NCBI GenBank assembly: GCA_030613245.1
Contig: JAUWMI010000031.1
Coordinates: forward strand, 1 to 57,446
Origin: Candidatus Sumerlaeota bacterium
GTDB taxonomy: Bacteria; Sumerlaeota; Sumerlaeia; MWCT01; JAUWMI01
Length of the DNA: 57,446 nucleotides
Reading direction: 5' to 3'
Under the pieces are notes generated by a model. The model saw only the letters and a list, made by a program, of their open reading frames with translations, had not been told where the DNA came from and ran no database searches. Positions 1-57,446 of this stretch are shown here, one piece after another. Both the position numbers and the translations under genes were made by a program. Numbering within the stretch: the stretch's first letter is position 1; the number at the start of each line of letters is the position of its first letter.

Positions 1-2
1 AG

Positions 3-173
3 GAGGTTGCCGACACCCGTATCGGCGATACCATCACTACCGTCGCGGCCCCCGCCAAAGAGCCGCTGCCGGGATTTGTTGATGTCAAGCCGATGGTTTT
101 CTCCGGGTTGTACCCGGCTATCGCCGAGGATTTCTCCCAGCTCCGTGAAGCGCTGGAAAAACTCAACCTCAAT
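3..173 (+). pseudogene. lepA: Elongation factor 4 (LepA) fragment at the window edge
   Basis: Reading from base 3 gives a peptide starting [12 protein letters not shown] and containing [17 protein letters not shown] and [11 protein letters not shown]. This matches the central region of LepA, the ribosome back-translocase, where the family reads GDT.T....LPGF..VKP.V..GLYP followed by LEKL.LND. The similarity stops near base 173: the expected Asp-Ala-Ser-Leu is absent and a stop follows at once. Nothing upstream is visible. The end of the homology coincides with the start of AroQ homology on the other strand, with about 20 bases fitting both genes. The fragment is therefore either a rearrangement scar or an assembly join, and is unlikely to be functional. 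Confidence 0.75.
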
Positions 174-302
174 CTGTGCCTCCCGCCCCATTGACACCAG
201 CTTCTGCTCAATCTCCCCCAAGCTCTTCTTCCCATAGACCGCCTGCTCGCGCTCCCCCAGCAGATTCAGATTTGGCCCATTAACTACTAGTAGCTTTTTC
301 AT
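153..302 (-). pseudogene. aroQ: 3-dehydroquinate dehydratase type II, N-terminal part only
   Basis: The protein starts MKKLLVVNGPNLNLLGERE, the diagnostic start of type II dehydroquinase (third step of the shikimate pathway), and continues through an E.E..L motif to QIEVEFFQ. The family then continues SNHEGELI; here the frame runs into antisense lepA sequence, so only about 50 of the usual 140-150 residues are real. The ATG at 302 follows a GGGAGGA ribosome site and overlaps the end of aroB by 23 bases, the normal look of a translationally coupled aroB-aroQ operon. The first 50 codons are convincing. The rest is lost at the junction described for the lepA fragment. Confidence 0.8.
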
Positions 303-1395
303 CACTTTCCTCCCGCATCTTCTCGATCACTTCCCGGATAATATCGTTGCTGACATCATCCCGAATCACGACCTTTCCGATCCGTTCCGGCAGCACAAAT
401 CGCACCTTATCTAATCGAACCTTCTTATCCTTTCGCAGCCGCTCGATGATATCAATGGGATCAATTTTCGGCATGGTGCACGGCAACCCCGCCTTCGTTA
501 ATATCTGCCACAGGTGCGATACGTCAACGTCGCTCAGTATCTCCATCTTCTCCGCTATCTTCGCCGAAGCAAGCATACCGATAGAGATGGCCTCTCCATG
601 GCGATAGACATTGTAATTTGTCAGCGCCTCCAAAGCATGTCCGATCGTATGGCCGTAGTTGAGAATGGCACGTAGCCCCGCCTCTTTCTCGTCCTCCTCC
701 ACCACCTGCGCCTTAATCGAGCACGAGGTCTGGACCACTCGCATTAATCCAAGCTGATCAAGTTCAAAAATCTTCTTCACATTGTTCAAAAGAAAGCTGA
801 AAAAATTCGCATCCCAGATCACTCCATACTTAATCACTTCAGCAAACCCAGCACGGAACTCCTCTGGCGCGAGCGTCTGGAGTACTGCTAAATCTATAAA
901 TACTAATTTGGGCTGATAAAATGATCCGATAAGGTTCTTGCCAAGCGGGTGATTCACTCCTACCTTACCCCCAACACTGCTATCCACCATAGCCAGCAGC
1001 GACGTAGGCACTTGAATATAAGGCACTCCCCGCATGTACGTGGCTGCCGCAAACCCAGCCACATCACCCACAACACCCCCACCCAGGGCAATCACTGTGG
1101 TCTGGCGTGGATAATTATATTCGATGAGAAAGTCGTAAATCGTACTCATGGTCGCCAGGTTCTTGTTGCTTTCACCATCAGCAATAACGAACAATTCCGC
1201 CAAAAATCCACTTCGATGCAGACTCTCTACGAGCACATCCCCATATAACCCACCGACTTGCCGATCCGAGATCACCAGCACCCGATCGTATGGAATATAC
1301 TCCTTCGCCACCGAGTCGAACGTCTCAAGCCATCCGTGGTCAATCACAATGGGATAGCTTCGCTCGCCCAGCTGAACGTCTATACGCTGCCTCAT
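280..1395 (-). CDS. aroB: 3-dehydroquinate synthase
   Basis: Converts DAHP to 3-dehydroquinate, the second step of the shikimate pathway, using NAD and a divalent metal in the cytoplasm. The 371-residue product has normal family length. Visible motifs are DGESNK (about 73-78), the NAD-binding GGGVVGDVAGFAAATYMRG (about 104-122), DSSVGGK, GFAEVIKYG with the metal-ligand Glu, NYGHTIGHALE and YRHGEA with the metal-ligand His residues. The ATG at 1395 follows GAGAGGAG. The gene overlaps the following aroQ start by 23 bases, so the two are probably translated as one unit. No aroK or other aro gene lies upstream. Confidence 0.96.
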   Translation of the reverse strand: MRQRIDVQLGERSYPIVIDHGWLETFDSVAKEYIPYDRVLVISDRQVGGLYGDVLVESLHRSGFLAELFVIADGESNKNLATMSTIYDFLIEYNYPRQTTVIALGGGVVGDVAGFAAATYMRGVPYIQVPTSLLAMVDSSVGGKVGVNHPLGKNLIGSFYQPKLVFIDLAVLQTLAPEEFRAGFAEVIKYGVIWDANFFSFLLNNVKKIFELDQLGLMRVVQTSCSIKAQVVEEDEKEAGLRAILNYGHTIGHALEALTNYNVYRHGEAISIGMLASAKIAEKMEILSDVDVSHLWQILTKAGLPCTMPKIDPIDIIERLRKDKKVRLDKVRFVLPERIGKVVIRDDVSNDIIREVIEKMREESDEKATSS

Positions 1396-1634
1396 CCCTC
1401 AACAACTCCTCTCTCAAGCGTGAACTATTCGGCTCGTTACCAGTGCCATAGAAACAAATATCTGGTTGCAAGCCTGTTCGTGGTGTTTTCCCAATGTTGT
1501 ACTTATAGGAAAGTGCCTAACGTAATTCAACTGGAAAATGCAACCCCACAACGCCTCCTCGCCATTACTCTGTCAATCTGAAAACGTCGCCTCGCCGCAT
1601 TTCTCCCTGCTTCCTCTCACAGATGCGAGCTAAA

Positions 1635-1660
1635 ATGCTAACCCATTTGACAAAGAGCCA
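1635..1660 (+). repeat. Solitary terminal repeat of the MITE-like family
   Basis: Reads ATGCTAACCCATTTGAC followed by AAAGAGCCA. It is nearly identical to the right ends of the elements at 30084-30331 and 44187-44459 and to the partial copy at 41205-41229. No matching left end was found within about 300 bases upstream, so this is a remnant. It abuts the secG terminator. Confidence 0.6.
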
Positions 1661-1661
1661 T

Positions 1662-1699
1662 AAAACAAAAAAACGGGTAGGCTCTTTAACCTCCCGTTT
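1662..1699 (-). terminator. Rho-independent terminator of secG
   Basis: On the minus strand AAACGGGAGG, an 8-base loop and CCTACCCGTTT form a ten-pair stem with one bulge, followed by a T-rich run (TTTTTTTGTTTT). It lies about 160 bases downstream of the secG stop and points in the right direction. Confidence 0.7.
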
Positions 1700-1855
1700 C
1701 TTATTCATCTGCAGACTGTGATGTCTTTTCGATATGCGGCCCTTCCTGGCTAGCCCTTGAGCACATATCAAAAGGAAATATCAAACCACGACGGCACGAC
1801 GTGTATGTGCGTTAAGCGCATTTCCCAATCGGATGCTCAAATGTCTTCCGATATA

Positions 1856-2284
1856 TCAGATCGCCTCCTCTTCATTTTCGGATGGGCCGGGAACCGCACC
1901 CTCAGGCTGAACCGGTATTACCCTCGGCGGGCTGCCCGGTATTGTCTCCTCGCTCCTTGGAGTCACCTGTGCCGGTGTAACTTGTGCTGATGGTGGCGGT
2001 GTCGTCTCCTCAGGAAACTCGTCACGCAGCGATTTCTGGAAGTGGCGCGCTCCCAAGAGTGTCAAAGCCAGCGAGACGACGAGAAAGGCAATCGCGCAGT
2101 AGGTCGTCCAGTGGCCGAGCGTTTTCTCTGCTCCTGATGCGCCGAAGGAGTCGCTCAGGCCGCCACCTCCACTCAGAAGACCAGAAAGACCTCCGCCTTT
2201 CCCCGATTGCAAAAGGACCACAAGAATAAGAAATCCGCAAACCGACACATAAACCAGAATTAAGATCGAAATTAATAATCCCAT
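1856..2284 (-). CDS. secG: Preprotein translocase subunit SecG
   Basis: Small inner-membrane subunit of the SecYEG translocon. Of the 142 residues, the first 80 match SecG: a first membrane helix (about 3-25, ending FLILVVLLQSGKGGG), a Gly-rich loop GLSGLLSGGGGLSDSFG, and a second helix (about 60-80). The cytoplasmic tail is long and rich in Pro, Glu and Thr (PPPSAQVTPAQVTP), a common extension in uncultured Gram-negative lineages. ATG at 2284 with an AGGGAG site about 10 bases upstream. It appears monocistronic with its own terminator at 1662-1699. Confidence 0.93.
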   Translation of the reverse strand: MGLLISILILVYVSVCGFLILVVLLQSGKGGGLSGLLSGGGGLSDSFGASGAEKTLGHWTTYCAIAFLVVSLALTLLGARHFQKSLRDEFPEETTPPPSAQVTPAQVTPRSEETIPGSPPRVIPVQPEGAVPGPSENEEEAI

Positions 2285-2539
2285 CTCAAATCAATCTCCC
2301 TGGAAAAACTCTGTCTTTTTGCCTCACTCCTCTTCGCCATACAAATTCATAACTCTAGTGTCCCATCCACTAGCTGTCAACTCTTTTTCGTCCCGAACCC
2401 TGGAATATAACCATGGTTCTCACATGGCTTTGAGAGAAAGTGGCCTTTTTAGAGGGAGGTACATCGCGATGCACAACTGCGCCTTTTTGCCTTCTTGCAC
2501 CATCACGTTAATGTCTCCCTCTGCCTGCCGAACTTTCTA

Positions 2540-2569
2540 TTGACTTTCATTTTTTCACTTGGGCATACT
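2540..2569 (+). promoter_or_regulatory. Candidate sigma70-type promoter
   Basis: TTGACT at 2540-2545 and CATACT at 2564-2569 are separated by 18 bases, about 100 bases before the gene at 2671. The rest of 2285-2670 shows no gene or other recognisable element. Confidence 0.4.
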
Positions 2570-2670
2570 CTGAATTGGGAGTGCCGGGCGACAATTGTGT
2601 TGCTTGCAACGACAGTATGTAGATTTATCCCCGACCACGGTAGATAAACCATGTAAAAGGAGAAAATATA

Positions 2671-4128
2671 ATGCGATATGCAATCTGGTCGTTTGTTAGC
2701 CTTACAGCCGTGCTTTTTTCTATGCTCACTGGCCTATCTTTCGCCGCTGACAATCCAGTTGCTGATGAGTATAGAATGCTATGGGCGGCAAATTACGATT
2801 CTCCCGGTTCATATCTGACGCCTCAAGCCGTCACGGCATTTGTGCAAACCGCAAAGAAGTATAACTATAACGCGATTATCCCGAATATCGTGGACAGAGG
2901 CATGGCCTTTTACGACTCGCGCCTCTTGCCCCGCTCACCAAAAATCCCCGACCCCGCCTTTGATCCGCTTCTGGATTTGATTCAGAAAGCTCATGACACC
3001 AGTGGTGGTCAGCCATACCTCGAAGTCCATCCATGGATCGTTATATATCCCTGCTGGCGCGGAAAAGAACCACCGTCGCCTAAACACGTGGCAGCCCGCC
3101 ACCCTGAGTGGCTCAGCCTGGCCTATGAAAACGGAAAAACTACTTCCACCAGGCAAGGCATGATGCTTGATCCGGGCGTACCCGGTGTGCAAAAATACCT
3201 GGCTCAGGTCTGCGCCGAAATCGTACAAAACTATGATGTTGATGGCATCAACCTCGACTACATTCGCTATGACGGCGACACTACGGGCTATAATACTCGT
3301 GCTCTCGAGCTCTTTCGCAAGGATACAAACTTTACTGGGATACCGAAACCTGAAGATCCTGCATGGGCACAATGGCGCCGTGACCGCGTGACAAATCTCG
3401 TGCGCCGCGTCTACGTTGAAACAAAACGCGTCAAGCCCCACGTCCGTGTCTCGGCGTGTACAATCACATGGGGTGCGCTCGATACCGGCTGGCAGGCCTC
3501 GGCCGCCTACACCAAAGCGTTACAAGATTGGTGCGGCTGGATGCGCGAAGGCATCCTGGATATCAATATGCCCATGGACTATAAGCGCGAACAGGTTCCT
3601 GAACAGAAACGCGATTTTCGTGATTGGATCGACTTAACGGTCGCAGCCTCTTTCGGCCGCCTTCCGGTCATAGGCCTGGGTCTCTACCTGAATTCTATTG
3701 ACGAGTCCATTATCCAGATGCGCGAGGTACGCAAGCGTCGAGCTGCAGGCACTACGGGTTTTCGCTACGGCTACACCTATGCGGGCAGAACACCGGAAGA
3801 AAAATTCTATGCGGCTGTCAAATCCGCGCTCTTCACGATGCCGGCCAATGTGCCATCCACGCCGTGGCTGGAAGAGCCGCGACTGCCTATTCTTACCGGT
3901 CGAGTGTTTGACGCTAGAAGCAAGCTTGGGATGCGCAATGTCATCGTCTGCCTGGATGAACTTAACCTGCGCACTGCAACCGACGACAATGGCTATTACT
4001 CCTTCGTCTCTCTTCCACCCGGCACTTACACCCTTTGCCTCGCTCGCGATCCACATGTCCCTTGCTTAAAAAAGGCTATCGTTGAACTTCCGATATCGCA
4101 AGTCGTCACTAAAAACATTAAGCTTTAG
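2671..4128 (+). CDS. Secreted GHL10-type glycoside hydrolase-like protein
   Basis: 485 residues. Residues 1-25 form a signal peptide ending SFA-AD. Residues about 33-370 resemble the GHL10 (DUF187/YngK) TIM-barrel family: a conserved DPGVPGVQKYL strand (about 168-178) is followed by DGINLDYIRYDGD (191-203), which contains the acidic residues expected in the barrel active site. After about residue 405 comes a separate small beta-sandwich (TGRVFDARSKLG ... TDDNGYYSFVSLPPGTYTL), typical of carboxypeptidase-regulatory/CNA-B domains used as stalks or anchors. ATG at 2671 has an AAAGGAG site at good distance. The probable role is cleavage of an extracellular polysaccharide; the substrate cannot be told. 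Confidence 0.85.
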   Translation: MRYAIWSFVSLTAVLFSMLTGLSFAADNPVADEYRMLWAANYDSPGSYLTPQAVTAFVQTAKKYNYNAIIPNIVDRGMAFYDSRLLPRSPKIPDPAFDPLLDLIQKAHDTSGGQPYLEVHPWIVIYPCWRGKEPPSPKHVAARHPEWLSLAYENGKTTSTRQGMMLDPGVPGVQKYLAQVCAEIVQNYDVDGINLDYIRYDGDTTGYNTRALELFRKDTNFTGIPKPEDPAWAQWRRDRVTNLVRRVYVETKRVKPHVRVSACTITWGALDTGWQASAAYTKALQDWCGWMREGILDINMPMDYKREQVPEQKRDFRDWIDLTVAASFGRLPVIGLGLYLNSIDESIIQMREVRKRRAAGTTGFRYGYTYAGRTPEEKFYAAVKSALFTMPANVPSTPWLEEPRLPILTGRVFDARSKLGMRNVIVCLDELNLRTATDDNGYYSFVSLPPGTYTLCLARDPHVPCLKKAIVELPISQVVTKNIKL

Positions 4129-4244
4129 AACGCATGGCAAAAAGAAACATCGAGCCACAACGGCACCATGTGCTCCGCATTTAGAATTCAGAAAAGGAAA
4201 GTATTATTAATAACCGCAGTGAGTGACTTAAAGATTTTGTATAT

Positions 4245-4305
4245 CGCGCAAAGGCGCCAAGAACGCAAAGTTTTCATCCTCTTTGCGACTTTGCGTCTTT
4301 GCGTG
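4245..4305. repeat. Inverted repeat of the CGCAAAG family
   Basis: CGCGCAAAGGCGCC...CGCAAAG at 4245-4270 faces CTTTGCGACTTTGCGTCTTT at 4281-4300, forming a long imperfect hairpin between two same-strand genes. This type of CTTTGCG repeat is scattered in many uncultured bacterial genomes. It could act as a transcript-end structure. Confidence 0.55.
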
Positions 4306-4344
4306 AATCTTCAATAAGCTGTGCAGTAGCAGAGTAAGATAAAA

Positions 4345-5607
4345 ATGATTGTATTGCGTTCTACCATCATTGTCATTGTTCTTGGCCTGCTTTGTCAGGG
4401 GGTTCTTGCAGAGCCGCTCAAGGTGGGAACTGCGCAAGTTGACCTCGAACCAATGCGAGCAGGCGCTTTTGCTGGGTATGCCTCGCGAGGTGAGACAGTG
4501 CCGCAAGGAATTCACGATCCGCTCGAAGTCCGCGCCATTGCCCTTGAAGCCAATACGCGCGTACTTATTATCGTATGCGATCTGCTGGCGCTCGACGGCA
4601 AGCTGATCAGCACAGCCAAAGCCAAGCTGCAGCGCCGCCTCGGCATCCCTTCTGCAAATATCCTCATATCATGCATTCACACGCACGGCGGCCCTGCCTG
4701 TCTGCAAACAACGCCAGTGGAAGCGCCACCAGCATACAGAGAGCTCATCCAGCAAAAAATTATCGAGGCAGGCATGCGTGCATTTGCCGCAATGCAGCCT
4801 GCGTTCTTCGGATTCGGTGCAGGTCGCGTGGATCTATCTTACAATCGTCGGGTAGAATCCGAAGAGGGCAAAGTCACAAACAAATGGTCAAATCCCGAAC
4901 GAACTCCTCTCGGGCCAGTGGATCCAGAAGTGCTCGTTGCATCGTTTGCTCGCCCTGACGCCACGCCACTTGCCATACTGTTCAACTATGCCTGTCATCC
5001 AGTGGTGATGGGCCCACAGCATCCCCTATTCACAGCCGACTACCCCGGCGCTGCACGAAGCTGGATCGAGCAATCTCTGGACGCTACACCCTTTGCTCTC
5101 ATGACCCTTGGCGCATGTGGAGACCTCAACCCTTACGTCTGCGGGCAGAACGATTTCAGCGAAATGGAAACAATGGGAAGATCGCTGGGTACGGAAGTTC
5201 TGAACATTGCACGCCGCACAAAATCCACAAAAGATGTCTTCATTCGCACGGCCGCAACCACGGTTACACTACCCACACGAAGCGATACGAGACAAACCAC
5301 CCCGGCCTCGCCCTTCCGGGTTCCCATCCAGGTAATCGCGATCAATGACCTTGCTTTGGTCGGAATCCCAGGTGAGCTCTTCGTCGAATTGGGGCAGGAG
5401 ATCAAACGCGCATCGCCATTTCAATCAACATGGGTCGTCACCATGGCAAATGATGTGGTAGGCTATATCCCACCGCGAACGGCATTTGCCGAAGGCGGCT
5501 ACGAAGTCGAGTCGTCATTCAAATATTATGGACTTCCCGCACTCGCTCCAGGAAGCGGCGAGACCATTCGCGACGCCGCGATTACCTTATTAACTCAAGT
5601 GCCCTAA
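4345..5607 (+). CDS. Neutral/alkaline ceramidase-like exported hydrolase
   Basis: 420 residues with a signal peptide (1-22, ending VLA-EP). The N-terminal pattern KVGTAQVDLEPM..GAFAGYASR, then VCDLLALD and ISCIHTHGGPA (His112, His114), matches the N-terminal catalytic region of neutral/alkaline non-lysosomal ceramidases, where the HTH pair binds zinc. A second conserved site NYACHPVVMGP is present further on. It is shorter than full ceramidases (650-700 residues) because the C-terminal domain is missing. This short form is common in bacterial genomes, where the true substrate is usually unknown; amidase activity is an inference. It follows the GHL10 gene on the same strand after a 216-base gap containing a hairpin repeat. 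Confidence 0.85.
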   Translation: MIVLRSTIIVIVLGLLCQGVLAEPLKVGTAQVDLEPMRAGAFAGYASRGETVPQGIHDPLEVRAIALEANTRVLIIVCDLLALDGKLISTAKAKLQRRLGIPSANILISCIHTHGGPACLQTTPVEAPPAYRELIQQKIIEAGMRAFAAMQPAFFGFGAGRVDLSYNRRVESEEGKVTNKWSNPERTPLGPVDPEVLVASFARPDATPLAILFNYACHPVVMGPQHPLFTADYPGAARSWIEQSLDATPFALMTLGACGDLNPYVCGQNDFSEMETMGRSLGTEVLNIARRTKSTKDVFIRTAATTVTLPTRSDTRQTTPASPFRVPIQVIAINDLALVGIPGELFVELGQEIKRASPFQSTWVVTMANDVVGYIPPRTAFAEGGYEVESSFKYYGLPALAPGSGETIRDAAITLLTQVP

Positions 5608-5676
5608 AATTTCTGATGCTCATAGATTTAGCGTCCGAATAATTCCGGTTTGACCGGGATAATTTGTGTTCCCAAT

Positions 5677-7716
5677 ATGAATAGGCCAAAACATCTGCTT
5701 AACAGGCTTATCAAGACCCAGGCCTTAAGAATGTCGCTATTCTGTGCCGGGTTGTTTCTTGTATATATAAGCCTGAACCATAGAGATTGGAGCATTTTCT
5801 TTAAATCGCAAGAAGAGCTCGGCGTAAGCTATTTTGAGGATAACATTAATGATAAAGGAGAGGGACTAAGAAAGCACCTGGTGAACGTGCAAGGCGCGTG
5901 GCTGCCCACGCCCTATGGGTTAACCTTGCTGCCCGGTAGCTCAGGCCAACTAACTCTGGAATTCCGTAAAAACCCTGAGCAAGGCGTACTAGTTAATTTA
6001 TGGTTTTACAAGACCCAGGGGATCACGAATGCAGTGATATTTGCCAGCCCTAGTGGTGCATCCACGTATTATAAGGATATAGATGTAAGAGGTAACTTGT
6101 TTTTTGATATCTCTGAATTAACTCATGGGGAGGATAGGTTTAGAATCATTCTCGGCTGCAGTGTGCCGCCAGACTTTCCCGCCGGAAAAACTCTACTGGA
6201 TAAAATCAGCATAAGCTTTATTGATACTTATCATGGCAATTTCCCCGCTTTGAGCTCATTTCTCGCCTGTCTTTTCGCAGGCCTGTTTTTGATCTTTATC
6301 CTTAAAAACGTATTTAGAGATGACCTGAAAGTATGGGTCGCTTCCTTTGCCATCAGCTTAGTATTTATCTTACTGCTGAGCTACAAATTAATAGGCTTTT
6401 TCCCTTCCATGATATTTATAGCAGCGGTCTTTATTTGTTACGCAATTCTATCGTTCAGAAAAGATAAACGTCTATGGCAGGATAATCGGATTTATCTTGG
6501 ACTTTTATTTCTGCTACTGGTCTATGGGCTGGAATGGAGGTGGACTTTACTTCAAAAAATATGGCCGCTGAGATTAGATCCCGACGCTCAGGGTTATTTG
6601 TCTCTAGCCCGCCAACTCTCCTGGCTTTACGACACTGGTATGCGCGAACCGCTCTTCATCTGGCTGGTTAAAATATTCTGTTCCTTCACTGCCTGGTCTA
6701 ATTTGAACTTAAGACTTTTGACTCTCTGCTTATCAATAGGAGTTATTGTTGTCACTTACTGGGCAGGAGTCCGATTTTTTAATAAAGTGGTAGGAATTTT
6801 AGCCGCAGGCTTCATTAGTGTGGCCTTACCTTTTGTTAAAATGAGTCCCAGAGGATTACGATTTGAAATCTTTATTATCCTTTTTGTAGTTTTCTTTATC
6901 CGTGCACTAAGCAAAAACAAGAAAGAGCAATGGGCCATAGCGTCCGTTTTTGACGGACTCATTGCTGGCTTTGTGTGTCTCGTCAGGCTTAATACAATTG
7001 GGATAATACCATTGCTATGGCTGTATCAGGGTATCCGCATGAAATGGAATTATAAAATGGCATTGATAAGGATAGGCGTCTTATCAATGCTTATCGCCCC
7101 TCATCTCTATAATAACTACCAGATATCACACCCCCCAGACCCGTTTCATTCAGTAAATATTCATACGCGCTACTATTGTAACCAGGAATTCGGCGGTCAG
7201 CCCGGTTTTCCCACACAGGAAGAAATAGCAAGAAATGCTTATACTGGTGAGCCGATATCTTTTCTCTCTTATGTTTTCAATCTACATAGTCTCGGGGACG
7301 TTATTAATCGAACGGCATTAGGCCTGGTATCTATTTATCTTGGCTATTATACAAAGGCAGTACTGTTTTCTAATAACCTATTCTTCTATATCCTGTTTAT
7401 ATTAGGCGTAGTGGCCCTGCTTTTTTCTAAAAAACGGATATTATTGCTCTTCCTAGTGGTTATGGAGATACCCCAGGCCTTTATTTTAGCCTATCCGCTA
7501 AACTGGTCTGGAGTATTAGAACAGGTGCCAGCCATGGACTGGCGATTAGTACTTCAAATAGCACCTTTTCTGTTAATGATTACTTTTTACGCCCCTTTTG
7601 GCTGGTGGGAAATTTTCACGCAAAAAGTGCCCGCAATATTGAGTAAATTTCGTGCAAAACAAAAAACACGCGTAGAAGGCGAAGTACCAAATAGCGGCCG
7701 GGCGAATCAAGATTAG
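5677..7716 (+). CDS. GT-C type membrane glycosyltransferase-like protein
   Basis: 679 residues from the ATG at 5677; a TTG nine codons upstream is also in frame, and neither has a clear ribosome site. After a first membrane helix comes an exported beta-rich stretch of about 150 residues, then roughly ten hydrophobic helices. The loop RLDPDAQGYLSLARQLSW, with its Asp-x-Asp pair and downstream MREPLFIW, resembles the first periplasmic loop of lipid-phosphate-sugar-dependent glycosyltransferases (ArnT/PMT/GT39 type). The gene is visibly richer in A+T than its neighbours, which suggests acquisition or weak codon selection. Transfer of a sugar from a polyprenyl carrier in the inner membrane is the likely role; the acceptor is unknown. 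Confidence 0.75.
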   Translation: MNRPKHLLNRLIKTQALRMSLFCAGLFLVYISLNHRDWSIFFKSQEELGVSYFEDNINDKGEGLRKHLVNVQGAWLPTPYGLTLLPGSSGQLTLEFRKNPEQGVLVNLWFYKTQGITNAVIFASPSGASTYYKDIDVRGNLFFDISELTHGEDRFRIILGCSVPPDFPAGKTLLDKISISFIDTYHGNFPALSSFLACLFAGLFLIFILKNVFRDDLKVWVASFAISLVFILLLSYKLIGFFPSMIFIAAVFICYAILSFRKDKRLWQDNRIYLGLLFLLLVYGLEWRWTLLQKIWPLRLDPDAQGYLSLARQLSWLYDTGMREPLFIWLVKIFCSFTAWSNLNLRLLTLCLSIGVIVVTYWAGVRFFNKVVGILAAGFISVALPFVKMSPRGLRFEIFIILFVVFFIRALSKNKKEQWAIASVFDGLIAGFVCLVRLNTIGIIPLLWLYQGIRMKWNYKMALIRIGVLSMLIAPHLYNNYQISHPPDPFHSVNIHTRYYCNQEFGGQPGFPTQEEIARNAYTGEPISFLSYVFNLHSLGDVINRTALGLVSIYLGYYTKAVLFSNNLFFYILFILGVVALLFSKKRILLLFLVVMEIPQAFILAYPLNWSGVLEQVPAMDWRLVLQIAPFLLMITFYAPFGWWEIFTQKVPAILSKFRAKQKTRVEGEVPNSGRANQD

Positions 7717-7832
7717 CGGCAAAGCTAAGAAACACCCGGGATGAGTAGGCGGGCTAATAATTAGCGGGCGGCTTTTCGTACATCCTCGTGCTCCGCGCCG
7801 CAACATTCAAATTCCAGCGATTGCCAGTGCCT

Positions 7833-10800
7833 CTAAGGCGAGCCGGTTATCTCTTGCAAGGTTACGTCTTCCAGATAAATCCAGGAGTCAAGATCGTCCT
7901 CAGGGTGAAAGCCAATAAGGTCGAAGGACAGTCGGAGGGTGTCTGTGGTGGCTGTTTGCGGGCTTATTATAAGGTCATAGCTCTCTGGATTACTGGCAGA
8001 GGGGGCAGCGCTGCCAAGGCTCATTACACCGGTGGTCCAGTAGCGCCAGTTTGATTGCTGATTTGCCCTGAGTCTGAACTCAAGTGCCCTATCCGGGTCA
8101 ATTACACTGGAGCCAACTTTCCATCGAGCTTGATATTCTTTTCCTGCCTCAACCTGAATTGGAGGACTATCCCAGTAAGCAAAACAATAGGCGGAACCCT
8201 GCGGTGAAATGCCGATATGTCCGCCGCTATCAGTGGAAACTGCCGAGTCAAACGGTATCACCTGTCCGCTGAATCCCCATCCCCCTGCGCCTCTTTCAAA
8301 ATAATTCGCCGCAATGTTAAGTGAAGCATATTTCAGGTCGTAGCTGCCACCGTCCAGATAAGACACATGAGGATAATTATTTGAATCAAGGGAAATTGAA
8401 CAATGCCAGCTTACGTTCCACTGATAATCCACATACCGGAATTGCCACGTAGCGCCATCCCAGCGAGCATATTTCAGATAGCTAGTTTCTATCGGTGTTT
8501 TCCCATAATAACAAATATGAGGATAGTTATTTGAATCTAGGGCAAGGGAAGGATGCCTGCCGACATCTCTTGCAGAATCTGCAGTCTGGATTTCCCATTC
8601 TGAGCCAGTCCAGCGTGCATATTTCAGGTTGCGGTTTGTGAAGTCACGGTACGAGATGTGAGGATGATTATTTGAATCAAGGGCAATGGAACTCCATTCG
8701 CCTACCCGACCTTGGGAATCGACGGTATGGATTGCCCATTCAGAGCCAGTCCAACGCGCATATTTCAGATCTTCGTTTGTGGCGTCATAGTAAGAGATCT
8801 GAGGGTGGCTATGAGAATCAAGGCCAATGGAACTATACATACCGGCATCACCCTGCGAATCCACAATTTGTATTTCCCACTCAGAGCCAGTCCAACGCGC
8901 ATACTTCAGATCTTCATTTGTGGCTTCATAGTAAGAGATATGAGGGTAGCTATTAGAATCAAGGGCAATGGAACTATACCCACCAGCATCACCCTGCGAA
9001 TCCACAATCTGTATTTCCCACTCGGAGCCATCCCAACGCGCATATCTCAGGTCAAGGCTTGTGTTGTCTCGGTAGGATATATGAGGATAGTCGTTGGAAT
9101 GAAGCGCAATGGAAGTATACCCGCCAACGTCGCCCTGTAAATCTACAGTTTGTATTTCCCACTCAGAGCCAGTCCAATGCGCATATTTCAGATCTTCGTT
9201 TGTGGCGTCATAGTAAGAGATATGAGGATAGCTATTGGAATCAAGCGCAATAGAAGCAAAGTCTCCTACACCTCCCACAGAATCTACTGTCTGGATTTGC
9301 CACTCTAACAAGAAAGGGATAGGAATTTCTTCCAGCGTCACCTCTTCCAAGTATATCCAAGAAGAAAGGTCATCCCACGAAGTGAAGCTTAGTATATCAA
9401 AGGAGAGCTGGATATTGTCAGTTGCCGACTCCATCTGCGGCATAATTACCAGGTCATAGGTCTTCGGATTCCCACCCCAAGGCGATGCATCTCCAGAGCT
9501 TACTACTCCAGTTGCCCAGCAACGGCGGTTTGATAACTGATTTGCCCTGAGCCTGAACTCCAAGCACCGGTCAGGGCTTACCGCACTAGTGGCCATTCTG
9601 AATCGTGCCCGATACGCCTCATTTTTGCTGACCTGAATCGGAGGACTCCCCCAATAGCCGTAACAATAAGAAGAGGCTTGTGGCGTAAGCCCCAGGTGAC
9701 CATCAGTATCAGTTGCGCCTGGAGGATCATATGGCCCTACTTGCCCGCTAGGCGCCCATCCGTCATTCCCAGTGTCGAAATAATATCCAACAATTGGACT
9801 CCAGCGGGCATATTTCAGATCACCATTTGATCGATCATAATAGGAAATATGGGCAATATTATTGGCATCAAGAGCGAGGGATGTATAGCTTCCCACATAA
9901 CCTTCGGCATATAGAGTTTGGATTATCCATTCAAAACCATTCCACCAGGCGTATTTCAAGTCAACAGCTGAGTCGTCAAAGTAAGAGATGTGAGGATAAT
10001 CGCTGGAATCAAGGGCAATTGAACTCCATTGACCTCCCCAACGTTGGGTATCCACGGCCTGGATTTCCCACTCGGAGCCAGTCCAGCGAGCATATTTCAG
10101 GTCATGGTTTCTAGTGTCTCTGTATGAGATATGAGGATAATTGTTTGCATCAAGAACGATGGAAGAACCGTATGCGTATATGCTTAGTATTTTGTCCGAG
10201 TCAACCACCTCGATCTGCCAGGTCGAACCGTCCCGGTATGCGTATTTCAGGTCTTCATTTGTGGAATCGTAATAGGAAATATGGGAATTATTATTAGTAT
10301 CCAGGGCGAGAGAACTAAACAGTCCCACTTTACCCGTGGAATCAACGGTCTGGATGAGCCACTCAGAGCCCGTCCAATGGGCATATTTCAGGTCCTCATT
10401 GCCCGAGTCATAATAGGAAATATGAGGATAGCCATCTGAATCAATAGCAATGCAAGCCAAGTGGCCAACGTCTCCCAGGGAATCCACGGTTTGGATTTCC
10501 CAACCCGTGCCAGTCCACCGGGCATATTTCAGATCTCGGTTTATAATGTCCCAATAAGAAATGTGCGGATAGTCGCTTGAATCAAGCGCAATGGAAGTCG
10601 CGTAGCCCACATCGTCTGAGGAATCTATGGTCTGCACTTGCCAGGCTGAGCCATCCCAGCGCGCATATCTCAGGTCTTCGTTTGTTACATCATAATACGA
10701 GATATGAGGACGACTGGAAGAATCAAGTGCTATGGAAGTAGACTGTCCCACATTCCCCATAGCATCAACAGTTTGAATATCCCATCCTGCATACGCAACA

Positions 10801-10847
10801 TTTATCAGTGCACTAAAGAGCATCAGAATGAGAATCATATTTCTCAT
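7833..10847 (-). CDS. Secreted double beta-propeller protein with paired beta-sandwich domains
   Basis: 1004 residues from the ATG at 10847, preceded by AGGGGGAA; a frame 13 codons longer lacks a site. Signal peptide 1-20 (ending NVAYA-GW). Then come seven repeats of about 45 residues of the form WxIQTVDS.GDVG..SSIALDS..YPHISYYD..N.DLKYARWTGS. Next is a beta-sandwich of about 150 residues (GNDGWAPSGQVGPYD ... LSFDILSF ... YLEEVTLEEI), then seven more repeats and a second copy of the sandwich. Seven repeats per block suggests two seven-bladed propellers. The same sandwich occurs twice in the protein at 15711-18152. No catalytic motif is seen; binding or surface display is the likely role. Confidence 0.85.
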   Translation of the reverse strand: MRNMILILMLFSALINVAYAGWDIQTVDAMGNVGQSTSIALDSSSRPHISYYDVTNEDLRYARWDGSAWQVQTIDSSDDVGYATSIALDSSDYPHISYWDIINRDLKYARWTGTGWEIQTVDSLGDVGHLACIAIDSDGYPHISYYDSGNEDLKYAHWTGSEWLIQTVDSTGKVGLFSSLALDTNNNSHISYYDSTNEDLKYAYRDGSTWQIEVVDSDKILSIYAYGSSIVLDANNYPHISYRDTRNHDLKYARWTGSEWEIQAVDTQRWGGQWSSIALDSSDYPHISYFDDSAVDLKYAWWNGFEWIIQTLYAEGYVGSYTSLALDANNIAHISYYDRSNGDLKYARWSPIVGYYFDTGNDGWAPSGQVGPYDPPGATDTDGHLGLTPQASSYCYGYWGSPPIQVSKNEAYRARFRMATSAVSPDRCLEFRLRANQLSNRRCWATGVVSSGDASPWGGNPKTYDLVIMPQMESATDNIQLSFDILSFTSWDDLSSWIYLEEVTLEEIPIPFLLEWQIQTVDSVGGVGDFASIALDSNSYPHISYYDATNEDLKYAHWTGSEWEIQTVDLQGDVGGYTSIALHSNDYPHISYRDNTSLDLRYARWDGSEWEIQIVDSQGDAGGYSSIALDSNSYPHISYYEATNEDLKYARWTGSEWEIQIVDSQGDAGMYSSIGLDSHSHPQISYYDATNEDLKYARWTGSEWAIHTVDSQGRVGEWSSIALDSNNHPHISYRDFTNRNLKYARWTGSEWEIQTADSARDVGRHPSLALDSNNYPHICYYGKTPIETSYLKYARWDGATWQFRYVDYQWNVSWHCSISLDSNNYPHVSYLDGGSYDLKYASLNIAANYFERGAGGWGFSGQVIPFDSAVSTDSGGHIGISPQGSAYCFAYWDSPPIQVEAGKEYQARWKVGSSVIDPDRALEFRLRANQQSNWRYWTTGVMSLGSAAPSASNPESYDLIISPQTATTDTLRLSFDLIGFHPEDDLDSWIYLEDVTLQEITGSP

Positions 10848-11252
10848 GGTTCGTTCCCCCTGTTCCTTATTCCGACTTAGGATCAAAAAAGTTTTATGAA
10901 AATATTTGACTGATTCGGCGGCCTATCACCATTAATTGCCCAAAAATGAAGGCAACACCTAGGGATTAATCGCTCCGCATAAATTACCAAATTAGGTAAT
11001 GATTCGTCAATAGATTTCTTCAGAAGGGAAAGAAAGATTCCGCACATTGTGGGAATATTTGATACGGACATCTTGAAGAAGGTTCCTCTGCTTCCAATTA
11101 TCTTCTTCAGGTGCAATTTTAAAGCTTGACTTGGCTTGGTCATAGATTTAGGATTAGATATTTACAATCCAAATAAGTTCAGAAATCAAATATAATGTTA
11201 TATTTAGCAAAGGGAAGCTTTTGATTTCGCTTTTTTGTAAGGTAAAAATGTC
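10848..11252. other. A+T-rich intergenic region
   Basis: 405 bases between two divergent genes, so promoters for both should lie here. An 86-codon minus-strand frame (10883-11143) has no recognisable features and no good ribosome site. TATAATGTTATATTTAGC near 11190-11207 is a possible -10 region for the gene at 11253. Nothing else was seen. Confidence 0.4.
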
Positions 11253-11924
11253 ATGGTGTTAGACTCTACAGACTTTAGATCAGAGATTTGTAGATTCTTC
11301 GGTATCGCAAATGTAGCGGAAGCCCATGAAATTATTGTAGCTGGTGCGAAAAAAGGTGTTGAGAGGCTTTTAAAAAAAGGACTGAATTCTAAAGCTCTTA
11401 TTCAGCTTGGCTATGATGCTTCTGGAATGGAGAAGCTAGGGTATAAAAGACCTGCCCTGGAACGTCTTGGATATTATGAACCTCGCCCGGAAAAGGAGGA
11501 GCCTTCTGTTGAACAAAAGAGAGCTGATGAGCTCGATGCCAAACAATTGATATCATCTGGCTATAGAGCTATTAAATTGAAAGAAAAGGGTGTGACAGTT
11601 CATCACTGTAAAAAGGCAGGATGCTCTGCTGGAGAATTAACGGGATTAGGCTTTAGTCTCACTGATTTGGCAGCTGTATGTGGTTGTGCTGAATTGAGAA
11701 TGGCAGGATTTAGAGCCAATGAGCTGAGGGGCTTTTTTACCGGCCATGAGTTGATAAGCTCAGGATTTGATGCCCGTGAGTTGAGAATTGCAGGGTTTAC
11801 TATCAGGGAACTGTTGAATTTTGGTTTTAATCAGCGTAATATCATAACTGCAGGTTATAGTGTTCATGAACTGGTGCAAGAAGGTCTTTCAAAGAGAACA
11901 AAACTTGCAGTGAAAAAGAGGTAG
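11253..11924 (+). CDS. Decapeptide-type repeat protein of unknown function
   Basis: 223 residues, no signal peptide or membrane helix. From about residue 30 to the end it consists of repeats of roughly 10 residues with the pattern L..xGF(or GY)xxxEL, for example LISSGFDARELRIAGFTIRE and LGYDASGMEKLGY. A charged linker (PRPEKEEPSVEQKRADE, about 75-91) separates two groups of repeats. Similar AGF..EL repeats are found in many unrelated organisms and probably form a solenoid for protein contacts. The start follows GTAAGG. The gene is A+T-rich and stands alone between divergent and convergent neighbours. No function can be assigned. Confidence 0.7.
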   Translation: MVLDSTDFRSEICRFFGIANVAEAHEIIVAGAKKGVERLLKKGLNSKALIQLGYDASGMEKLGYKRPALERLGYYEPRPEKEEPSVEQKRADELDAKQLISSGYRAIKLKEKGVTVHHCKKAGCSAGELTGLGFSLTDLAAVCGCAELRMAGFRANELRGFFTGHELISSGFDARELRIAGFTIRELLNFGFNQRNIITAGYSVHELVQEGLSKRTKLAVKKR

Positions 11925-11989
11925 AACGATTTCGATAGACAAGTGTGATCTAGAACAGATTAATGCTGTGGCTAGAACAATAGGAAGTT

Positions 11990-12706
11990 TCATGGAGTTG
12001 AAGTTGCCAAGTCTTTCTTCTCTGAACTCTCTTTAGAAGGATGCTCACGACGATAGATTTTTTTCTGCTCTGGGGTCAAAAGAGCCAAAAGCATCCTGGT
12101 GGCAATTTTTCTGGATTGTTGCAAAGATTTGTTGATCTCTTTCCGTTTTGCCAAAAATCCCTGATAAATTCCCTCCGCTTCCTGTTTCCTTCGTGGCTGA
12201 ATATTGGGCACAATTTTTCCCCCGTAAACTTTGTTGATGGGAATTTTCCTGAAGTCGTCCAGAGAGATGGCCTCTTGCTTTGCTTTATCCAGGCAACTCC
12301 AGAGTTGTTGTTCAGCTCCCTTTCGTAATTTAGACACTTCCTGGTATAACTGCACCTGCTGTTCTTCAAGTTCAGCAACTACTTGTTCCGCAAAGCTCTT
12401 CTGGAGAGAAGTTAACTCAATCTTGCCATAAAACTTGTCGAGTTCAATCGGCTTGGCTCTGTTGAGAAACCGTGCTTTTCTCTCGGTTGCACTCTTAGAG
12501 GATGTTCTTTGCGCGATTGTTTTTCGCTTTGGCACTTTTTCGGATCGGACTACCTTTTGTGCTTTCGAGGGGCCTTCCCTCTGAGAGCGCATCTCTTCGA
12601 CCTTTCGTGCAAGGTCTCCCCCCTTATAATATCCTAGTGTCTTTAATAAGACAGCTCCCGTCACAACACAGACAATAAGAGCGATCACGAGTATTCCTTT
12701 TCTCAT
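11990..12706 (-). CDS. Membrane-anchored helical protein, unknown function
   Basis: 238 residues starting MRKGILVIALIVCVV, chosen because GGAGAAGGAG lies directly upstream; a start nine codons earlier has no such site. One N-terminal membrane segment (about 4-24) is followed by a Lys/Arg/Ser-rich stretch and a long helical region rich in Glu, Gln and Lys (SLQKSFAEQVVAELEEQQ), ending in LLALLTPEQKKIYRREH. That last segment resembles the LTxxQ motif of Spy/CpxP-like periplasmic proteins and heavy-metal-associated relatives, but the match is short. It lies 61 bases downstream of the pseudopilin gene on the same strand and may be co-transcribed. Confidence 0.6.
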   Translation of the reverse strand: MRKGILVIALIVCVVTGAVLLKTLGYYKGGDLARKVEEMRSQREGPSKAQKVVRSEKVPKRKTIAQRTSSKSATERKARFLNRAKPIELDKFYGKIELTSLQKSFAEQVVAELEEQQVQLYQEVSKLRKGAEQQLWSCLDKAKQEAISLDDFRKIPINKVYGGKIVPNIQPRRKQEAEGIYQGFLAKRKEINKSLQQSRKIATRMLLALLTPEQKKIYRREHPSKESSEKKDLATSTP

Positions 12707-12767
12707 CTCCTTCTCCTTTTCAGGAAAATACATTTCAAGAGAGGATCATCAAAAACTCCAGGATGCC

Positions 12768-13367
12768 CTATGGACCTAACCTGAGGATATTGCCAATGCT
12801 TATCGTACCATTTGTCGGATTATATCGAGGAAACTGCCAGTAAGTAGGCAAATCCTTATCAATGCCCCTGTCCGGACCGTAGCTCTGAATTACCCAGTAG
12901 CAGTATCGTCGGTCTTCGTTTCCTCCCTTGCCGTCGAAGAATTGTTCAGTCGGATGAAGCGGATCATTCTTGGCCGCGTAATGATAAGTGTGCGGCTTGG
13001 TCTGATTAACCGGATCATCGCCCGGGTCAAATAGGTCGTGGGGAAGCTGGGTCAAATAAGCAACAGGCGTAGTAAGCGGTCTTAGTTTTATAGCATTTGG
13101 TATAACGAGGGTGCCCCAAACGTCCACCAGTAGTGGGCTGGGGTAATTTTCCGGCGGATAATTATTGTTATCTACGCGATAAGATTCCAAGCCCGTAGCA
13201 ATAGTGCGCAAGTCGGTTTCTGCCCGGGCTACTTTTGCGCGCACCTGTGCTTCAAGAAAATTGGGGAGCGCTATGGCTGCAAGAATGCTTATTATTGCAA
13301 CCACTATGAGTAATTCTATTAAAGTAAAACCTTGGGGTGATAAGTGATTTGAAAATCTTTTTTGCAT
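12768..13367 (-). CDS. Type II secretion/type IV pilus-like pseudopilin
   Basis: 199 residues. A 13-residue leader (MQKRFSNHLSPQG) is followed by the prepilin peptidase site and the mature start FTLIELLIVVAIISILAAIA, with Glu at position +5. The helix continues NFLEAQVRAKVARAETDLRT and leads into IATGLESYRVDNNNYPP, close to GspG major pseudopilins. The C-terminal part resembles the calcium-site region of GspG (DRRYCYWVIQSYGPDRGIDKDL). It is processed in the inner membrane by a PilD-type peptidase and assembled into a short pilus. No secretion genes are nearby, as is common in lineages with many scattered copies of this pilin. A second member is at 29259-29867. Confidence 0.92.
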   Translation of the reverse strand: MQKRFSNHLSPQGFTLIELLIVVAIISILAAIALPNFLEAQVRAKVARAETDLRTIATGLESYRVDNNNYPPENYPSPLLVDVWGTLVIPNAIKLRPLTTPVAYLTQLPHDLFDPGDDPVNQTKPHTYHYAAKNDPLHPTEQFFDGKGGNEDRRYCYWVIQSYGPDRGIDKDLPTYWQFPRYNPTNGTISIGNILRLGP

Positions 13368-13432
13368 ACGTTACCTTCTCTGTTTGTTCCACCGAAACAA
13401 TCTATGAAAATTAAGAAACGCCACAAGGCAAA

Positions 13433-14386
13433 CTATCTTTCTTGGCTCGCCTCCAGAATCTTATCAATCTGCTTCAGCTCCTGTTTACGCAGTTGCCAGC
13501 CCGAGCCCCGCACATTCTCCTTGAGCTGCTCAATGCGTCGCGCTCCGATAATCGCTGCTGAAATCTCCGGCCGACGCAGTATCCACGCCAGCGCCAGCTG
13601 CGCCATCGTCTTCCCGCGTTTCTTCGCAATCTTGCCCAACTGCTCGACAATCGTCAGATTCTCTGCCGTCAATCGCTTGCGCAACACGGGATTCTCGGCA
13701 GCGCGCTGACCCTTTTTTGGCGCAATACCTTTACGGTATTTTCCCGTGAGCAATCCCTGGTACAGCGGACAAAACACAATAGCGCCAATTCCTTCCTCCG
13801 CGCACAGCGGTAGCAGATCCGCTTCGATCTCATGTCGCATCATGTTATAGAACGGCTGCACAGAGTCGAATCGCGCCCACCCATGCTGACGGCTGATCAT
13901 CAACGCCTCGTGCAACTGGGTTGCAGAGAAATTCGAACAACCCACGTACAAAACCTTTCCCTGCCGCACCATATCGTTCAACGCACACAGCGTCTCTTCC
14001 AGTGGCGTCTCGGGGTCCGGCCAGTGCACCTGGTAAAGATCAACGTAGTCCGTCTGCAAGCGGCGCAGGCTGGCATGGAGCGCCTCAAACAGATGTTTGC
14101 GCGAAAGGCCTTCACCGTTTGGCCCGCCAAATATCCGCCCCCGCGCCTTTGTTGCAATCACAACCTCTTCGCGCGGAAATATTGCCAGTGCCTTTCCGAG
14201 CATCTCTTCCGCGCGCCCGTCAGCGTATACATCCGCCGTATCAAACAGATTAATCCCCAGCTCAAACGCCTTGCGAATAATCTGAAGTGCTTCTTCCTCG
14301 CCAAGTGTCTCGCCGAATGTGAGCCAGCCGCCCAGCGCGATTTCCGATACCTTCAGTCCAGTACGCCCCAACCGACGGTACTTCAT
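13433..14386 (-). CDS. Aldo/keto reductase
   Basis: 317 residues, the normal length of the NADPH-dependent (alpha/beta)8 oxidoreductases. It begins MKYRRLGRTGLKVSEIALGG. The catalytic tetrad is visible: Asp49 and Tyr54 in FDTADVY, Lys80 in VVIATKA, His121 in YQVHWPD. The cofactor region follows (CSNFSA, later a GARR motif near residue 276). The order of motifs and the LGRTGLKVS start place it near the YghZ / K-channel-beta-like group. It is a cytoplasmic carbonyl reductase of unknown substrate. It is the first gene of a minus-strand run that continues with the pseudopilin. Confidence 0.93.
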   Translation of the reverse strand: MKYRRLGRTGLKVSEIALGGWLTFGETLGEEEALQIIRKAFELGINLFDTADVYADGRAEEMLGKALAIFPREEVVIATKARGRIFGGPNGEGLSRKHLFEALHASLRRLQTDYVDLYQVHWPDPETPLEETLCALNDMVRQGKVLYVGCSNFSATQLHEALMISRQHGWARFDSVQPFYNMMRHEIEADLLPLCAEEGIGAIVFCPLYQGLLTGKYRKGIAPKKGQRAAENPVLRKRLTAENLTIVEQLGKIAKKRGKTMAQLALAWILRRPEISAAIIGARRIEQLKENVRGSGWQLRKQELKQIDKILEASQER

Positions 14387-14421
14387 CCTTCTCTCCTCTT
14401 TACTTTAATCAAAATAGATAT

Positions 14422-14558
14422 GCCACAGAGACACAGCCTATTGAATTGTAAATTGAAAATTGCAAAATGCAAAATGAAAATTTAAAATTTGATATTTGCA
14501 ATTTTAATTTTACAATTTTTTCTGTTTCAGGACCTCTGTGCCTCTGTGTCTCTGTGGC
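14422..14558. repeat. 137-bp nested inverted repeat
   Basis: GCCACAGAGACACAG (14422-14436) is the exact inverse of CTGTGTCTCTGTGGC (14544-14558). Inside lies a second, A+T-rich inverted pair: ATTGTAAATTGAAAATTGCA faces TTTGCAATTTTAATTTTACA. It sits between the pfpI-like gene and the reductase, which run in the same direction. Half copies of the CTCTGTGCCTCTGTG type occur near 22485 and 47090. Confidence 0.75.
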
Positions 14559-14627
14559 CACGTAATCAAAAGAGCTCGTCATAACCGCAGTTTCTTCATC
14601 ACTTGCGCAACCTGCTTACCCGGTAGC

Positions 14628-15131
14628 CTAACTCACCATGAGCTTCATAAGCTCACGGCAAAATGCCGGAATGTCGCTGGGCTTCCGCGAGGTAATCAGG
14701 TTGCCATCCACCACGACCTCTTTATCGGTATACTGTGCCCCTGCTGCAATCAGGTCGTCGCGCATCCCTTGCCAGCAGGTCGCATTCTTGCCTTCCAGCA
14801 ATCCGGCGGAAATCAACACCTGCGGCCCATGACAGATTGCCGCAATCGGCTTGCGCTTCTGCATGCAGTGCTTGACAATCGTCAGGGCCGCGGCATTCAG
14901 CCGCACCTGCTCCGGGGCTTTGCCGCCTGGGATCACCACTGCCACATAGTCCTCGGGCTTCACGCTCTCAAAAATCATATCCGACGTCACCACGTATCCA
15001 TGCTTTCCCTGAATCGTGCCGCGATTCGGTGTGGCGATCTCCACCTGGATACCAGTTTCCCGAAGGCGATAGTACGGACATAACAATTCCGAATCCTCAA
15101 ACCCATCCGCACTCATAATAAGCACTTTCAT
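14628..15131 (-). CDS. PfpI/DJ-1 family intracellular protease or deglycase
   Basis: 167 residues, the usual length of PfpI-type proteins. It starts MKVLIMSADGFEDSELLCPY, with the conserved Glu12. The nucleophile elbow AAICHGPQ carries Cys100 and His101. The central VVIPGGKAPEQVR and the end GNLITSRKPSDIPAF are also typical of the family. Members have been reported as peptidases, chaperones or protein deglycases acting on glyoxal damage; which applies here cannot be told. It is cytoplasmic and probably transcribed alone. Confidence 0.92.
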   Translation of the reverse strand: MKVLIMSADGFEDSELLCPYYRLRETGIQVEIATPNRGTIQGKHGYVVTSDMIFESVKPEDYVAVVIPGGKAPEQVRLNAAALTIVKHCMQKRKPIAAICHGPQVLISAGLLEGKNATCWQGMRDDLIAAGAQYTDKEVVVDGNLITSRKPSDIPAFCRELMKLMVS

Positions 15132-15328
15132 TCCCGCTCCTCCTCAGCTTGCTCAGAGTAGTATACCCCGCCCCCCAGCCAGGCCTTCTCGAAATCTCGT
15201 GCTATGTACGAGTGGCAAGCCGCTTATGTAGCTGGGAAAATAAACACCACGCCAGAGTTACTCGTTAATCCATAAAAGCCCGAGGACTTTACAACTCCAG
15301 CGTGGTAGTCGGATTACGTGGTGAACAG

Positions 15329-15517
15329 CTACTCCTCCACCAGAATTGACTCACCCGGACATGCCTCAGCCGACTCTTTGACCGCATCTTCAAATTCTGC
15401 TGGGACATCGCTCACCTTTGCCCGAGCAATTTCGTCCTCCATCTCAAATACATCCGGACACATATCCACGCAAACCCCACACCCACTGCACGTCTCTTTG
15501 TCAACTGCAACCTTCAT
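15329..15517 (-). CDS. Single-cluster [4Fe-4S] ferredoxin
   Basis: 62 residues, close in sequence and length to the monocluster ferredoxins of Thermotoga type. Cluster ligands are Cys10, Cys13, Cys16 and Cys53 (motifs CSGCGVC and ACPG). Cys20 (DMCP) is one half of the disulfide known in that group, but the partner near residue 43 is missing. It is very acidic overall. It is a small electron carrier for cytoplasmic oxidoreductases; neighbours do not reveal a partner. The start is preceded by GAGTCAGTAAGA, with AAAGGAGTC slightly further upstream. Confidence 0.93.
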   Translation of the reverse strand: MKVAVDKETCSGCGVCVDMCPDVFEMEDEIARAKVSDVPAEFEDAVKESAEACPGESILVEE

Positions 15518-15710
15518 TTCTTACTGACTCCTTTCCATAGTGTGCCTGGGCATATGTTTTTATCAAAAACTACCAGATTATGCCCAATTAGAATCTGTTA
15601 TTAAAATTACAGAATCCGAAGGTCAATAATAATCACACCTTTTTTTGCTCTGTTTACTTTCCAGAAGTCCACGATATACAAATACACGCCAAATCTCCAA
15701 AACAGTCACT

Positions 15711-18152
15711 CTACTCGATCACGGGAATGTTCATCTCTTCCACCAGCACCTCATCGAGATACAGAGTCCCGTTGGCTGCATCATTCGGATCGAAATTCAG
15801 CAAGTCAAACCCAAGTAGCAAACTATCCACCCCAGCCCTACCCGCCCAGGGATAATAGAGAGAGTATCTCAATGATGACCGCGTGGGCGAATGCGCACCA
15901 TCTCCCACGCTGGATATCGTCTGCAGCACCCACTGTTCGCCCAGCCCTGCACACATACGAAGCCGCACTTGAGGTACTACCGCTGCATTCTCCTGATCAG
16001 AGTGTAGCGTAAACGTAGTGCGATACAGTTTTGTTGCCCCACCAGTAAGAATTATATCCGCGGGATCATTCGCCCAAAACCCAAAAGTGTTCGTGTTGGT
16101 GATAGAAGCAAGAAATAAGGCCCCCCTGCGACGGCCTGAAAGCGGTGATGTGAATGGCCCTACTGCTCCGGAAAAGCGCCATCCTTCGCTCGACTGCTCA
16201 AACGTGTAGGTTCTAAGTTCGCTCGGCTCCGTCAGCACATCCAGCCCAATCCGCTCAACCTCAACCGCCTCCAGCACAGCCCCACTTCCCGCTATCCCCG
16301 GCGGATCAAAACTCAAAAGATCAAACGCCAGGAACTGATTTTCAGCATTCCATGTCGCTTCACTGTTACACACAGGAGCCGCAAAATATAGATCATGCGC
16401 GCCCGGCTGTACTTCCGCTCTCTCAGACCCTGACGCGCCACTAGTTTCTTGAACAACCAGGCTATTTGAGTATTGAAGACTCTGAGCGCTCACACGCAAA
16501 CGAACTTGAGGCATCCAGCCGGAACCCTCCACCGGCTCTGCAAGACGCCACCGTACCCGGTAAACCGAATCAGGAAAAGCGGGAACAATCTCCACAGGAC
16601 TCTGCCAGAAGCCAAAGCTCGGCGTCGTCGCATCAGCCAGAATCACCAATCCCTCCGCTCTCGCCTGGCCCATGGCCTGCGCAAACGGTCCGTCTGGCGC
16701 ATGGAACGTCCATCCCTGTTCTCCCTGCGCGAAGTCATAGATCAGGCGCCGAAACGACTCGTCCGCCCCCATATCGAATCCCATGCCCCAGGGCCGCGGA
16801 TCCCCATCACAATCCACAACTGGCGCACCAACGCTGGTTCCTGCATCAATGCATGGCGAATCCCACGCAAGATGCAGATCGTCAGTCTCCAGGTTTGCAA
16901 ATCGCGGATCCGTGCTGATATTCCCCTCCCCGGCATCCCCATCTGAAATACATGAGTAGATGGCGTTGCACTGCAATAAATCATCCCCATTCCGCCAGAT
17001 AATACAGTTCGTACTCAAGGCATTGCTGAAATAACTCGTGGCGATCCCGTACATGGCATTGTATGCTATTGTATTATTAATAAGGTTAGCTGCGCTATAC
17101 TGGGTGCAATAAACGCCGATGTCATTTTGCAACATTATGTTATTATCCACTACTGGAGGAAAACTGAAAATCACTCCCAGGCCGTGGGTGCCGTTTCTCA
17201 CAAACTGATTGCGCATAACCGCTGGATTCGAATAGGACAGCGTTATTCCACTCTGCTGATTCCGGGCAAAGCGGTTTTCTTCAATCCGGCCCCTGCTGAG
17301 AAATAGCGTCATGCCGTCCTCTCCATTTCCCACGACCTCATTGCATTCAATTACCGGCGTGGAGGCCAGGATGTAGATGCCAATTCCCTGATTATCCTGG
17401 ATGGTATTCTCGCGCACTGTTGCCCGTGATCTTCGGAGCACAATTCCATCGCCACCATTTTGCGCCACACGGTTCCCGAGTATGTAGGGCGATGAGTAAT
17501 CTTCGCACATTACCCCGTCCAGCGTGTTCGAGATAATCTGATTATCCACTATCAGTGGCGAAGATTCCATCCGGCAGACGATCCCGTAGACGTTGTGCGC
17601 CACTATATTGCGGTCAAGCAACGCCGAGGCGTATTTACAGTATATCCCATAGTATCCCCCGATCACCGTGCACCCGCTCAGAATTGATCTCTGCGCTGCT
17701 TTCACTACCGCCGACTCTGACGTCACTGACGTAGACATTAAAACTGTTGGATGCGCATCAACGTCCCGCTCCCACGTCACCGGATCGTACCCGCCGTAAA
17801 GGTTCTCCCATGTGTCCATTCTGACCTGCTCAGCGTATACTCCTCCGGCAATATAAATCGTGTGCGGCTCCTCCAGCGATCCTGTGATGGAATCAATTGC
17901 ATGCTGCACCGTGCACCACGGGGATGCCTGGGACCCGTCTCCTATCGAATCATTTCCACTTTTCGTCACGTAGAAATCGCCGGCCCACACCTCCAGTGCT
18001 CCTACGCATAGCCCGACAATAAGAAAACACACCAAGCTCCACGGCCAGATAGATCCCTGGGCCACTCGCCAAGACTCACACTGGCTCTCGCGCGACTCCA
18101 TCAGTCCACGGCCCTTCCACGTAATCGCCTGCGAGGAGCATGCTTTAATCAT
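15711..18152 (-). CDS. Secreted right-handed beta-helix protein with two beta-sandwich modules
   Basis: 813 residues from the ATG at 18152 (GGAG site 8 bases upstream). A long charged start precedes a hydrophobic export segment (WPWSLVCFLIVGLCVGALEVWA). Then comes YVTKSGNDSIGDGSQASPWCT, typical of NosD/PbH1-type parallel beta-helix proteins. About 12 turns follow with the pattern NxxxxNxxDGI (e.g. GNGEDGMTLFLSRGRIEENR), then CIDAGT..VDCDGDPRPWGMGFDMGADE, the usual end of such helices. After about residue 480 come two copies of the sandwich module also found in the 7833-10847 protein (GWTFHAPDGPF ... LLSFDPPG; GWRFSGAVGPF ... LDEVLVEEM). Polysaccharide binding or lysis at the cell surface is plausible but unproven. 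Confidence 0.85.
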   Translation of the reverse strand: MIKACSSQAITWKGRGLMESRESQCESWRVAQGSIWPWSLVCFLIVGLCVGALEVWAGDFYVTKSGNDSIGDGSQASPWCTVQHAIDSITGSLEEPHTIYIAGGVYAEQVRMDTWENLYGGYDPVTWERDVDAHPTVLMSTSVTSESAVVKAAQRSILSGCTVIGGYYGIYCKYASALLDRNIVAHNVYGIVCRMESSPLIVDNQIISNTLDGVMCEDYSSPYILGNRVAQNGGDGIVLRRSRATVRENTIQDNQGIGIYILASTPVIECNEVVGNGEDGMTLFLSRGRIEENRFARNQQSGITLSYSNPAVMRNQFVRNGTHGLGVIFSFPPVVDNNIMLQNDIGVYCTQYSAANLINNTIAYNAMYGIATSYFSNALSTNCIIWRNGDDLLQCNAIYSCISDGDAGEGNISTDPRFANLETDDLHLAWDSPCIDAGTSVGAPVVDCDGDPRPWGMGFDMGADESFRRLIYDFAQGEQGWTFHAPDGPFAQAMGQARAEGLVILADATTPSFGFWQSPVEIVPAFPDSVYRVRWRLAEPVEGSGWMPQVRLRVSAQSLQYSNSLVVQETSGASGSERAEVQPGAHDLYFAAPVCNSEATWNAENQFLAFDLLSFDPPGIAGSGAVLEAVEVERIGLDVLTEPSELRTYTFEQSSEGWRFSGAVGPFTSPLSGRRRGALFLASITNTNTFGFWANDPADIILTGGATKLYRTTFTLHSDQENAAVVPQVRLRMCAGLGEQWVLQTISSVGDGAHSPTRSSLRYSLYYPWAGRAGVDSLLLGFDLLNFDPNDAANGTLYLDEVLVEEMNIPVIE

Positions 18153-18364
18153 GTGCTGATCTCCAAAAAAGATGTTGCCCCAAGCCAACTTCCCATATAG
18201 AAAGAATTCAGACAGAAGAGCAAACCGTTTCGCATATTCATACTTTGTGATTCTTCACAAGAAATCGCGCAAGGGATGACGATTGATCTCAATCCGCGTA
18301 TATCTGCGGTTTCATATTTAAACTGCAGCTCAGAAGACAAGAATAAAACAAGGGGGGGATACAC

Positions 18365-18742
18365 ATGAAAAAATTTATCATTCTCGTTATTCTCGGTGCG
18401 ATTGGCTACATGATCTACATTAATACACGCGCGCCGGAGAATGTCCGCGTGCAGAACGCGGTCTCACGACGCTGGTTTAGCAAAGTTACCAATAGAACCC
18501 CTGAGCTGATTAACATCGTCAGTCATTTCGAAGTGGGCACCGACCTCTCCACACGGGTCTATCTCACGCGTCAATACGACATGCTCGGCGATAGCCAGAT
18601 GGGCTTTCTTGGTGGGGTCGTATTACTCATCCGCCAGGAATCTTCTAAACCCGAGGCCAGCATCACTTTCATTCTGAATGACAGAACGGTGGCAGAAAAA
18701 GCACAAGGTGACCCAAAGGCCGCTATTCATATCGTCCGATAG
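18365..18742 (+). CDS. Small membrane-anchored protein, unknown function
   Basis: 125 residues with an N-terminal membrane segment (about 3-20, FIILVILGAIGYMIYI) followed by a soluble part of about 100 residues with alternating hydrophobic positions (FEVGTDLSTRVYLTRQYD, GGVVLLIRQE). No known motif was recognised. The ATG follows AGGGGGG at good distance, and codon use resembles the neighbours. It is divergent from the beta-helix gene, with a shared 212-base upstream region. Confidence 0.6.
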   Translation: MKKFIILVILGAIGYMIYINTRAPENVRVQNAVSRRWFSKVTNRTPELINIVSHFEVGTDLSTRVYLTRQYDMLGDSQMGFLGGVVLLIRQESSKPEASITFILNDRTVAEKAQGDPKAAIHIVR

Positions 18743-18807
18743 CAAACCCCCATACTGTCTCTTACGGGTCAACGATATTGCGCCTTCGCTAGCCACTCAT
18801 GATCCGC

Positions 18808-19881
18808 TCAAACTTCCTTCAGCTCGTATTTCATTGTGCCCAGACCGATCCGCTGGCCGTGACGCAACTGGATTCTGTCGTCGATCTTCGGGTATGCTAA
18901 TTTCCGTAATTCCTTCCCTGCCCGTTCGCGAATGAGATCCAGTGAGGCCGCATCAATGGCCACGATATCCGTTCCCCCCAGAATTCCAATATCCGCGCAG
19001 ATCGGTTTACCTGTATCTCCCATACAATCGCAATCCTTCGTTACATGAAGAAGGAAGTTCAGAAACCCGACCTTCCCCTTTTTCATAATGATCGCGCCGA
19101 AAGCGTACTCGGCCATCTTCTCCTGGAGCACACGCGAGGAAATTTTCCAGTTGTACTGTATTGCCCCATAGCGACACACCGCCAGGCACTCTCCGCACCC
19201 GATGCAAACAGCCGAATCAATACGTGCTGCCTTTGCTTCCAGTGCAATTGCCTGGACTGGGCACCATTGCACACATTCCCCGCACTTCGTGCATACGCTG
19301 GGCTTCACTGCTGGCTTCATATCCGAGTGCTGAGCCATCTTCCCTTTACGTGTGGCACAACCCATGCCCACGTTCTTCATCGCCCCGCCCATTCCTGTTG
19401 CAATATGGCCCGTCACGTGCGTCACAACAATCAAAGCGCCTGCCGACACTACCCCCGCTGCAATCGGCACCTGCGAGAAATGCACGCCGGGAATCTTGAC
19501 ACGGATTTCATTCCGCCCTAGCAAACCGTCGCTGATTATTACTGGCGCTCCAACCATGCCCATACTAAATCCGTGCGCTTCCGCCTGATGCAGATGATCC
19601 ACCGCATTGCTTCGCTCGCCCACATACAATGTGTTCGTATCAGTGAGAAACGGCTTCCCACCACTTTTTTTGACTTGTGTCACAACGGGCTTCACAAACG
19701 ACGGCTTTACGTAGCCACGATTTCCTTTTTCCCCAAAATGCAGCTTAATACCAACCAGAGCGTTCTTCTTCACACAAGCGCCGAGTCGCGCCTTCTCATA
19801 CACCAGCTTCACCTTCTTCGCAATAGAGGCCACCGGTTCATTCTTGCGAACAGCTGCAAAATAGACTCGTGATCCTGCCAT
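18808..19881 (-). CDS. DUF362 protein with two [4Fe-4S] clusters
   Basis: 357 residues. The N-terminal two thirds match DUF362 (ALVGIKLHFGEKGNRGYVKP, DTNTLYVGERSNAVDH, HVTGHIATGMGGAMKNVGMG). A bacterial ferredoxin insert follows: C197xxC200xxC203xxxC207P and C226xxC229xxC232xxxC236. The family is widespread in anaerobes and is thought to take part in electron transfer or in maturation; no reaction is established. The end LLHVTKDCDCMGD...DIGILGGTDIVAIDAAS is also typical. It is cytoplasmic, its start is preceded by GGAGGAGGAA, and it is transcribed alone. Confidence 0.92.
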   Translation of the reverse strand: MAGSRVYFAAVRKNEPVASIAKKVKLVYEKARLGACVKKNALVGIKLHFGEKGNRGYVKPSFVKPVVTQVKKSGGKPFLTDTNTLYVGERSNAVDHLHQAEAHGFSMGMVGAPVIISDGLLGRNEIRVKIPGVHFSQVPIAAGVVSAGALIVVTHVTGHIATGMGGAMKNVGMGCATRKGKMAQHSDMKPAVKPSVCTKCGECVQWCPVQAIALEAKAARIDSAVCIGCGECLAVCRYGAIQYNWKISSRVLQEKMAEYAFGAIIMKKGKVGFLNFLLHVTKDCDCMGDTGKPICADIGILGGTDIVAIDAASLDLIRERAGKELRKLAYPKIDDRIQLRHGQRIGLGTMKYELKEV

Positions 19882-20139
19882 TGTTCCTCCTCCCGGACGT
19901 GAGCCGTCCGATTCATCTCATACGCAAATCTCTTTGCGCTCCTTACGGTGGGCGCAAGCAGTAATAAGAGCAACAGGGAACTACCCTGTCTTCGAAAAAA
20001 AGCACATGCAGAATCGCTCCTGCCTTACCTATCAGAGATAATGGTACTTCCTCATACAGGACTGTCAATCTCAGAGAAACGTGAGGAGGAAAGCCCTGCC
20101 CCAGCAGAGCCTCCGACTGGAAAGAAGAGGCAGACGGGC

Positions 20140-20553
20140 TTATTTCTCCGAATGAATATCGAACACTGTCGTCAGATTTAGCATTTCAATCACACGAGCA
20201 ACATGCTCGTTCAGGTTTTTCAATACCAATGTCTTCCCATTTCGTTTCATACGCTCATGAATCTCAAGCAGCATTGCTGTACCGCCGCTGTCAACGTACG
20301 GAACCCCCTGTAAATCAAGGATAATCACACCTGAAATAGGGAGCTGAAAATGAGCCTTTAACAGCTTCTCTTTTATAGGTTGACAGTTCTCAGCCACGAG
20401 CTCGTTTTGCAACTTTATCTCAACACAGTTCTCACCCTGCCCAACCCCAATCGCTACGTCTCGGAGCGAGCCTCGTCGCCGCTCCTTGCCTTTGTGCGGT
20501 TGGCGTGACCGCCGGCGGTCCGCCCGACTTCGCCGTCTGCCAAGATCGGCCAT
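20140..20553 (-). CDS. STAS-domain anti-sigma factor antagonist-like protein
   Basis: 137 residues. From about residue 37 it is a complete STAS domain of the SpoIIAA/RsbV group: IKLQNELVAENCQPIKEKL, then DLQGVPYVDSGGTAMLL with the phosphorylatable Ser89. Phosphorylation by an anti-sigma kinase normally controls binding; no kinase gene is close. The first 35 residues are an unusual Arg-rich stretch (RRRSRADRRRSR), part of which is encoded by the 14-bp perfect palindrome GACCGCCGGCGGTC at 20507-20520. The start is still credible, since GAGGTAGGA precedes the ATG and no other start codon is in frame before the domain. The extension is probably a repeat captured into the gene. Confidence 0.85.
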   Translation of the reverse strand: MADLGRRRSRADRRRSRQPHKGKERRRGSLRDVAIGVGQGENCVEIKLQNELVAENCQPIKEKLLKAHFQLPISGVIILDLQGVPYVDSGGTAMLLEIHERMKRNGKTLVLKNLNEHVARVIEMLNLTTVFDIHSEK

Positions 20554-20781
20554 TATCCTACCTCTTTAGCGAAATTATTCCGGCCAGCACAGCACGGTCT
20601 GGCCTTTAATGCACCTGCATTCGCACCGCAGAACAACCCTTTCCCAACCAATAGCACCTTACTAATTTTTCTTTATCACCCTCATCCAATCGAAGTCAAT
20701 TCGATTTCGCTATTTCCATAAACTACCACTATACTTTTGTGGCCAACATGACCGAACGCTGGAAACGCTACTGTCGCAAAA

Positions 20782-21744
20782 TCACCCAAAATCTTCTCCC
20801 CCTAGTCGCTGCGTAACACGCTCCTGCAGCTGGACCAGCCTGTCTCGCAACTCAGCATACGTCTCAAACCGTAGCTCCATCCGATACGTTGTGCCTTCAA
20901 AATAAGGCGGAGCATGAAGCGCAGCACCCGGCACGAGCCCGAGCCGCTTGACCACTGATTTAAACTGCCGTTCCTTCTCGCTAAGCCGGGGATAGCGTAG
21001 CCGCTTCAGGTGGTCGCGTACCAGTGCCGCCTTTTGGGGAACAGATAGCCGCGCGTTTTTCAGGATTCCGCGAAGAGCGGCTCCCTGCACGAGCTGGATG
21101 ATGCTAATTTTATCTCTCCGGCTGATTTCAAAACAGAGCGAGAAAAATTCCTTCTGAAGATTCACACCCAGCCGTAGCTGCTGAAACAGATCAAACAATG
21201 AGCTTCGCTCCGCCTGGGCAATCCGCAAAAATTCACCCGCTACACTCATAGCCAGCTGCTCACGAGCCACTGCGAGCTGCAGCGACTTACTCAGTCGCAA
21301 CAACTGGACGTAACGCGTATACACCTCGCCACTCGCTCCCAAACCCAGAACCGGAAGATACTTCTCAATCAGCTGCCCACGCGTAAAGAATTTGCCAAGT
21401 CGCTCCAGCGCCCTTGCTGTTTCAATTGGATTCAAGCGCTGCGAGGCAACCGCATCATACACGCCCATTAGCAGCATCTCCTGTTCTTTTAAGCCCGACA
21501 CCAGCACCCGACACAAAACCTCCTTTTGCCTTAATGCCCGGCACACCTCCACTCGCCGGAATCCCAGTACAATCTGATACCGTCCTTTTCGATCTGATTC
21601 TCGCACTACCAGCGGATTGAGCAACCCTACCGCACGAATCGATTCCCGCAACGCTTCAAGAGGACGACCGAAACTAATCTGAAACGTCTCGTCACGCAAA
21701 TCAATCGCGGCTAGCGAAATCTGTCGCTGTTTTGTTCGCACCAT
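20782..21744 (-). CDS. ParB/Spo0J N-terminal domain protein without ParA
   Basis: 320 residues from the ATG at 21744, which has AAAGGA seven bases upstream; in-frame starts at 21750 and 21795 are less well placed. Residues about 15-95 match the ParB nuclease/CTPase-like fold (RPLEALRESIRAVGLLNPLVV, YQIVLGFRRVEVCRAL), with GFRRVEV in place of the usual GERRWRA. Then comes NPIETARALERL, as in the helical DNA-binding part. The rest is helical and unmatched. No parA, gidB or origin genes are near, so this is an orphan relative rather than the main partition protein. It lies beside a hairpin-rich non-coding region (21850-22200). Confidence 0.78.
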   Translation of the reverse strand: MVRTKQRQISLAAIDLRDETFQISFGRPLEALRESIRAVGLLNPLVVRESDRKGRYQIVLGFRRVEVCRALRQKEVLCRVLVSGLKEQEMLLMGVYDAVASQRLNPIETARALERLGKFFTRGQLIEKYLPVLGLGASGEVYTRYVQLLRLSKSLQLAVAREQLAMSVAGEFLRIAQAERSSLFDLFQQLRLGVNLQKEFFSLCFEISRRDKISIIQLVQGAALRGILKNARLSVPQKAALVRDHLKRLRYPRLSEKERQFKSVVKRLGLVPGAALHAPPYFEGTTYRMELRFETYAELRDRLVQLQERVTQRLGGEDFG

Positions 21745-21849
21745 GAGCATGTCCTTTCTTCGCTCGCGTAATAGTAGCCCCCTCAAGGTTCGCATTACTC
21801 CCTTGCACAGACTGTGTTATCTTCTTTGTCCATACGACACTACTGAGCT

Positions 21850-21996
21850 CTAGAACTTTTCCCAAGTGCCCCAGGCGTGGTAAAGCTTTAAGAGCGCTCT
21901 ATGAAGGGCGTTAAGATACACGAATTATCCACGATGCCTTCAGTTGAGGCCGCCTTGAGGCGGTCGCTTCTTTGCACCCACCTTCAGGTGGGGTGA
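21850..21996 (+). repeat. Double-hairpin repeat, copy 1
   Basis: Shares its whole length with 57251-57413, including the core ATGAAGGGC.TTAAGATACA followed by CGAATT and CACGAT. It ends in two perfect hairpins, CCGCCTTGAGGCGG (21950-21963) and CCACCTTCAGGTGG (21978-21991), linked by a stretch ending CTTTGC in both copies (CGCTTCTTTGC here). Confidence 0.8.
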
Positions 21997-22734
21997 AACG
22001 GAAAGTTCGCTCAATAAAAACCACCAGGGTTCACCCCGAAGGGCGCTTTAGCGTCGCTTATCCACCCGCGGCTTTAGCCATTGAAATCTGAGCTCTAAGC
22101 CAAGGCAACAAGCCACGCTGAAGCGCGCTACTGTCGAGTATTCTTCTTTTACCCCCCAGCCAAGGCAGGGGGCAAAGAAGCGTCCGCCAAGGCGGACTAT
22201 AAACGCCGGATTCTCTTTAGAGCGATGTAGCAAAGGCGTCATAGTTAGAAACTCAGGACTATGGGAATTTCGTTCAGTTTGCTCTCAGCATTTAAATGAC
22301 CGAAATTCGTCGCCTGGATGAGGTTACCTAACCCTGATAATATCTTCTAGGGGCTGAAGCATTCAAGAAGTTATAAAACTCATAACACTATTGATCGTAC
22401 AGGCAATTCCAAAAATCGAGCAGCGGTAGGTTTGAACGCTACGCCGATGAAAAAATCAATAATCGGATTCAGGCTTCAATGGTTTCTGTGCCTTTGTGGC
22501 GATTTGTAATCGAAGTAAGCAACAACAGAATTTGCCCTGGAATCTCAAGCCTTGCCGCTTTTTTGTTGCACATCTCACCCATGCTTGCTTTAGTTACCGC
22601 AATTTAAGACTGCAAAACGCTGGATTCGCGCCCACACATGTCAAAACGTCAGTTGTTGCGGCGTGTGACCGAACGACGCGCGGCTCAGTTGCTATTTCTC
22701 GTTCCCAGACTGGAGGCATCCGGCTCATTATCCA
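21997..22734. other. Non-coding region with further hairpins
   Basis: Together with copy 1 this makes almost 1 kb without a gene. It holds an inverted copy of the double hairpin (22152-22198) and several smaller stems. The part 22250-22734 has only short frames with no recognisable product and no clear promoter. The permease at 22735 lacks a well-placed ribosome site. Confidence 0.5.
22152..22198 (-). repeat. Double-hairpin repeat, inverted partial copy
   Basis: On the minus strand it reads GTCCGCCTTGGCGGACG, then CTTCTTTGC, then CCCCTGCCTTGGCTGGGG. This is the same two hairpins and linker as 21950-21991, facing the opposite way. Only the hairpin half is present. Confidence 0.7.
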
Positions 22735-24000
22735 ATGCGCTACCTGGCACTCGCAACATTTCTTCTAGTATACGCGTTGTTTGTCATTTTGCCCAAGCGG
22801 CGTGCCCACGTCGCCATAGTAGGCGCATTGTTTCTCGTGCTCTGCGGCGTTCTCACGCCCAAGTCAGCGGTTACTGCTGTCCACTGGAACGTCATAGGCA
22901 TCTTCGTGGGCACGCTTGCGCTCGCCGAAATTTTCTCCTATTCACGCATGCCTGCGTATCTGGCTGAGCTCCTGGTCAACGCGGCTGGTCGCACCTCCTT
23001 GGCAATTCTGTTTATCTGTGGCCTGACCAGTTTCATCTCTGCATTCGTCGAAAATGTCGCCACGGTCATCATCATCGCACCTGTTGCCCTCTCCCTTGCC
23101 AAAAAACTTAAAATTTCCCCCGTCCTTCTTATAATCGCTATTGCCGTGTCTTCGAATCTCCAGGGCACAGCCACCCTGATCGGCGACCCACCCAGTATGA
23201 TCCTAGCTGGCTTCGCTAAAATGACTTTTAACGATTTTTTCATTTATCACGGCAAGCTGGGAATTTTCTTTGCCGTTCAGATAGGGGCAATCGCATCGTT
23301 TATTGTCCTCTACCTCTTCTTCCGGCGCCACAGTGAGCGCATCTCGCTGGAACGTAAAGAGCGCGTCATCACCTGGATCCCTACTATCCTGCTCACCATC
23401 TTTATCGTTTGCGTGGCGTTCTCGTCCTTTATTGACCCTGAATTTCGCTTCCTTGCAGGTGTTATCAGCATGTTTTTCGGCCTCATTAGCCTCATCTGGT
23501 ACGTCTGGTCAGCTAAAGGTGACGGCGTCAAATTTGTCAAACGCCTTGACTGGAATACGACACTATTTCTGATTGGGGTTTTTATTATTGTTGCTAGTCT
23601 AACGGAAACTGGCTGGCTTGTGGCGATCGCCGATGCCCTGGGTGCTCTGGCGGGCGATAACGTGCTGTTCGCTTTTCTATTGATCATTTCCATCTCCACG
23701 TTGGTCTCGGCCTTTGTTTGTAATATTCCGTACCTCGCGGCAATGATCCCGGTAGCACAACAAGTGGCTGCTGATCTAGGCGTCGATCAGCCTCTGATTC
23801 TCTTTGCCCTACTGATTGGCTCGTGCCTTGGCGGCAACATTACACCAATTGGAGCCTCTGCGAATATTGTCAGCATGGGCATTCTCAGGCGTCAAGGCTA
23901 CGTCATCCCCTTCCGCACGTTTGTCAAACTCGGTCTCCCCTTCACTCTTGCTGCGGTCTCCAGCTCCGCTCTTTTCCTCTGGCTCGTCTGGCGCTACTAA
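22735..24000 (+). CDS. ArsB/NhaD-superfamily anion or sodium permease
   Basis: 421 residues, about 11 membrane helices. Two family signatures in inverted topology are visible: SSNLQGTATLIGDPPSMILAG (about 139-159) and GSCLGGNITPIGASANIVSMG near the C-terminus. These GDPPS and GA.AN loops are typical of the ion transporter superfamily (ArsB, CitMHS, NhaD, SLC13). The substrate cannot be read from the sequence. There is no ars gene beside it (arsC is 17 kb away), so arsenite is not favoured over a dicarboxylate or Na+/H+ role. ATG at 22735; TGGAGG lies 18 bases upstream, further than ideal. Confidence 0.85.
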   Translation: MRYLALATFLLVYALFVILPKRRAHVAIVGALFLVLCGVLTPKSAVTAVHWNVIGIFVGTLALAEIFSYSRMPAYLAELLVNAAGRTSLAILFICGLTSFISAFVENVATVIIIAPVALSLAKKLKISPVLLIIAIAVSSNLQGTATLIGDPPSMILAGFAKMTFNDFFIYHGKLGIFFAVQIGAIASFIVLYLFFRRHSERISLERKERVITWIPTILLTIFIVCVAFSSFIDPEFRFLAGVISMFFGLISLIWYVWSAKGDGVKFVKRLDWNTTLFLIGVFIIVASLTETGWLVAIADALGALAGDNVLFAFLLIISISTLVSAFVCNIPYLAAMIPVAQQVAADLGVDQPLILFALLIGSCLGGNITPIGASANIVSMGILRRQGYVIPFRTFVKLGLPFTLAAVSSSALFLWLVWRY

Positions 24001-24181
24001 GAGCACATAACAAAAAGAAATATCAAACCACGACTGCATCTGCCACAACGCCCTCTTGCAGCCCTGCGCGAATCAGGGCCGAGCCAAACAGTGCTTGACA
24101 TTCATCACATTAAGCAAATAAACTCTAACATTGTCTTTCGTAAGAACATAATTAGAATACTTCAATAAATCTCTGCCATAT

Positions 24182-24254
24182 GGGCCCATAGCTCAATTGG
24201 TAGAGCCACCGGCTCATAACCGGTAGGTCCCTGGTTCGATTCCAGGTGGGCCCA
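24182..24254 (+). tRNA. tRNA-Met (anticodon CAT)
   Basis: 73-nt cloverleaf. The seven-pair acceptor stem GGGCCCA / TGGGCCC is complete. D-arm GCTC...GAGC. Anticodon stem CCGGC..ACCGG carries loop CTCATAA with anticodon CAT. The T-arm CCTGG TTCGATT CCAGG has the TTCGA loop. No CCA is encoded, and a T-run follows directly. CAT could also belong to a lysidine-modified tRNA-Ile; the acceptor and overall sequence look like elongator Met. Confidence 0.95.
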
Positions 24255-24374
24255 CTTTTTGCCCGCTCATACAGACGGGATGATTGCAGCGCGCCCCCGG
24301 CGCAGTAAATTTCTGAATTCCGGATGGAGCCGGTTTGATTCAGATGGAATCTGCGGATATGGTTTAAATCATTG

Positions 24375-25526
24375 ATGCCCTTTACTCTCGAACAACTCAC
24401 TGCCATTGTTGATACCCTTGCCCCCTTTACCTATGCCTCATCCTGGGATAACGTTGGCCTTCAACTCGGGGAGCCCGATGCCCCGATCCGCCGCGTACTT
24501 GTCACTCTGGACGTCACCCCCGCGGTGGTCCAGGAAGCCCGCAGGAAGCGCTGCGACGCCATCATTTCCCATCATCCCCTCATCTTTCATCCCATGAAGC
24601 AAATACTGCCCTCTGCCTATCCAGGGAGTCTGGTAATGAAACTCATACGATACGGTGTGGGTGTAATTGTCGCCCACACCAATCTCGACAAGTCCCCCAA
24701 CGGGACGAATAAAGCCCTAGCCGATGTGCTAGGGCTTTTTCATTTAGAGATATTCCAGCCAGAATGCCACGCTACCCACGTCAAACTTACCGTCTTTGTC
24801 CCCAAAGGCTACGAGAACGACATTATCAACGCTATTGACCGTGGTGGTGGGGGCACTATTGGTCTCTACAGCCACTGCACATTCCGCACACCCGGCCTTG
24901 GCACGTATGTTCCACTTGTCGGAGCAAAGCCCTTTAAAGGCCGAAGCGGCAAACTGGAGGTGGCTGAAGAATATCGCCTGGAAACCCTTGTGCCGAAATC
25001 GCACATTCGCTCGGTAATCAAAGAAGTCATTCGCGCCCATCCCTACGAGGAGGTTGCTTACGACGTCTACACCCTTGAGCCTACCCAATCGTCCTTCAGG
25101 ATGAATCCTTTCCTTCAGGATGAATCCTATGGGCTAGGGTATATTGGCCATCTGAAACGGCCAATGCAGCTTGAGACATTCGCAAAGAAGGTGAAGACCG
25201 CACTAAAAACCAAGACGCTGGCAATCGTTGGCTCACCACGTGCCCGCATCCGAACTGCGCTCGTCTGCGCAGGCAGTGCACCTGAGATCATCCGCTCGCC
25301 GTCTGCGAAGCGCGCCGATGTAATCGTCACTGGTGAGCTCTCACACCACGCTGCACTGGAGGCGCAGACACTGGGCCTGAAGGTCATCGCGGCCGGACAT
25401 TTCGCCTCTGAGTGGCCCGTGGTGTCTCATCTGGCCAGACTCTTACGAAGCAACTCCCAAATCAAACAAGCACGAGTGACGATTGCCGTCTCAGCTGCAA
25501 ACACTCCTCCTATGGCGTGCAGATAG
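24375..25526 (+). CDS. Nif3-like dinuclear metal-centre protein (YqfO type)
   Basis: 383 residues, starting at ATG 24375. The family length of about 370 with a PII/CutA-like insert marks the YqfO type. Metal ligands are seen in ISHHPLIFHP, in AHTNLDKSPNGTN and near the end in GHFASEWP. The insert (about 130-235; HVKLTVFVPKGYENDIINAI and AHPYEEVAYDVY) is the usual second domain. The protein forms a toroidal hexamer; a GTP cyclohydrolase I type 2-like role has been proposed but is not settled. It is followed 37 bases later by the zinc-ribbon gene, a pairing seen in many bacteria. Confidence 0.95.
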   Translation: MPFTLEQLTAIVDTLAPFTYASSWDNVGLQLGEPDAPIRRVLVTLDVTPAVVQEARRKRCDAIISHHPLIFHPMKQILPSAYPGSLVMKLIRYGVGVIVAHTNLDKSPNGTNKALADVLGLFHLEIFQPECHATHVKLTVFVPKGYENDIINAIDRGGGGTIGLYSHCTFRTPGLGTYVPLVGAKPFKGRSGKLEVAEEYRLETLVPKSHIRSVIKEVIRAHPYEEVAYDVYTLEPTQSSFRMNPFLQDESYGLGYIGHLKRPMQLETFAKKVKTALKTKTLAIVGSPRARIRTALVCAGSAPEIIRSPSAKRADVIVTGELSHHAALEAQTLGLKVIAAGHFASEWPVVSHLARLLRSNSQIKQARVTIAVSAANTPPMACR

Positions 25527-25563
25527 GTGAAGGAATAGTCTAACAACTAAAGGATACGCACTG

Positions 25564-26283
25564 ATGCTTGAAGAGATCAAACAACTGCTTATTCTTCAGA
25601 ATCTCGATCAGCAGATTCTCGCCATTAGAGAAGAGTTAAAGCTCTACCGGCCTCAGCTCGAGAATCTCAAACAGAAAGTGCAGGAGAAGAAGGAACAAGT
25701 TGACGGGCTTTCCCATTCAGGGACAAGTTCCCTCAAAGAGCGGCGCCGAATGGAGGCTGAAATCGCTGACAAGGAATCCCTCATCCAGAAGTATCAGCGC
25801 CAGCAGATGGAAGTGAAAACCAACAGAGAATATCAGGCAATCACCACGGAAATCGGCAATGTCCGCACGCAGATCGAGGCCCTTGAAGATCAGGTTCTCG
25901 CCATCCTCACCCAGGAAGATGAGCAGAAGCAACAGCTGGACCAATGTAAAGAAGAACTCACACGCATCGAAGCAGAAACTACCCGGGAACGCCTGCGCAT
26001 CGAAGCAATCATTGAGGAAAGAAAGACCCGCCTCGACAAGCTCAAGAAAGAACGCAAAACGTGCCTCACCCAACTTACCACCGAGGTGCGCGAAATTTAC
26101 GACCGTATTGTCGACCGCTATGTCGGCTCCGTTGTTGTTCAGGTGATAAACGGATCATGCGGCGGTTGCTATATGCAGCTCTTGCCCCAGCTGCTCGTGG
26201 AGGTTCATCAAGGCAGAAAGATCAAGCGCTGTTCCCGCTGCATGCGCGTGCTGATCAGCGAAGAGGCTCCACGATCACCTTAG
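25564..26283 (+). CDS. Coiled-coil protein with C4 zinc ribbon (CT398-like)
   Basis: 239 residues. Residues about 5-185 are a long antiparallel coiled coil with charged heptads (LEEIKQLLILQNLDQQILAI, NREYQAITTEI). The C-terminal zf-RING_7 ribbon has CGGCYMQL and CSRCMRVL, four zinc ligands. The family member CT398 of Chlamydia has been reported to contact the sigma54/secretion machinery; the general role is unknown. It is downstream of the Nif3 gene, as in many phyla, and the two are likely one operon. Confidence 0.92.
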   Translation: MLEEIKQLLILQNLDQQILAIREELKLYRPQLENLKQKVQEKKEQVDGLSHSGTSSLKERRRMEAEIADKESLIQKYQRQQMEVKTNREYQAITTEIGNVRTQIEALEDQVLAILTQEDEQKQQLDQCKEELTRIEAETTRERLRIEAIIEERKTRLDKLKKERKTCLTQLTTEVREIYDRIVDRYVGSVVVQVINGSCGGCYMQLLPQLLVEVHQGRKIKRCSRCMRVLISEEAPRSP

Positions 26284-26474
26284 TATATTTAAACTTCCCG
26301 AAAGTTGGCGACGTCCTTAGCTTAGGTATCCGAACAAATAGGATTTCAGACTCTTTATTATACGGGCTAGCGCGATCCCAATTTATGCACAGGATAACTT
26401 TGCTATTTTCATACCTGGACAACCAATTCAGGCTCCTTGACTTTTGCCTTATAGCTCGATTTTGCTGCTTTTTA

Positions 26475-26600
26475 TCCCCTCTCCCCATGGGAGAGGATTA
26501 AGGTGAGGGAGACTCTTCTCTTCGTTCAGAGTGACAGCCTGGATTTGTTCACACGGATAACTGCTGTCATTCTGACCCGCCACGGCGGGAAAGAATCTCA
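26475..26600. repeat. Two adjoining palindromic repeat remnants
   Basis: CCCTCTCCCCATGGGAGAGG (26476-26495), followed by ATTAAGGTGAGGG, is the widely dispersed CCCTCTCCC repeat; related copies lie inside 44187-44459 and at 41127-41181. Next, TCAGAGTGACAGC (26526-26538) faces GCTGTCATTCTGA (26563-26575), 12 of 13 paired, followed by AAAGAATCTC. The following gene's reading frame stays open through these repeats, which makes the annotated start ambiguous. Confidence 0.65.
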
Positions 26601-26601
26601 A

Positions 26602-27675
26602 ATGGCTATTTATTACTCTGGAGTGCAGGGCAATAAGAACATTTCACGGGATCCCGGTATGCGTATTGAGTACCCCCGGCTCTTAATTATCATTTGCTCA
26701 TTACTAGGCTTCGTCTGTATACTTCTCCCTTTGTTCCATCCCACTAAATCATTGTGGCAAAGAGAGACACAGGCAGCCTCAATGCATAATGGGAGCATCG
26801 AAACTGCGTCCCCTAGAAGTTCTATGTCCCCAGTGTCTGAGTCCAACAACACTACAAGCACCATTCTTGCATCCCTGGCCATTCCCACGAGTAATACTAT
26901 CTATGTCGGAAAAACCGATTGTCCCTACTCGACCATTCAGTCCGCTATAGATTCGATTATCAATGCTTCAAAGTCCAACCCCTACGCTATTATCCTCCGA
27001 CCAGGCGTCTATAACGAACGCCTCCTGATAGAAAAACCGCATATTGCTATCATTGGCACAGACATGAATTCCACAATCATCCAATATCGTCAGCCCAGGG
27101 CCGTCCAGTATCCCTGCGCTGTGGTTAATGTAAAAGCCAATAACGTAACAATAGAAAACCTTACGATTAAAAATACTCATCCCTTTGGGTCTGGACGAGA
27201 GGTCGCACTGGCAACATATTCTCCCGTTACCAATGGAGTGCGTTTCAAGAAAGTTAAATTTTATGGCCAACAGGATACCATTTACTTGTTTCAGGGCTCT
27301 TATAATATTACCTTCGAGGAATGCTCCATCGACGGTTATTCAGATACGGTCTCAGTAGAAACCCAAGCCTATTTCTACAATTGCCATTTCTATATTCACG
27401 CACCTGTCGCAGAAGAATCATTTTACATACTCCAAACCCCCTCACCAGGCTCCCATCTCGCCGTTGTAGGCTGCACATTTGACGCTGCAACGCCAGGATC
27501 TATGGTTGCCAATTTCAATTCCGATTTCGATATCATCTATTTTATTGGCAACCGCCTCGCGCCTAATGTTGCCTCCAAGCCCTTTGATCTCCGCGGTAAC
27601 TCTCCAACGATTTACCTCTTTGGAAACACCCGCGCCAACTACCCTTCTTCGGCAATCTCTCTTCCTATCCGCTAA
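26602..27675 (+). CDS. Pectinesterase-like beta-helix protein
   Basis: 357 residues from the ATG at 26602; the frame extends 33 codons upstream, but only through repeat DNA. One membrane segment (about 22-42, LLIIICSLLGFVCILLPLF) anchors it outside the cytoplasm. After a Ser/Thr-rich linker the pectin methylesterase pattern begins: IYVGKTDCPYSTIQSAIDSI, RPGVYNERLLIEKPHIAIIG, then GQQDTIYL with Gln and the first Asp. The second catalytic region, normally GTVDFIFG, reads GYSDTVSVE, and the usual LGRPW Arg motif is not seen. The fold is clear; esterase activity is doubtful. Confidence 0.78.
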   Translation: MAIYYSGVQGNKNISRDPGMRIEYPRLLIIICSLLGFVCILLPLFHPTKSLWQRETQAASMHNGSIETASPRSSMSPVSESNNTTSTILASLAIPTSNTIYVGKTDCPYSTIQSAIDSIINASKSNPYAIILRPGVYNERLLIEKPHIAIIGTDMNSTIIQYRQPRAVQYPCAVVNVKANNVTIENLTIKNTHPFGSGREVALATYSPVTNGVRFKKVKFYGQQDTIYLFQGSYNITFEECSIDGYSDTVSVETQAYFYNCHFYIHAPVAEESFYILQTPSPGSHLAVVGCTFDAATPGSMVANFNSDFDIIYFIGNRLAPNVASKPFDLRGNSPTIYLFGNTRANYPSSAISLPIR

Positions 27676-27839
27676 ATGATACAGGAAGCATGCGGAATTT
27701 GCAAATTTCAAAACGCATCTTGGCCCATGAGATGTCCACTCTATTCAGCCACCAGCCCTGATAACTCTTTGGCATTTCGAGCAACGAAAGCCAAGAGTCG
27801 CGGGCTGTGAATCTTTGATTACTGTATAAATCTGCGCAC

Positions 27840-27870
27840 TTGACATTCTCACGCTTTCTTGGGCCAATAT
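27840..27870 (+). promoter_or_regulatory. Possible promoter of selD
   Basis: TTGACA at 27840-27845 and CAATAT at 27865-27870, spacing 19 bases, with the selD start 37 bases downstream. The spacing is longer than ideal. Confidence 0.3.
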
Positions 27871-27906
27871 TAACTGTTTCCCGAAAAGAAAAATGCACAA
27901 AACATC

Positions 27907-28974
27907 ATGAAGATGACAAAAGAAGAAATTATCAAGCTGACCGAGAAAGCCTCGTGCGCTGGGTGAGCATCTAAGCTCGGCTTGCCCGACCTGATGCACG
28001 TGTTGCATCACTTACCGCACGTAAGCGATCCGAATGTCCTCGTTGGCTTTGAGCCGGCGGATGATGCTGGTGTCTATAAACTCAGCGACCGCCTTGCTAT
28101 AATCCATACCACCGACTTCTTTCCACCCATCGTTGATGATCCTTATACGTTTGGCGGCATCGCAGCAGCTAATGCCCTGAGCGACATCTATGCTATGGGC
28201 GGCACCCCACAAACAGCACTCAATATCATTGGCTTCCCCAAGAAGATCTACCCGCTAAAAGTCCTCAGTGCTATCCTGCGCGGCGGAATGGATAAAGTCG
28301 CAGAAACCGGCGCCGTCGTTATTGGTGGCCATACCATTGAAGCACCTGAACTCTTCTACGGCCTCGCCGTGACCGGTACTATCCACCCGCGCCGAATTAT
28401 CACCTGCGCCCGGGCCCAGCCTGGTGATCTCCTGATCCTCACCAAGCCCCTTGGCGTAGGCCTCGTGACTACTGGACTGAAACTCCAGCGCATCCCCGCA
28501 CGAAAACGCAAGCATGCACTCACAACAGTTTGCAACTCCATGCTTCAGCTCAATAAGCTCGCCTCTGAGCTGATGATTCGCCACCACGCCCATGCCTGTA
28601 CCGATATTACAGGCTTTGGCCTCATCGGCCACGCTTACGAAATGGCCGATGCCAGCCGCGTCAGTATTCACCTCCAGTCAAGCAATATCCCTTACTTCCC
28701 CGAAGCGCTCGACATCGCGCGTCAGGGACTCTATACGCGTGCATCCATCTCCAACAAGACCTACCTCAAGAAAAAACTTCGTTTCGCCTCATCAGTTGAA
28801 CCTGCTTTGCAACAACTCCTCCTTGAAGCCGAGACCTCTGGCGGCTTGCTCATCGCGCTTGCACCCCGGAATGCAGCGCGCCTCCTCGCTGCACTCCACA
28901 AGCACGGCCTCACCAGCGCTCGTATCATTGGAAAAAGTGTGAAGGGAACAAAAGGCAGGATTCGCGTCGCCTAA
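27907..28974 (+). CDS. selD: Selenide, water dikinase (selenoprotein, UGA at residue 20)
   Basis: 355 residues if TGA at 27964-27966 is read as selenocysteine. It makes selenophosphate from selenide and ATP for tRNA-Sec and 2-selenouridine. The N-terminus MKMTKEEIIKLTEKASCAG-U-ASKLG matches the family glycine-rich active-site segment, where position 20 is Cys or Sec and Lys23 is essential. Downstream TTDFFPPIVDDPYTFGGIAAANALSDIYAMGG and GGHTIEAPELFYGLAVTG are the ATP/metal motifs. Reading only from the TTG after the TGA would remove the catalytic residues. Upstream starts ATG 27907 and ATG 27913 are both possible; ribosome sites are weak. It is probably its own transcription unit. Confidence 0.95.
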
Positions 28975-29010
28975 TCCGCAGGTGAGAAAAAAAACAGTCC
29001 TCGCGCATGA

Positions 29011-29292
29011 GAAATCAAACCTGAAAAAATCAAGCGGTTTTACAAGTTACATAAGAAAGATTACTTTGAGCCAGAGACAGTTGATATAGGCCAGATTTTT
29101 GCAGAAGTACCCCTGAGGCAACAGATGAAGAACGCCGCCAGGCCAGGAAGAAAATCGAAGCTGCCTGGCAGGCACTCGAGCGGGGAGAACCATTTGAAGA
29201 GGTGGCCAAACGCTATTCCGAAGCAGAGAGTGCTGAGTTCGGCGGACGCGCTGGGCGATTACCAAGTACCGCGCTCGTATTTGTCAGTTGTC
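29011..29292 (+). pseudogene. PpiC/SurA-type peptidyl-prolyl isomerase remnant, frameshifted
   Basis: Two pieces in different frames read as one parvulin-like protein: EIKPEKIKRFYKLHKKDYFE followed by PETVDIGQIFAEVP, then after a one-base shift near 29110 EATDEERRQARKKIEAAWQA, GEPFEEVAKRYSEAESAEFGG and RAGRLP. This is the start of a parvulin domain (family pattern: GE.F.ELAK.YS......GG.LG). No start codon is visible, and the C-terminal half is absent where the opposite-strand pseudopilin gene begins. It is a decayed fragment, probably left by a rearrangement. Confidence 0.8.
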
Positions 29293-29867
29293 CGCTGTGT
29301 GCGGAAAATGTTACCTAAGCTGATGGTTCCATTGGTCGGGTCGTAATTGATATACACCAGATTGGCTGGTCTATTATACCAATCTCTATCTGGCCCAGGG
29401 GAGTAAAACAACCACAAACCAGCATCATCCGAACGATTGCGCAGGGCTGAACCATCTATCGCTGATTGAAAGAAATACGGATAGTTGAAGTAAACGAAGC
29501 GATTGCTTACTTCCTTTGGAGCCCAATCTAAGTATTGTTCATAATCTATGAAAGGGTCGTGAGGAAGCGAAGTGAGATAAGCTATTGGGGTAGTCAGATA
29601 ACTCGGTATTCTTGAGTGGAAGGGTGGCTCGACCAATATGCCCCAGGTTCCGCCGGTACCCGCATCAAACATTGGCGGGTAAGCGTTACCATCAACCCTA
29701 TAGCTCTCGAGACCCGTAGCAATAGTCCGCATGTCCGCCTTGCATCTCGAAACTTTGGAGCGAACCTGGGCTTCGAGAAAATTTGGTATTGCGATCGCTG
29801 CCAAAATCGCAATGATCGCCACCACGATTAAGAGCTCAATGAGAGTAAACCCCATCGTCTTCTTCAT
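29259..29867 (-). CDS. Type II pseudopilin, second copy
   Basis: 202 residues with a six-residue leader MKKTMG, then FTLIELLIVVAIIAILAAIA (Glu at +5), NFLEAQVRSKVSRCKADMRT and IATGLESYRVDGNAYPP. It is closely related to the 12768-13367 pilin: about the same length, with the same YDPTNGTISLGNIFR end, here followed by ten extra residues that overlap the ppiC remnant. The C-terminal half contains LWFYSPGPDRDWYN, the GspG calcium-loop region. ATG at 29867 has AAAGGAGGTG at ideal distance, suggesting high expression. Confidence 0.92.
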   Translation of the reverse strand: MKKTMGFTLIELLIVVAIIAILAAIAIPNFLEAQVRSKVSRCKADMRTIATGLESYRVDGNAYPPMFDAGTGGTWGILVEPPFHSRIPSYLTTPIAYLTSLPHDPFIDYEQYLDWAPKEVSNRFVYFNYPYFFQSAIDGSALRNRSDDAGLWLFYSPGPDRDWYNRPANLVYINYDPTNGTISLGNIFRTQRTTDKYERGTW

Positions 29868-29919
29868 ACTTACACCTCCTTTCTCCCTAAAATGTGCTCT
29901 ATAAACAGACAGTGACTCT

Positions 29920-29925
29920 ATTATA
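29920..29925 (-). promoter_or_regulatory. -10 box of the pseudopilin gene
   Basis: TATAAT on the minus strand, preceded by GAATTCAG. It lies about 53 bases before the start codon. No good -35 at 17 bases; TTGACG is 28 bases upstream of the box. Confidence 0.4.
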
Positions 29926-30083
29926 CTGAATTCTTACCTTTGCGTCTCCACAGCGTCAACTAAATTCTCTAGCTTGCCCTAGAACTTTTCACATCTGGTC
30001 TCATCAGCTTTCTGACCTGTTTTGATTGACGTCTGCCACAGAGAGCGTGGAGCCTCAATAAGTAAAAAAAGTCTTTGTTTGAT

Positions 30084-30331
30084 TGGCTCTTTGTCAGATT
30101 AGGTTAGCAAGAAAACCTCTGATGCATTGAATAACTTCAGTGTTTCCATGCCTAGGCAAGAGTACGGCAGTTGCTTGGATCTGTGCCTCATTACGTAATG
30201 TGCCTGCTGTGTATTCCCTCTTCACCAGCCAATAGGACGAGTAGGGGCGTTTAATTAAACGCCCTTACTATTCAGCCGATCTTTTTCTATAGTTACGATG
30301 AAAAAGCGCTAACTCATTTGACAAAGAGCCA
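30084..30331. mobile_element. MITE-like element, copy 1 (with target duplication)
   Basis: 248 bases bounded by TGGCTCTTTGTCAGATT at the left and its inverse (AATTTGAC-like end ...CAAAGAGCCA) at the right: 13 perfect terminal pairs and further imperfect ones to GGTTAGC / GCTAAC. It is flanked by the direct repeat TTTGAT (30078-30083 and 30332-30337), a target-site duplication. No transposase gene is inside. A GTAGGGGC palindrome (30241-30268) sits in the middle. The right end supplies the last codons and stop of the DUF2085 gene. Confidence 0.75.
30241..30268. repeat. GTAGGGGC palindrome, copy 1
   Basis: A 28-base palindrome starting GTAGGGGCGTTTAATTAAAC, with one mismatch at its right end. 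It is identical to 57104-57131 except for one base. It lies inside the MITE-like element 30084-30331. Confidence 0.8.
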
Positions 30332-30880
30332 TTTGATTTTCTGCCTTAATGGTTGCAGAACCGTGAAAGTGCAGACCTCAAAGACAGTAATCACGACTGC
30401 TGCAACAATCGCGACAAGACCCAGTAGTCCTAATATTTCAACGAAGGCAGAAGCAAAGGCAAATGGTGCACGCACAAATAACTGCATCAGCAACAACATA
30501 ATGATAATTCCCCCAAAATAGCTGCGAGGGGAGCGATTAGTCTGAAATAAATCCCACCGGTTTTGAACATTAAGCCATAGAAAGTAGAATACGCCTATAA
30601 TGAACAACTGGCCTGACAACGTGCGTATAGTTGCAGAGTGGGGTATGAGATGAAAACCAAAGATAAGCATCTGAATCATAAATAACCCATGAATGAATAG
30701 AATTTTTCTGCTAGGTTTGAATTTCATCAGCGGCAGCAACAATAGCATGAGCGTAGCGCCTGCGTAAACTCCAGCGCAGCGTTGACAAAAGGCTAAAACA
30801 AAGCCGCCAGGCGCCCAACAACGCACAGCTTCCTGATGGCAGAGATGCGAAAATAGAGAATCAGCGATTGTATGAAGCAT
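30314..30880 (-). CDS. DUF2085 membrane protein, C-terminus formed by an inserted element
   Basis: 188 residues. The N-terminal signature LCHQEAVRCW and FCQRCAGVYAG matches DUF2085 (paired Cys motifs, possibly metal-binding), followed by about five membrane helices. Function unknown. Its last residues (WLFVK and stop) are encoded by the terminal repeat of the MITE-like element. Before insertion the frame would have continued about 33 codons beyond the TTTGAT target, or less. It begins directly at the stop codon of the upstream gene (30881), so the pair is one operon. Confidence 0.8.
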   Translation of the reverse strand: MLHTIADSLFSHLCHQEAVRCWAPGGFVLAFCQRCAGVYAGATLMLLLLPLMKFKPSRKILFIHGLFMIQMLIFGFHLIPHSATIRTLSGQLFIIGVFYFLWLNVQNRWDLFQTNRSPRSYFGGIIIMLLLMQLFVRAPFAFASAFVEILGLLGLVAIVAAVVITVFEVCTFTVLQPLRQKIKWLFVK

Positions 30881-32056
30881 TTAATTCTCGCCCTCGGCGG
30901 TGCTCAACTCAGCTCCTGGAGGATGAATAAAAGTAACCGTGCGCTCTTCGGTCGTTAAATCTATCAGACATAAGTATATTGGAACGAACTCTTCACCAAT
31001 AACAGACGCCGCCAGATAGTTTTTGTTTGGCGAAAGGGCAAAATGTAACGGGAATATCTCTTCATCAATACTCTTGTCTTCAAACCGTATTAACCTAACA
31101 GACCCATCCTCAATATCTATCTCAGCAATGGCAACGTAATCGTCGTCATCCTCAACTCTAAGCCCTAACCATAGAACATTCCCTTCTGGATTCCACGCCG
31201 CTGCCAGCATAGGATTGGCACCATTCTCAATTTCTATAGATTCAGACAGCCCGATTTCTTTGATGATTTCGCCTTTTTCATTTAATACTCTCAAGGTAAG
31301 TCTGTCTTCGCTGCCCTTAAGATAAGCGAATAGCGTTCTTTTTTCAGGAACTGCCAGTATCGGCATAACTGATTCTTCTGCTTCTTCCTCTTGTGCTTCC
31401 TTTAAACGAACCGTAAAGAGAATGCTCTCTTTGAAAAAAAATCTTGTTCGTATTTTCCCAAAAGTCATTTCATCGTCAGAATCAAAGCCTTTGACAAAGA
31501 ATAACTTCTTGCTATCCCCAAACACAATGGCTTCCTCACATTTTCTCCACTTCCCCTTCTTTATATCCACTCTATAAGAGCCGCCCAGATCTTCACCATT
31601 ATCCCCTCCTGCGATCCAAATCCAGCGCTTTCTTTCCAGAATTATTGGATAGAGAGAAGAAATACCAGAAACCCCCGGAACCATAATTTTCTTAATCTCC
31701 TTCTTCTCATTTGTCTGGAGATTATATTTGGAAACTATTGTCTTATCTGCTTGTTCCTCATTGGCAAGCGCTGAAATATAGATTAGCTCATTGCCTTTTT
31801 CAGGCCAAAAGACCTCAATGGGAAAAAACACGTCCTTTTCAGATTCTTCTGTTACCTCAATGATAGATTGATTTTCCCTGGTGTTTAAATCGTAAATTGC
31901 AATACCGCAAAATTCATCGCCATTACGTTCATCCAAATACACATAAGCAATCTTATCGCTATGTGGACTCCATGCAGGACGACAATAAATACAATAAATT
32001 CCAATGGCAACCAGCGCAACTATTGCCAATAGTCTGGATGTAATTTGATTCTTCAT
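30881..32056 (-). CDS. Membrane-anchored TolB/WD40-like beta-propeller protein
   Basis: 391 residues. An N-terminal membrane segment (about 7-24, LLAIVALVAIGIYCIYC) is followed by RPAWSPHSDKIAYVYLDE, typical of TolB/PD40 blades. Similar blades recur (PIEVFWPEKGNELIYIS, AAWNPEGNVLWLGLRV, HFALSPNKNYLAASVIGEE). It is acidic and rich in Glu and Lys. No catalytic motif was seen; a periplasmic or surface scaffold is likely. The stop codon abuts the start of the DUF2085 gene, indicating coupled translation. Lower G+C than most neighbours. Confidence 0.75.
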   Translation of the reverse strand: MKNQITSRLLAIVALVAIGIYCIYCRPAWSPHSDKIAYVYLDERNGDEFCGIAIYDLNTRENQSIIEVTEESEKDVFFPIEVFWPEKGNELIYISALANEEQADKTIVSKYNLQTNEKKEIKKIMVPGVSGISSLYPIILERKRWIWIAGGDNGEDLGGSYRVDIKKGKWRKCEEAIVFGDSKKLFFVKGFDSDDEMTFGKIRTRFFFKESILFTVRLKEAQEEEAEESVMPILAVPEKRTLFAYLKGSEDRLTLRVLNEKGEIIKEIGLSESIEIENGANPMLAAAWNPEGNVLWLGLRVEDDDDYVAIAEIDIEDGSVRLIRFEDKSIDEEIFPLHFALSPNKNYLAASVIGEEFVPIYLCLIDLTTEERTVTFIHPPGAELSTAEGEN

Positions 32057-32417
32057 GATAGTCCCCTCTCGTAAGAAAAAATTTGATCCAAAATTTTGAA
32101 GATATCTCTGTAAAATTAACCCTGAGTTAATGAATAATCGTTATTCTACTATTCACGCACTTTGGCAATTAATTAATGAATGGATAGCGTGATTTTTCAG
32201 CGTCTCTGTTATTTTTCCACATGCTGCACCTCAGTCAAGCAAAATAATGGAAGTGTTAGTGTGTTTCTGCTTGCGTGGCAGGATTGCTTTAGTAATATGA
32301 GCAGTTGGGGAGTTTTCTATAACGCCGACTGCTCATCCTGAGGAGCGAAGCGACGAAGGATCTTACTCCTATAATGATAAATGTGAAGATTCAGCAGTTA
32401 ATCGAAGAGTGAATGAT
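32057..32417. other. Intergenic region, repeat-rich
   Basis: 361 bases. The first 220 show nothing recognised apart from A+T-rich DNA upstream of the minus-strand operon. The rest holds the first of three composite repeats around the GIY-YIG gene (32300-32362). Confidence 0.45.
32300..32362. repeat. TCATCCTGA composite repeat, upstream copy
   Basis: A stem-loop GAGCAGT...ACTGCTC enclosing TGGGGAGTTTTCT (32300-32334), followed by TCATCCTGAGGAGCGAAGCG and ACGAAGGATC. Both modules recur within and after the GIY-YIG gene. Confidence 0.7.
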
Positions 32418-32855
32418 ATGAGAAATAGATTAGGATATGTATATGTTCTTACAAACAAGAATAATCGTGTGTTATATGTAGGGTCAAGTAGTAACTTGGT
32501 GAGACGAGTCAAGTTCCATAAAAAGGCATACCTTATAATGAGATCCTTCACGGAGTTTATCCTGAGCGAAGCCGAAGGGTTCAGGATGACGGGTCAGAAA
32601 CTCTCCGACCCGTCAAATAAATTGGTATATTATGGGGTTTTTGCTGATATAGTAAGTGCTCGTCGTAGAGAGCGTCAGATAAAGGGTTGGAGACGTGAAA
32701 AGAAAATGAGATTAATAGAATCAATGAATTTGAAGTGGATGGATCTCTATAATGGCTTGAAAGGATTCATCCTGAAGGAGATCCCTCCCCTTCACTTTGT
32801 TCAGGGTCGGGATGAGGAGTCGGAGGTAAAACTCCCCGACCCCTCAGTAATATAG
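32418..32855 (+). CDS. GIY-YIG nuclease-domain protein with in-frame repeat insert
   Basis: 145 residues from ATG 32418 (a GTG three codons upstream is also possible). YVYVLTNKNNRVLYVGSSSNL is the GIY-YIG start, with Tyr pairs and Arg in LVRRV; RERQIKGWRREKKMRLIESMN and KWMDLY are the normal end of this single-domain, YhbQ/UPF0213-like group. Between HKKAYL and NKLVYYGVF, where relatives have about 10 residues, there are 27 residues (SFTEFILSEAEGFRMTGQKL...) encoded by a palindromic repeat. After KWMDLY another 30 or so residues come from a second copy. The core may still fold; activity is uncertain. Confidence 0.85.
   Translation: MRNRLGYVYVLTNKNNRVLYVGSSSNLVRRVKFHKKAYLIMRSFTEFILSEAEGFRMTGQKLSDPSNKLVYYGVFADIVSARRRERQIKGWRREKKMRLIESMNLKWMDLYNGLKGFILKEIPPLHFVQGRDEESEVKLPDPSVI
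32542..32614. repeat. TCATCCTGA composite repeat, copy inside the GIY-YIG gene
   Basis: GATCCTTCACGGAGTTTATC followed by CTGAGCGAAGCC, GGGTTCAGGATGAC, then a hairpin GACGGGTC...GACCCGTC around AGAAACTCTCC. The reading frame stays open through it. Confidence 0.8.
32764..32848. repeat. TCATCCTGA composite repeat, downstream copy
   Basis: ATTCATCCTGAAGGAG, TTGTTCAGGGTCGGGATGAG, then GGTAAAACTCCCCGACCCCT. It has the same two modules as the other copies but is more degraded, and encodes the extra C-terminal residues of the GIY-YIG frame. Confidence 0.7.
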
Positions 32856-33113
32856 AAGTCTGTGAGGCTGTAGGGCAAAGTGTGCAAAAAATGAGGGCAT
32901 CTGAGACATTCGACTCACCATTATTCCTAACCTGCCCTCAATAAAGCAGCCTGATGGAAAACAAACATGCCTTTGACTGATTCAAAACATAACGACGGAC
33001 AGAAATCCATCCGCATTGACCATAACCACCATATTTCCAACAAACTACAACTATCATAACGATTGGTTCATTTCTTGCAAATACCCAGATATAACAATCT
33101 TAGGGAGAATAGC

Positions 33114-34550
33114 ATGCTAACAAATTTTGCGTCCCGATCCGGCCGATACGCAGGCAGCAGTACTTCAAAAATGCCCGGGGCCAGGCTCGGCCTGAGCGCG
33201 CTTCTGATTCTGATGTCTGTATTGTTCGCAATACACGCACCCATAGTGCATGCGCTTCCATTTTTAAAGGCCTCACGTGGGGCTGATGAGCCCACAACGT
33301 CCGTGGCTGCGCAACCGGAGTTCTATAGCACAGACGCACAATTGCGTCGCCTGATTAGCGAGGCGCTGGTCCGCAATCCCCAGCTGCGCGAAACTGAAGC
33401 ACGCTGGCGCGCCAGCATCGAGAAAATTCCTCAGGTCAAGGCCTTGCCCGACCCGATGCTGACTATCACACAATTCATCGAGAATGTCGAAACGCGCGTT
33501 GGCCCGCAGCGCAACATCCTGGCCCTCTCGCAGCAGTTCCCCTGGTTCGGCACGCTCAGCCTCAAAGGCAAGATCGCCTTCCAGGAAGCCCTGGCCCAGG
33601 CCGAGCGCTACGAGGCCCGGCAACGCGATATTATCCGCCGCATGAAAAATACCTATTACGACCTTTACTTCATCCACATGGCCATTGCCATCACCCGCGG
33701 TGATCTTGAGCTCCTGCAGCGCTTCGAAAACATCGCAGCCACGCGCTACGCTACCGGCAAAGGCATTCAGCAGAACGTCATTAAAGTACAAACGGAAATC
33801 ACCAAAGACCAGGATCGCCTTCTCGTGCTTATGAAGCAGCGCGACACTCTTGATGTCATGATCAATGCCCTGATTGACCAGCCACGTGAACCCAAGTCTT
33901 ACGAACCAGCTGACTTCTCTATTCCTTCGCCGTCGCTCGACATGGACGATCTTTATGCTCTGGCGCATCAGAACCGCCCTGATCTTCAAGCCACGCGTCA
34001 TGCCATTGAGAAAAGCCAGCTCCGCGTCCAGCTCGCTAAAAAGCGCTACTGGCCCAATCTGCGTCTCGGGTTTGCTTATATCAACGTGGGGGACCGGGAA
34101 GACCGACCCGGCCGCTTGATGCCCCCGCCCGACAATGGCCAGGATGCCTACAACGTCTCACTTGGAATCAGTCTCCCCATCTGGCGCGCGAAGTTACGCG
34201 CCGCGCTTAACGAAGCCGAACACCTGCGAACAGCCGCTCAGGCACAGCATGACAAGGTTGAAAACGAAACTGACTTCGACATTCGCAATCTGCATCTACG
34301 TCTCGGCACAACTCGTGAGCAACTCGAGCTCTACTCTACCGTGCTCATTCCGCAGGCCGAGCAATCACTCAATTCCTCGGAAGCTGCCTATACAACCGGC
34401 AAGCTGGGATTCCTGGATCTTCTCGACAGCGAGCGCATTCTGCTTAACGTCAGGATGGCCTTCTATCGTCTGAAGGCCGACTATATGAAAGCCCTGAGCG
34501 ACCTCGAACGTGCTCTGGGCGTTCCTTTTCCCTCATCATCAGGTATCTGA
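33114..34550 (+). CDS. TolC/CusC-type outer-membrane efflux channel
   Basis: 478 residues from ATG 33114, chosen for its AGGGAGA site; an upstream ATG at 33063 has none. An export segment (about 28-50, LGLSALLILMSVLFAIHAPIVHA) is followed by two repeats of the outer-membrane efflux protein fold (LISEALVRNPQLRETEARWRA, then LYALAHQNRPDLQATRHAIEK). Long helices follow, and the end EAAYTTGKLGFLDLLDSERILL is typical. It forms the trimeric exit duct of an RND pump. The next genes cusB and cusA complete the pump; spacing to cusB is 24 bases. Confidence 0.92.
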   Translation: MLTNFASRSGRYAGSSTSKMPGARLGLSALLILMSVLFAIHAPIVHALPFLKASRGADEPTTSVAAQPEFYSTDAQLRRLISEALVRNPQLRETEARWRASIEKIPQVKALPDPMLTITQFIENVETRVGPQRNILALSQQFPWFGTLSLKGKIAFQEALAQAERYEARQRDIIRRMKNTYYDLYFIHMAIAITRGDLELLQRFENIAATRYATGKGIQQNVIKVQTEITKDQDRLLVLMKQRDTLDVMINALIDQPREPKSYEPADFSIPSPSLDMDDLYALAHQNRPDLQATRHAIEKSQLRVQLAKKRYWPNLRLGFAYINVGDREDRPGRLMPPPDNGQDAYNVSLGISLPIWRAKLRAALNEAEHLRTAAQAQHDKVENETDFDIRNLHLRLGTTREQLELYSTVLIPQAEQSLNSSEAAYTTGKLGFLDLLDSERILLNVRMAFYRLKADYMKALSDLERALGVPFPSSSGI

Positions 34551-34574
34551 GCGACGACAAGGAGACTAAGAACA

Positions 34575-36593
34575 ATGTCCGATAATGAAAACATGACGAA
34601 CGAGAAGCCCCAACAGGAAGCTGCGCCCCCATCGGCACATAAGTACCACCCATGGCGCCGGACCGGGATCGGCATCCTCATCGGCCTCGCACTGGCAGCA
34701 TTTATCGTGATAAATCCGCTGCACTGGAGCCCACTCAGCTCAATCCAGCAGAAAGAAAAAAGCGAAACCGGACTCTGGACATGTGGCATGCACCCACATG
34801 TGATTCAAGACACCCCCGGCCTATGCCCCATCTGCAACATGAATCTCGTGCCACTCAAGCGCACTACGCTTGGCGAAACTGTCTCCCAGGCCCCATCCGC
34901 AGAGCCAAAGGCGCCCGGCAAGAAAAAAATCAAATACTGGGTCGCTCCAATGGACCCCACCTACATCTCCGATAAGCCCGGCAAATCACCTATGGGCATG
35001 GATCTCGTCCCGGTCTATGAAGATGAAGAAAAATCCGCCGGAGCGGTTATTACTATTGATCCCATCACCGTGCAGAATATCGGCGTCAAATCCCAGCAGC
35101 TCGTGCGCGGGGATCTCGCTCATACCATCCGCACAGTCGGCATCCTCGATTACAATGATAAAGCCATATACTGGGTCACCACGAAATACGACGGCTGGAT
35201 TCAGAAGGTCTACGTCAATTACGTCGGCGAGCAAGTCACCAAAGGGCAGAACCTCTTCGAAATCTACAGCCCTGATCTTGTATCTACACAGGAAGAGTAT
35301 CTGACTGCCCTGGATTACGCTGCGGATCTGGCAAAGGCGCCGAAAAAATTCCAGACCCGTGGCCCTGAATTACTGCTCGACGCAGTACGAAAACGCCTCC
35401 GCTACTGGGACATCACCGAACAGCAGATCAAAACCCTCGAACAGACACGTCAGATCGAAAAGGCTCTCACCGTAGTCTCGCCCGTTGACGGATATGTCGT
35501 GCAAAAAATGGACGAAGCCCTCGAAGGCATGTACGTTAAGCCCGGCATGAACCTTTACAAAATCGCTGACCTCTCCACAGTCTGGATCCATGCCGACATC
35601 TATGAGTACGAATTCCCCTGGATACAAGTAGGCCAGGAGGCTGAAATAGAGCTCTCCTATTTCCCCGGTGAACGGTTTACCGGCAAGGTGCTCTACGAAT
35701 ATCCGTATCTCAGTGAAAAGACACGCACCATGAAGATTTGCATCGAGGCACCCAACCCTGGCCACCGCCTGCGCCCGGGCATGTATGCCAACGCCCGGAT
35801 CAAAACCTCCCCCTTGGAAAACGTGCTCCAAGTCCCCGAAGAGGCCGTCATTCATTCAGGAGAACGTAACGTGGTGATTGTGGATAAAGGCGGCGGTCGC
35901 TTTGAACCTCGCACCGTCATCCTTGGCGTCCATGGTGACGGCGTTTTCCAGGTTAAAAGCGGCCTTCATGACGGCGAGCGCATCGTCACTTCTGCCCAGT
36001 TCCTCATTGATTCCGAGAGTAATCTACGCGAGGCAATTAACAAGATGATCGCATCACGGCTGGCTGCCAAACAGGCCCCAGCACCCGAGGCCATACCTCC
36101 ATCCAAAACCCCTGCTATGACCGAAATACCCGTTTCCCTTACTCCTGCGCTGGATGAGGCTCTCAGCCATGTGCTCGGAAATGAATACATCCCCCTCTGG
36201 CATACCCTGGCTGCTGATTCAAGCGAAGGCGTCACCGCACACGCTCAGGCCATTGCCTCGCGCCTTCAGCATCTCCTCCACACTGAAGCTGATGACAACC
36301 TCAAATACCTTCTCACACCTGTGATTCTAAGCGCCAGTCGTATGACACAGCCCGCTCTGGCTGACCTTCGCACAGAGTTTAAAACCCTCAGCCAGACGTT
36401 CATCACCGTCCTCGAGCGTCTCCGCCCCACCGCGCTCTCAAAGAAGTCATACGGCGTCTTCTATTGCTCAATGGCTGATGCTTTCTGGATTCAAGACAGC
36501 CCAAAGGTACGCAATCCGTACTTCGGATCCGAGATGCTCGATTGCGGCGAAAAACAGCGTGATCTCTCCCCCAAGGAGCACCCGCATGATTGA
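34575..36593 (+). CDS. cusB: CusB-like RND periplasmic adaptor with two metal-binding domains
   Basis: 672 residues. A membrane anchor (about 28-50) is followed by a full heavy-metal-binding domain, CGMHPHVIQDTPGLCPICNM. A second copy has lost its Cys (YWVAPMDPTYISDKPGKSPM). The adaptor follows (about 150-490): lipoyl-like halves WVTTKYDGWIQKVYVNYVGE and VVSPVDGYVVQKMDEALEG, then the beta barrel. The C-terminal 140 residues match DUF3347 (FYCSMADAFW...NPYFGSEMLDCGE), a likely extra metal site. It passes Cu/Ag-type ions to the CusA pump. The stop overlaps the cusA start by 8 bases. Confidence 0.93.
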   Translation: MSDNENMTNEKPQQEAAPPSAHKYHPWRRTGIGILIGLALAAFIVINPLHWSPLSSIQQKEKSETGLWTCGMHPHVIQDTPGLCPICNMNLVPLKRTTLGETVSQAPSAEPKAPGKKKIKYWVAPMDPTYISDKPGKSPMGMDLVPVYEDEEKSAGAVITIDPITVQNIGVKSQQLVRGDLAHTIRTVGILDYNDKAIYWVTTKYDGWIQKVYVNYVGEQVTKGQNLFEIYSPDLVSTQEEYLTALDYAADLAKAPKKFQTRGPELLLDAVRKRLRYWDITEQQIKTLEQTRQIEKALTVVSPVDGYVVQKMDEALEGMYVKPGMNLYKIADLSTVWIHADIYEYEFPWIQVGQEAEIELSYFPGERFTGKVLYEYPYLSEKTRTMKICIEAPNPGHRLRPGMYANARIKTSPLENVLQVPEEAVIHSGERNVVIVDKGGGRFEPRTVILGVHGDGVFQVKSGLHDGERIVTSAQFLIDSESNLREAINKMIASRLAAKQAPAPEAIPPSKTPAMTEIPVSLTPALDEALSHVLGNEYIPLWHTLAADSSEGVTAHAQAIASRLQHLLHTEADDNLKYLLTPVILSASRMTQPALADLRTEFKTLSQTFITVLERLRPTALSKKSYGVFYCSMADAFWIQDSPKVRNPYFGSEMLDCGEKQRDLSPKEHPHD

Positions 36594-39500
36594 GCACATC
36601 ATCGCTTTCTCCATCAATAATCGATTCTTTGTCATTATGGCCACGCTCATGGTCATCGTCATTGGTGGCTACTGCCTGCTGAACATACCGCTCGATGCAA
36701 TTCCCGATCTCAGCGACGTTCAGGTCATCGTGATGACTGACTACCCGGGTCAGGCACCCAGGGTTGTTGAGGATCAGGTGACCTACCCGCTGACAACCTC
36801 CATGCTTTCAGTTCCCTATGCCAGCGTGGTTCGTGGCTACTCGTTTTTCGGCCTCTCGTTCGTCTACATCATCTTCGAGGACGGCACGGATCTCTACTGG
36901 GCGCGCAGCCGCGTACTCGAATACCTCAACTTCGTGCAAGACCGTCTTCCGCCCGGCGTCACGCCTTCTCTCGGGCCGGATGCCACGGGTGTCGGATGGA
37001 TTTACGAATATGCTCTTACCTCAAAGTCTCACTCACTCCAGGAACTGCGCTCGATCCAGGATTGGTACCTCAAGTATGAACTCACCAGTGTGCAGGGCGT
37101 TGCAGAGGTGGCAAGTATCGGTGGTTTTGTCAAGCAGTACCAGGTAACTTTGGATCCCGTTAAACTGCTAGCCTATAATCTTCCGCTCAGCAAAGTGCGT
37201 GTGGCCATCCAGCGCAGTAATCGCGACGTTGGCGGACGCGTTATCGAAATGGCGGAAACCGAATTCATGATCCGCGGCCTCGGCTATATTAAATCCGTTG
37301 ACGACGTGAAGAACATCGCAGTGGACGTTGGCCAGAGCGGCACCCCTATCCTGATCAAAGACATTGCCACGGTCTCACTCGGCCCGGAACTACGCCGCGG
37401 CCTGGTAGAGCTTGACGGCGAAGGCGAGGTGGTAGGTGGAATCATTGTAATGCGGCTGGGCGAAAACGCCCTCGAGACTATCAAACGCGTCAAGCAAAAA
37501 CTCGAAGAGCTCAAACAGGGCTTGCCTGAGGGCGTTGAGATCGTCCCGGTCTACGATCGCTCTGCCCTGATCCTCCGTGCCATCTCCACCCTCAAACGCA
37601 AATTGACCGAAGAAATGATAGTCGTCGCACTTGTCTGCGTCCTTTTCCTCCTCCATTTCCGCAGCGCCTTTGTAGCTATCTTCACCCTACCGGTTGGAAT
37701 CCTTATTTCCTTCATCATCATGTATCGCATGGGAATCAACGCAAACATCATGTCGCTCGGGGGAATCGCCATTGCCATCGGCGTGATGGTTGACGCATCT
37801 GTGGTCATGGTGGAAAACGCCCACAAGCATCTCGAACACGCCAGGGCACAAGGCAATTCGTTTGATCGGAGCGAGATAATTCTGCAGGCATGCCGCGAAG
37901 TCGGCCCCGCGCTTTTCTTCTCGCTGGTTATCATCACACTCTCGTTTCTTCCCGTCTTCGCGCTCCAGGCGCAGGAAGGCCGCCTCTTTAAACCTCTGGC
38001 CTACACTAAAACCTTTGCCATGGCCGCCTCCTCCATTCTGGCCATAACACTCATTCCTGTGCTGATGTTCTATTTCGTGCGCGGCCGCATTATTTCAGAA
38101 AAAAAGAATCCTCTCAGTCGTCTCCTCATCGCCATCTACATGCCACTCATCAGGCTCGTGCTCCGTTTCCCCAAGACAATCATCCTGCTCACTATCATCG
38201 CTACCCTGCTCACCTGGCTCCCCTACCGTCAGATCGGGTCTGAATTCATGCCTCCACTCTACGAGGGCGACTTCCTTTACATGCCAACCACCCTGCCCGG
38301 CATCTCTATCACCAAGGCGCGCGAACTCCTGCAACAGACCGATAAAATCATTAAACAGTTTCCCGAAGTTGAACGAGTGTTTGGCAAAATTGGCCGCGCG
38401 GAAACCTCCACTGATCCAGCTCCCCTCAGCATGATCGAAACCACCATCATGCTCAAACCTATCGAGGAGTGGCGGCCAGGTATGACTCCTGATAAACTCG
38501 CCAACGAAATGGACCAGGCCATACAGTTCCCCGGGCTCACCAATGCCTGGACCATGCCAATTAAAACCCGCATTGACATGCTCAGCACCGGCATTAAAAC
38601 CCCGGTGGGCATTAAGATTGCCGGCCCTGATCTCAACGTCCTCCAGAGCCTGGGCGAAGAGATCGAAGCCGTGGTTCGTACCATTCCCGGCACCCTGAGC
38701 GTCTATGCCGAACGCGTGATGGGCGGTAATTACCTGGACTTTCAGATTGACCGCAAGGCAATTGCCCGCTACGGACTGACTGTGGACGACGTGCAGGAGG
38801 TCATCATGTCCGCAATCGGTGGCATGAAAATCACTCAGACCGTTGAAGGCCTGGAACGCTATTCCGTGAATCTACGCTATGGCCGAGAGCTGCGCAGCAG
38901 CCCCGAAGCGCTGCGCCGCGTGCTCGTGCCCACCCCACGAGGCGAGCAAATCCCACTCGGCCAGCTCGCCACACTCTCGATCAAGAAAGGCCCGGCTGTT
39001 ATTAAAAGCGAAAATTCCCGCCTCAACGCATGGATCTATGTGGACGTAAAAGGGATTGACATTGGCACCTACATTAAACGCGCAAAAAGGACCCTTAACG
39101 AAAAAATCAATATCCCGGTCGGATATAACCTCAAGTGGAGCGGACAGTATGAATACATGGAGCGCGCTCAAAAACGGCTCCAGCTCGTTGTCCCCTTAAC
39201 CCTTGCCATTATCTTCTTCCTGCTCTATGTGCATTTTCGCAACATCACGGAAAGCTTGATCGTTCTCTTCTCGCTCCCCTTCGCCCTCGTTGGCGGCATC
39301 TGGCTAATGTGGGCCCTGGGATTCAACATGAGTGTGGCAGTAGTGGTTGGCTTCATTGCTCTGGCCGGCCTCGCTGCGGAAACCGGTATCGTGATGCTCG
39401 TCTATCTTGACCAAGCCTATAAACAGCGGCTCCACGATGGTCTCCTCAGCTCTAAGAAAGAGCTCGATCACTGTATCATTGAAGGCGCGGTGATGCGCGT

Positions 39501-39771
39501 CCGACCGAAAATCATGACGGTGACCACCACTATCATGGCCCTGATTCCCATCATGATCGGCACTGTCGGAGAAACCGGCTCCGAAGTTATGAAACGCATT
39601 GCATCGCCAATGGTCGGCGGGCTCGTAAGCTCTACCTTCCTCACGCTTCTTATTATCCCCGCTATCTATCGCATCTGGAAAGGGTTCGAGCTCAGACGCA
39701 CGCTACGCAGTACCGCAGCAGACGGACCACCGCCCGCCCTTGCAGATGAAACGAAACAGGGAGGAGAGTAA
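36586..39771 (+). CDS. cusA: CusA-like heavy-metal efflux RND transporter
   Basis: 1061 residues from ATG 36586, which overlaps cusB; a frame 36 codons longer would run through cusB and is not used. It starts IEHIIAFSINNRFFVIMATL and continues NIPLDAIPDLSDVQVIVMTD, typical of the heavy-metal exporter (HME) branch. Proton-relay helix 4 reads GIAIAIGVMVDASVVMVENA. Twelve membrane helices and two large periplasmic loops; MSAIGGMKITQTVEGLERYS matches the CusA cleft region, including a Met. It exports monovalent Cu/Ag or divalent metals across both membranes with CusB and the TolC protein; the exact ion is not determined. Confidence 0.96.
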   Translation: MIEHIIAFSINNRFFVIMATLMVIVIGGYCLLNIPLDAIPDLSDVQVIVMTDYPGQAPRVVEDQVTYPLTTSMLSVPYASVVRGYSFFGLSFVYIIFEDGTDLYWARSRVLEYLNFVQDRLPPGVTPSLGPDATGVGWIYEYALTSKSHSLQELRSIQDWYLKYELTSVQGVAEVASIGGFVKQYQVTLDPVKLLAYNLPLSKVRVAIQRSNRDVGGRVIEMAETEFMIRGLGYIKSVDDVKNIAVDVGQSGTPILIKDIATVSLGPELRRGLVELDGEGEVVGGIIVMRLGENALETIKRVKQKLEELKQGLPEGVEIVPVYDRSALILRAISTLKRKLTEEMIVVALVCVLFLLHFRSAFVAIFTLPVGILISFIIMYRMGINANIMSLGGIAIAIGVMVDASVVMVENAHKHLEHARAQGNSFDRSEIILQACREVGPALFFSLVIITLSFLPVFALQAQEGRLFKPLAYTKTFAMAASSILAITLIPVLMFYFVRGRIISEKKNPLSRLLIAIYMPLIRLVLRFPKTIILLTIIATLLTWLPYRQIGSEFMPPLYEGDFLYMPTTLPGISITKARELLQQTDKIIKQFPEVERVFGKIGRAETSTDPAPLSMIETTIMLKPIEEWRPGMTPDKLANEMDQAIQFPGLTNAWTMPIKTRIDMLSTGIKTPVGIKIAGPDLNVLQSLGEEIEAVVRTIPGTLSVYAERVMGGNYLDFQIDRKAIARYGLTVDDVQEVIMSAIGGMKITQTVEGLERYSVNLRYGRELRSSPEALRRVLVPTPRGEQIPLGQLATLSIKKGPAVIKSENSRLNAWIYVDVKGIDIGTYIKRAKRTLNEKINIPVGYNLKWSGQYEYMERAQKRLQLVVPLTLAIIFFLLYVHFRNITESLIVLFSLPFALVGGIWLMWALGFNMSVAVVVGFIALAGLAAETGIVMLVYLDQAYKQRLHDGLLSSKKELDHCIIEGAVMRVRPKIMTVTTTIMALIPIMIGTVGETGSEVMKRIASPMVGGLVSSTFLTLLIIPAIYRIWKGFELRRTLRSTAADGPPPALADETKQGGE

Positions 39772-40973
39772 TGCCTGTTCAATTACCCCGAGACCTTACA
39801 CGCAAAATCTTCTTTGTCCTCTTTCTCCTGTTCGCTATAACCATGCTGCATTACTTCACTCCTACGCGCTACTCCTCCTACCACGAAATTTATCGGCGCT
39901 GTTACTACATTCCAATTATTCTTGCGAGCTTCTGGTTTGGCCTGTATGGCGGCCTCGGCACCAGCCTGCTGATTAGCCTCATTTACTTTCCTCACGTCCT
40001 GCGCGATTGGGGCGGCCATCTCCTCACCGAAAACCTCAGCCGCACGATGGAAATCGTCCTTTATAACGCCGTGGGACTGATCACCGGTTACCTCGCCCAG
40101 CACCTGGCAGCTGAGCGAACCCGCTATCGCACCACTGCTTATGAGTTGCAAGAAACCAATAAAGAATTGCGGCAGAAAACCGAGGCCCTCGAGCAGGCCT
40201 ACCACTCGCTCTCACAGAAATCCGCCGAGCTGGAAAAGACCTATCAGGATCTGCGCACCCGCACTCAGGAAGTATTCGCAATCGAAAAACAACTGCAGCG
40301 CGTTGACCGCCTCGCTGCCCTCGGCAATCTCTCCGCTACTCTCGCCCACGAAATACGCAATCCCCTTGCCTCTATCAAAGGCACTGCTGAAATCTTGAAA
40401 GACAAGTTCGATCCCACAGCTCAAGAGTACGAATTCGTCCAGATTCTCATCGCCGAAACAGAGCGCCTTAACCTGGCACTCACAAATTTTCTCACTTTTG
40501 CCGGCACACAGAAACCCGACCAGGCCGTCAGCAATGTCGCAACAGTGCTGCACCACGTTATTGCCCTGCTCAAGCCCCAGTTAACTCAGAGCGCAGTTCA
40601 GGTGAATATCGCCGAGGAGGGAGAGCTGTTCCATGCCCGGATTAACTCCGAGCAGCTCAAACAGGTCTTCCTTAACCTGATCCTCAACGCCATCCAGGCC
40701 ATGACGTCATCCGGCCAGATCACCATCCAGCTTATTGAGTTGCCTGAGAACATCCGGGTTTCAATTGCTGATACTGGCCCCGGAATCCCTCCTGCAGAGG
40801 CAGAGAACATCTTCACTCCGTTCTTTTCTACCAGAGCGAACGGCGCAGGCCTTGGCCTCTCAATTGCTTCTAAAATCGTCAACACCTACAATGGCTCGCT
40901 CTCATTGGATCAATCCTACACCAACGGCGCACGGTTTCTCATTTCCTTGCCCAGCGCTCCAAAGCCGCTCTGA
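39771..40973 (+). CDS. Membrane sensor histidine kinase in the cus operon
   Basis: 400 residues. Its ATG overlaps the cusA stop by one base (TAATG) with GGGAGGAGA upstream, so it is translated with the pump. Three or four membrane helices (1-110) form a sensing region like DUF4118 (YYIPIILASFWFGLYGG). A coiled coil (about 125-175) leads to HisKA with LAHEIRNPLASIKGTAEIL, then HATPase motifs NLILNAIQAM, DTGPGIP and GAGLGLSIA. It probably senses metal or envelope stress. No response regulator lies next to it, so the partner must be elsewhere. Confidence 0.93.
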   Translation: MPVQLPRDLTRKIFFVLFLLFAITMLHYFTPTRYSSYHEIYRRCYYIPIILASFWFGLYGGLGTSLLISLIYFPHVLRDWGGHLLTENLSRTMEIVLYNAVGLITGYLAQHLAAERTRYRTTAYELQETNKELRQKTEALEQAYHSLSQKSAELEKTYQDLRTRTQEVFAIEKQLQRVDRLAALGNLSATLAHEIRNPLASIKGTAEILKDKFDPTAQEYEFVQILIAETERLNLALTNFLTFAGTQKPDQAVSNVATVLHHVIALLKPQLTQSAVQVNIAEEGELFHARINSEQLKQVFLNLILNAIQAMTSSGQITIQLIELPENIRVSIADTGPGIPPAEAENIFTPFFSTRANGAGLGLSIASKIVNTYNGSLSLDQSYTNGARFLISLPSAPKPL

Positions 40974-41042
40974 TGGCCGTCTGAAGGTATCCTGTCGCTC
41001 AAAGTCCTTGCCGAATGTCTTATGTTTGATCTTCTGCATAAA

Positions 41043-41118
41043 AACCGGGCTTTGATACAAGAACCAGGTTTTGACATAAGAACCAGGCTTTGACATAAGA
41101 ACCAAGCTTTGACGCTTA
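41043..41118 (+). repeat. 19-bp tandem repeat, four copies
   Basis: Units AACCAGGCTTTGACATAAG and variants at 41043, 41062, 41081 and 41100, directly head to tail without spacers. Copies 2 and 3 differ at one base; the outer two are more diverged. It lies between the kinase gene and arsC. Confidence 0.85.
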
Positions 41119-41204
41119 TTATTTCCCCTCCCCTGGAGGGAGAGGACCAAGGTTTACCCGCCTCAGGCGAGGTGAGGGGGGTGCTCCTCCTTTTACTCCC
41201 CGAA

Positions 41205-41229
41205 ATGCTAACTCATTTGAGAAAGAGCC
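41205..41229 (+). repeat. MITE-like family, right end only
   Basis: ATGCTAACTCATTTGAG followed by AAAGAGCC. It is preceded at 41127-41181 by CCCCTCCCCTGGAGGGAGAG and GGTGAGGGGGG, the same internal repeat type as the element 44187-44459. No left end was found, so it is a truncated copy just before arsC. Confidence 0.65.
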
Positions 41230-41263
41230 TTGAAAAATAAATGAGCAAAATAGGGAAATGATC

Positions 41264-41668
41264 ATGAACTCCTCGACGCCTATCAATGTGCTTTTTGTCT
41301 GTGTTGAAAACTCCTGCCGCAGTCAGATGGCAGAGGGCTTTGCCCGCGCTCTCGGCAAGGGGAAAATTATTGCCCACAGCGCTGGCTCCTCCCCCTCAGG
41401 TATTGTCAACCCAACAGCCATTGCTGTGATGAAAGAAAAAGGAATTGACCTTTCAACCCACACCTCAAAATCCGTGGATGATCTACCTACCCAGAGATTC
41501 GATGTCATAGTCACAATGGGCTGCGGTGATGCCTGTCCTTCTATTCTGGCCTCGAAGCGCATCGAGTGGAACATCCCTGACCCGAAATCCCAGCCAATAG
41601 AGACGTTTCGTGCCGTGCGCGACGAAATCGAAGCACACGTCAAAGACCTGCTCGACAAGCTCCCCTGA
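41264..41668 (+). CDS. arsC: Arsenate reductase, low-molecular-weight phosphatase type
   Basis: 134 residues from the ATG at 41264, seven bases after AGGGA. VLFVCVENSCRSQMAEGFAR holds the P-loop (CVENSCRS) with nucleophilic Cys and the family Arg. The second Cys region MGCGDACPS and IPDPKSQPIETFRAVRDEIE complete the thioredoxin-coupled ArsC fold. It reduces arsenate to arsenite in the cytoplasm. No arsB or acr3 gene is adjacent; the closest pump is the Cus-like operon upstream. A truncated MITE end separates it from that operon. Confidence 0.93.
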   Translation: MNSSTPINVLFVCVENSCRSQMAEGFARALGKGKIIAHSAGSSPSGIVNPTAIAVMKEKGIDLSTHTSKSVDDLPTQRFDVIVTMGCGDACPSILASKRIEWNIPDPKSQPIETFRAVRDEIEAHVKDLLDKLP

Positions 41669-42001
41669 ATCCCACAGAACTGATTGCCTCACCGTTCAGT
41701 AAAACAATCCAGCGCCCTAGCCCGAGCTTCGCCGCTCTTATGCTCAGTATTTAACCCTTACTTGTCTTTGAATGGTCAGTGTGGGAAGCAGAAAAAATAC
41801 TGGGGACAATGGAAGGTTAATAATGCAGGTGTTCACCCAACAATATTTATATTTCCCTAAAGTCTGCTCTACATGGCTGAGGGGAACGACATCTCCACGC
41901 GGTCTTTTAGGCTAAGCTCCTGACAAGCATATCCATCGCCACAAAACGGAATGCAAGACAGCATCAGGATGACCGTAGGTATATTCATTACTCATGATGC
42001 A
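41669..42001. other. Intergenic region between convergent genes
   Basis: 333 bases between arsC and the sensor kinase, which converge. No gene, strong hairpin or known repeat was recognised. Confidence 0.5.
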
Positions 42002-43906
42002 TCACGCATTCTCTGGGGTAAGAGTAAAGTAAAATGTCGACCCCTTACCAGGTTCAGATTCTACCCAGATCTGTCCCCCATGGCGTTCCACGATTTTCTT
42101 GCAAATCGCCAGCCCAACCCCGGTGCCTGCATACTCGTCCTCTGTGTGTAAACGTTGAAAGATAGCGAAGATTCTCTCAGATAGCTCTGGATCTATGCCA
42201 ATACCATTGTCTTGCACCGAGAAAACCCACTCTTTTTTCTTTTTTTCGGCTGAGATGCAAATGCGAGGCGCCTCTTTGCTTCGAAATTTAATAGCATTGC
42301 CAATCAGATTCTGGAACAACTGAACAAGCTCTCCCGGGTCGGCCATAACCGTTGGCAGCGGCGTGTAGGTAATCTCGGCACTACTTTCCTCAATAGCCAC
42401 CTTCAGATTGGTCAGCGCCTCGTCAAGAACCGCCTCGCAGTCTGTCGGCTCAAATGGCTTGCCACGTGTACCTACACGGGAATACGCTAGCAGGTCATTG
42501 ATAAGGGCCTGCATCCGAGTGACCCCATCCAGGGTATGCGCGATAAATTCGTTGGCCTCAGAATCCAACTTATCCTTGTACCGCAGCTCTAAATTCTGCA
42601 CATAGCTCTTTACCATACGCAATGGCTCTTGCAGGTCATGTGAAGCAATATAGGCAAATTGTTCAAGTTCAGCATTGGAACGCTTTAGCTCCTCCAGGGC
42701 CTGTTTCAACTCCTCATCCGCCCGTTTGCGTCTTTCAGCCATTTCATTAAAAGTAGCAGCAAGTGTGCCAATCTCATCCTTCGTTTTCACTTCAACTCGT
42801 TGCTCGAGATTCCCCCTGCCAATCGCTTCTGCTCCCTTCGTAAGTATCGTTATTGGTTTTGTGATGGCACGAGAAAGAAAAATGGCAAGAAGAAGGGCTA
42901 TAGCAATCAAAAAACAAGAAACAGCTACAATGAGGCCCCTTAGTATAAAAGCAGGTCCGAGTACTTCTTGTATGTCATGCGATACTACAAGAATCCATTT
43001 TCTCCCTTGATAGGTTCGATAACCGATTGAGTGGGCACAAGAAAAGAGCTTTTCTCTTCCATCTTCCACGGAAACAAAGAAGTCACTTCCCTTTTTTATC
43101 TTCTTAAAAAACTCTTTGCCTGATACATCCTCCAAAAATTGGAAATCTTCCGTAACATAAATCAACCTTCCGTCCTTGGTGAGTAATTTAACTACGGTTG
43201 TCCCATATTGCTGTGTTCTACTCTCAGCTTCCCTTATAATTTCCTCAACTGACACGACAGCCTTGATTACCCCTATGAAATTCCCACTTTCATCTTCGGC
43301 TCTTACGCCAACACTAATCGCATATGTTCCAGCACTTTCGTCATACTCAACGTCACTAACATAAAAGCCCTTCTCTCTTGAAATCCACCACCATTCCTCA
43401 TCATCTTGTCGATAGTCAGTTGTTTTTCCTGTCTGAGCAACATTTGCTCCGTATTTATTTGTTACAAATAGCTCCGAAAAAACGTCGTACCCATACTTCT
43501 TTTCGTAAAACTCAATAAATTCTCTTCTTAGATCCTTTGACAATTCATTGCTGAGTAGTTCTTTCATAAACGGAGTTATCTCATCTTTTAGCGCAGAAAC
43601 CCATTCCCTATCCTTACTCTCGATATATTCTTCAACATTCGCGATCCTCTCAAACTCTCTGTTCGATTTTAGAATGGTTTCCTGTAAGTACGGACGCTTT
43701 AAGTACCTTTGAAGTCCTTCTATCTTAAGATAAACACTCTCATCTACTCTTCTCAGCATCTCTTCAGCCAAGAAGACAGAACTCCTGCCAATAGATTCTT
43801 GTAAGGATTTCTCGCCCACAACAACTGAGTACAGTGCAACAGCAACGATCAGCAATACAAACAGCACGAAGCTAGCAATTAGTTTTGTGCCTATCCTTAT
43901 CCGCAT
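42002..43906 (-). CDS. Sensor histidine kinase with periplasmic Cache-type domain and HAMP
   Basis: 634 residues from the ATG at 43906 (GGGATAAAG upstream; a longer frame to 43987 is less likely). A membrane helix (about 8-28) is followed by a large extracytoplasmic region (30-325) containing VSDVEYDESAGTYAISVGVR and GVIKAVVSVEE, a double-Cache-like sensor. A second helix and HAMP (ITKPITILTKGAEAIGRGNL) follow, then a coiled coil, HisKA of the bacteriophytochrome kind (YIASHDLQEPLRMVKSYVQN), and HATPase (NLIGNAIKF, DNGIGID, GTGVGLAI). Ligand unknown. It is an orphan: no regulator or target gene lies beside it. Confidence 0.92.
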   Translation of the reverse strand: MRIRIGTKLIASFVLFVLLIVAVALYSVVVGEKSLQESIGRSSVFLAEEMLRRVDESVYLKIEGLQRYLKRPYLQETILKSNREFERIANVEEYIESKDREWVSALKDEITPFMKELLSNELSKDLRREFIEFYEKKYGYDVFSELFVTNKYGANVAQTGKTTDYRQDDEEWWWISREKGFYVSDVEYDESAGTYAISVGVRAEDESGNFIGVIKAVVSVEEIIREAESRTQQYGTTVVKLLTKDGRLIYVTEDFQFLEDVSGKEFFKKIKKGSDFFVSVEDGREKLFSCAHSIGYRTYQGRKWILVVSHDIQEVLGPAFILRGLIVAVSCFLIAIALLLAIFLSRAITKPITILTKGAEAIGRGNLEQRVEVKTKDEIGTLAATFNEMAERRKRADEELKQALEELKRSNAELEQFAYIASHDLQEPLRMVKSYVQNLELRYKDKLDSEANEFIAHTLDGVTRMQALINDLLAYSRVGTRGKPFEPTDCEAVLDEALTNLKVAIEESSAEITYTPLPTVMADPGELVQLFQNLIGNAIKFRSKEAPRICISAEKKKKEWVFSVQDNGIGIDPELSERIFAIFQRLHTEDEYAGTGVGLAICKKIVERHGGQIWVESEPGKGSTFYFTLTPENA

Positions 43907-44663
43907 CTCTTTATCCCATATTCCTATTGGTGACGGCAATAAGGCGTGGTTATATGGCAAAACCAGTGACGTCTGGCAAAGCTGCAACTATTCTATATTC
44001 ATTATCTACTCATTTTAACTTCTGGTGAAATTGCTATACCACATCTTAACGTTTTTAATATACTCCCTCGGCTCCGGCGCTGTCAATAAGGGTATGTTCT
44101 TTACTGAGATTTGAATAGCCACACGATAATGATCCGATCTTATGCGTTAATATAATAGGCAAACTCGATGTGTATTATTATAGAATAGGCTCTTTGCCAG
44201 ATAGGTCAGCAAGAATATTCATATGTCAAAGAACAAGTTCAGTTTTTGCAGGTTTCTAATATAACTTCTTCCCCAACTGCATTCTGCTCTTAATGCTTGA
44301 AGGTTGCTTCAAGAAGATGGCGTGAATTGACAGGGTGCTCTTTGCTATTCGCCATCTCCAGTCGTTGTCCAACCTTGCATCCTCTCCCCTTGCGGGAGAG
44401 GATGGAGGAGAGGGGGGTCATTATTTAACTGAAATGCTAACTCGTTTCAAAAAGAGTCATAAAATCTGTCCTGCATGGTTGTGCATTCGGCTTCTTTATC
44501 GCCCATCACCTCGAAAATGCTGCTTGCTACTCACTTGCTCTATGAAATTCCGCTTGACTCTCCAGCGGTGCACGTTTTTATGGTTTCTCGCAGCTCTATC
44601 AGAGCGGCAAACATCGAGTAGCCATATAGAGGCATCGCGTGGGCATTCCAGCTACGCAGTAGC
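43907..44663. other. Intergenic region carrying MITE copy 2
   Basis: 757 bases. The second MITE-like element occupies 44187-44459. Upstream of the LOG-family gene, TTGACT near 44552 with TTTATG about 17 bases later is a possible promoter. Short frames across this stretch are not credible genes. Confidence 0.45.
44187..44459. mobile_element. MITE-like element, copy 2
   Basis: 273 bases. The left end AGGCTCTTTGCCAGAT, continuing to GGTCAGCAAGAA, matches the left end of copy 1. The right end ATGCTAACTCGTTTC...AAAGAGTCA matches its right end. The terminal repeats are more diverged (about 15 of 24 pairs). Flanking TAGAAT (44181-44186) and TAAAAT (44460-44465) agree at 5 of 6 bases. The interior differs from copy 1 and carries a CCCTCTCCC/GGGAGAGG palindrome. 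Confidence 0.65.
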
Positions 44664-45230
44664 ATGAACATGGAACGCATCATTACCATATTTGGCAGCA
44701 ATCAGCCAACACCAGGCACCAGCGAATATGCTGTGGCCTACGAGCTGGGCAAGCGCCTGGCTGAATGCAGATTCACTATATGTAACGGTGGATATGGCGG
44801 TACCATGGAAGCCGCAGCCCGGGGTGCTGCAGAGGCCAGCGGAATGACCATCGGCGTGGTTGTCCAACGCTTCTCGCCTCACGCCAATCCCTGGATCAAG
44901 AAAACCATCGTCACCAACTCACTCTTCGAGCGCCTGGAAACCCTGCTTAACCTGGGAGCAGGATACGTCGTCCTCAAAGGTGGAACCGGCACCCTGGTCG
45001 AACTCGCACTGAGCTGGGAGTATATAAACAAAGGTCTATCATCGCCAAAACCGATTGTGCTGCTCGGCGATTTCTGGAACAGCGTTGTTGACACGGTGTT
45101 GAAAGAGATCGGCCCCGCAGAAGCCGCTGAAGGTGGTCAACCGGCTCCCATGCTGCCGCAATTCATTCATAAAGCCCAAATACCCCAGGATGCTGTCTCC
45201 ATCCTCTCTTCTGTGCTTCCTCCATCTTGA
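44664..45230 (+). CDS. LOG family protein (TIGR00725-like nucleotide-binding fold)
   Basis: 188 residues with a Rossmann-like fold: IITIFGSNQPTPGTSEYAVA, ICNGGYGGTMEAAARGA and VVLKGGTGTLVELALSWE. The last is the counterpart of the PGGxGTxxE motif of lysine-decarboxylase-like/LOG proteins. LOG enzymes release cytokinin bases from nucleotide precursors, and other members act as general nucleotide 5'-monophosphate nucleosidases. The divergence of the motif (LKGGTG for PGGxG) leaves the substrate open. Two ATGs (44664, 44670) are possible. Confidence 0.85.
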   Translation: MNMERIITIFGSNQPTPGTSEYAVAYELGKRLAECRFTICNGGYGGTMEAAARGAAEASGMTIGVVVQRFSPHANPWIKKTIVTNSLFERLETLLNLGAGYVVLKGGTGTLVELALSWEYINKGLSSPKPIVLLGDFWNSVVDTVLKEIGPAEAAEGGQPAPMLPQFIHKAQIPQDAVSILSSVLPPS

Positions 45231-45657
45231 TAAAACACAGTGCGTTCGACCCTCTCAAACCTTCCCTGGCCCATAGCGAACCCGCATCGCACAACGCGCC
45301 AACGCCTTTGACCTTGACAGATTACGGTCCTTTTGTTGTGTCTACAGTTGAGATACTCAAAGTGCCCGAAAATTCATCAGGTGTATAGTTTGAACGCTCG
45401 TACTGTGCTAAGAGTCCTTTGGAGTGCGCAAGCGCAGTTATACCGGAGCTTGCGCTTTCATAAGCCGAAGCGGAGCTTCGGTCTCTCTCGTAAGCTACGC
45501 TTACGAGAAGGAAGGCGGTAGCTACACTATGTTTCGCTACCGCACTCCAAGATCGTTTTTATCGCAGACGCTACTATTAGCGCTTCCTACGATTAAAAAA
45601 CGCGCACTTTGAGTTAGATAGAATTCATCAGCACCAATTCCTGAGAGGAGCGAACAA
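45231..45657. other. Intergenic region dominated by a cruciform element
   Basis: 427 bases, of which 45355-45614 form the nested palindromic element. Frames across it come from the palindromes and are not genes. The AGGAG at 45646-45650 is the ribosome site for the GTG start at 45658. Confidence 0.6.
45355..45614. repeat. 260-bp nested cruciform element
   Basis: The outer ends ACTCAAAGTGC (45355-45365) and GCACTTTGAGT (45604-45614) are exact inverses. Inside, TTGGAGTGCG (45419-45428) and CGCACTCCAA (45541-45550) are exact inverses. Within that are four hairpins: GCGCAAGC/GCTTGCGC (45426, 45448), CCGAAGC/GCTTCGG (45465, 45475), CTCGTAAGC/GCTTACGAG (45487, 45499) and GCGGTAGC/GCTACCGC (45515, 45536). 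It has no coding capacity. Confidence 0.9.
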
Positions 45658-47049
45658 GTGAACATGAGATTTCTGACTCGCCAAACGAGCAAATTCCGGT
45701 GGATCTGGTTGACAATAATTACGTGTCTTCTTTTCTCCTGTGCTCTCGTATTTCCAGATCGCGCCCCAAAACCGCCCCTCCAGCGCAACGTGATTCTCCT
45801 GATCGGCGATGGGTATGGGTTCTCACACTTCGAAATAGCCCGTGCAGTTAAACAACACGTCGACAATTCGACACTGGCCCAGATTAATATGATGAACCAG
45901 GGCAACACCGGATACATCAGCACTCCGCCGGAAAATGGTCTTGTACCCGACTCAGCTGCTGCAGGAACGGCACTTGCTACCGGCCATAAAACAGAGAATG
46001 GCGTGCTCAGCCAATCGCCCGATGGCACCCCCTATAAAACCGCACTCGAGATGGCGAAAGCACGGGGCATGGCCACTGGGCTAGTTTCCACCTCTTATAT
46101 TACCGATGCCACACCCGCAGCGTTTTCCGCCCACAGCCCAACCCGCAGTGCATATGCCAACATTGCCGAACAGCAGCTGCTCATCACCGGAGTTGACGTG
46201 ATGATGGGTGGGGGCCGCGAAGATTTCATCCCGGAGTCAGAATCCGGCTCGCGCCGAAAAGATACCCGCAACCTCCTCACAGAGGCTCAGGCCGCTGGCT
46301 ATACAATCGTCTCCACTGCCGCCGAACTAGCACGCATTGATGCTGCTCACGCTCCGCGACTCCTTGGTCTCTTTGCTATCCATACCATGGCCTTCGAGAT
46401 TGATCGTGCAACGACCAACGAGCCGAGCCTTGCCTTGATGACCCAAAAGGCCCTCGATGTTCTGCGTCTGCAACCAAAGGGATTCTTTCTTATGGTGGAA
46501 GGAGCCAGAATTGACCACGCAGCACATGCAAATGATGCTGCCGCCGTGATCCGCGACGTTCTGGCATTTGACGAGGCGGTCCGCATAGTCTACCAATTCG
46601 CCAGGGAGCATCCCGAAACCCTGCTTATCGTGACTGCAGATCACGAAACTGGCGGTGTAGCTCTGAACTATGGTGCAACACCAGATCATCTCCGTCTGCT
46701 CATGGAGCAGCAGCGTTCTGTCGAGGCCATGATGAAAGAGGTCGGGAAACCCATAACTGCTGGCGCATTGCAAAGTGTGGTCCGACGCTACACACCTTTC
46801 ACGCTCTCGGATGAAGAAGTAGAGCACGTTCTCGCCCAGCAACGTCCCACACCCTTTTTGAGCAACTGGGCAAGCGACCTCCTGGCCGGCGTCCTATCAG
46901 CCAGGTACAACGTTGCATGGGTAAGTCGCAGCCATACAGGCGAGCCACTGTTCGCCTTCGGCGTGGGGCCAGGAGCCGAGAAGCTGCGCGGCTTTCATGA
47001 CAATACATATATCGGAAAAATCATCGCCTCTTTTCTTCAGGAAGAATAA
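45658..47049 (+). CDS. Alkaline phosphatase, probable lipoprotein
   Basis: 463 residues from GTG 45658, seven bases after AGGAG; the ATG at 45664 is too far from it. The N-terminus ends in a lipobox-like LLFSC (Cys28), suggesting a membrane-anchored lipoprotein. Metal and nucleophile motifs of the PhoA superfamily are all present: VILLIGDGYGF (Asp51), VPDSAAAGTALATGHKTENG (Ser99), MVEGARIDHAAHANDAA, TADHETGG and SRSHTGEP. It hydrolyses phosphomonoesters in the periplasm or at the surface. It is followed on the same strand by a metallophosphatase, so the two may scavenge phosphate together. Confidence 0.95.
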   Translation: MNMRFLTRQTSKFRWIWLTIITCLLFSCALVFPDRAPKPPLQRNVILLIGDGYGFSHFEIARAVKQHVDNSTLAQINMMNQGNTGYISTPPENGLVPDSAAAGTALATGHKTENGVLSQSPDGTPYKTALEMAKARGMATGLVSTSYITDATPAAFSAHSPTRSAYANIAEQQLLITGVDVMMGGGREDFIPESESGSRRKDTRNLLTEAQAAGYTIVSTAAELARIDAAHAPRLLGLFAIHTMAFEIDRATTNEPSLALMTQKALDVLRLQPKGFFLMVEGARIDHAAHANDAAAVIRDVLAFDEAVRIVYQFAREHPETLLIVTADHETGGVALNYGATPDHLRLLMEQQRSVEAMMKEVGKPITAGALQSVVRRYTPFTLSDEEVEHVLAQQRPTPFLSNWASDLLAGVLSARYNVAWVSRSHTGEPLFAFGVGPGAEKLRGFHDNTYIGKIIASFLQEE

Positions 47050-47184
47050 AGGATAGCATAAAGAGACTCAATGTTTGACATTCTCCGTGCCTCTGCGCCT
47101 CCGTGGCAATTCTTAAAATAAGCCACAAGGGTAATTCCTGGATGCACGCCAATTCCTAGCCACACAGGCAGAAAGGTCTGATTC

Positions 47185-49398
47185 ATGCCCATGACCAAAA
47201 TGAAACTATCCGCTGTCTTTTCAGTCTCGCTTATAGCCTGCCTTCTTTTCTGCGGCTTCTTGTTCTGGAAGCCAGCACCAGTGCAGGACTTTACATTCAT
47301 CCAGATCTCTGACATTCACACAGAAGCACGCCTGTCAGCCGATGCAGCGAAAGTCCAGCGCTCCCGCGGGTCAAACATCGCTCGCATTCCGGTAACAGCG
47401 CCTGTTGATCTTCCGCCTTATGATGTGCAGGTACCTGCGCCATCGTTCATCATCGCCACAGGTGACCTCACAGAGTATGGCGCCGCAGGCGTAACCTGGC
47501 AGGACTACCTTGATTTTTTTAAAAACATCAACATTCCTGTTTACCACATATTGGGCAATCACGATAATACATGGGTTGCTGCGGTCCACCTGATGAGAGA
47601 GGTGCACGGCGGCCGCAATTATTCGTTCGACAAATTCGGCTGCCATTTCATCGGCATAGATTCCTCAACACTCCAGGAGCCCCTCCCGTCTTTTACCCAC
47701 GAAACATTGCTCTGGTTGAAACGCGATCTGAAGCGTATTGACCGCTCGACGCCAGTGTTCGTCTTTTTCCACCATCCCCTTGACGCTGCATTCAGCAGCC
47801 CGTACGAACGCTACCGCGTCCTGGATCTCCTGCAGCCATACAACGTGGTGCTTCTACTCTTCGGCCATGGCCACGGCGCACGGTTGTACGACTTTGACGG
47901 GATTCATGGGGTGATGGGCGGCTCGACCTTTGGCAGAAATGCGGGCTATAATGTCGTCTCAATCAAAAACGGTGTGCTCCGCGTGGTATACAAATACTTT
48001 GATACGGCGAAACCACCAAAGGCTCTACTCGAAAAGCCAATCCCCACCAGCCGCAGCTATCCAAAAATCAAAATCTCCGAACCAAAGACTGGCAAAACAT
48101 ATTCGGGTGACACACTCGTAGTGAAAACAAAAGTTCGAAATCTTGAGGAATCCATCATCACAGATGTAATCTGCCAGATTGACGATAAAACCACACACCA
48201 GCTCGTGAAATCACCAGTGACGATTTCTCTTGTGGGCAAGCGCATAGCTACTTTCTTGAGCTATAAAAGCACCTTGCCGGTTGGCGAACTCACCCCCGGC
48301 GCGCATTACCTGCGAATCGCAGTGACCGCAGCGGATGGCACCACCTACTACCGCTCAACCGCATTCTACATCGAGCAACCTGACGCCCCTCGTGCCAAAT
48401 GGCGACTCGTTCTTGACGGTTCCATCCAGAGCACTCCAGCCGTCGCCGATGGAGTTGCCTACGTTGGCGCAAATGATGGAAATCTGTACGCAGTCCGAAC
48501 TACCAGCGGAAAAATCCTGTGGAAGTTTCCGACCGACGCAGAAATTCTCTCCTCTCCTCTTGTTGTAAACGACACCGTCTACTTCGGATCAGGAGACAAT
48601 ACGGTTTACGCAGTCTCGACAGACGGTAAACTCCGCTGGGCACACACAACCACTGCTCCGGTCTACTCCTCACCCACCGTGAAGCATGGAATGCTCTACA
48701 TTGGCAATAATGATGCTCGGCTTTATGCGCTTGATACCGAGACCGGCTCCCTGCGCTGGGTCTATCCCGGTGCACACTATAGCATCGAGTCGCAGCCGGT
48801 CTGCTTTGATCACACCGTCGTGTTTGCCGCATGGGATTCATATGTTTATGGAGTGAACAGCGCGAATGGGTCACTCAGGTGGCGCGAGTCCTCCCCAACC
48901 GCCAGCCTCGGGAGAGCACGGCGTTATTATAGCGCAGCAGATTGCCCACCAGTGGTTGCGGACAATAAGGTATACGTTGCCGACCGTGGTTTTCGCCTGG
49001 GAAGCTACGATTTCGATGGATCGAATATGAAGGTACTTGCAACAGACACTGCCGCCATCAGGCTTGCCGAAGACGGTGAGGCTTTGTATCTACGAAAATT
49101 CCGAGGCAACCTGGAAAAAATTGACCTCCAAGGCCAACGCATCTGGGAAGCACCCATAAAACTAGGCCGCATCCCCGCGCCGCCACTCGAGCAGAACGGC
49201 ATGCTGTACGGCTGTTCAAATAAAGGGTTGCTATCAGCCGTTGATGCCGCAACAGGGAAGGTACTCTGGCAATATCAGGTAACGCCCAGGCTATTCGTAA
49301 TGGCAGGTGTGGCGGTAGATCAAGGCGTCGTCATAGTTCCCGGCATGGACGGCACCCTCACCGCCATCACCCCAGCCGAGGCCACCCACAACCCATAG
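47185..49398 (+). CDS. Metallophosphoesterase with Ig-like and PQQ-repeat propeller domains
   Basis: 737 residues. Export segment about 8-28. The calcineurin-like domain spans about 35-270, with ISDIHTE, IATGDLTEYG, LGNHDNTW, VFFHHPLD and FGHGHGARL, all five metal-ligand blocks. An Ig-like domain follows (about 290-400: SEPKTGKTYSGDTLVVKTKV). The C-terminal 330 residues are PQQ/YVTN-type blades (GVAYVGANDGNLYAVRTTSG, DTVYFGSGDNTVYAVSTDGK) forming a propeller. Phosphatase or phosphodiesterase activity outside the cytoplasm is likely; the propeller may bind the substrate or cell surface. It lies 135 bases after the phosphatase gene, with a CCTCTGCGCCTCCGTGG repeat between. Confidence 0.92.
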   Translation: MPMTKMKLSAVFSVSLIACLLFCGFLFWKPAPVQDFTFIQISDIHTEARLSADAAKVQRSRGSNIARIPVTAPVDLPPYDVQVPAPSFIIATGDLTEYGAAGVTWQDYLDFFKNINIPVYHILGNHDNTWVAAVHLMREVHGGRNYSFDKFGCHFIGIDSSTLQEPLPSFTHETLLWLKRDLKRIDRSTPVFVFFHHPLDAAFSSPYERYRVLDLLQPYNVVLLLFGHGHGARLYDFDGIHGVMGGSTFGRNAGYNVVSIKNGVLRVVYKYFDTAKPPKALLEKPIPTSRSYPKIKISEPKTGKTYSGDTLVVKTKVRNLEESIITDVICQIDDKTTHQLVKSPVTISLVGKRIATFLSYKSTLPVGELTPGAHYLRIAVTAADGTTYYRSTAFYIEQPDAPRAKWRLVLDGSIQSTPAVADGVAYVGANDGNLYAVRTTSGKILWKFPTDAEILSSPLVVNDTVYFGSGDNTVYAVSTDGKLRWAHTTTAPVYSSPTVKHGMLYIGNNDARLYALDTETGSLRWVYPGAHYSIESQPVCFDHTVVFAAWDSYVYGVNSANGSLRWRESSPTASLGRARRYYSAADCPPVVADNKVYVADRGFRLGSYDFDGSNMKVLATDTAAIRLAEDGEALYLRKFRGNLEKIDLQGQRIWEAPIKLGRIPAPPLEQNGMLYGCSNKGLLSAVDAATGKVLWQYQVTPRLFVMAGVAVDQGVVIVPGMDGTLTAITPAEATHNP

Positions 49399-49588
49399 CC
49401 AATCACTCATAAAGGAAGAGAACACCGCTCACGCGCCAAAAGCCCTCCGCTAAATGCTGAACAATATCTCTTCGTGAGTCGCGTGGTTCGCATCCTCCCG
49501 GCCGTTTGCCTTCACCCTGTTGGTTCGAAGCAACACTCCGCAGCTGGACATTCCCAAATCCATTCCCTATTCTTCAAAGGAAATTCTA

Positions 49589-49618
49589 TTGACCCTGACA
49601 ACCTTTTCGGGCTAAATA
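49589..49618 (+). promoter_or_regulatory. Candidate promoter of the 49683 gene
   Basis: TTGACC at 49589-49594 and TAAATA at 49613-49618, with 18 bases between. It lies about 65 bases before the ATG at 49683. The rest of 49399-49588 shows nothing recognisable. Confidence 0.45.
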
Positions 49619-49682
49619 GAGTCTAAAGTTATTGGACAATAACAGACAGGCCAATTGTGCCTATTTTTGAGGGGTGGCTGAT

Positions 49683-49934
49683 ATGGTTAAGAAACTCCTC
49701 GCATTTACAATCTTTACTGTCGCCGCGACAATGTTGTTTTTTGGCTTTATGGGGCACCAAGAGCAGGTAAAAGTCGTCGTCGGGCCAGATCAGGCGGAAT
49801 ATAACGCTACGCTCAACGAGCCCGAGCTCATTACGGCTGTCCACACCAACTCCCTTATCGGCAAACAGCAGGCGCCCTCGGTTCGGCGATCATACGACCT
49901 ATTGATTGACAGATCCGGCGCCTGCGCTACCTGA
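49683..49934 (+). CDS. Small exported protein, perhaps frameshifted
   Basis: 83 residues from the ATG at 49683 (GAGGGG upstream). An export segment (about 3-20, KKLLAFTIFTVAATMLFFGF) is followed by a short soluble part (VVVGPDQAEYNATLNEPE). No family is recognised. After about 49910 another frame reads DPAPALPDEGKREVARVATQ and on to a stop at 50005-50007. That looks like a natural continuation, so one base may have been gained or lost. It lies upstream of the membrane ferredoxin gene on the same strand. Confidence 0.5.
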   Translation: MVKKLLAFTIFTVAATMLFFGFMGHQEQVKVVVGPDQAEYNATLNEPELITAVHTNSLIGKQQAPSVRRSYDLLIDRSGACAT

Positions 49935-50003
49935 TGAAGGTAAGCGCGAAGTCGCGCGTGTCGCGACTCAGTCAGCCAAACGAACAATCCGCGGAAAAGA
50001 GCT

Positions 50004-50031
50004 GTAGGGGCAGGTTATAAATCTGCCCTCC
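50004..50031. repeat. GTAGGGGC palindrome, diverged copy
   Basis: GTAGGGGCAGGTTATAAATC followed by TGCCCTCC. It has the same ends as the two 28-base palindromes at 30241 and 57104 but a different centre. It lies between the small exported protein and the ferredoxin gene. Confidence 0.55.
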
Positions 50032-50074
50032 CCCCGCCAGGTGGTGTTGAAGCACAGGATGTAATCTATCTTCG

Positions 50075-50941
50075 ATGAAACTCACACATCATCTAACACG
50101 ACGCATTTCCCAGACGTTCTTCGTCTTCTTCCTCAATCCCTATTTCTTCAAATCCACGTCAATCTGCGTGCCTGTAATGAACTGCTGGGGATGTCCGCTG
50201 GCTGCCTACGCGTGTCCCATTGGTATAATCGGGCCGTTTCTGGCCAAAGGGATTATTCCCTTTATCGCAATCGGCAGCATCCTTGTGGTGGGCGTTCTGG
50301 TAGGTCGGCTCCTGTGTGGCTGGGTCTGTCCGTTTGGATTACTTCAGGAGCTCCTCTATAAAATCCCCTCAATCAAAAAGCGGCTCCCGCCGTCACTACT
50401 TCGCGTTAAGTACAAAATTTTGATTTTCACTGTGTTGATTACAGCGCTGTTTTTCGGAACGGTCCGGACATCCAATGTTTTTGATCCCGCTAATTATTAT
50501 TTCTGCAATTGGTGTCCGGCAGGCACATTGGAAGTAACGCTCCCCTTTTTCAACTACCGCCTTGCTGAGATTATGAATAACTCATTTTACAATTCAGAGC
50601 TCATGGGCGCAGGGGTATTTGATGCATCGCTGATCTTCACAGCCCTCGGCTTGCTCCTGCTTTTTAAGCTCTTTGTCCTGTATTATATAATCCGCAGTTC
50701 GGTTTTTTACAAACGGCCTTTTTGTCGCGTTGTGTGCCCCATCGGCGCAAGTTTCGCCTGGCTGAACCGCATCAGCCTGTTTCGCGTCACCGTGGAAAAA
50801 GACAAGTGCGACGCCTGCGAGCTCTGCCAGCAGGTCTGCCCTATGGATCGCAAGATTTACCAGGAGACCGCCGATAACGAATGCCTGCGCTGCCTTGAAT
50901 GCCGCGCCGCGTGCGAGAAACGCGCCATTCTAGCCAGGTAG
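50075..50941 (+). CDS. NapH/MauN-like membrane [4Fe-4S] ferredoxin
   Basis: 288 residues, four or five membrane helices. Cys motifs occur in order: NCWGCPLAAYACPIG (Cys37, 40, 47), CGWVCPFGLLQEL (Cys81, 85), CNWCPAG, CRVVCPIG, then two cytoplasmic clusters CDACELCQQVCPMD and CLRCLECRAACEKR. This matches the 4Fe-4S binding-domain family of quinol-linked membrane electron carriers (NapH, MauN, CcoG relatives). It probably passes electrons between the quinone pool and an unknown periplasmic or cytoplasmic partner. No nap or nos genes are present. The ribosome site is weak (AGGATG 14 bases upstream). Confidence 0.9.
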   Translation: MKLTHHLTRRISQTFFVFFLNPYFFKSTSICVPVMNCWGCPLAAYACPIGIIGPFLAKGIIPFIAIGSILVVGVLVGRLLCGWVCPFGLLQELLYKIPSIKKRLPPSLLRVKYKILIFTVLITALFFGTVRTSNVFDPANYYFCNWCPAGTLEVTLPFFNYRLAEIMNNSFYNSELMGAGVFDASLIFTALGLLLLFKLFVLYYIIRSSVFYKRPFCRVVCPIGASFAWLNRISLFRVTVEKDKCDACELCQQVCPMDRKIYQETADNECLRCLECRAACEKRAILAR

Positions 50942-51140
50942 CCCTGTGCACCTCTCCGGTTATCCTTGTGCTTCAATACCATCGCCGCCTACAGAAATAG
51001 TACCCCTTTCCTCGCTTTTGCTCAACTTGCGCGGAATATGCGGACAGCCGAATCTCTGGTGTTAATTACCAGAAAGGGAATAGACAGTGGTTCGCACAGT
51101 TATCCTGTTACCGTGATGTGCCTGAGAACAGAACGGCCTG

Positions 51141-51164
51141 AAAACTTGCCTGCCATGACAGGCA
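51141..51164 (-). terminator. Possible terminator after lptD
   Basis: On the minus strand TGCCTG-TCATGG-CAGGCA forms a six-pair stem followed by AAGTTTTC. It is about 40 bases downstream of the lptD stop. The stem is short and the T-run weak. Confidence 0.35.
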
Positions 51165-51203
51165 GGTCGGAAGGAGAGAAACAATAGAACCAATGGCAGG
51201 AGT

Positions 51204-53894
51204 TTAGAACGGTTCAGCCACGGCGAGCTCTTTTTCAAAATCAATGAGGGTATTAATAGTAGTGCCGCTCAGCGTAGCTTTTTCGTATGGGCTTTTAAGC
51301 ACGAGCGAGAAGCGCACTTCCCAATCGCGCTCTCCCTTGCGCCCATCGTCATCGTCATCATCGTCGTCGTCAAACGGATCGTTGCGGAAGCCAACCAGGA
51401 TCTGAGCAACAAAATCGTGGAGGTCGCGTTTCACAATGAAGTGCGCGGCCGAAATATCCTCAATGCGTGAGTTGTAGCTCGCCCTGATTTCCGCCTCGTA
51501 CTTCGGCCCGATCTTTGCCCCCAGCGTTGCTGCCAATGTTATTTCTGTATCGTCTTCGTAGTAGCTGCGTTCGCTCTCTCGGCGGGAATATTCCGGATCA
51601 GAGGGGTCCAGACCACGTGTGCGTCCCAGAGGATCATCGTCCAGCGCCCTGTAACCATGTGCGCCCAGACGCGCCCACCATCGCTTTGTTTTGGGGATAT
51701 ATGACCCAGCACAGCTCACAGACACGCTGTCCTGCTGAAACTCGTTCGCATCTGAAGGATCGCGAATCTGACGGCTTTGATAGCCCGTACTCATCAGCAC
51801 GTTAAGCGTCCTCGCATCGTTCTGATAGCCGCCGCCCACAGATGCGAAGTCGAGCCGCTCATTAGCATAAATATCATCGCCCGTCTGCAGGTTGTGCCCA
51901 CCGCGGACAGAAAAATAAACGTTTGGATATTTTAGAAAGTATTTCACGTTGCCTTCAATCCAGTGTTGCCTGAGCCGAAATGCATAAATATCGCTCAGGA
52001 AATGTTTGCTTCCCAGCGACTCGTAATACTCTCCCAGCGAGTCGTCATTGCCCTCGCGAATTTTGTATAAAAGATATGCGGTCAGCACCTCTGAAAAGCG
52101 CGCGTTCAGACGCACCTCCGCATCTCCGTATGCGTACAGCGGATCTACGTCCTGAATTGATCGCACTTCGGTTCCCGTATAAATCTCATTCGGTCCCGCA
52201 AACTTCAGACCATCAATCGTATAAGGAAAGATTACGCCAGCCGGGAAATCGTAGTGATAGTCTTCATCCTGGCGCTTCAGGTACGCCACACCACCACCCA
52301 GCGTGGACAGAAGCGTATAGCGCTCGCCCAGACGCAGCCGATACATGAGCGACTGATAGAGATCCCCACCTCGAACGTACGCGTCGTCTTCGCGATCTAT
52401 CAGGTTAAACCCGGGATCCAAATTATTGATCGCATTGACCTCCATATGATAGTATAGCGGCAGCCGCCATAGCTTGAGCTGCTTCGTAGAGAGCGTCAGC
52501 TGCGGTGCGCGCTCAGTCACCCGGCCAAAGCGCTTGCGAGCCAGGCCTTCCTCGTCGTCGTCATCAATCTGATCGTAGGGATCTTCGTCGAAGTCCAGGT
52601 CATCGTCGCCGGGTTCCGTAAAGTTTGAGAGACGATCGCGCGAAAGCCGGTCCTTAACCTCAAACAGCACGCGGGCCAGCAGTGCTTCGTTCGCCAGCGT
52701 CAGGGCGCCACGTGCCTGCCGCTCGGGCACGCGACCTCGCTTGTCGTCCCTGAACCGATCGAGCATTTCCCAGTACAGATCCGCATCATGAACTTCATCA
52801 ACATTCAACAGCAGGGTCAGATACCTTGACAGCACAGAGCGGTGCTGCACACGCGCCAACCAGCGATACGGGTCTTCCTCTTCATACTCCTCCAGATCTC
52901 GCCCCCGATCCTTGATCCCGTACAGATCAAAAAGTCCTCGATGCTTTCCATACCCGAACTCATACTTGTAGACCGCACCATAGCCCACACCACGGCGGCC
53001 AAAATAATCCAGCTTCATCCCCAGGTGACCCCTACTGCGGCGCTGCATCTCCTCCTCTTGTTCCAATGACGGCTCATAGAGCGAATGCCAGTAGTCATAC
53101 CCAACGCGCACATATCCCCCGAGGCGGCTCGAATGCCCAAAGGTGAAACTCCAGGGCGTGTGCTCATAAAGCGAACGCGAGTATGCAGGAAAGTAAAAAA
53201 TGGGTATCCCCCAGATGTAAAGGACAGCGCCGCGTGCGAAAACTCGATCATCGAGATACAGGATGACCTCTCTGGCACGTATATGGTAATGCGGAATGGA
53301 AAAATCACACGTCGTGAATGACGCATCGCGAAACAGAGCTTCTTCCTCGCTCAGGCGTTGGAACGAAGGAATTTCGTCCTCCTCTTTCGCTGCTTTAAAA
53401 TAAAGGTCCGCGTGATGCCCACCTACCTTAAATGCCGCACCCTCCTGCTTGTCAAAATTGTACCACATTGACTCGGCAGTGACTTCAGCTCGCGGGGAAC
53501 GCAATATCACATTCCCGTATGCCTGCACCTCTTTCAAGCGTGGATCAACAATAAGCCGATCCGCTTCCAGAGTGAAGTCCCTGTAGCGGATGCGAGCACC
53601 CGAGCGCGCGTAGATCAGCCCACTCTCTTCATCAATGTCGAGATACCCCTTCTCGCTAGCCCGAATGCTGATCTCGCCCGCCTTTCTTGCGATCTCTTCA
53701 GACGGAGCCAGTTTCTTCACCTGAAAGACGTCGGCCAAAGGAATCAGGGCCGGCTCTTTGGGTTCCTCGGGCGTCTCCTGAGCCACGGCAGCTGACAGCA
53801 ACAGCCAGCAAATTACCAGGCCACAACCGACCATCCGACCATCCGGCCATCCGGCCATCCGACCATCCCCTAGGCGTGCAAACAATCGCCGCAT
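51204..53894 (-). CDS. lptD: LPS-assembly protein LptD
   Basis: 896 residues. A signal peptide (GLVICWLLLSAAVAQ about 25-39) is followed by the OstA/LptA-like N-terminal domain (about 70-200: GLIYARSGARIRYRDFTLEA, YGNVILRSPRAEVTAESMWY). Then comes the barrel start with FTTCDFSIPHYHIRAREVIL and WGIPIFYFPAYSR, typical of LptD. The rest is outer-membrane barrel rich in aromatic and acidic residues, with a run of nine Asp near residue 860. It inserts lipopolysaccharide into the outer leaflet with LptE. Its first codons contain five 8-bp tandem repeats, so the true start could be Met13 or Met21. It is transcribed downstream of lptF/G. Confidence 0.9.
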   Translation of the reverse strand: MRRLFARLGDGRMAGWPDGRMVGCGLVICWLLLSAAVAQETPEEPKEPALIPLADVFQVKKLAPSEEIARKAGEISIRASEKGYLDIDEESGLIYARSGARIRYRDFTLEADRLIVDPRLKEVQAYGNVILRSPRAEVTAESMWYNFDKQEGAAFKVGGHHADLYFKAAKEEDEIPSFQRLSEEEALFRDASFTTCDFSIPHYHIRAREVILYLDDRVFARGAVLYIWGIPIFYFPAYSRSLYEHTPWSFTFGHSSRLGGYVRVGYDYWHSLYEPSLEQEEEMQRRSRGHLGMKLDYFGRRGVGYGAVYKYEFGYGKHRGLFDLYGIKDRGRDLEEYEEEDPYRWLARVQHRSVLSRYLTLLLNVDEVHDADLYWEMLDRFRDDKRGRVPERQARGALTLANEALLARVLFEVKDRLSRDRLSNFTEPGDDDLDFDEDPYDQIDDDDEEGLARKRFGRVTERAPQLTLSTKQLKLWRLPLYYHMEVNAINNLDPGFNLIDREDDAYVRGGDLYQSLMYRLRLGERYTLLSTLGGGVAYLKRQDEDYHYDFPAGVIFPYTIDGLKFAGPNEIYTGTEVRSIQDVDPLYAYGDAEVRLNARFSEVLTAYLLYKIREGNDDSLGEYYESLGSKHFLSDIYAFRLRQHWIEGNVKYFLKYPNVYFSVRGGHNLQTGDDIYANERLDFASVGGGYQNDARTLNVLMSTGYQSRQIRDPSDANEFQQDSVSVSCAGSYIPKTKRWWARLGAHGYRALDDDPLGRTRGLDPSDPEYSRRESERSYYEDDTEITLAATLGAKIGPKYEAEIRASYNSRIEDISAAHFIVKRDLHDFVAQILVGFRNDPFDDDDDDDDDGRKGERDWEVRFSLVLKSPYEKATLSGTTINTLIDFEKELAVAEPF
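53829..53868. repeat. Five 8-bp tandem repeats in the 5' end of lptD
   Basis: Units GACCATCC, GACCATCC, GGCCATCC, GGCCATCC, GACCATCC (plus strand), exactly head to tail. They encode about residues 9-22 of the annotated LptD. Eight is not a multiple of three, so gain or loss of one unit would shift the frame of the upstream start. Every unit contains an ATG on the coding strand. Confidence 0.9.
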
Positions 53895-53913
53895 GAGCTA
53901 ATAGCTCCCGAAA

Positions 53914-53945
53914 CCGATTAACCGACCAACGGACTAACCAACCGT
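53914..53945. repeat. Four degenerate 8-bp tandem repeats upstream of lptD
   Basis: CCGATTAA, CCGACCAA, CGGACTAA, CCAACCGT, consecutive 8-base units between lptF/G and lptD. Similar in period to 53829-53868 but different in sequence. Confidence 0.6.
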
Positions 53946-53983
53946 TTACCCCCACTGCGTATAGAACGAAATACACTCACCTC

Positions 53984-55117
53984 TTATTTTTTCAAACTCC
54001 TGCGGATCAGCACGCATCCCACGGCGCCCAGCAGGATGTTCGGCGAGAAAATCGCCAGCGTGGCCAGACGATAACCCTCTTCGCCGAGTGAAGTCCCCCA
54101 CTTCAGCATCAAATAGTAGATAAACAGCAGACCGAACGATACTGCAAAACCCACCGACTTTCCCGAGGGCCGGATGTAAATAGCCAGCGGCATACCGATC
54201 AACACAAAGGCAACGCACGCCAGAGGAATCGAATAGCGCTGAGCCAGTTGGTTGCGGATTTTATTACGATCCCCTTCTCTGATGCGTGGCTGTTTAAATG
54301 CCTTATGCAACTCGCCAATTGTCATCTCCTTCGGCCTCTTCACATACTTGCCATCAACAATACGACCTATCGTGGGCCTCAGCGTACGTTTAAGCTCCTT
54401 GAAAAACAGAACGATATTCTGCGTTGGCCTGTGCCTGGCAATCGGATGCAGCGATCCATCAAACAGGCGAATTTGGACTGCTTTCTGTTCAGGATATGCC
54501 TCGATGCGGCCCCGCGAGGCAACAATCACTGTCTCGGCTTCCTTCTGGCCAGCAGTCTTCTCCAGTCCGCCCACCAGCCTCATGTTCACACCAATCATAT
54601 CGTTCGTCTTGGGATCCCGTTCACTATAGTAAAGCGTCAGATCAACGTCCTTGCCTCCAAGGTCATCATAAAAGCGGCCCGGCTCAAGGGTGGTAAGCAC
54701 CTGGAACTCGAGACGATAGAAGAGGTCTGTCCCTTTGTACATTAAACTTGGTACGAGCGAATAATTGGCGGCAATCATTACCCCGCTGATCAGACACGCC
54801 ACGATAATCACAGGTACAAACAGACGCATCAAGTTCACCCCGCCTGTTCGCATGGCAAGAATCTCATTATCCACAGCCAGCCGTCCAAATCCGATAAGCA
54901 CTGCCACCAGAACCGCCATGGGAATTGTAAGCATCAGCAAAGTGGGCAGTAGGCACAGGAGCAACTGCACGACCAGCCAAGAACTCACCCCCTGGCTTAC
55001 CAGGAGATCCGTCAGGCGAAACATCTTGTTCACGAGCAAAACGAATGTAAACACCAAGAGCCCGATAATGAACGGACTCAAAATCTCTCGCAATACATAT
55101 CGCTGCAAAATCTTCAT
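53984..55117 (-). CDS. LptF/LptG-family permease (YjgP/YjgQ)
   Basis: 377 residues, six membrane helices in the LptF/G arrangement: three N-terminal ([40 protein letters not shown]), a periplasmic beta-jellyroll (about 130-260), and three C-terminal. [13 protein letters not shown] is the conserved loop contacting the LptB ATPase. [20 protein letters not shown] opens the second half. It extracts lipopolysaccharide from the inner membrane for LptD. Only one of the usual pair is here; whether it is F or G cannot be told. It is the first gene of the operon with lptD, 89 bases apart. Confidence 0.93.
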
Positions 55118-55276
55118 CCTGCACTCCTGCTGGCGGGACGCAAAAATTCCCCTACGCGCCGCTCATACAAACGCACCAAAGTCTTAACTATATAAGAAGA
55201 CATCCACAAGGTTGTCAATACCGATTTCGTGCACCTGTGCAGAGCAAGAGACATTCTGCGATGCGCCACATTTTGC

Positions 55277-55306
55277 TTGACTTTCGAGCCAAATATTCAG
55301 TACTAA
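55277..55306 (+). promoter_or_regulatory. Candidate promoter of rny
   Basis: TTGACT at 55277-55282 and TACTAA at 55301-55306 with 18 bases between. It gives a leader of about 65-70 bases before the ATG at 55381, which would include the GAGGAGGTG at 55357-55365. Confidence 0.45.
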
Positions 55307-55380
55307 GAGAAACATCAAGCCAAGCATATGGTAGTGATAATTTTTCTATTCCCATTGAGGAGGTGACATATACACTAACT

Positions 55381-56937
55381 ATGGATCTCACCAATATTCT
55401 CGTAATAGGTGCAATACCTATCGGGTTTATTGGCGGTTATTTCCTGAGAAAACTCCTAGCAGAGAAAAAAGTCGAATCGGCTCATGCACGAGCTAAGCGC
55501 ATCATCGAAGACGCTAAGCGCGAGGTAGAGAATCAGCGCAAGGCTGCCTCGATCGAAGCCAAAGAGGAATTCTATCAGAAGCAACGGCAGTTTGAGCGCG
55601 AAAGTAAAAAACGCAAATTTGAGGTCGATCGACAAGAAAAGAAGCTACAAGGACGCGAGTCATCGCTCGATCGAAAATTCGATGTGCTCGATAAACGAGA
55701 GCGAACAGTCACAGATAAGGAAAGAGTGCTTGACTCAAAGCTCAAGGGTGTCGAACACAAAGAGAAACACGTGCAAAAGCTCAAAGAGGAGGCTCTGCGG
55801 CGGTGCGAAGAAATCTCCGGACTGTCGGCAGAACAAGCAAAACGCATGCTCCTGGAAAGCCTGGAGAGTGATGTCAAACAAGAAGCAGCGTGTCTGATTC
55901 GTCGCATCGAAACCGAGACACGTGAAATTGCAAATAAAAAGGCCCGCCAGATTGTTACTCTGGCAATTCAGAAGTGTGCCACCGATCAAGTCAGTGAAAC
56001 CACGGTGTCGGTGGTAAACCTTCCCAACGATGAGATGAAAGGTCGCATCATCGGGCGGGAAGGTCGTAACATCCGGGCTCTGGAAGCTGCAACCGGCTGT
56101 AACATCATCGTGGATGACACGCCGGAGGCCGTTGTTCTCAGCTGCTTTGATCCGCTTCGCCGAGAAGTCGCTCGCCTCGCACTGGAAAGACTCATCTCCG
56201 ATGGTCGCATTCACCCCGCACGTATTGAAGAGGTGGTCACCAAGGCCGAGAAGCAGGTAGAAGACGCTGTGCGGGAAAGCGGCGAACAGAGCGCATTTGA
56301 CCTAGGCATCCATGAGCTGCACGCTGAGTTAATCAAGCTGCTAGGCCGACTGAAATACCGCACCAGCTACGGCCAGAACGTGATGATTCACTCTGTTGAG
56401 GTTGCGCATCTGTGTGAGGCGATGGCCTCGGAGCTGAGCGTTGATGCCCAAATGGCAAAACGCGCTGGACTTTTGCACGATGTTGGAAAAGCCGTGAGCT
56501 ATGAGATGGAAGGCACCCATGCATTGATAGGTGCAGAAATTGCCAAGAAATTTAACGAATCTCCTGCTATAGTCCATGCCATTGCCGCTCATCATGGAGA
56601 GGAGGAATTCAGGACAATAATCGCCGTTCTCGTGCAGGCTGCTGACGCGATCTCAGCCGCACGCCCAGGCGCCCGTAGAGAAACCCTCGAGTCGTATGTC
56701 AAACGGCTCGAAAAACTGGAGCAAATAGCTAGCTCCTTTGAGGGCGTCGAGAAATCTTACGCCATCCAGGCCGGCCGCGAAATTCGTATTATCGTCGAGC
56801 CAAACCAGCTCAATGATAACGAGTGCGCCAAACTCGCCCGCGATGTCACCAAACGCATCGAAAGCGAACTGGAATATCCCGGCCAGATTAAAGTCACGGT
56901 TCTGCGCGAAACCCGAGTAATTGAATTTGCACGATAA
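55381..56937 (+). CDS. rny: Ribonuclease Y
   Basis: 518 residues from ATG 55381, the usual family length; a longer frame from 55237 adds 48 unlike residues. An N-terminal membrane helix ([18 protein letters not shown]) is followed by a long charged coiled coil (about 25-180). The KH domain has [20 protein letters not shown], and the HD domain has [13 protein letters not shown] and [11 protein letters not shown] with metal-binding His-Asp. It starts mRNA decay at the inner face of the membrane. GAGGAGGTG is about 15 bases before the ATG, rather far. It is divergent from the lpt operon and followed by a strong terminator at 57047. Confidence 0.96.
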
Positions 56938-57046
56938 CGCCAGCTGTGCCTCAGAACCGGACAGATCTAACCCGCAGAGTGGATTTTACACGACCCTGCG
57001 GGCAGACGTCCAATCTCTGTGAATCATAGTATGGCGAAAATACTCT

Positions 57047-57083
57047 GAGGAGAAAGACAATGTGTCTTTCTCCTCTTTTTTTT
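57047..57083 (+). terminator. Rho-independent terminator of rny
   Basis: GAGGAGAAAGACA, three-base loop ATG, TGTCTTTCTCCTC: a perfect 13-pair stem directly followed by eight or more T. It lies about 110 bases after the rny stop. Confidence 0.93.
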
Positions 57084-57103
57084 ATCTTTCCCCCGTTTTG
57101 AAT

Positions 57104-57131
57104 GTAGGGGCGTTTAATTAAACGCCCCTAC
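57104..57131. repeat. GTAGGGGC palindrome, copy 2
   Basis: A perfect 28-base palindrome starting GTAGGGGCGTTTAATTAAAC. It differs by one base from 30241-30268. It could act as a second terminator-like hairpin, but no T-run follows. Confidence 0.85.
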
Positions 57132-57250
57132 AAGGCGTGTACGTTGTGCCGTGGTGGTTTATGCGCCTTGGGCGCATTAAAATTTCATTCTACTACTTCC
57201 CTCTCCTATTGAGATTTGTATAGATAACAGTACAGTTGAAAGCTTCTGGA

Positions 57251-57413
57251 CTTTAGAACTTTTTCCAAGTGACTTGAGTGCGGTGAGGCTTTAATGGCGC
57301 TATATGAAGGGCATTAAGATACACGAATTTTGCACGATACCCTTATTGTAGGCCGCCTTGAGACGGTCTCTACTTTGCACCCACCTTTCAAGGTGAACCT
57401 TCAGGTGGGGTGA
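57251..57413 (+). repeat. Double-hairpin repeat, copy 2
   Basis: Matches 21850-21996 from TAGAACTTTT to GGTGGGGTGA. It contains GCCGCCTTGAGACGGTC and a duplicated second hairpin (CCACCTTTCAAGGTG then ACCTTCAGGTGGGG). A partial further unit (GCTTTAATGGCCC...GCATTAAGA, 57415-57446) follows and is cut by the window end. Confidence 0.8.
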
Positions 57414-57446
57414 GGCTTTAATGGCCCTTTATGAAATGCATTAAGA

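Follow-up and report, generated by a model that had tools for sequence, protein, structure and literature searches.

The window analyzed here, a whole stretch of 57,446 nucleotides that makes up contig C7 of a Candidatus Sumerlaeota draft genome, contains at 30084-30331 a short segment with perfect 13-bp inverted ends (30084-30096 and 30319-30331 are inverted copies of TGGCTCTTTGTCA) and the letters TTTGAT on both sides. The locus raises the question of what kind of mobile DNA this is, where exactly it begins and ends, and which class of transposase could have moved it. The initial annotation had placed the segment in a MITE-like family, a reading upheld across the genome, where the ends are shared, the interiors differ and the targets are duplicated.

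The Ends Define a Dispersed Family of Noncoding Elements

The expectation that a genome search with the ends would return consistent inverted pairs was borne out. The 23-bp end GGCTCTTTGTCARATRRGTTAGC has 108 copies at three or fewer mismatches in the draft (4.29 Mb, 97 contigs, 96% complete), and the reversed control has 0. In the surrounding sequences 109 ends were listed, and plus and minus ends were then paired; the 23-bp ends occur as such +/- pairs, that is, as terminal inverted repeats. Left and right ends are distinguishable, being of the GTCAGATAGGTTAGCAAG type and the GTCAAATGAGTTAGC type, respectively. Thirty-one paired elements of 137-568 bp were delimited, 29 of them 137-482 bp long and two composite or invaded forms of 505 and 568 bp; a transposase gene is too long for any of the 31. 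Copies are dispersed over many contigs, and about 10 contig ends fall inside or adjoin them. With the 246-bp element of the first locus as query, about 22 near-full or partial copies were found in the genome at 83%-95% identity. The family has the attributes of MITEs: a typical size below 500 bp, no coding capacity and no transposase, inverted repeats, a duplication of fixed length, and dispersed copies with a paralogous empty site on contig C14. No coding role was found for the elements, and an Rfam search for an RNA role had no match at them.

The full S1 consensus (Table 1) had no match outside its own genome among 60 relatives, the nearest of which share only the order. At two or fewer mismatches, the end pattern was confined to its own genome among 39 genomes of the class (0 of 38 class relatives). 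Exact end patterns gave no match in GTDB species genomes or in IMG/VR, nor did a 33-bp end in a blastn search of plasmids. The family is lineage-private, unusually diversified and new, while belonging to an already described ISL3-type sort of MITE.

The Target Duplication Is 8 bp

Flanking 8-mers agree at seven or more of eight positions in 20 of the 31 elements, compared with 0.43 expected from cross-pairs; none of 10,000 permutations reached 20, and their maximum was 7. No comparable signal was seen in the 31 elements at lengths of 4-7 or 9-12 bp. For a few composite or nested elements, the choice of outer pair had been made with the flanks in view; this selection is not behind the signal, because an unselected list of 45 end pairs gives the same 20 at 7/8 (about 3% expected). 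The duplications are 84% A+T, compared with 50% for the window, and 11 of the 31 elements are without a duplication of at least 7/8. The duplication thus measures 8 bp, which places the element of the first locus at 30085-30330, flanked by GTTTGATT and ATTTGATT.

A duplication of 6 bp around ends reading TGGCTC...GAGCCA had been proposed instead, and TTTGAT does stand on both sides of 30084-30331. This alternative has next to no probability left: 6-bp flanks match in 4 of the 31 elements, with 1.6 expected (744 of 10,000 permutations), versus 20 of 31 at 8 bp. A 6-bp duplication family was accordingly rejected, its flanks being barely above chance. The 6-bp repeat arose because each boundary had been drawn a single base outside its true place. 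The outermost T/A pair at 30084/30331 is part of the target site and lies outside the element, whose exact boundaries enclose GGCTC...GAGCC.

Elements of the Window

Table 1. Elements and related features of the window, and sizes of the subfamilies
Feature	Position	Strand	Description
S1 MITE, complete	30085-30330	+	246 bp, noncoding; outer ends GGCTCTTTGTCAGAT...ATTTGACAAAGAGCC
Left target duplication of S1 MITE, GTTTGATT	30077-30084		7/8 with right copy
Right target duplication of S1 MITE, ATTTGATT	30331-30338		7/8 with left copy
Left terminal inverted repeat of S1 MITE, GGCTCTTTGTCAGATTAGGTTAG	30085-30107	+	
Right terminal inverted repeat of S1 MITE, GGCTCTTTGTCAAATGAGTTAGC	30308-30330	-	
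Internal palindrome, AGTAGGGGCGTTTAATTAAACGCCCTTACT	30240-30269		Separate dispersed repeat of the genome, inside S1 MITE
S2 MITE, complete	44188-44458	+	271 bp, noncoding; ends GGCTCTTTGCCA / GACTCTTTTTGA
Left target duplication of S2 MITE, ATAGAATA	44180-44187		Decayed, 6/8 with right copy
Right target duplication of S2 MITE, ATAAAATC	44459-44466		6/8 with left copy
Left-truncated copy	41004-41229	+	S5-like left half, shared right half; surviving end right only, 41207-41229
Solitary right end of decayed copy, GGCTCTTTGTCAAATGGGTTAGC	1630-1659	-	~30 bp matching other copies
Subfamily S1			245-bp module; also composites of 367-568 bp with second module
Subfamily S2			~270-320 bp; includes 44188-44458
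Subfamily S3			199-253 bp
Subfamily S4			354-396 bp
Subfamily S5			235-270 bp

The S1 element of the window shows 90%-94% identity to full-length copies of S1 at other genomic loci. The stop codon (at 30314) of a minus-strand DUF2085 ORF (30314-30880) is supplied by its right end, and the insertion probably altered the C terminus of the ORF product. The second element had been recognized as such, with related ends, at 44187-44459; its true bounds lie one base further in on each side, and its flanks are 8-mers agreeing at 6/8 and not a 6-bp repeat. It is 86%-89% identical to S2 copies on C1, C35, C43, C47, C67, and C76.

Two solitary right ends, placed earlier at 1635 and 41205, do exist but lie two bases away, at 1637-1659 and 41207-41229, and belong to truncated or decayed copies. 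In the latter, 41004-41055 and 41095-41123 match C47:82578-82847 and C31:25601-25856, right-half matches reach 41229, and no left end flanked by a matching 8-mer was found. Within 4.5 kb, no convincing partner end was found for either orphan (1659 and 41229), and for 1659 none at all. Other orphan ends in the genome are mostly right ends, some of which keep a decayed left end. Near-tandem copies of a AAGAACCAGGCTTTGACAT-like unit occupy 41040-41110 in the truncated S5-like element.

Subfamilies, Composites, and a Nested Insertion

The interiors form at least five subfamilies, which have only the ends in common. The interiors of the two complete window elements differ, as had been observed, but are not arbitrary, since they belong to two coherent subfamilies. 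Several composite S1 copies have matching duplications at the outer pair only (8/8 on both C42 and C48), which indicates that the whole composite moved as a unit and bypassed the internal right end. In solo S1 copies, the right end that was used corresponds to that internal one, and in a tree of S1 modules the solo and composite copies do not fall into separate clades.

An S3 element on C14 harbors an S1 element, each with a duplication of its own (AGAAACAC, 8/8; TTAAGATA/GTAAGATA, 7/8). Removal of the S1 element together with one 8-mer restores S3 better than keeping two or zero 8-mers, in four of four S3 comparisons. This nesting is an intragenomic (paralogous) empty site with exactly one 8-mer.

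Internal Palindromes and Hairpin Blocks

The internal palindrome AGTAGGGGCGTTTAATTAAACGCCCTTACT has tens of further genome matches outside the MITE, one of them in the window at 57099-57131. In the form TAGGGGCGTTTAATTAAACGCCCCTA (57099-57131, 30240-30269) it occurs both within S1 MITEs and at many loci besides, and C31 and C71 carry related palindromes (GTAGGGGCGTATTGCAATACGCCCCTAC). A hairpin block, CCCCTCACC..CTCTCCCC-N-GGGGAGAGG..GGTGAGGGG, noted at 44380-44416, 26471-26522 and 41119-41153, is found inside several MITE subfamilies and alone at 26477-26512; short inserts in it (TTTACCCGCCTCAGGCGAGG, TTGAAAATGCGCCTTGTGCGTAG) are present or absent, varying across subfamilies. The S1 element at C71:58443-58879 is split at the internal palindrome by some 190 bp of sequence that ends in another palindrome, an arrangement resembling the insertion of palindrome-bounded DNA. 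Y1 (HUH) transposase-like genes at three loci (C92:47712, C72:14619, and C50:52743) are candidates for a REP-type system. They were not linked to the internal palindrome, since no GGGGCG palindrome was found in the 3-kb regions around them.

Could the whole family consist of recombining or functional intergenic repeats (REP/ERIC-like, terminators) that are not transposons and whose similarity was spread by gene conversion? Transcripts across the S1 element would fold strongly (z = -5.95), strong hairpins are present in each element, the internal palindromes also stand alone, and subfamilies appear to swap hairpin blocks, all of which would suit such repeats. They would not account for 8-bp duplications exactly at the ends of subfamilies with unlike interiors, for the nested insertion on C14, or for ends identical to those of ISL3 insertion sequences, and we regard this explanation as very improbable.

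The Ends Match ISL3 Insertion Sequences

The initial annotation had assigned the ends to no recognized family. Judged by their sequence, they equal ISL3-family insertion-sequence termini, in the sense that such ends exist in ISL3 and not that all ISL3 elements are proven to have them, several other ISL3 copies having not been delimited. ISL3 ends on plasmids were located by an inverted repeat plus an 8-bp direct repeat, without use of a motif. Ends with GGCTCTTTGTCAAAT are the right end of IS1251, the left end of IS1476 and one from a Lactococcus ISL3 element; those of ISEfa5 and ISEfa11 read GGCTCTTTGTCAATA. The first 15 bases of the IS1251 right end (GGCTCTTTGTCAAATGATGTTGGT) and the IS1476 left end (GGCTCTTTGTCAAATAGGACTGAT) are identical to the right end here (15/15). 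Perfect 8-bp A/T-rich duplications flank IS1251, ISEfa5, and ISEfa11, and the duplications of the located ISL3 elements include AAAATTAT, GTTTTAAA, and AAAAAAGT. Similarly, ISArsp7 (ISL3) has GGCTCTTC ends with an 8-bp repeat (PMC6305408), and a 187-bp MITE of Microcystis with GGCTCTTCG ends and 8-nt repeats has been attributed to ISL3 (PMC11448079).

Elements of the IS6 family also make 8-bp duplications; their tips are GG, with cTGTt and caaa motifs further in, and the IS6 MITEs described include ones of 227 and 336 bp (PMC7986276). Mobilization by an IS6-family transposase is nonetheless improbable: the ends agree with those of ISL3 at every one of 15 bp, cTTTg stands here in place of the cTGTt motif, and an IS6 transposase (DDE_Tnp_IS240, PF13610) had no match in the genome. 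Moreover, replicative cointegration, as in IS6 elements, would not easily produce clean repeats at the flanks, which counts against them. No IS256/mutator transposase was found in the genome either.

A search for an autonomous transposon with the same ends had been proposed. In the 96%-complete draft, no ISL3 transposase was found: the PF01610 profile of ISL3 transposases and the IS1251 transposase as query gave no match, and HTH_Tnp_ISL3 gave nothing above the cut-off. The elements have the terminal sequence and the 8-bp duplication of an ISL3-derived or ISL3-mobilized group and lack a resident autonomous PF01610 partner. Its lack bears on the residency of the partner, not on the type of the ends. 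As many contigs end inside elements and the draft is 96% complete, the assembly may have lost an autonomous element that is itself repeated.

With a probability of about 0.9, we take 30085-30330 and 44188-44458 to be MITEs of a lineage-private, multi-subfamily group with ISL3-family ends, mobilized in trans by an ISL3-type transposase now lost or unassembled. The paired 23-bp ends, the 8-bp duplications, the nested insertion and the mobile composite are observed, and the action in trans is our inference. An ISL3-type DDE transposase would bind only the ends of about 23 bp, excise or copy the element, and join it, with a stagger of 8 bp, to A/T-rich sites; with this transposase gone from the assembled genome, most copies would now be decaying. 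A broader picture, to which we would give even odds, is that an ISL3-type MITE population outlived its transposase in this lineage, that a different right end, further out, serves the composite (S1 plus second module), that subfamilies are invaded by small palindromic repeats and exchange them, and that the ends alone are the conserved mobile unit.

Comparison with Known Systems

The result is a MITE family, well delimited and from a lineage with sparse sampling, for which the boundaries, the length of the duplication and the probable class of transposase are now fixed. It accounts for many contig breaks in the assembly and for the window's orphan repeat ends. TIMEs, which derive from Tn3, are likewise non-autonomous, have AT-rich targets and form mosaic composites, but their duplications are 5 or 6 bp rather than 8 bp (PMC4133298). 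IS6 elements and their MITEs share the 8-bp duplications and GG tips (PMC7986276) and differ in the cTGTt motif and an IS6-type transposase, neither of which was found here. The ISL3 elements IS1251, IS1476, ISEfa5, and ISEfa11 share the terminal GGCTCTTTGTCAAAT and an 8-bp, often A/T-rich duplication; they are autonomous elements of about 1.5 kb with a PF01610 transposase, whereas the window elements encode none. The 187-bp MITE of Microcystis aeruginosa PCC 7806 is alike in being noncoding, shorter than 300 bp and present in about 30 copies, and in its ends starting GGCTCTT, 8-nt direct repeats, stem-loop fold and ISL3 assignment (PMC11448079). Its copies are reported as identical (33 and 31 copies), and Microcystis has ISL3 transposases with the same ends (PMC11448079), in contrast to the at least five subfamilies, the substantial divergence and the lack of an ISL3 transposase in the draft genome here. 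The comparison suggests that ISL3-type MITEs, already known from Microcystis, may be more widespread.

Follow-up and report, generated by a model that had tools for sequence, protein, structure and literature searches.

What relation does a small GIY-YIG gene bear to the repeats that precede, interrupt, and follow it? This question is raised by a locus in the window, by which we mean the whole stretch of 57,446 nucleotides analysed here. The motif TCATCCTGA occurs six times in the window against 0.63 expected, a count that was reached by 0/100 shuffles, and three of the six occurrences lie inside 32333-32775. A preliminary description of this DNA had placed three copies of one repeat before, inside, and after the gene, and the sequence, the TCATCCTGA counts, and a Pfam search agree with it as to their presence. 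The three are not equivalent, however, because the outer two are the left and right ends of one element of 549 bp (32298-32846) and the third is a nested fragment; an exact match to AAACTCCCC is found only in the two outer copies, while the inner copy reads AAACTCTCC. A chance origin of the three copies was ruled out by the shuffles and by the backward control given below. Elsewhere in the window, two TCATCCTGA copies at 25096-25123 form a short in-frame scrap inside another ORF, and the copy at 41964 is isolated. The scrap belongs to two in-frame tandem units of ~19 bp each (CCTTCAGGATGAATCCT) at 25092-25130 of the unrelated ORF 24372-25526, and these units match a GGATTCATCCTGAAGGA scrap found near the right end of element copies.

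The outer copies are mutually inverted, the left end occupying 32298-32364 and the right end about 32776-32846, and the 6-bp direct repeat GTAATA stands immediately outside both of them, so that the borders of the element can be read directly in the DNA. Each end is composed of an outer hairpin, which has a TGAG..CTCA stem and the conserved GGGGAGTTTT in its loop, and an inner palindrome, which in the left end is TCATCC..GGATCT. The parts are as follows.

32292..32297, no strand: left target-site duplication GTAATA, which recurs exactly and in the same direction at 32847-32852, beyond the opposite border of the element
32298..32335, + strand: left outer hairpin TGAGCAGTTGG..CCGACTGCTCA with loop GGGGAGTTTT, from sequence, end match, and compensatory stem changes (DNA fold of 32298-32364, z -2.07)
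32333..32364, + strand: left inner REP-like palindrome TCATCCTGAGG..GAAGGATCT, with 27 genome matches to GATCCTTC..CAGGATGA and 0 in the backward control
32409..32855, + strand: GIY-YIG gene, from ORF, Pfam, and alignments; alternative ATG at 32418; reads out through the right end
32540..32615, + strand: in-frame nested fragment, from the right end of a related small element, with the junction CCGTCA/AATWAATTGG (the slash marks the joint) common to copies C46 and C77
32776..32814, + strand: right inner palindrome GAGATCCCTCCCC..GGTCGGGATGA, from sequence, inverted to the left end and aligned with other copies
32813..32846, + strand: right outer hairpin TGAGGAGTCGG..CCGACCCCTCA with AAAACTCCCC, from sequence, end match, and compensatory stem changes
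32847..32852, no strand: right target-site duplication GTAATA, a direct repeat of 32292..32297

The element is located upstream of a set of efflux genes (33063-40973), in which Pfam recognizes an outer membrane efflux protein and a HlyD/CusB-like protein with heavy metal binding domains, accompanied by two further long ORFs.

The left end occurs at least 22 times in the same genome (4.29 Mb in 97 contigs), which also contains the 27 palindrome matches listed above. Nine PF01541 matches were found in it, and in seven of them the palindrome stands just upstream in the same orientation; the remaining two, one of which lies within a 635-aa open frame, are without an upstream palindrome. A uniform scan detected an exact direct repeat of at least 6 bp at the borders of 11 of the 14 two-ended copies, while pairing the borders in shuffled combinations gave such repeats in 417 of 25,944 cases. 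The repeats measure 6 bp in eight copies, 7 bp in two, and 8 bp in one, and the longer ones fit a 6-bp duplication extended by chance. Among the other three copies, one is cut by a contig end and two have the imperfect pairs GTTATC/GTTATA and GCTAAA/ATTAAA. Two additional copies outside the scan pattern, read by eye, have the duplications AGTAGC and TTTATA, and the target sites of the element resemble GTTAAC. Inverted ends accompanied by a duplication thus recur in several copies (11/14), as they do in insertion sequences. Many copies are internally deleted to 140-230 bp and carry duplications of their own, and some of these keep pieces of both gene ends; this is how MITEs usually relate to a parent element. 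The paired ends are less than 700 bp apart, a spacing that leaves no larger unit with another transposase between them, and a few right ends are solitary (C22, C91, and C92). The 60 other genomes searched include none of the same genus or family that could supply empty sites, and none of the same order with a match to the window protein. No relative was found in a scan of viral contigs with one protein, and Rfam returned only a sub-threshold match to Acido-1 (21.7 bits against a gathering score of 50).

The protein encoded by the gene, whose frame is open from 32409 to 32855, matches Pfam PF01541 (GIY-YIG) at 47.1 bits, and Pfam finds no second domain in it. An alignment that includes the window protein has the conserved Y, YxG, R, E, and N columns of the GIY-YIG superfamily, and the window protein keeps the aligned family positions Tyr, YxG (as LYVG), Arg, His, Glu, and Asn. 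A structure model (pLDDT 80) gave UPF0213 as the best, though weak, Foldseek match (E 1.9e-3), with the branched-DNA nuclease Slx1 among the nearest solved folds (E 8.1e-2, also weak). The best PDB profile matches are likewise UPF0213 proteins (1zg2 and 1ywl), which are also single-domain GIY-YIG proteins.

The inner copy corresponds to the right-hand portion of a small related element, a complete 149-bp form of which exists elsewhere in the genome. Comparison of the window ORF with the copy in C19, which encodes GGFTKNYNVN, upholds the earlier claim of an in-frame interruption that exchanges about 10 residues for 27, and the replaced stretch includes Gly-Phe residues conserved among relatives. 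The right junction of the inner copy is identical in C7 (the window), C46, and C77, which indicates that the inner copy entered once and that the interrupted gene spread afterwards; an insertion in the window copy alone is thereby ruled out. No uninterrupted full-length gene exists among the assembled copies in the genome, and an active source is therefore missing, unassembled, or in the past. Four contigs (C33, C69, C71, and C75) break off within an element copy or no more than ~175 bases from one, and assembly collapse may thus have removed intact copies. A small extra palindrome, ATCTCGGTCGCCTTGGCGACCAAG, sits inside the GIY-YIG gene at one position in L006, L007, and L009 (copies C94, C17, and C41).

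The ends of the element were also examined as structures. In 20 distinct outer hairpins, out of 27 collected, 97.6% of the stem cells are paired and 18 cells are changed on both sides, which was matched by 0/500 shuffles; sliding the partner by 1-3 columns lowered the pairing to about 50% at most. Sequence thus varies among the left, right, and variant ends while the fold stays the same, and by this sequence comparison the outer hairpins are kept as structures. The compensatory changes between these ends point to recognition of folded DNA. Predicted DNA folding was better than that of shuffles for the left end (z -2.07) and the inner copy (z -2.45), and not clearly better for the right end (z -0.97).

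Familiar palindromes, TGTCATTCCCGCG..GGAATCCAG for example, stand on both sides of the homologues of the gene that were found in the 60 other genomes. In a scan of named genomes, which yielded 80 related GIY-YIG loci from many phyla, 79 loci were scored, and in 60 of them the flanking inverted repeat was reached by at most 1/100 mock positions of the same locus. When a tagged palindrome of the CGTC type was defined by a GTC tag, a stem starting AT or AC, and a tail C[CT]A toward the gene, 50 of the 79 loci had it on both sides, 20 on one side, and nine on neither, while the 7,900 mock positions gave one two-sided and 106 one-sided cases; the reverse orientation on both sides was seen at nine real loci. 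In 25 of 30 of these genomes, copies of the pattern are dispersed, and the controls gave a single hit overall. Among 30 further alpha-class loci, 20 beat their mocks, and all four loci inspected, out of 18 plasmid-collection records (Rhizobium, Planktothrix, Novosphingobium, and Neisseria gonorrhoeae), had palindromes on both sides by eye, those of the N. gonorrhoeae record being dRS3-type repeats.

The palindromes are not a general feature of GIY-YIG genes. When 41 genomes were searched with PF01541, 30 loci were found, 29 of which were scored for a flanking repeat; it was present in 6/9 loci scoring above 100 bits with the clade-A model, in 3/6 of the intermediate set, and in 0/14 of those below 36 bits, which include UvrC-length frames, so that an association with any GIY-YIG gene was ruled out. 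Clade B, which came to light in the intermediate set, is flanked by another common palindrome, CTCATCCTGAGC..TCGAAGGATGAG, and 14 of 28 clade-B loci beat the mocks. A third search, in which 19 of 25 loci beat the mocks, showed that KGWxRxKK proteins go with TGTCATNCTGAGCG..GAAGNATCT palindromes and KxGSRxKK proteins with TGTCATTGCGAGG..GCAATCT palindromes; the window protein (KGWRREKK) and its palindrome TCATCCTGAGG..GAAGGATCT fit the former group. Each of four GIY-YIG clades is paired with one of four palindrome classes. In a tree built from 160 proteins, 128 carry a palindrome label, and the four labels need four changes, the minimum being three, while shuffled labels needed a mean of 32.7 and 0/200 shuffles came as low as four; the label CCA is found in 70 of 79 rows of L097-L176 in this set. 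The result persisted in a tree thinned to 25 rows of less than 62% identity (four changes; shuffled mean, 11.8; 0/200 as low), in which the window protein, left unlabelled, groups with the two TCT-tailed groups with support of 98/96. Three genomes (G061, G099, and G298) contain both clades A and B, each gene with its own palindrome class.

Co-occurrence was counted in 240 genomes of one class, as raw numbers in which kinship is ignored. Of the 68 genomes that have a strong clade-A gene, 38 contain at least 10 CGTC palindromes, versus 11 of the 172 that lack such a gene (odds ratio, 18.5), and in genomes of at least 2.5 Mb the corresponding figures are 32/48 versus 10/73. Class-B palindromes (at least three) are found in 14/26 genomes with clade B versus 8/214 without it. 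In genomes without clade B, class-B palindromes are not tied to clade A (1/54 versus 7/160), and where clade A is absent, CGTC palindromes are weakly linked to clade B (3/12 versus 8/160, p 0.03). Kinship again being ignored, each clade predicts mainly its own palindrome class, with exceptions: 14 of the 68 clade-A genomes have fewer than three palindromes by the pattern used, 11 palindrome-rich genomes are without a strong clade-A gene, and no palindrome of the class-B pattern is present in 10 of the 26 genomes with clade B. The suggestion in the preliminary description that this GIY-YIG gene is a counterpart of REP-associated transposases, in which case the repeat should be enriched near such genes across genomes, finds support in the two-sided loci (50/79 versus 1/7,900 mocks), in the class-specific enrichment over the 240 genomes, and in the match of clade to palindrome on the tree.

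Outside the window family, the occupancy of sites can be compared in Bradyrhizobium, where eight of nine loci share one orthologous site (A) with the order palindrome-gene-palindrome. The ninth, L153, is empty at site A and occupied instead at site B, which lies some 4 kb from it. Four relatives were aligned at site B: L132 has nothing there, L174 has unrelated sequence, and L141 and L164 each have a bare palindrome pair. Empty and occupied orthologous sites are both present, at a divergence too great for insertion borders to be placed to the base. REP borders other than those of the window family show no excess of target duplications (at least 5 bp in 8 of 114 loci, about 6 expected).

The known analogue of this arrangement is the REP-RAYT system with its REPINs (PMC2817692, PMC3733652). 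In both, a small gene is flanked by two inverted tagged palindromes (Nunvar et al. 2010 state that two inverted REPs always flank RAYT genes; PMC2817692), the palindromes are dispersed and often form head-to-head pairs, their class follows the protein clade, and, in the wider GIY group as in REP-RAYT, target duplication is absent; here, the palindromes are two-sided in 50/79 loci and dispersed in 25/30 genomes. The RAYTs are, however, IS200/IS605-like HUH Y1 proteins acting with GTAG-tagged REPs, whereas PF01541 is the only domain in the protein encoded here and the tag is CGTC/TGTC (YGTC) in clade A and CTC in the window. The window family differs further from REP-RAYT in its 6-bp duplication and in the extra outer hairpin at each end. 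The clade-A palindromes have the YGTC tag, the AT stem start, and the CCA tail, and also the head-to-head pairing, of the CGTC REPs, Neisseria dRS3, and Rickettsia RPE-4/RPE-6 (PMC3733652). Di Nocera et al. 2013 equate CGTC-1 of Neisseria with dRS3 and the Rickettsia families with RPE-4 and RPE-6 (PMC3733652). The occurrence is also alike, mainly in alpha-Proteobacteria, Neisseria, and Bradyrhizobium, the Rickettsia side being taken from that survey. There, the CGTC REPs are described as unlinked to any transposase gene, and their mover is left open (PMC3733652), whereas here they are paired with GIY-YIG genes. The window palindrome (CTC..ATCT), with its CTC tag and CT tail, is a sister class of the CGTC REPs. 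The use of GIY-YIG by selfish DNA has parallels in I-TevI-type homing endonucleases and Penelope elements, but the present protein has no second Pfam domain, and its gene resides in a short hairpin-ended element, not in an intron or retroelement. The word stem "palindrom" does not occur in the portion used here of the GIY-YIG superfamily study of Dunin-Horkawicz et al. 2006 (PMC1564403), nor do "transposase" and "nuclease" in the main text of RepRanger 2025 (PMC12306157), as far as that text was available. The titles and abstract openings of the literature searched, a scope outside which subscription papers and preprints lie, held no link between GIY-YIG and REPs. The wider group looks like a REP system in which a GIY-YIG protein takes over the position of the RAYT.

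On balance, we are inclined to think that the window contains one copy of a small mobile element that has inverted hairpin-pair ends and a gene for a single-domain GIY-YIG nuclease alone, that it belongs to a widespread group in which each GIY-YIG clade has its own class of dispersed palindrome, and that the protein cuts and moves these palindromes. The element's borders and duplications, its deleted descendants, the covariation of the stems, and the pairing and co-occurrence by clade are shown by the data; the role of the protein as cutter, the form in which it meets the DNA, and the joining are inferred. The protein would recognize its own palindrome class as folded DNA, a hairpin or a cruciform, and nick it at the foot of the stem; the nick would allow the palindrome, alone or as a pair enclosing the gene, to be released or copied into a new site, and gene-less pairs would spread in trans as REPINs do. 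In the window family, a cut staggered by 6 nt would be made in an AT-rich target that resembles GTTAAC, and the 6-bp duplication would arise by gap repair. No strand-transfer activity is known for GIY-YIG enzymes, and the sealing of the ends would thus fall to host replication or repair. We propose that GIY-YIG proteins are the missing factor for the CGTC-type palindromes, with a RAYT-like role played by an unrelated enzyme. The broader view, that small GIY-YIG nucleases constitute a class of mobilizing enzymes, each clade moving its own palindromes and all of them together having given rise to a large part of the short palindromes that are dispersed in bacterial genomes, among them dRS3 and perhaps RPE, seems to us evenly poised between true and false.

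The main rival is homing targeted to REPs, in which a selfish GIY-YIG nuclease would cut gene-less palindrome pairs and be copied into them by recombination, the palindromes themselves spreading in another way. It would account for the enclosure of the gene by a head-to-head pair whose palindromes point outward, a form shared with gene-less pairs, and for site B of Bradyrhizobium, which is empty in some genomes, a bare palindrome pair in others, and of the order pair-gene-pair in one; clade-to-class matching fits target recognition equally well, and the flanking repeats could be a preferred landing site instead of the enzyme's substrate. We nevertheless regard homing as unlikely, given that the deleted copies of the window family keep gene remnants and their own target duplications, which implies that gene-less forms descend from gene-bearing ones, and that palindrome abundance tracks the matching clade, which homing alone does not predict. 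Somewhat less probable again is that the window element is MITE-like and moved in trans by an unrelated DDE transposase, with the GIY-YIG gene and the REP-like palindromes as cargo. DDE elements usually have a constant duplication and near-identical terminal sequences, as are seen here in the ~6-bp duplication and in TGAGNNGTCGGGGAGTTTT, and the wider GIY-REP group is without such duplications; however, a larger unit is never enclosed by a pair of ends, the ends are themselves palindromes with compensatory stem changes, and the same pairing of GIY-YIG gene to palindrome exists in many phyla without the outer ends. It seems very improbable that the GIY-YIG proteins serve the host by processing or regulating REP structures, through cruciform resolution or repeat control, and are near them as a result of co-inheritance: their patchy presence, the occupied and empty sites, and the several copies per genome (11 hits in G213) look selfish, even if Slx1 and UPF0213 are among the nearest solved folds and the gene is at one orthologous place in eight of the nine Bradyrhizobium loci.

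The CGTC-type REPs, dRS3 and the Rickettsia RPEs included, have been catalogued without a known mover, and their clade-by-clade pairing with one small nuclease family makes the question of the mover directly testable in a system that consists of a protein of ~95 residues and a 30-nt palindrome, with a predicted switch of specificity between clades. If movement by the GIY-YIG protein is true, one more type of enzyme would join the short list of those that move DNA, besides the DDE, HUH, serine/tyrosine, and Cas1 types, and an abundant class of bacterial repeats would be explained, the palindromes being moved either in cis as a hairpin-ended element or in trans as REP pairs.

Two minor observations concern the surroundings of the related genes. 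In Planktothrix agardhii plasmid p1 (L325), a CTGAG-class GIY-YIG gene lies between an annotated MmeI-type restriction gene and the DISARM gene drmA. Also, GIY-YIG frames often run into the downstream palindrome (L075 and clade-B loci such as L208), which gives the proteins tails such as WIPTSVGMT and SSFDKLRM.
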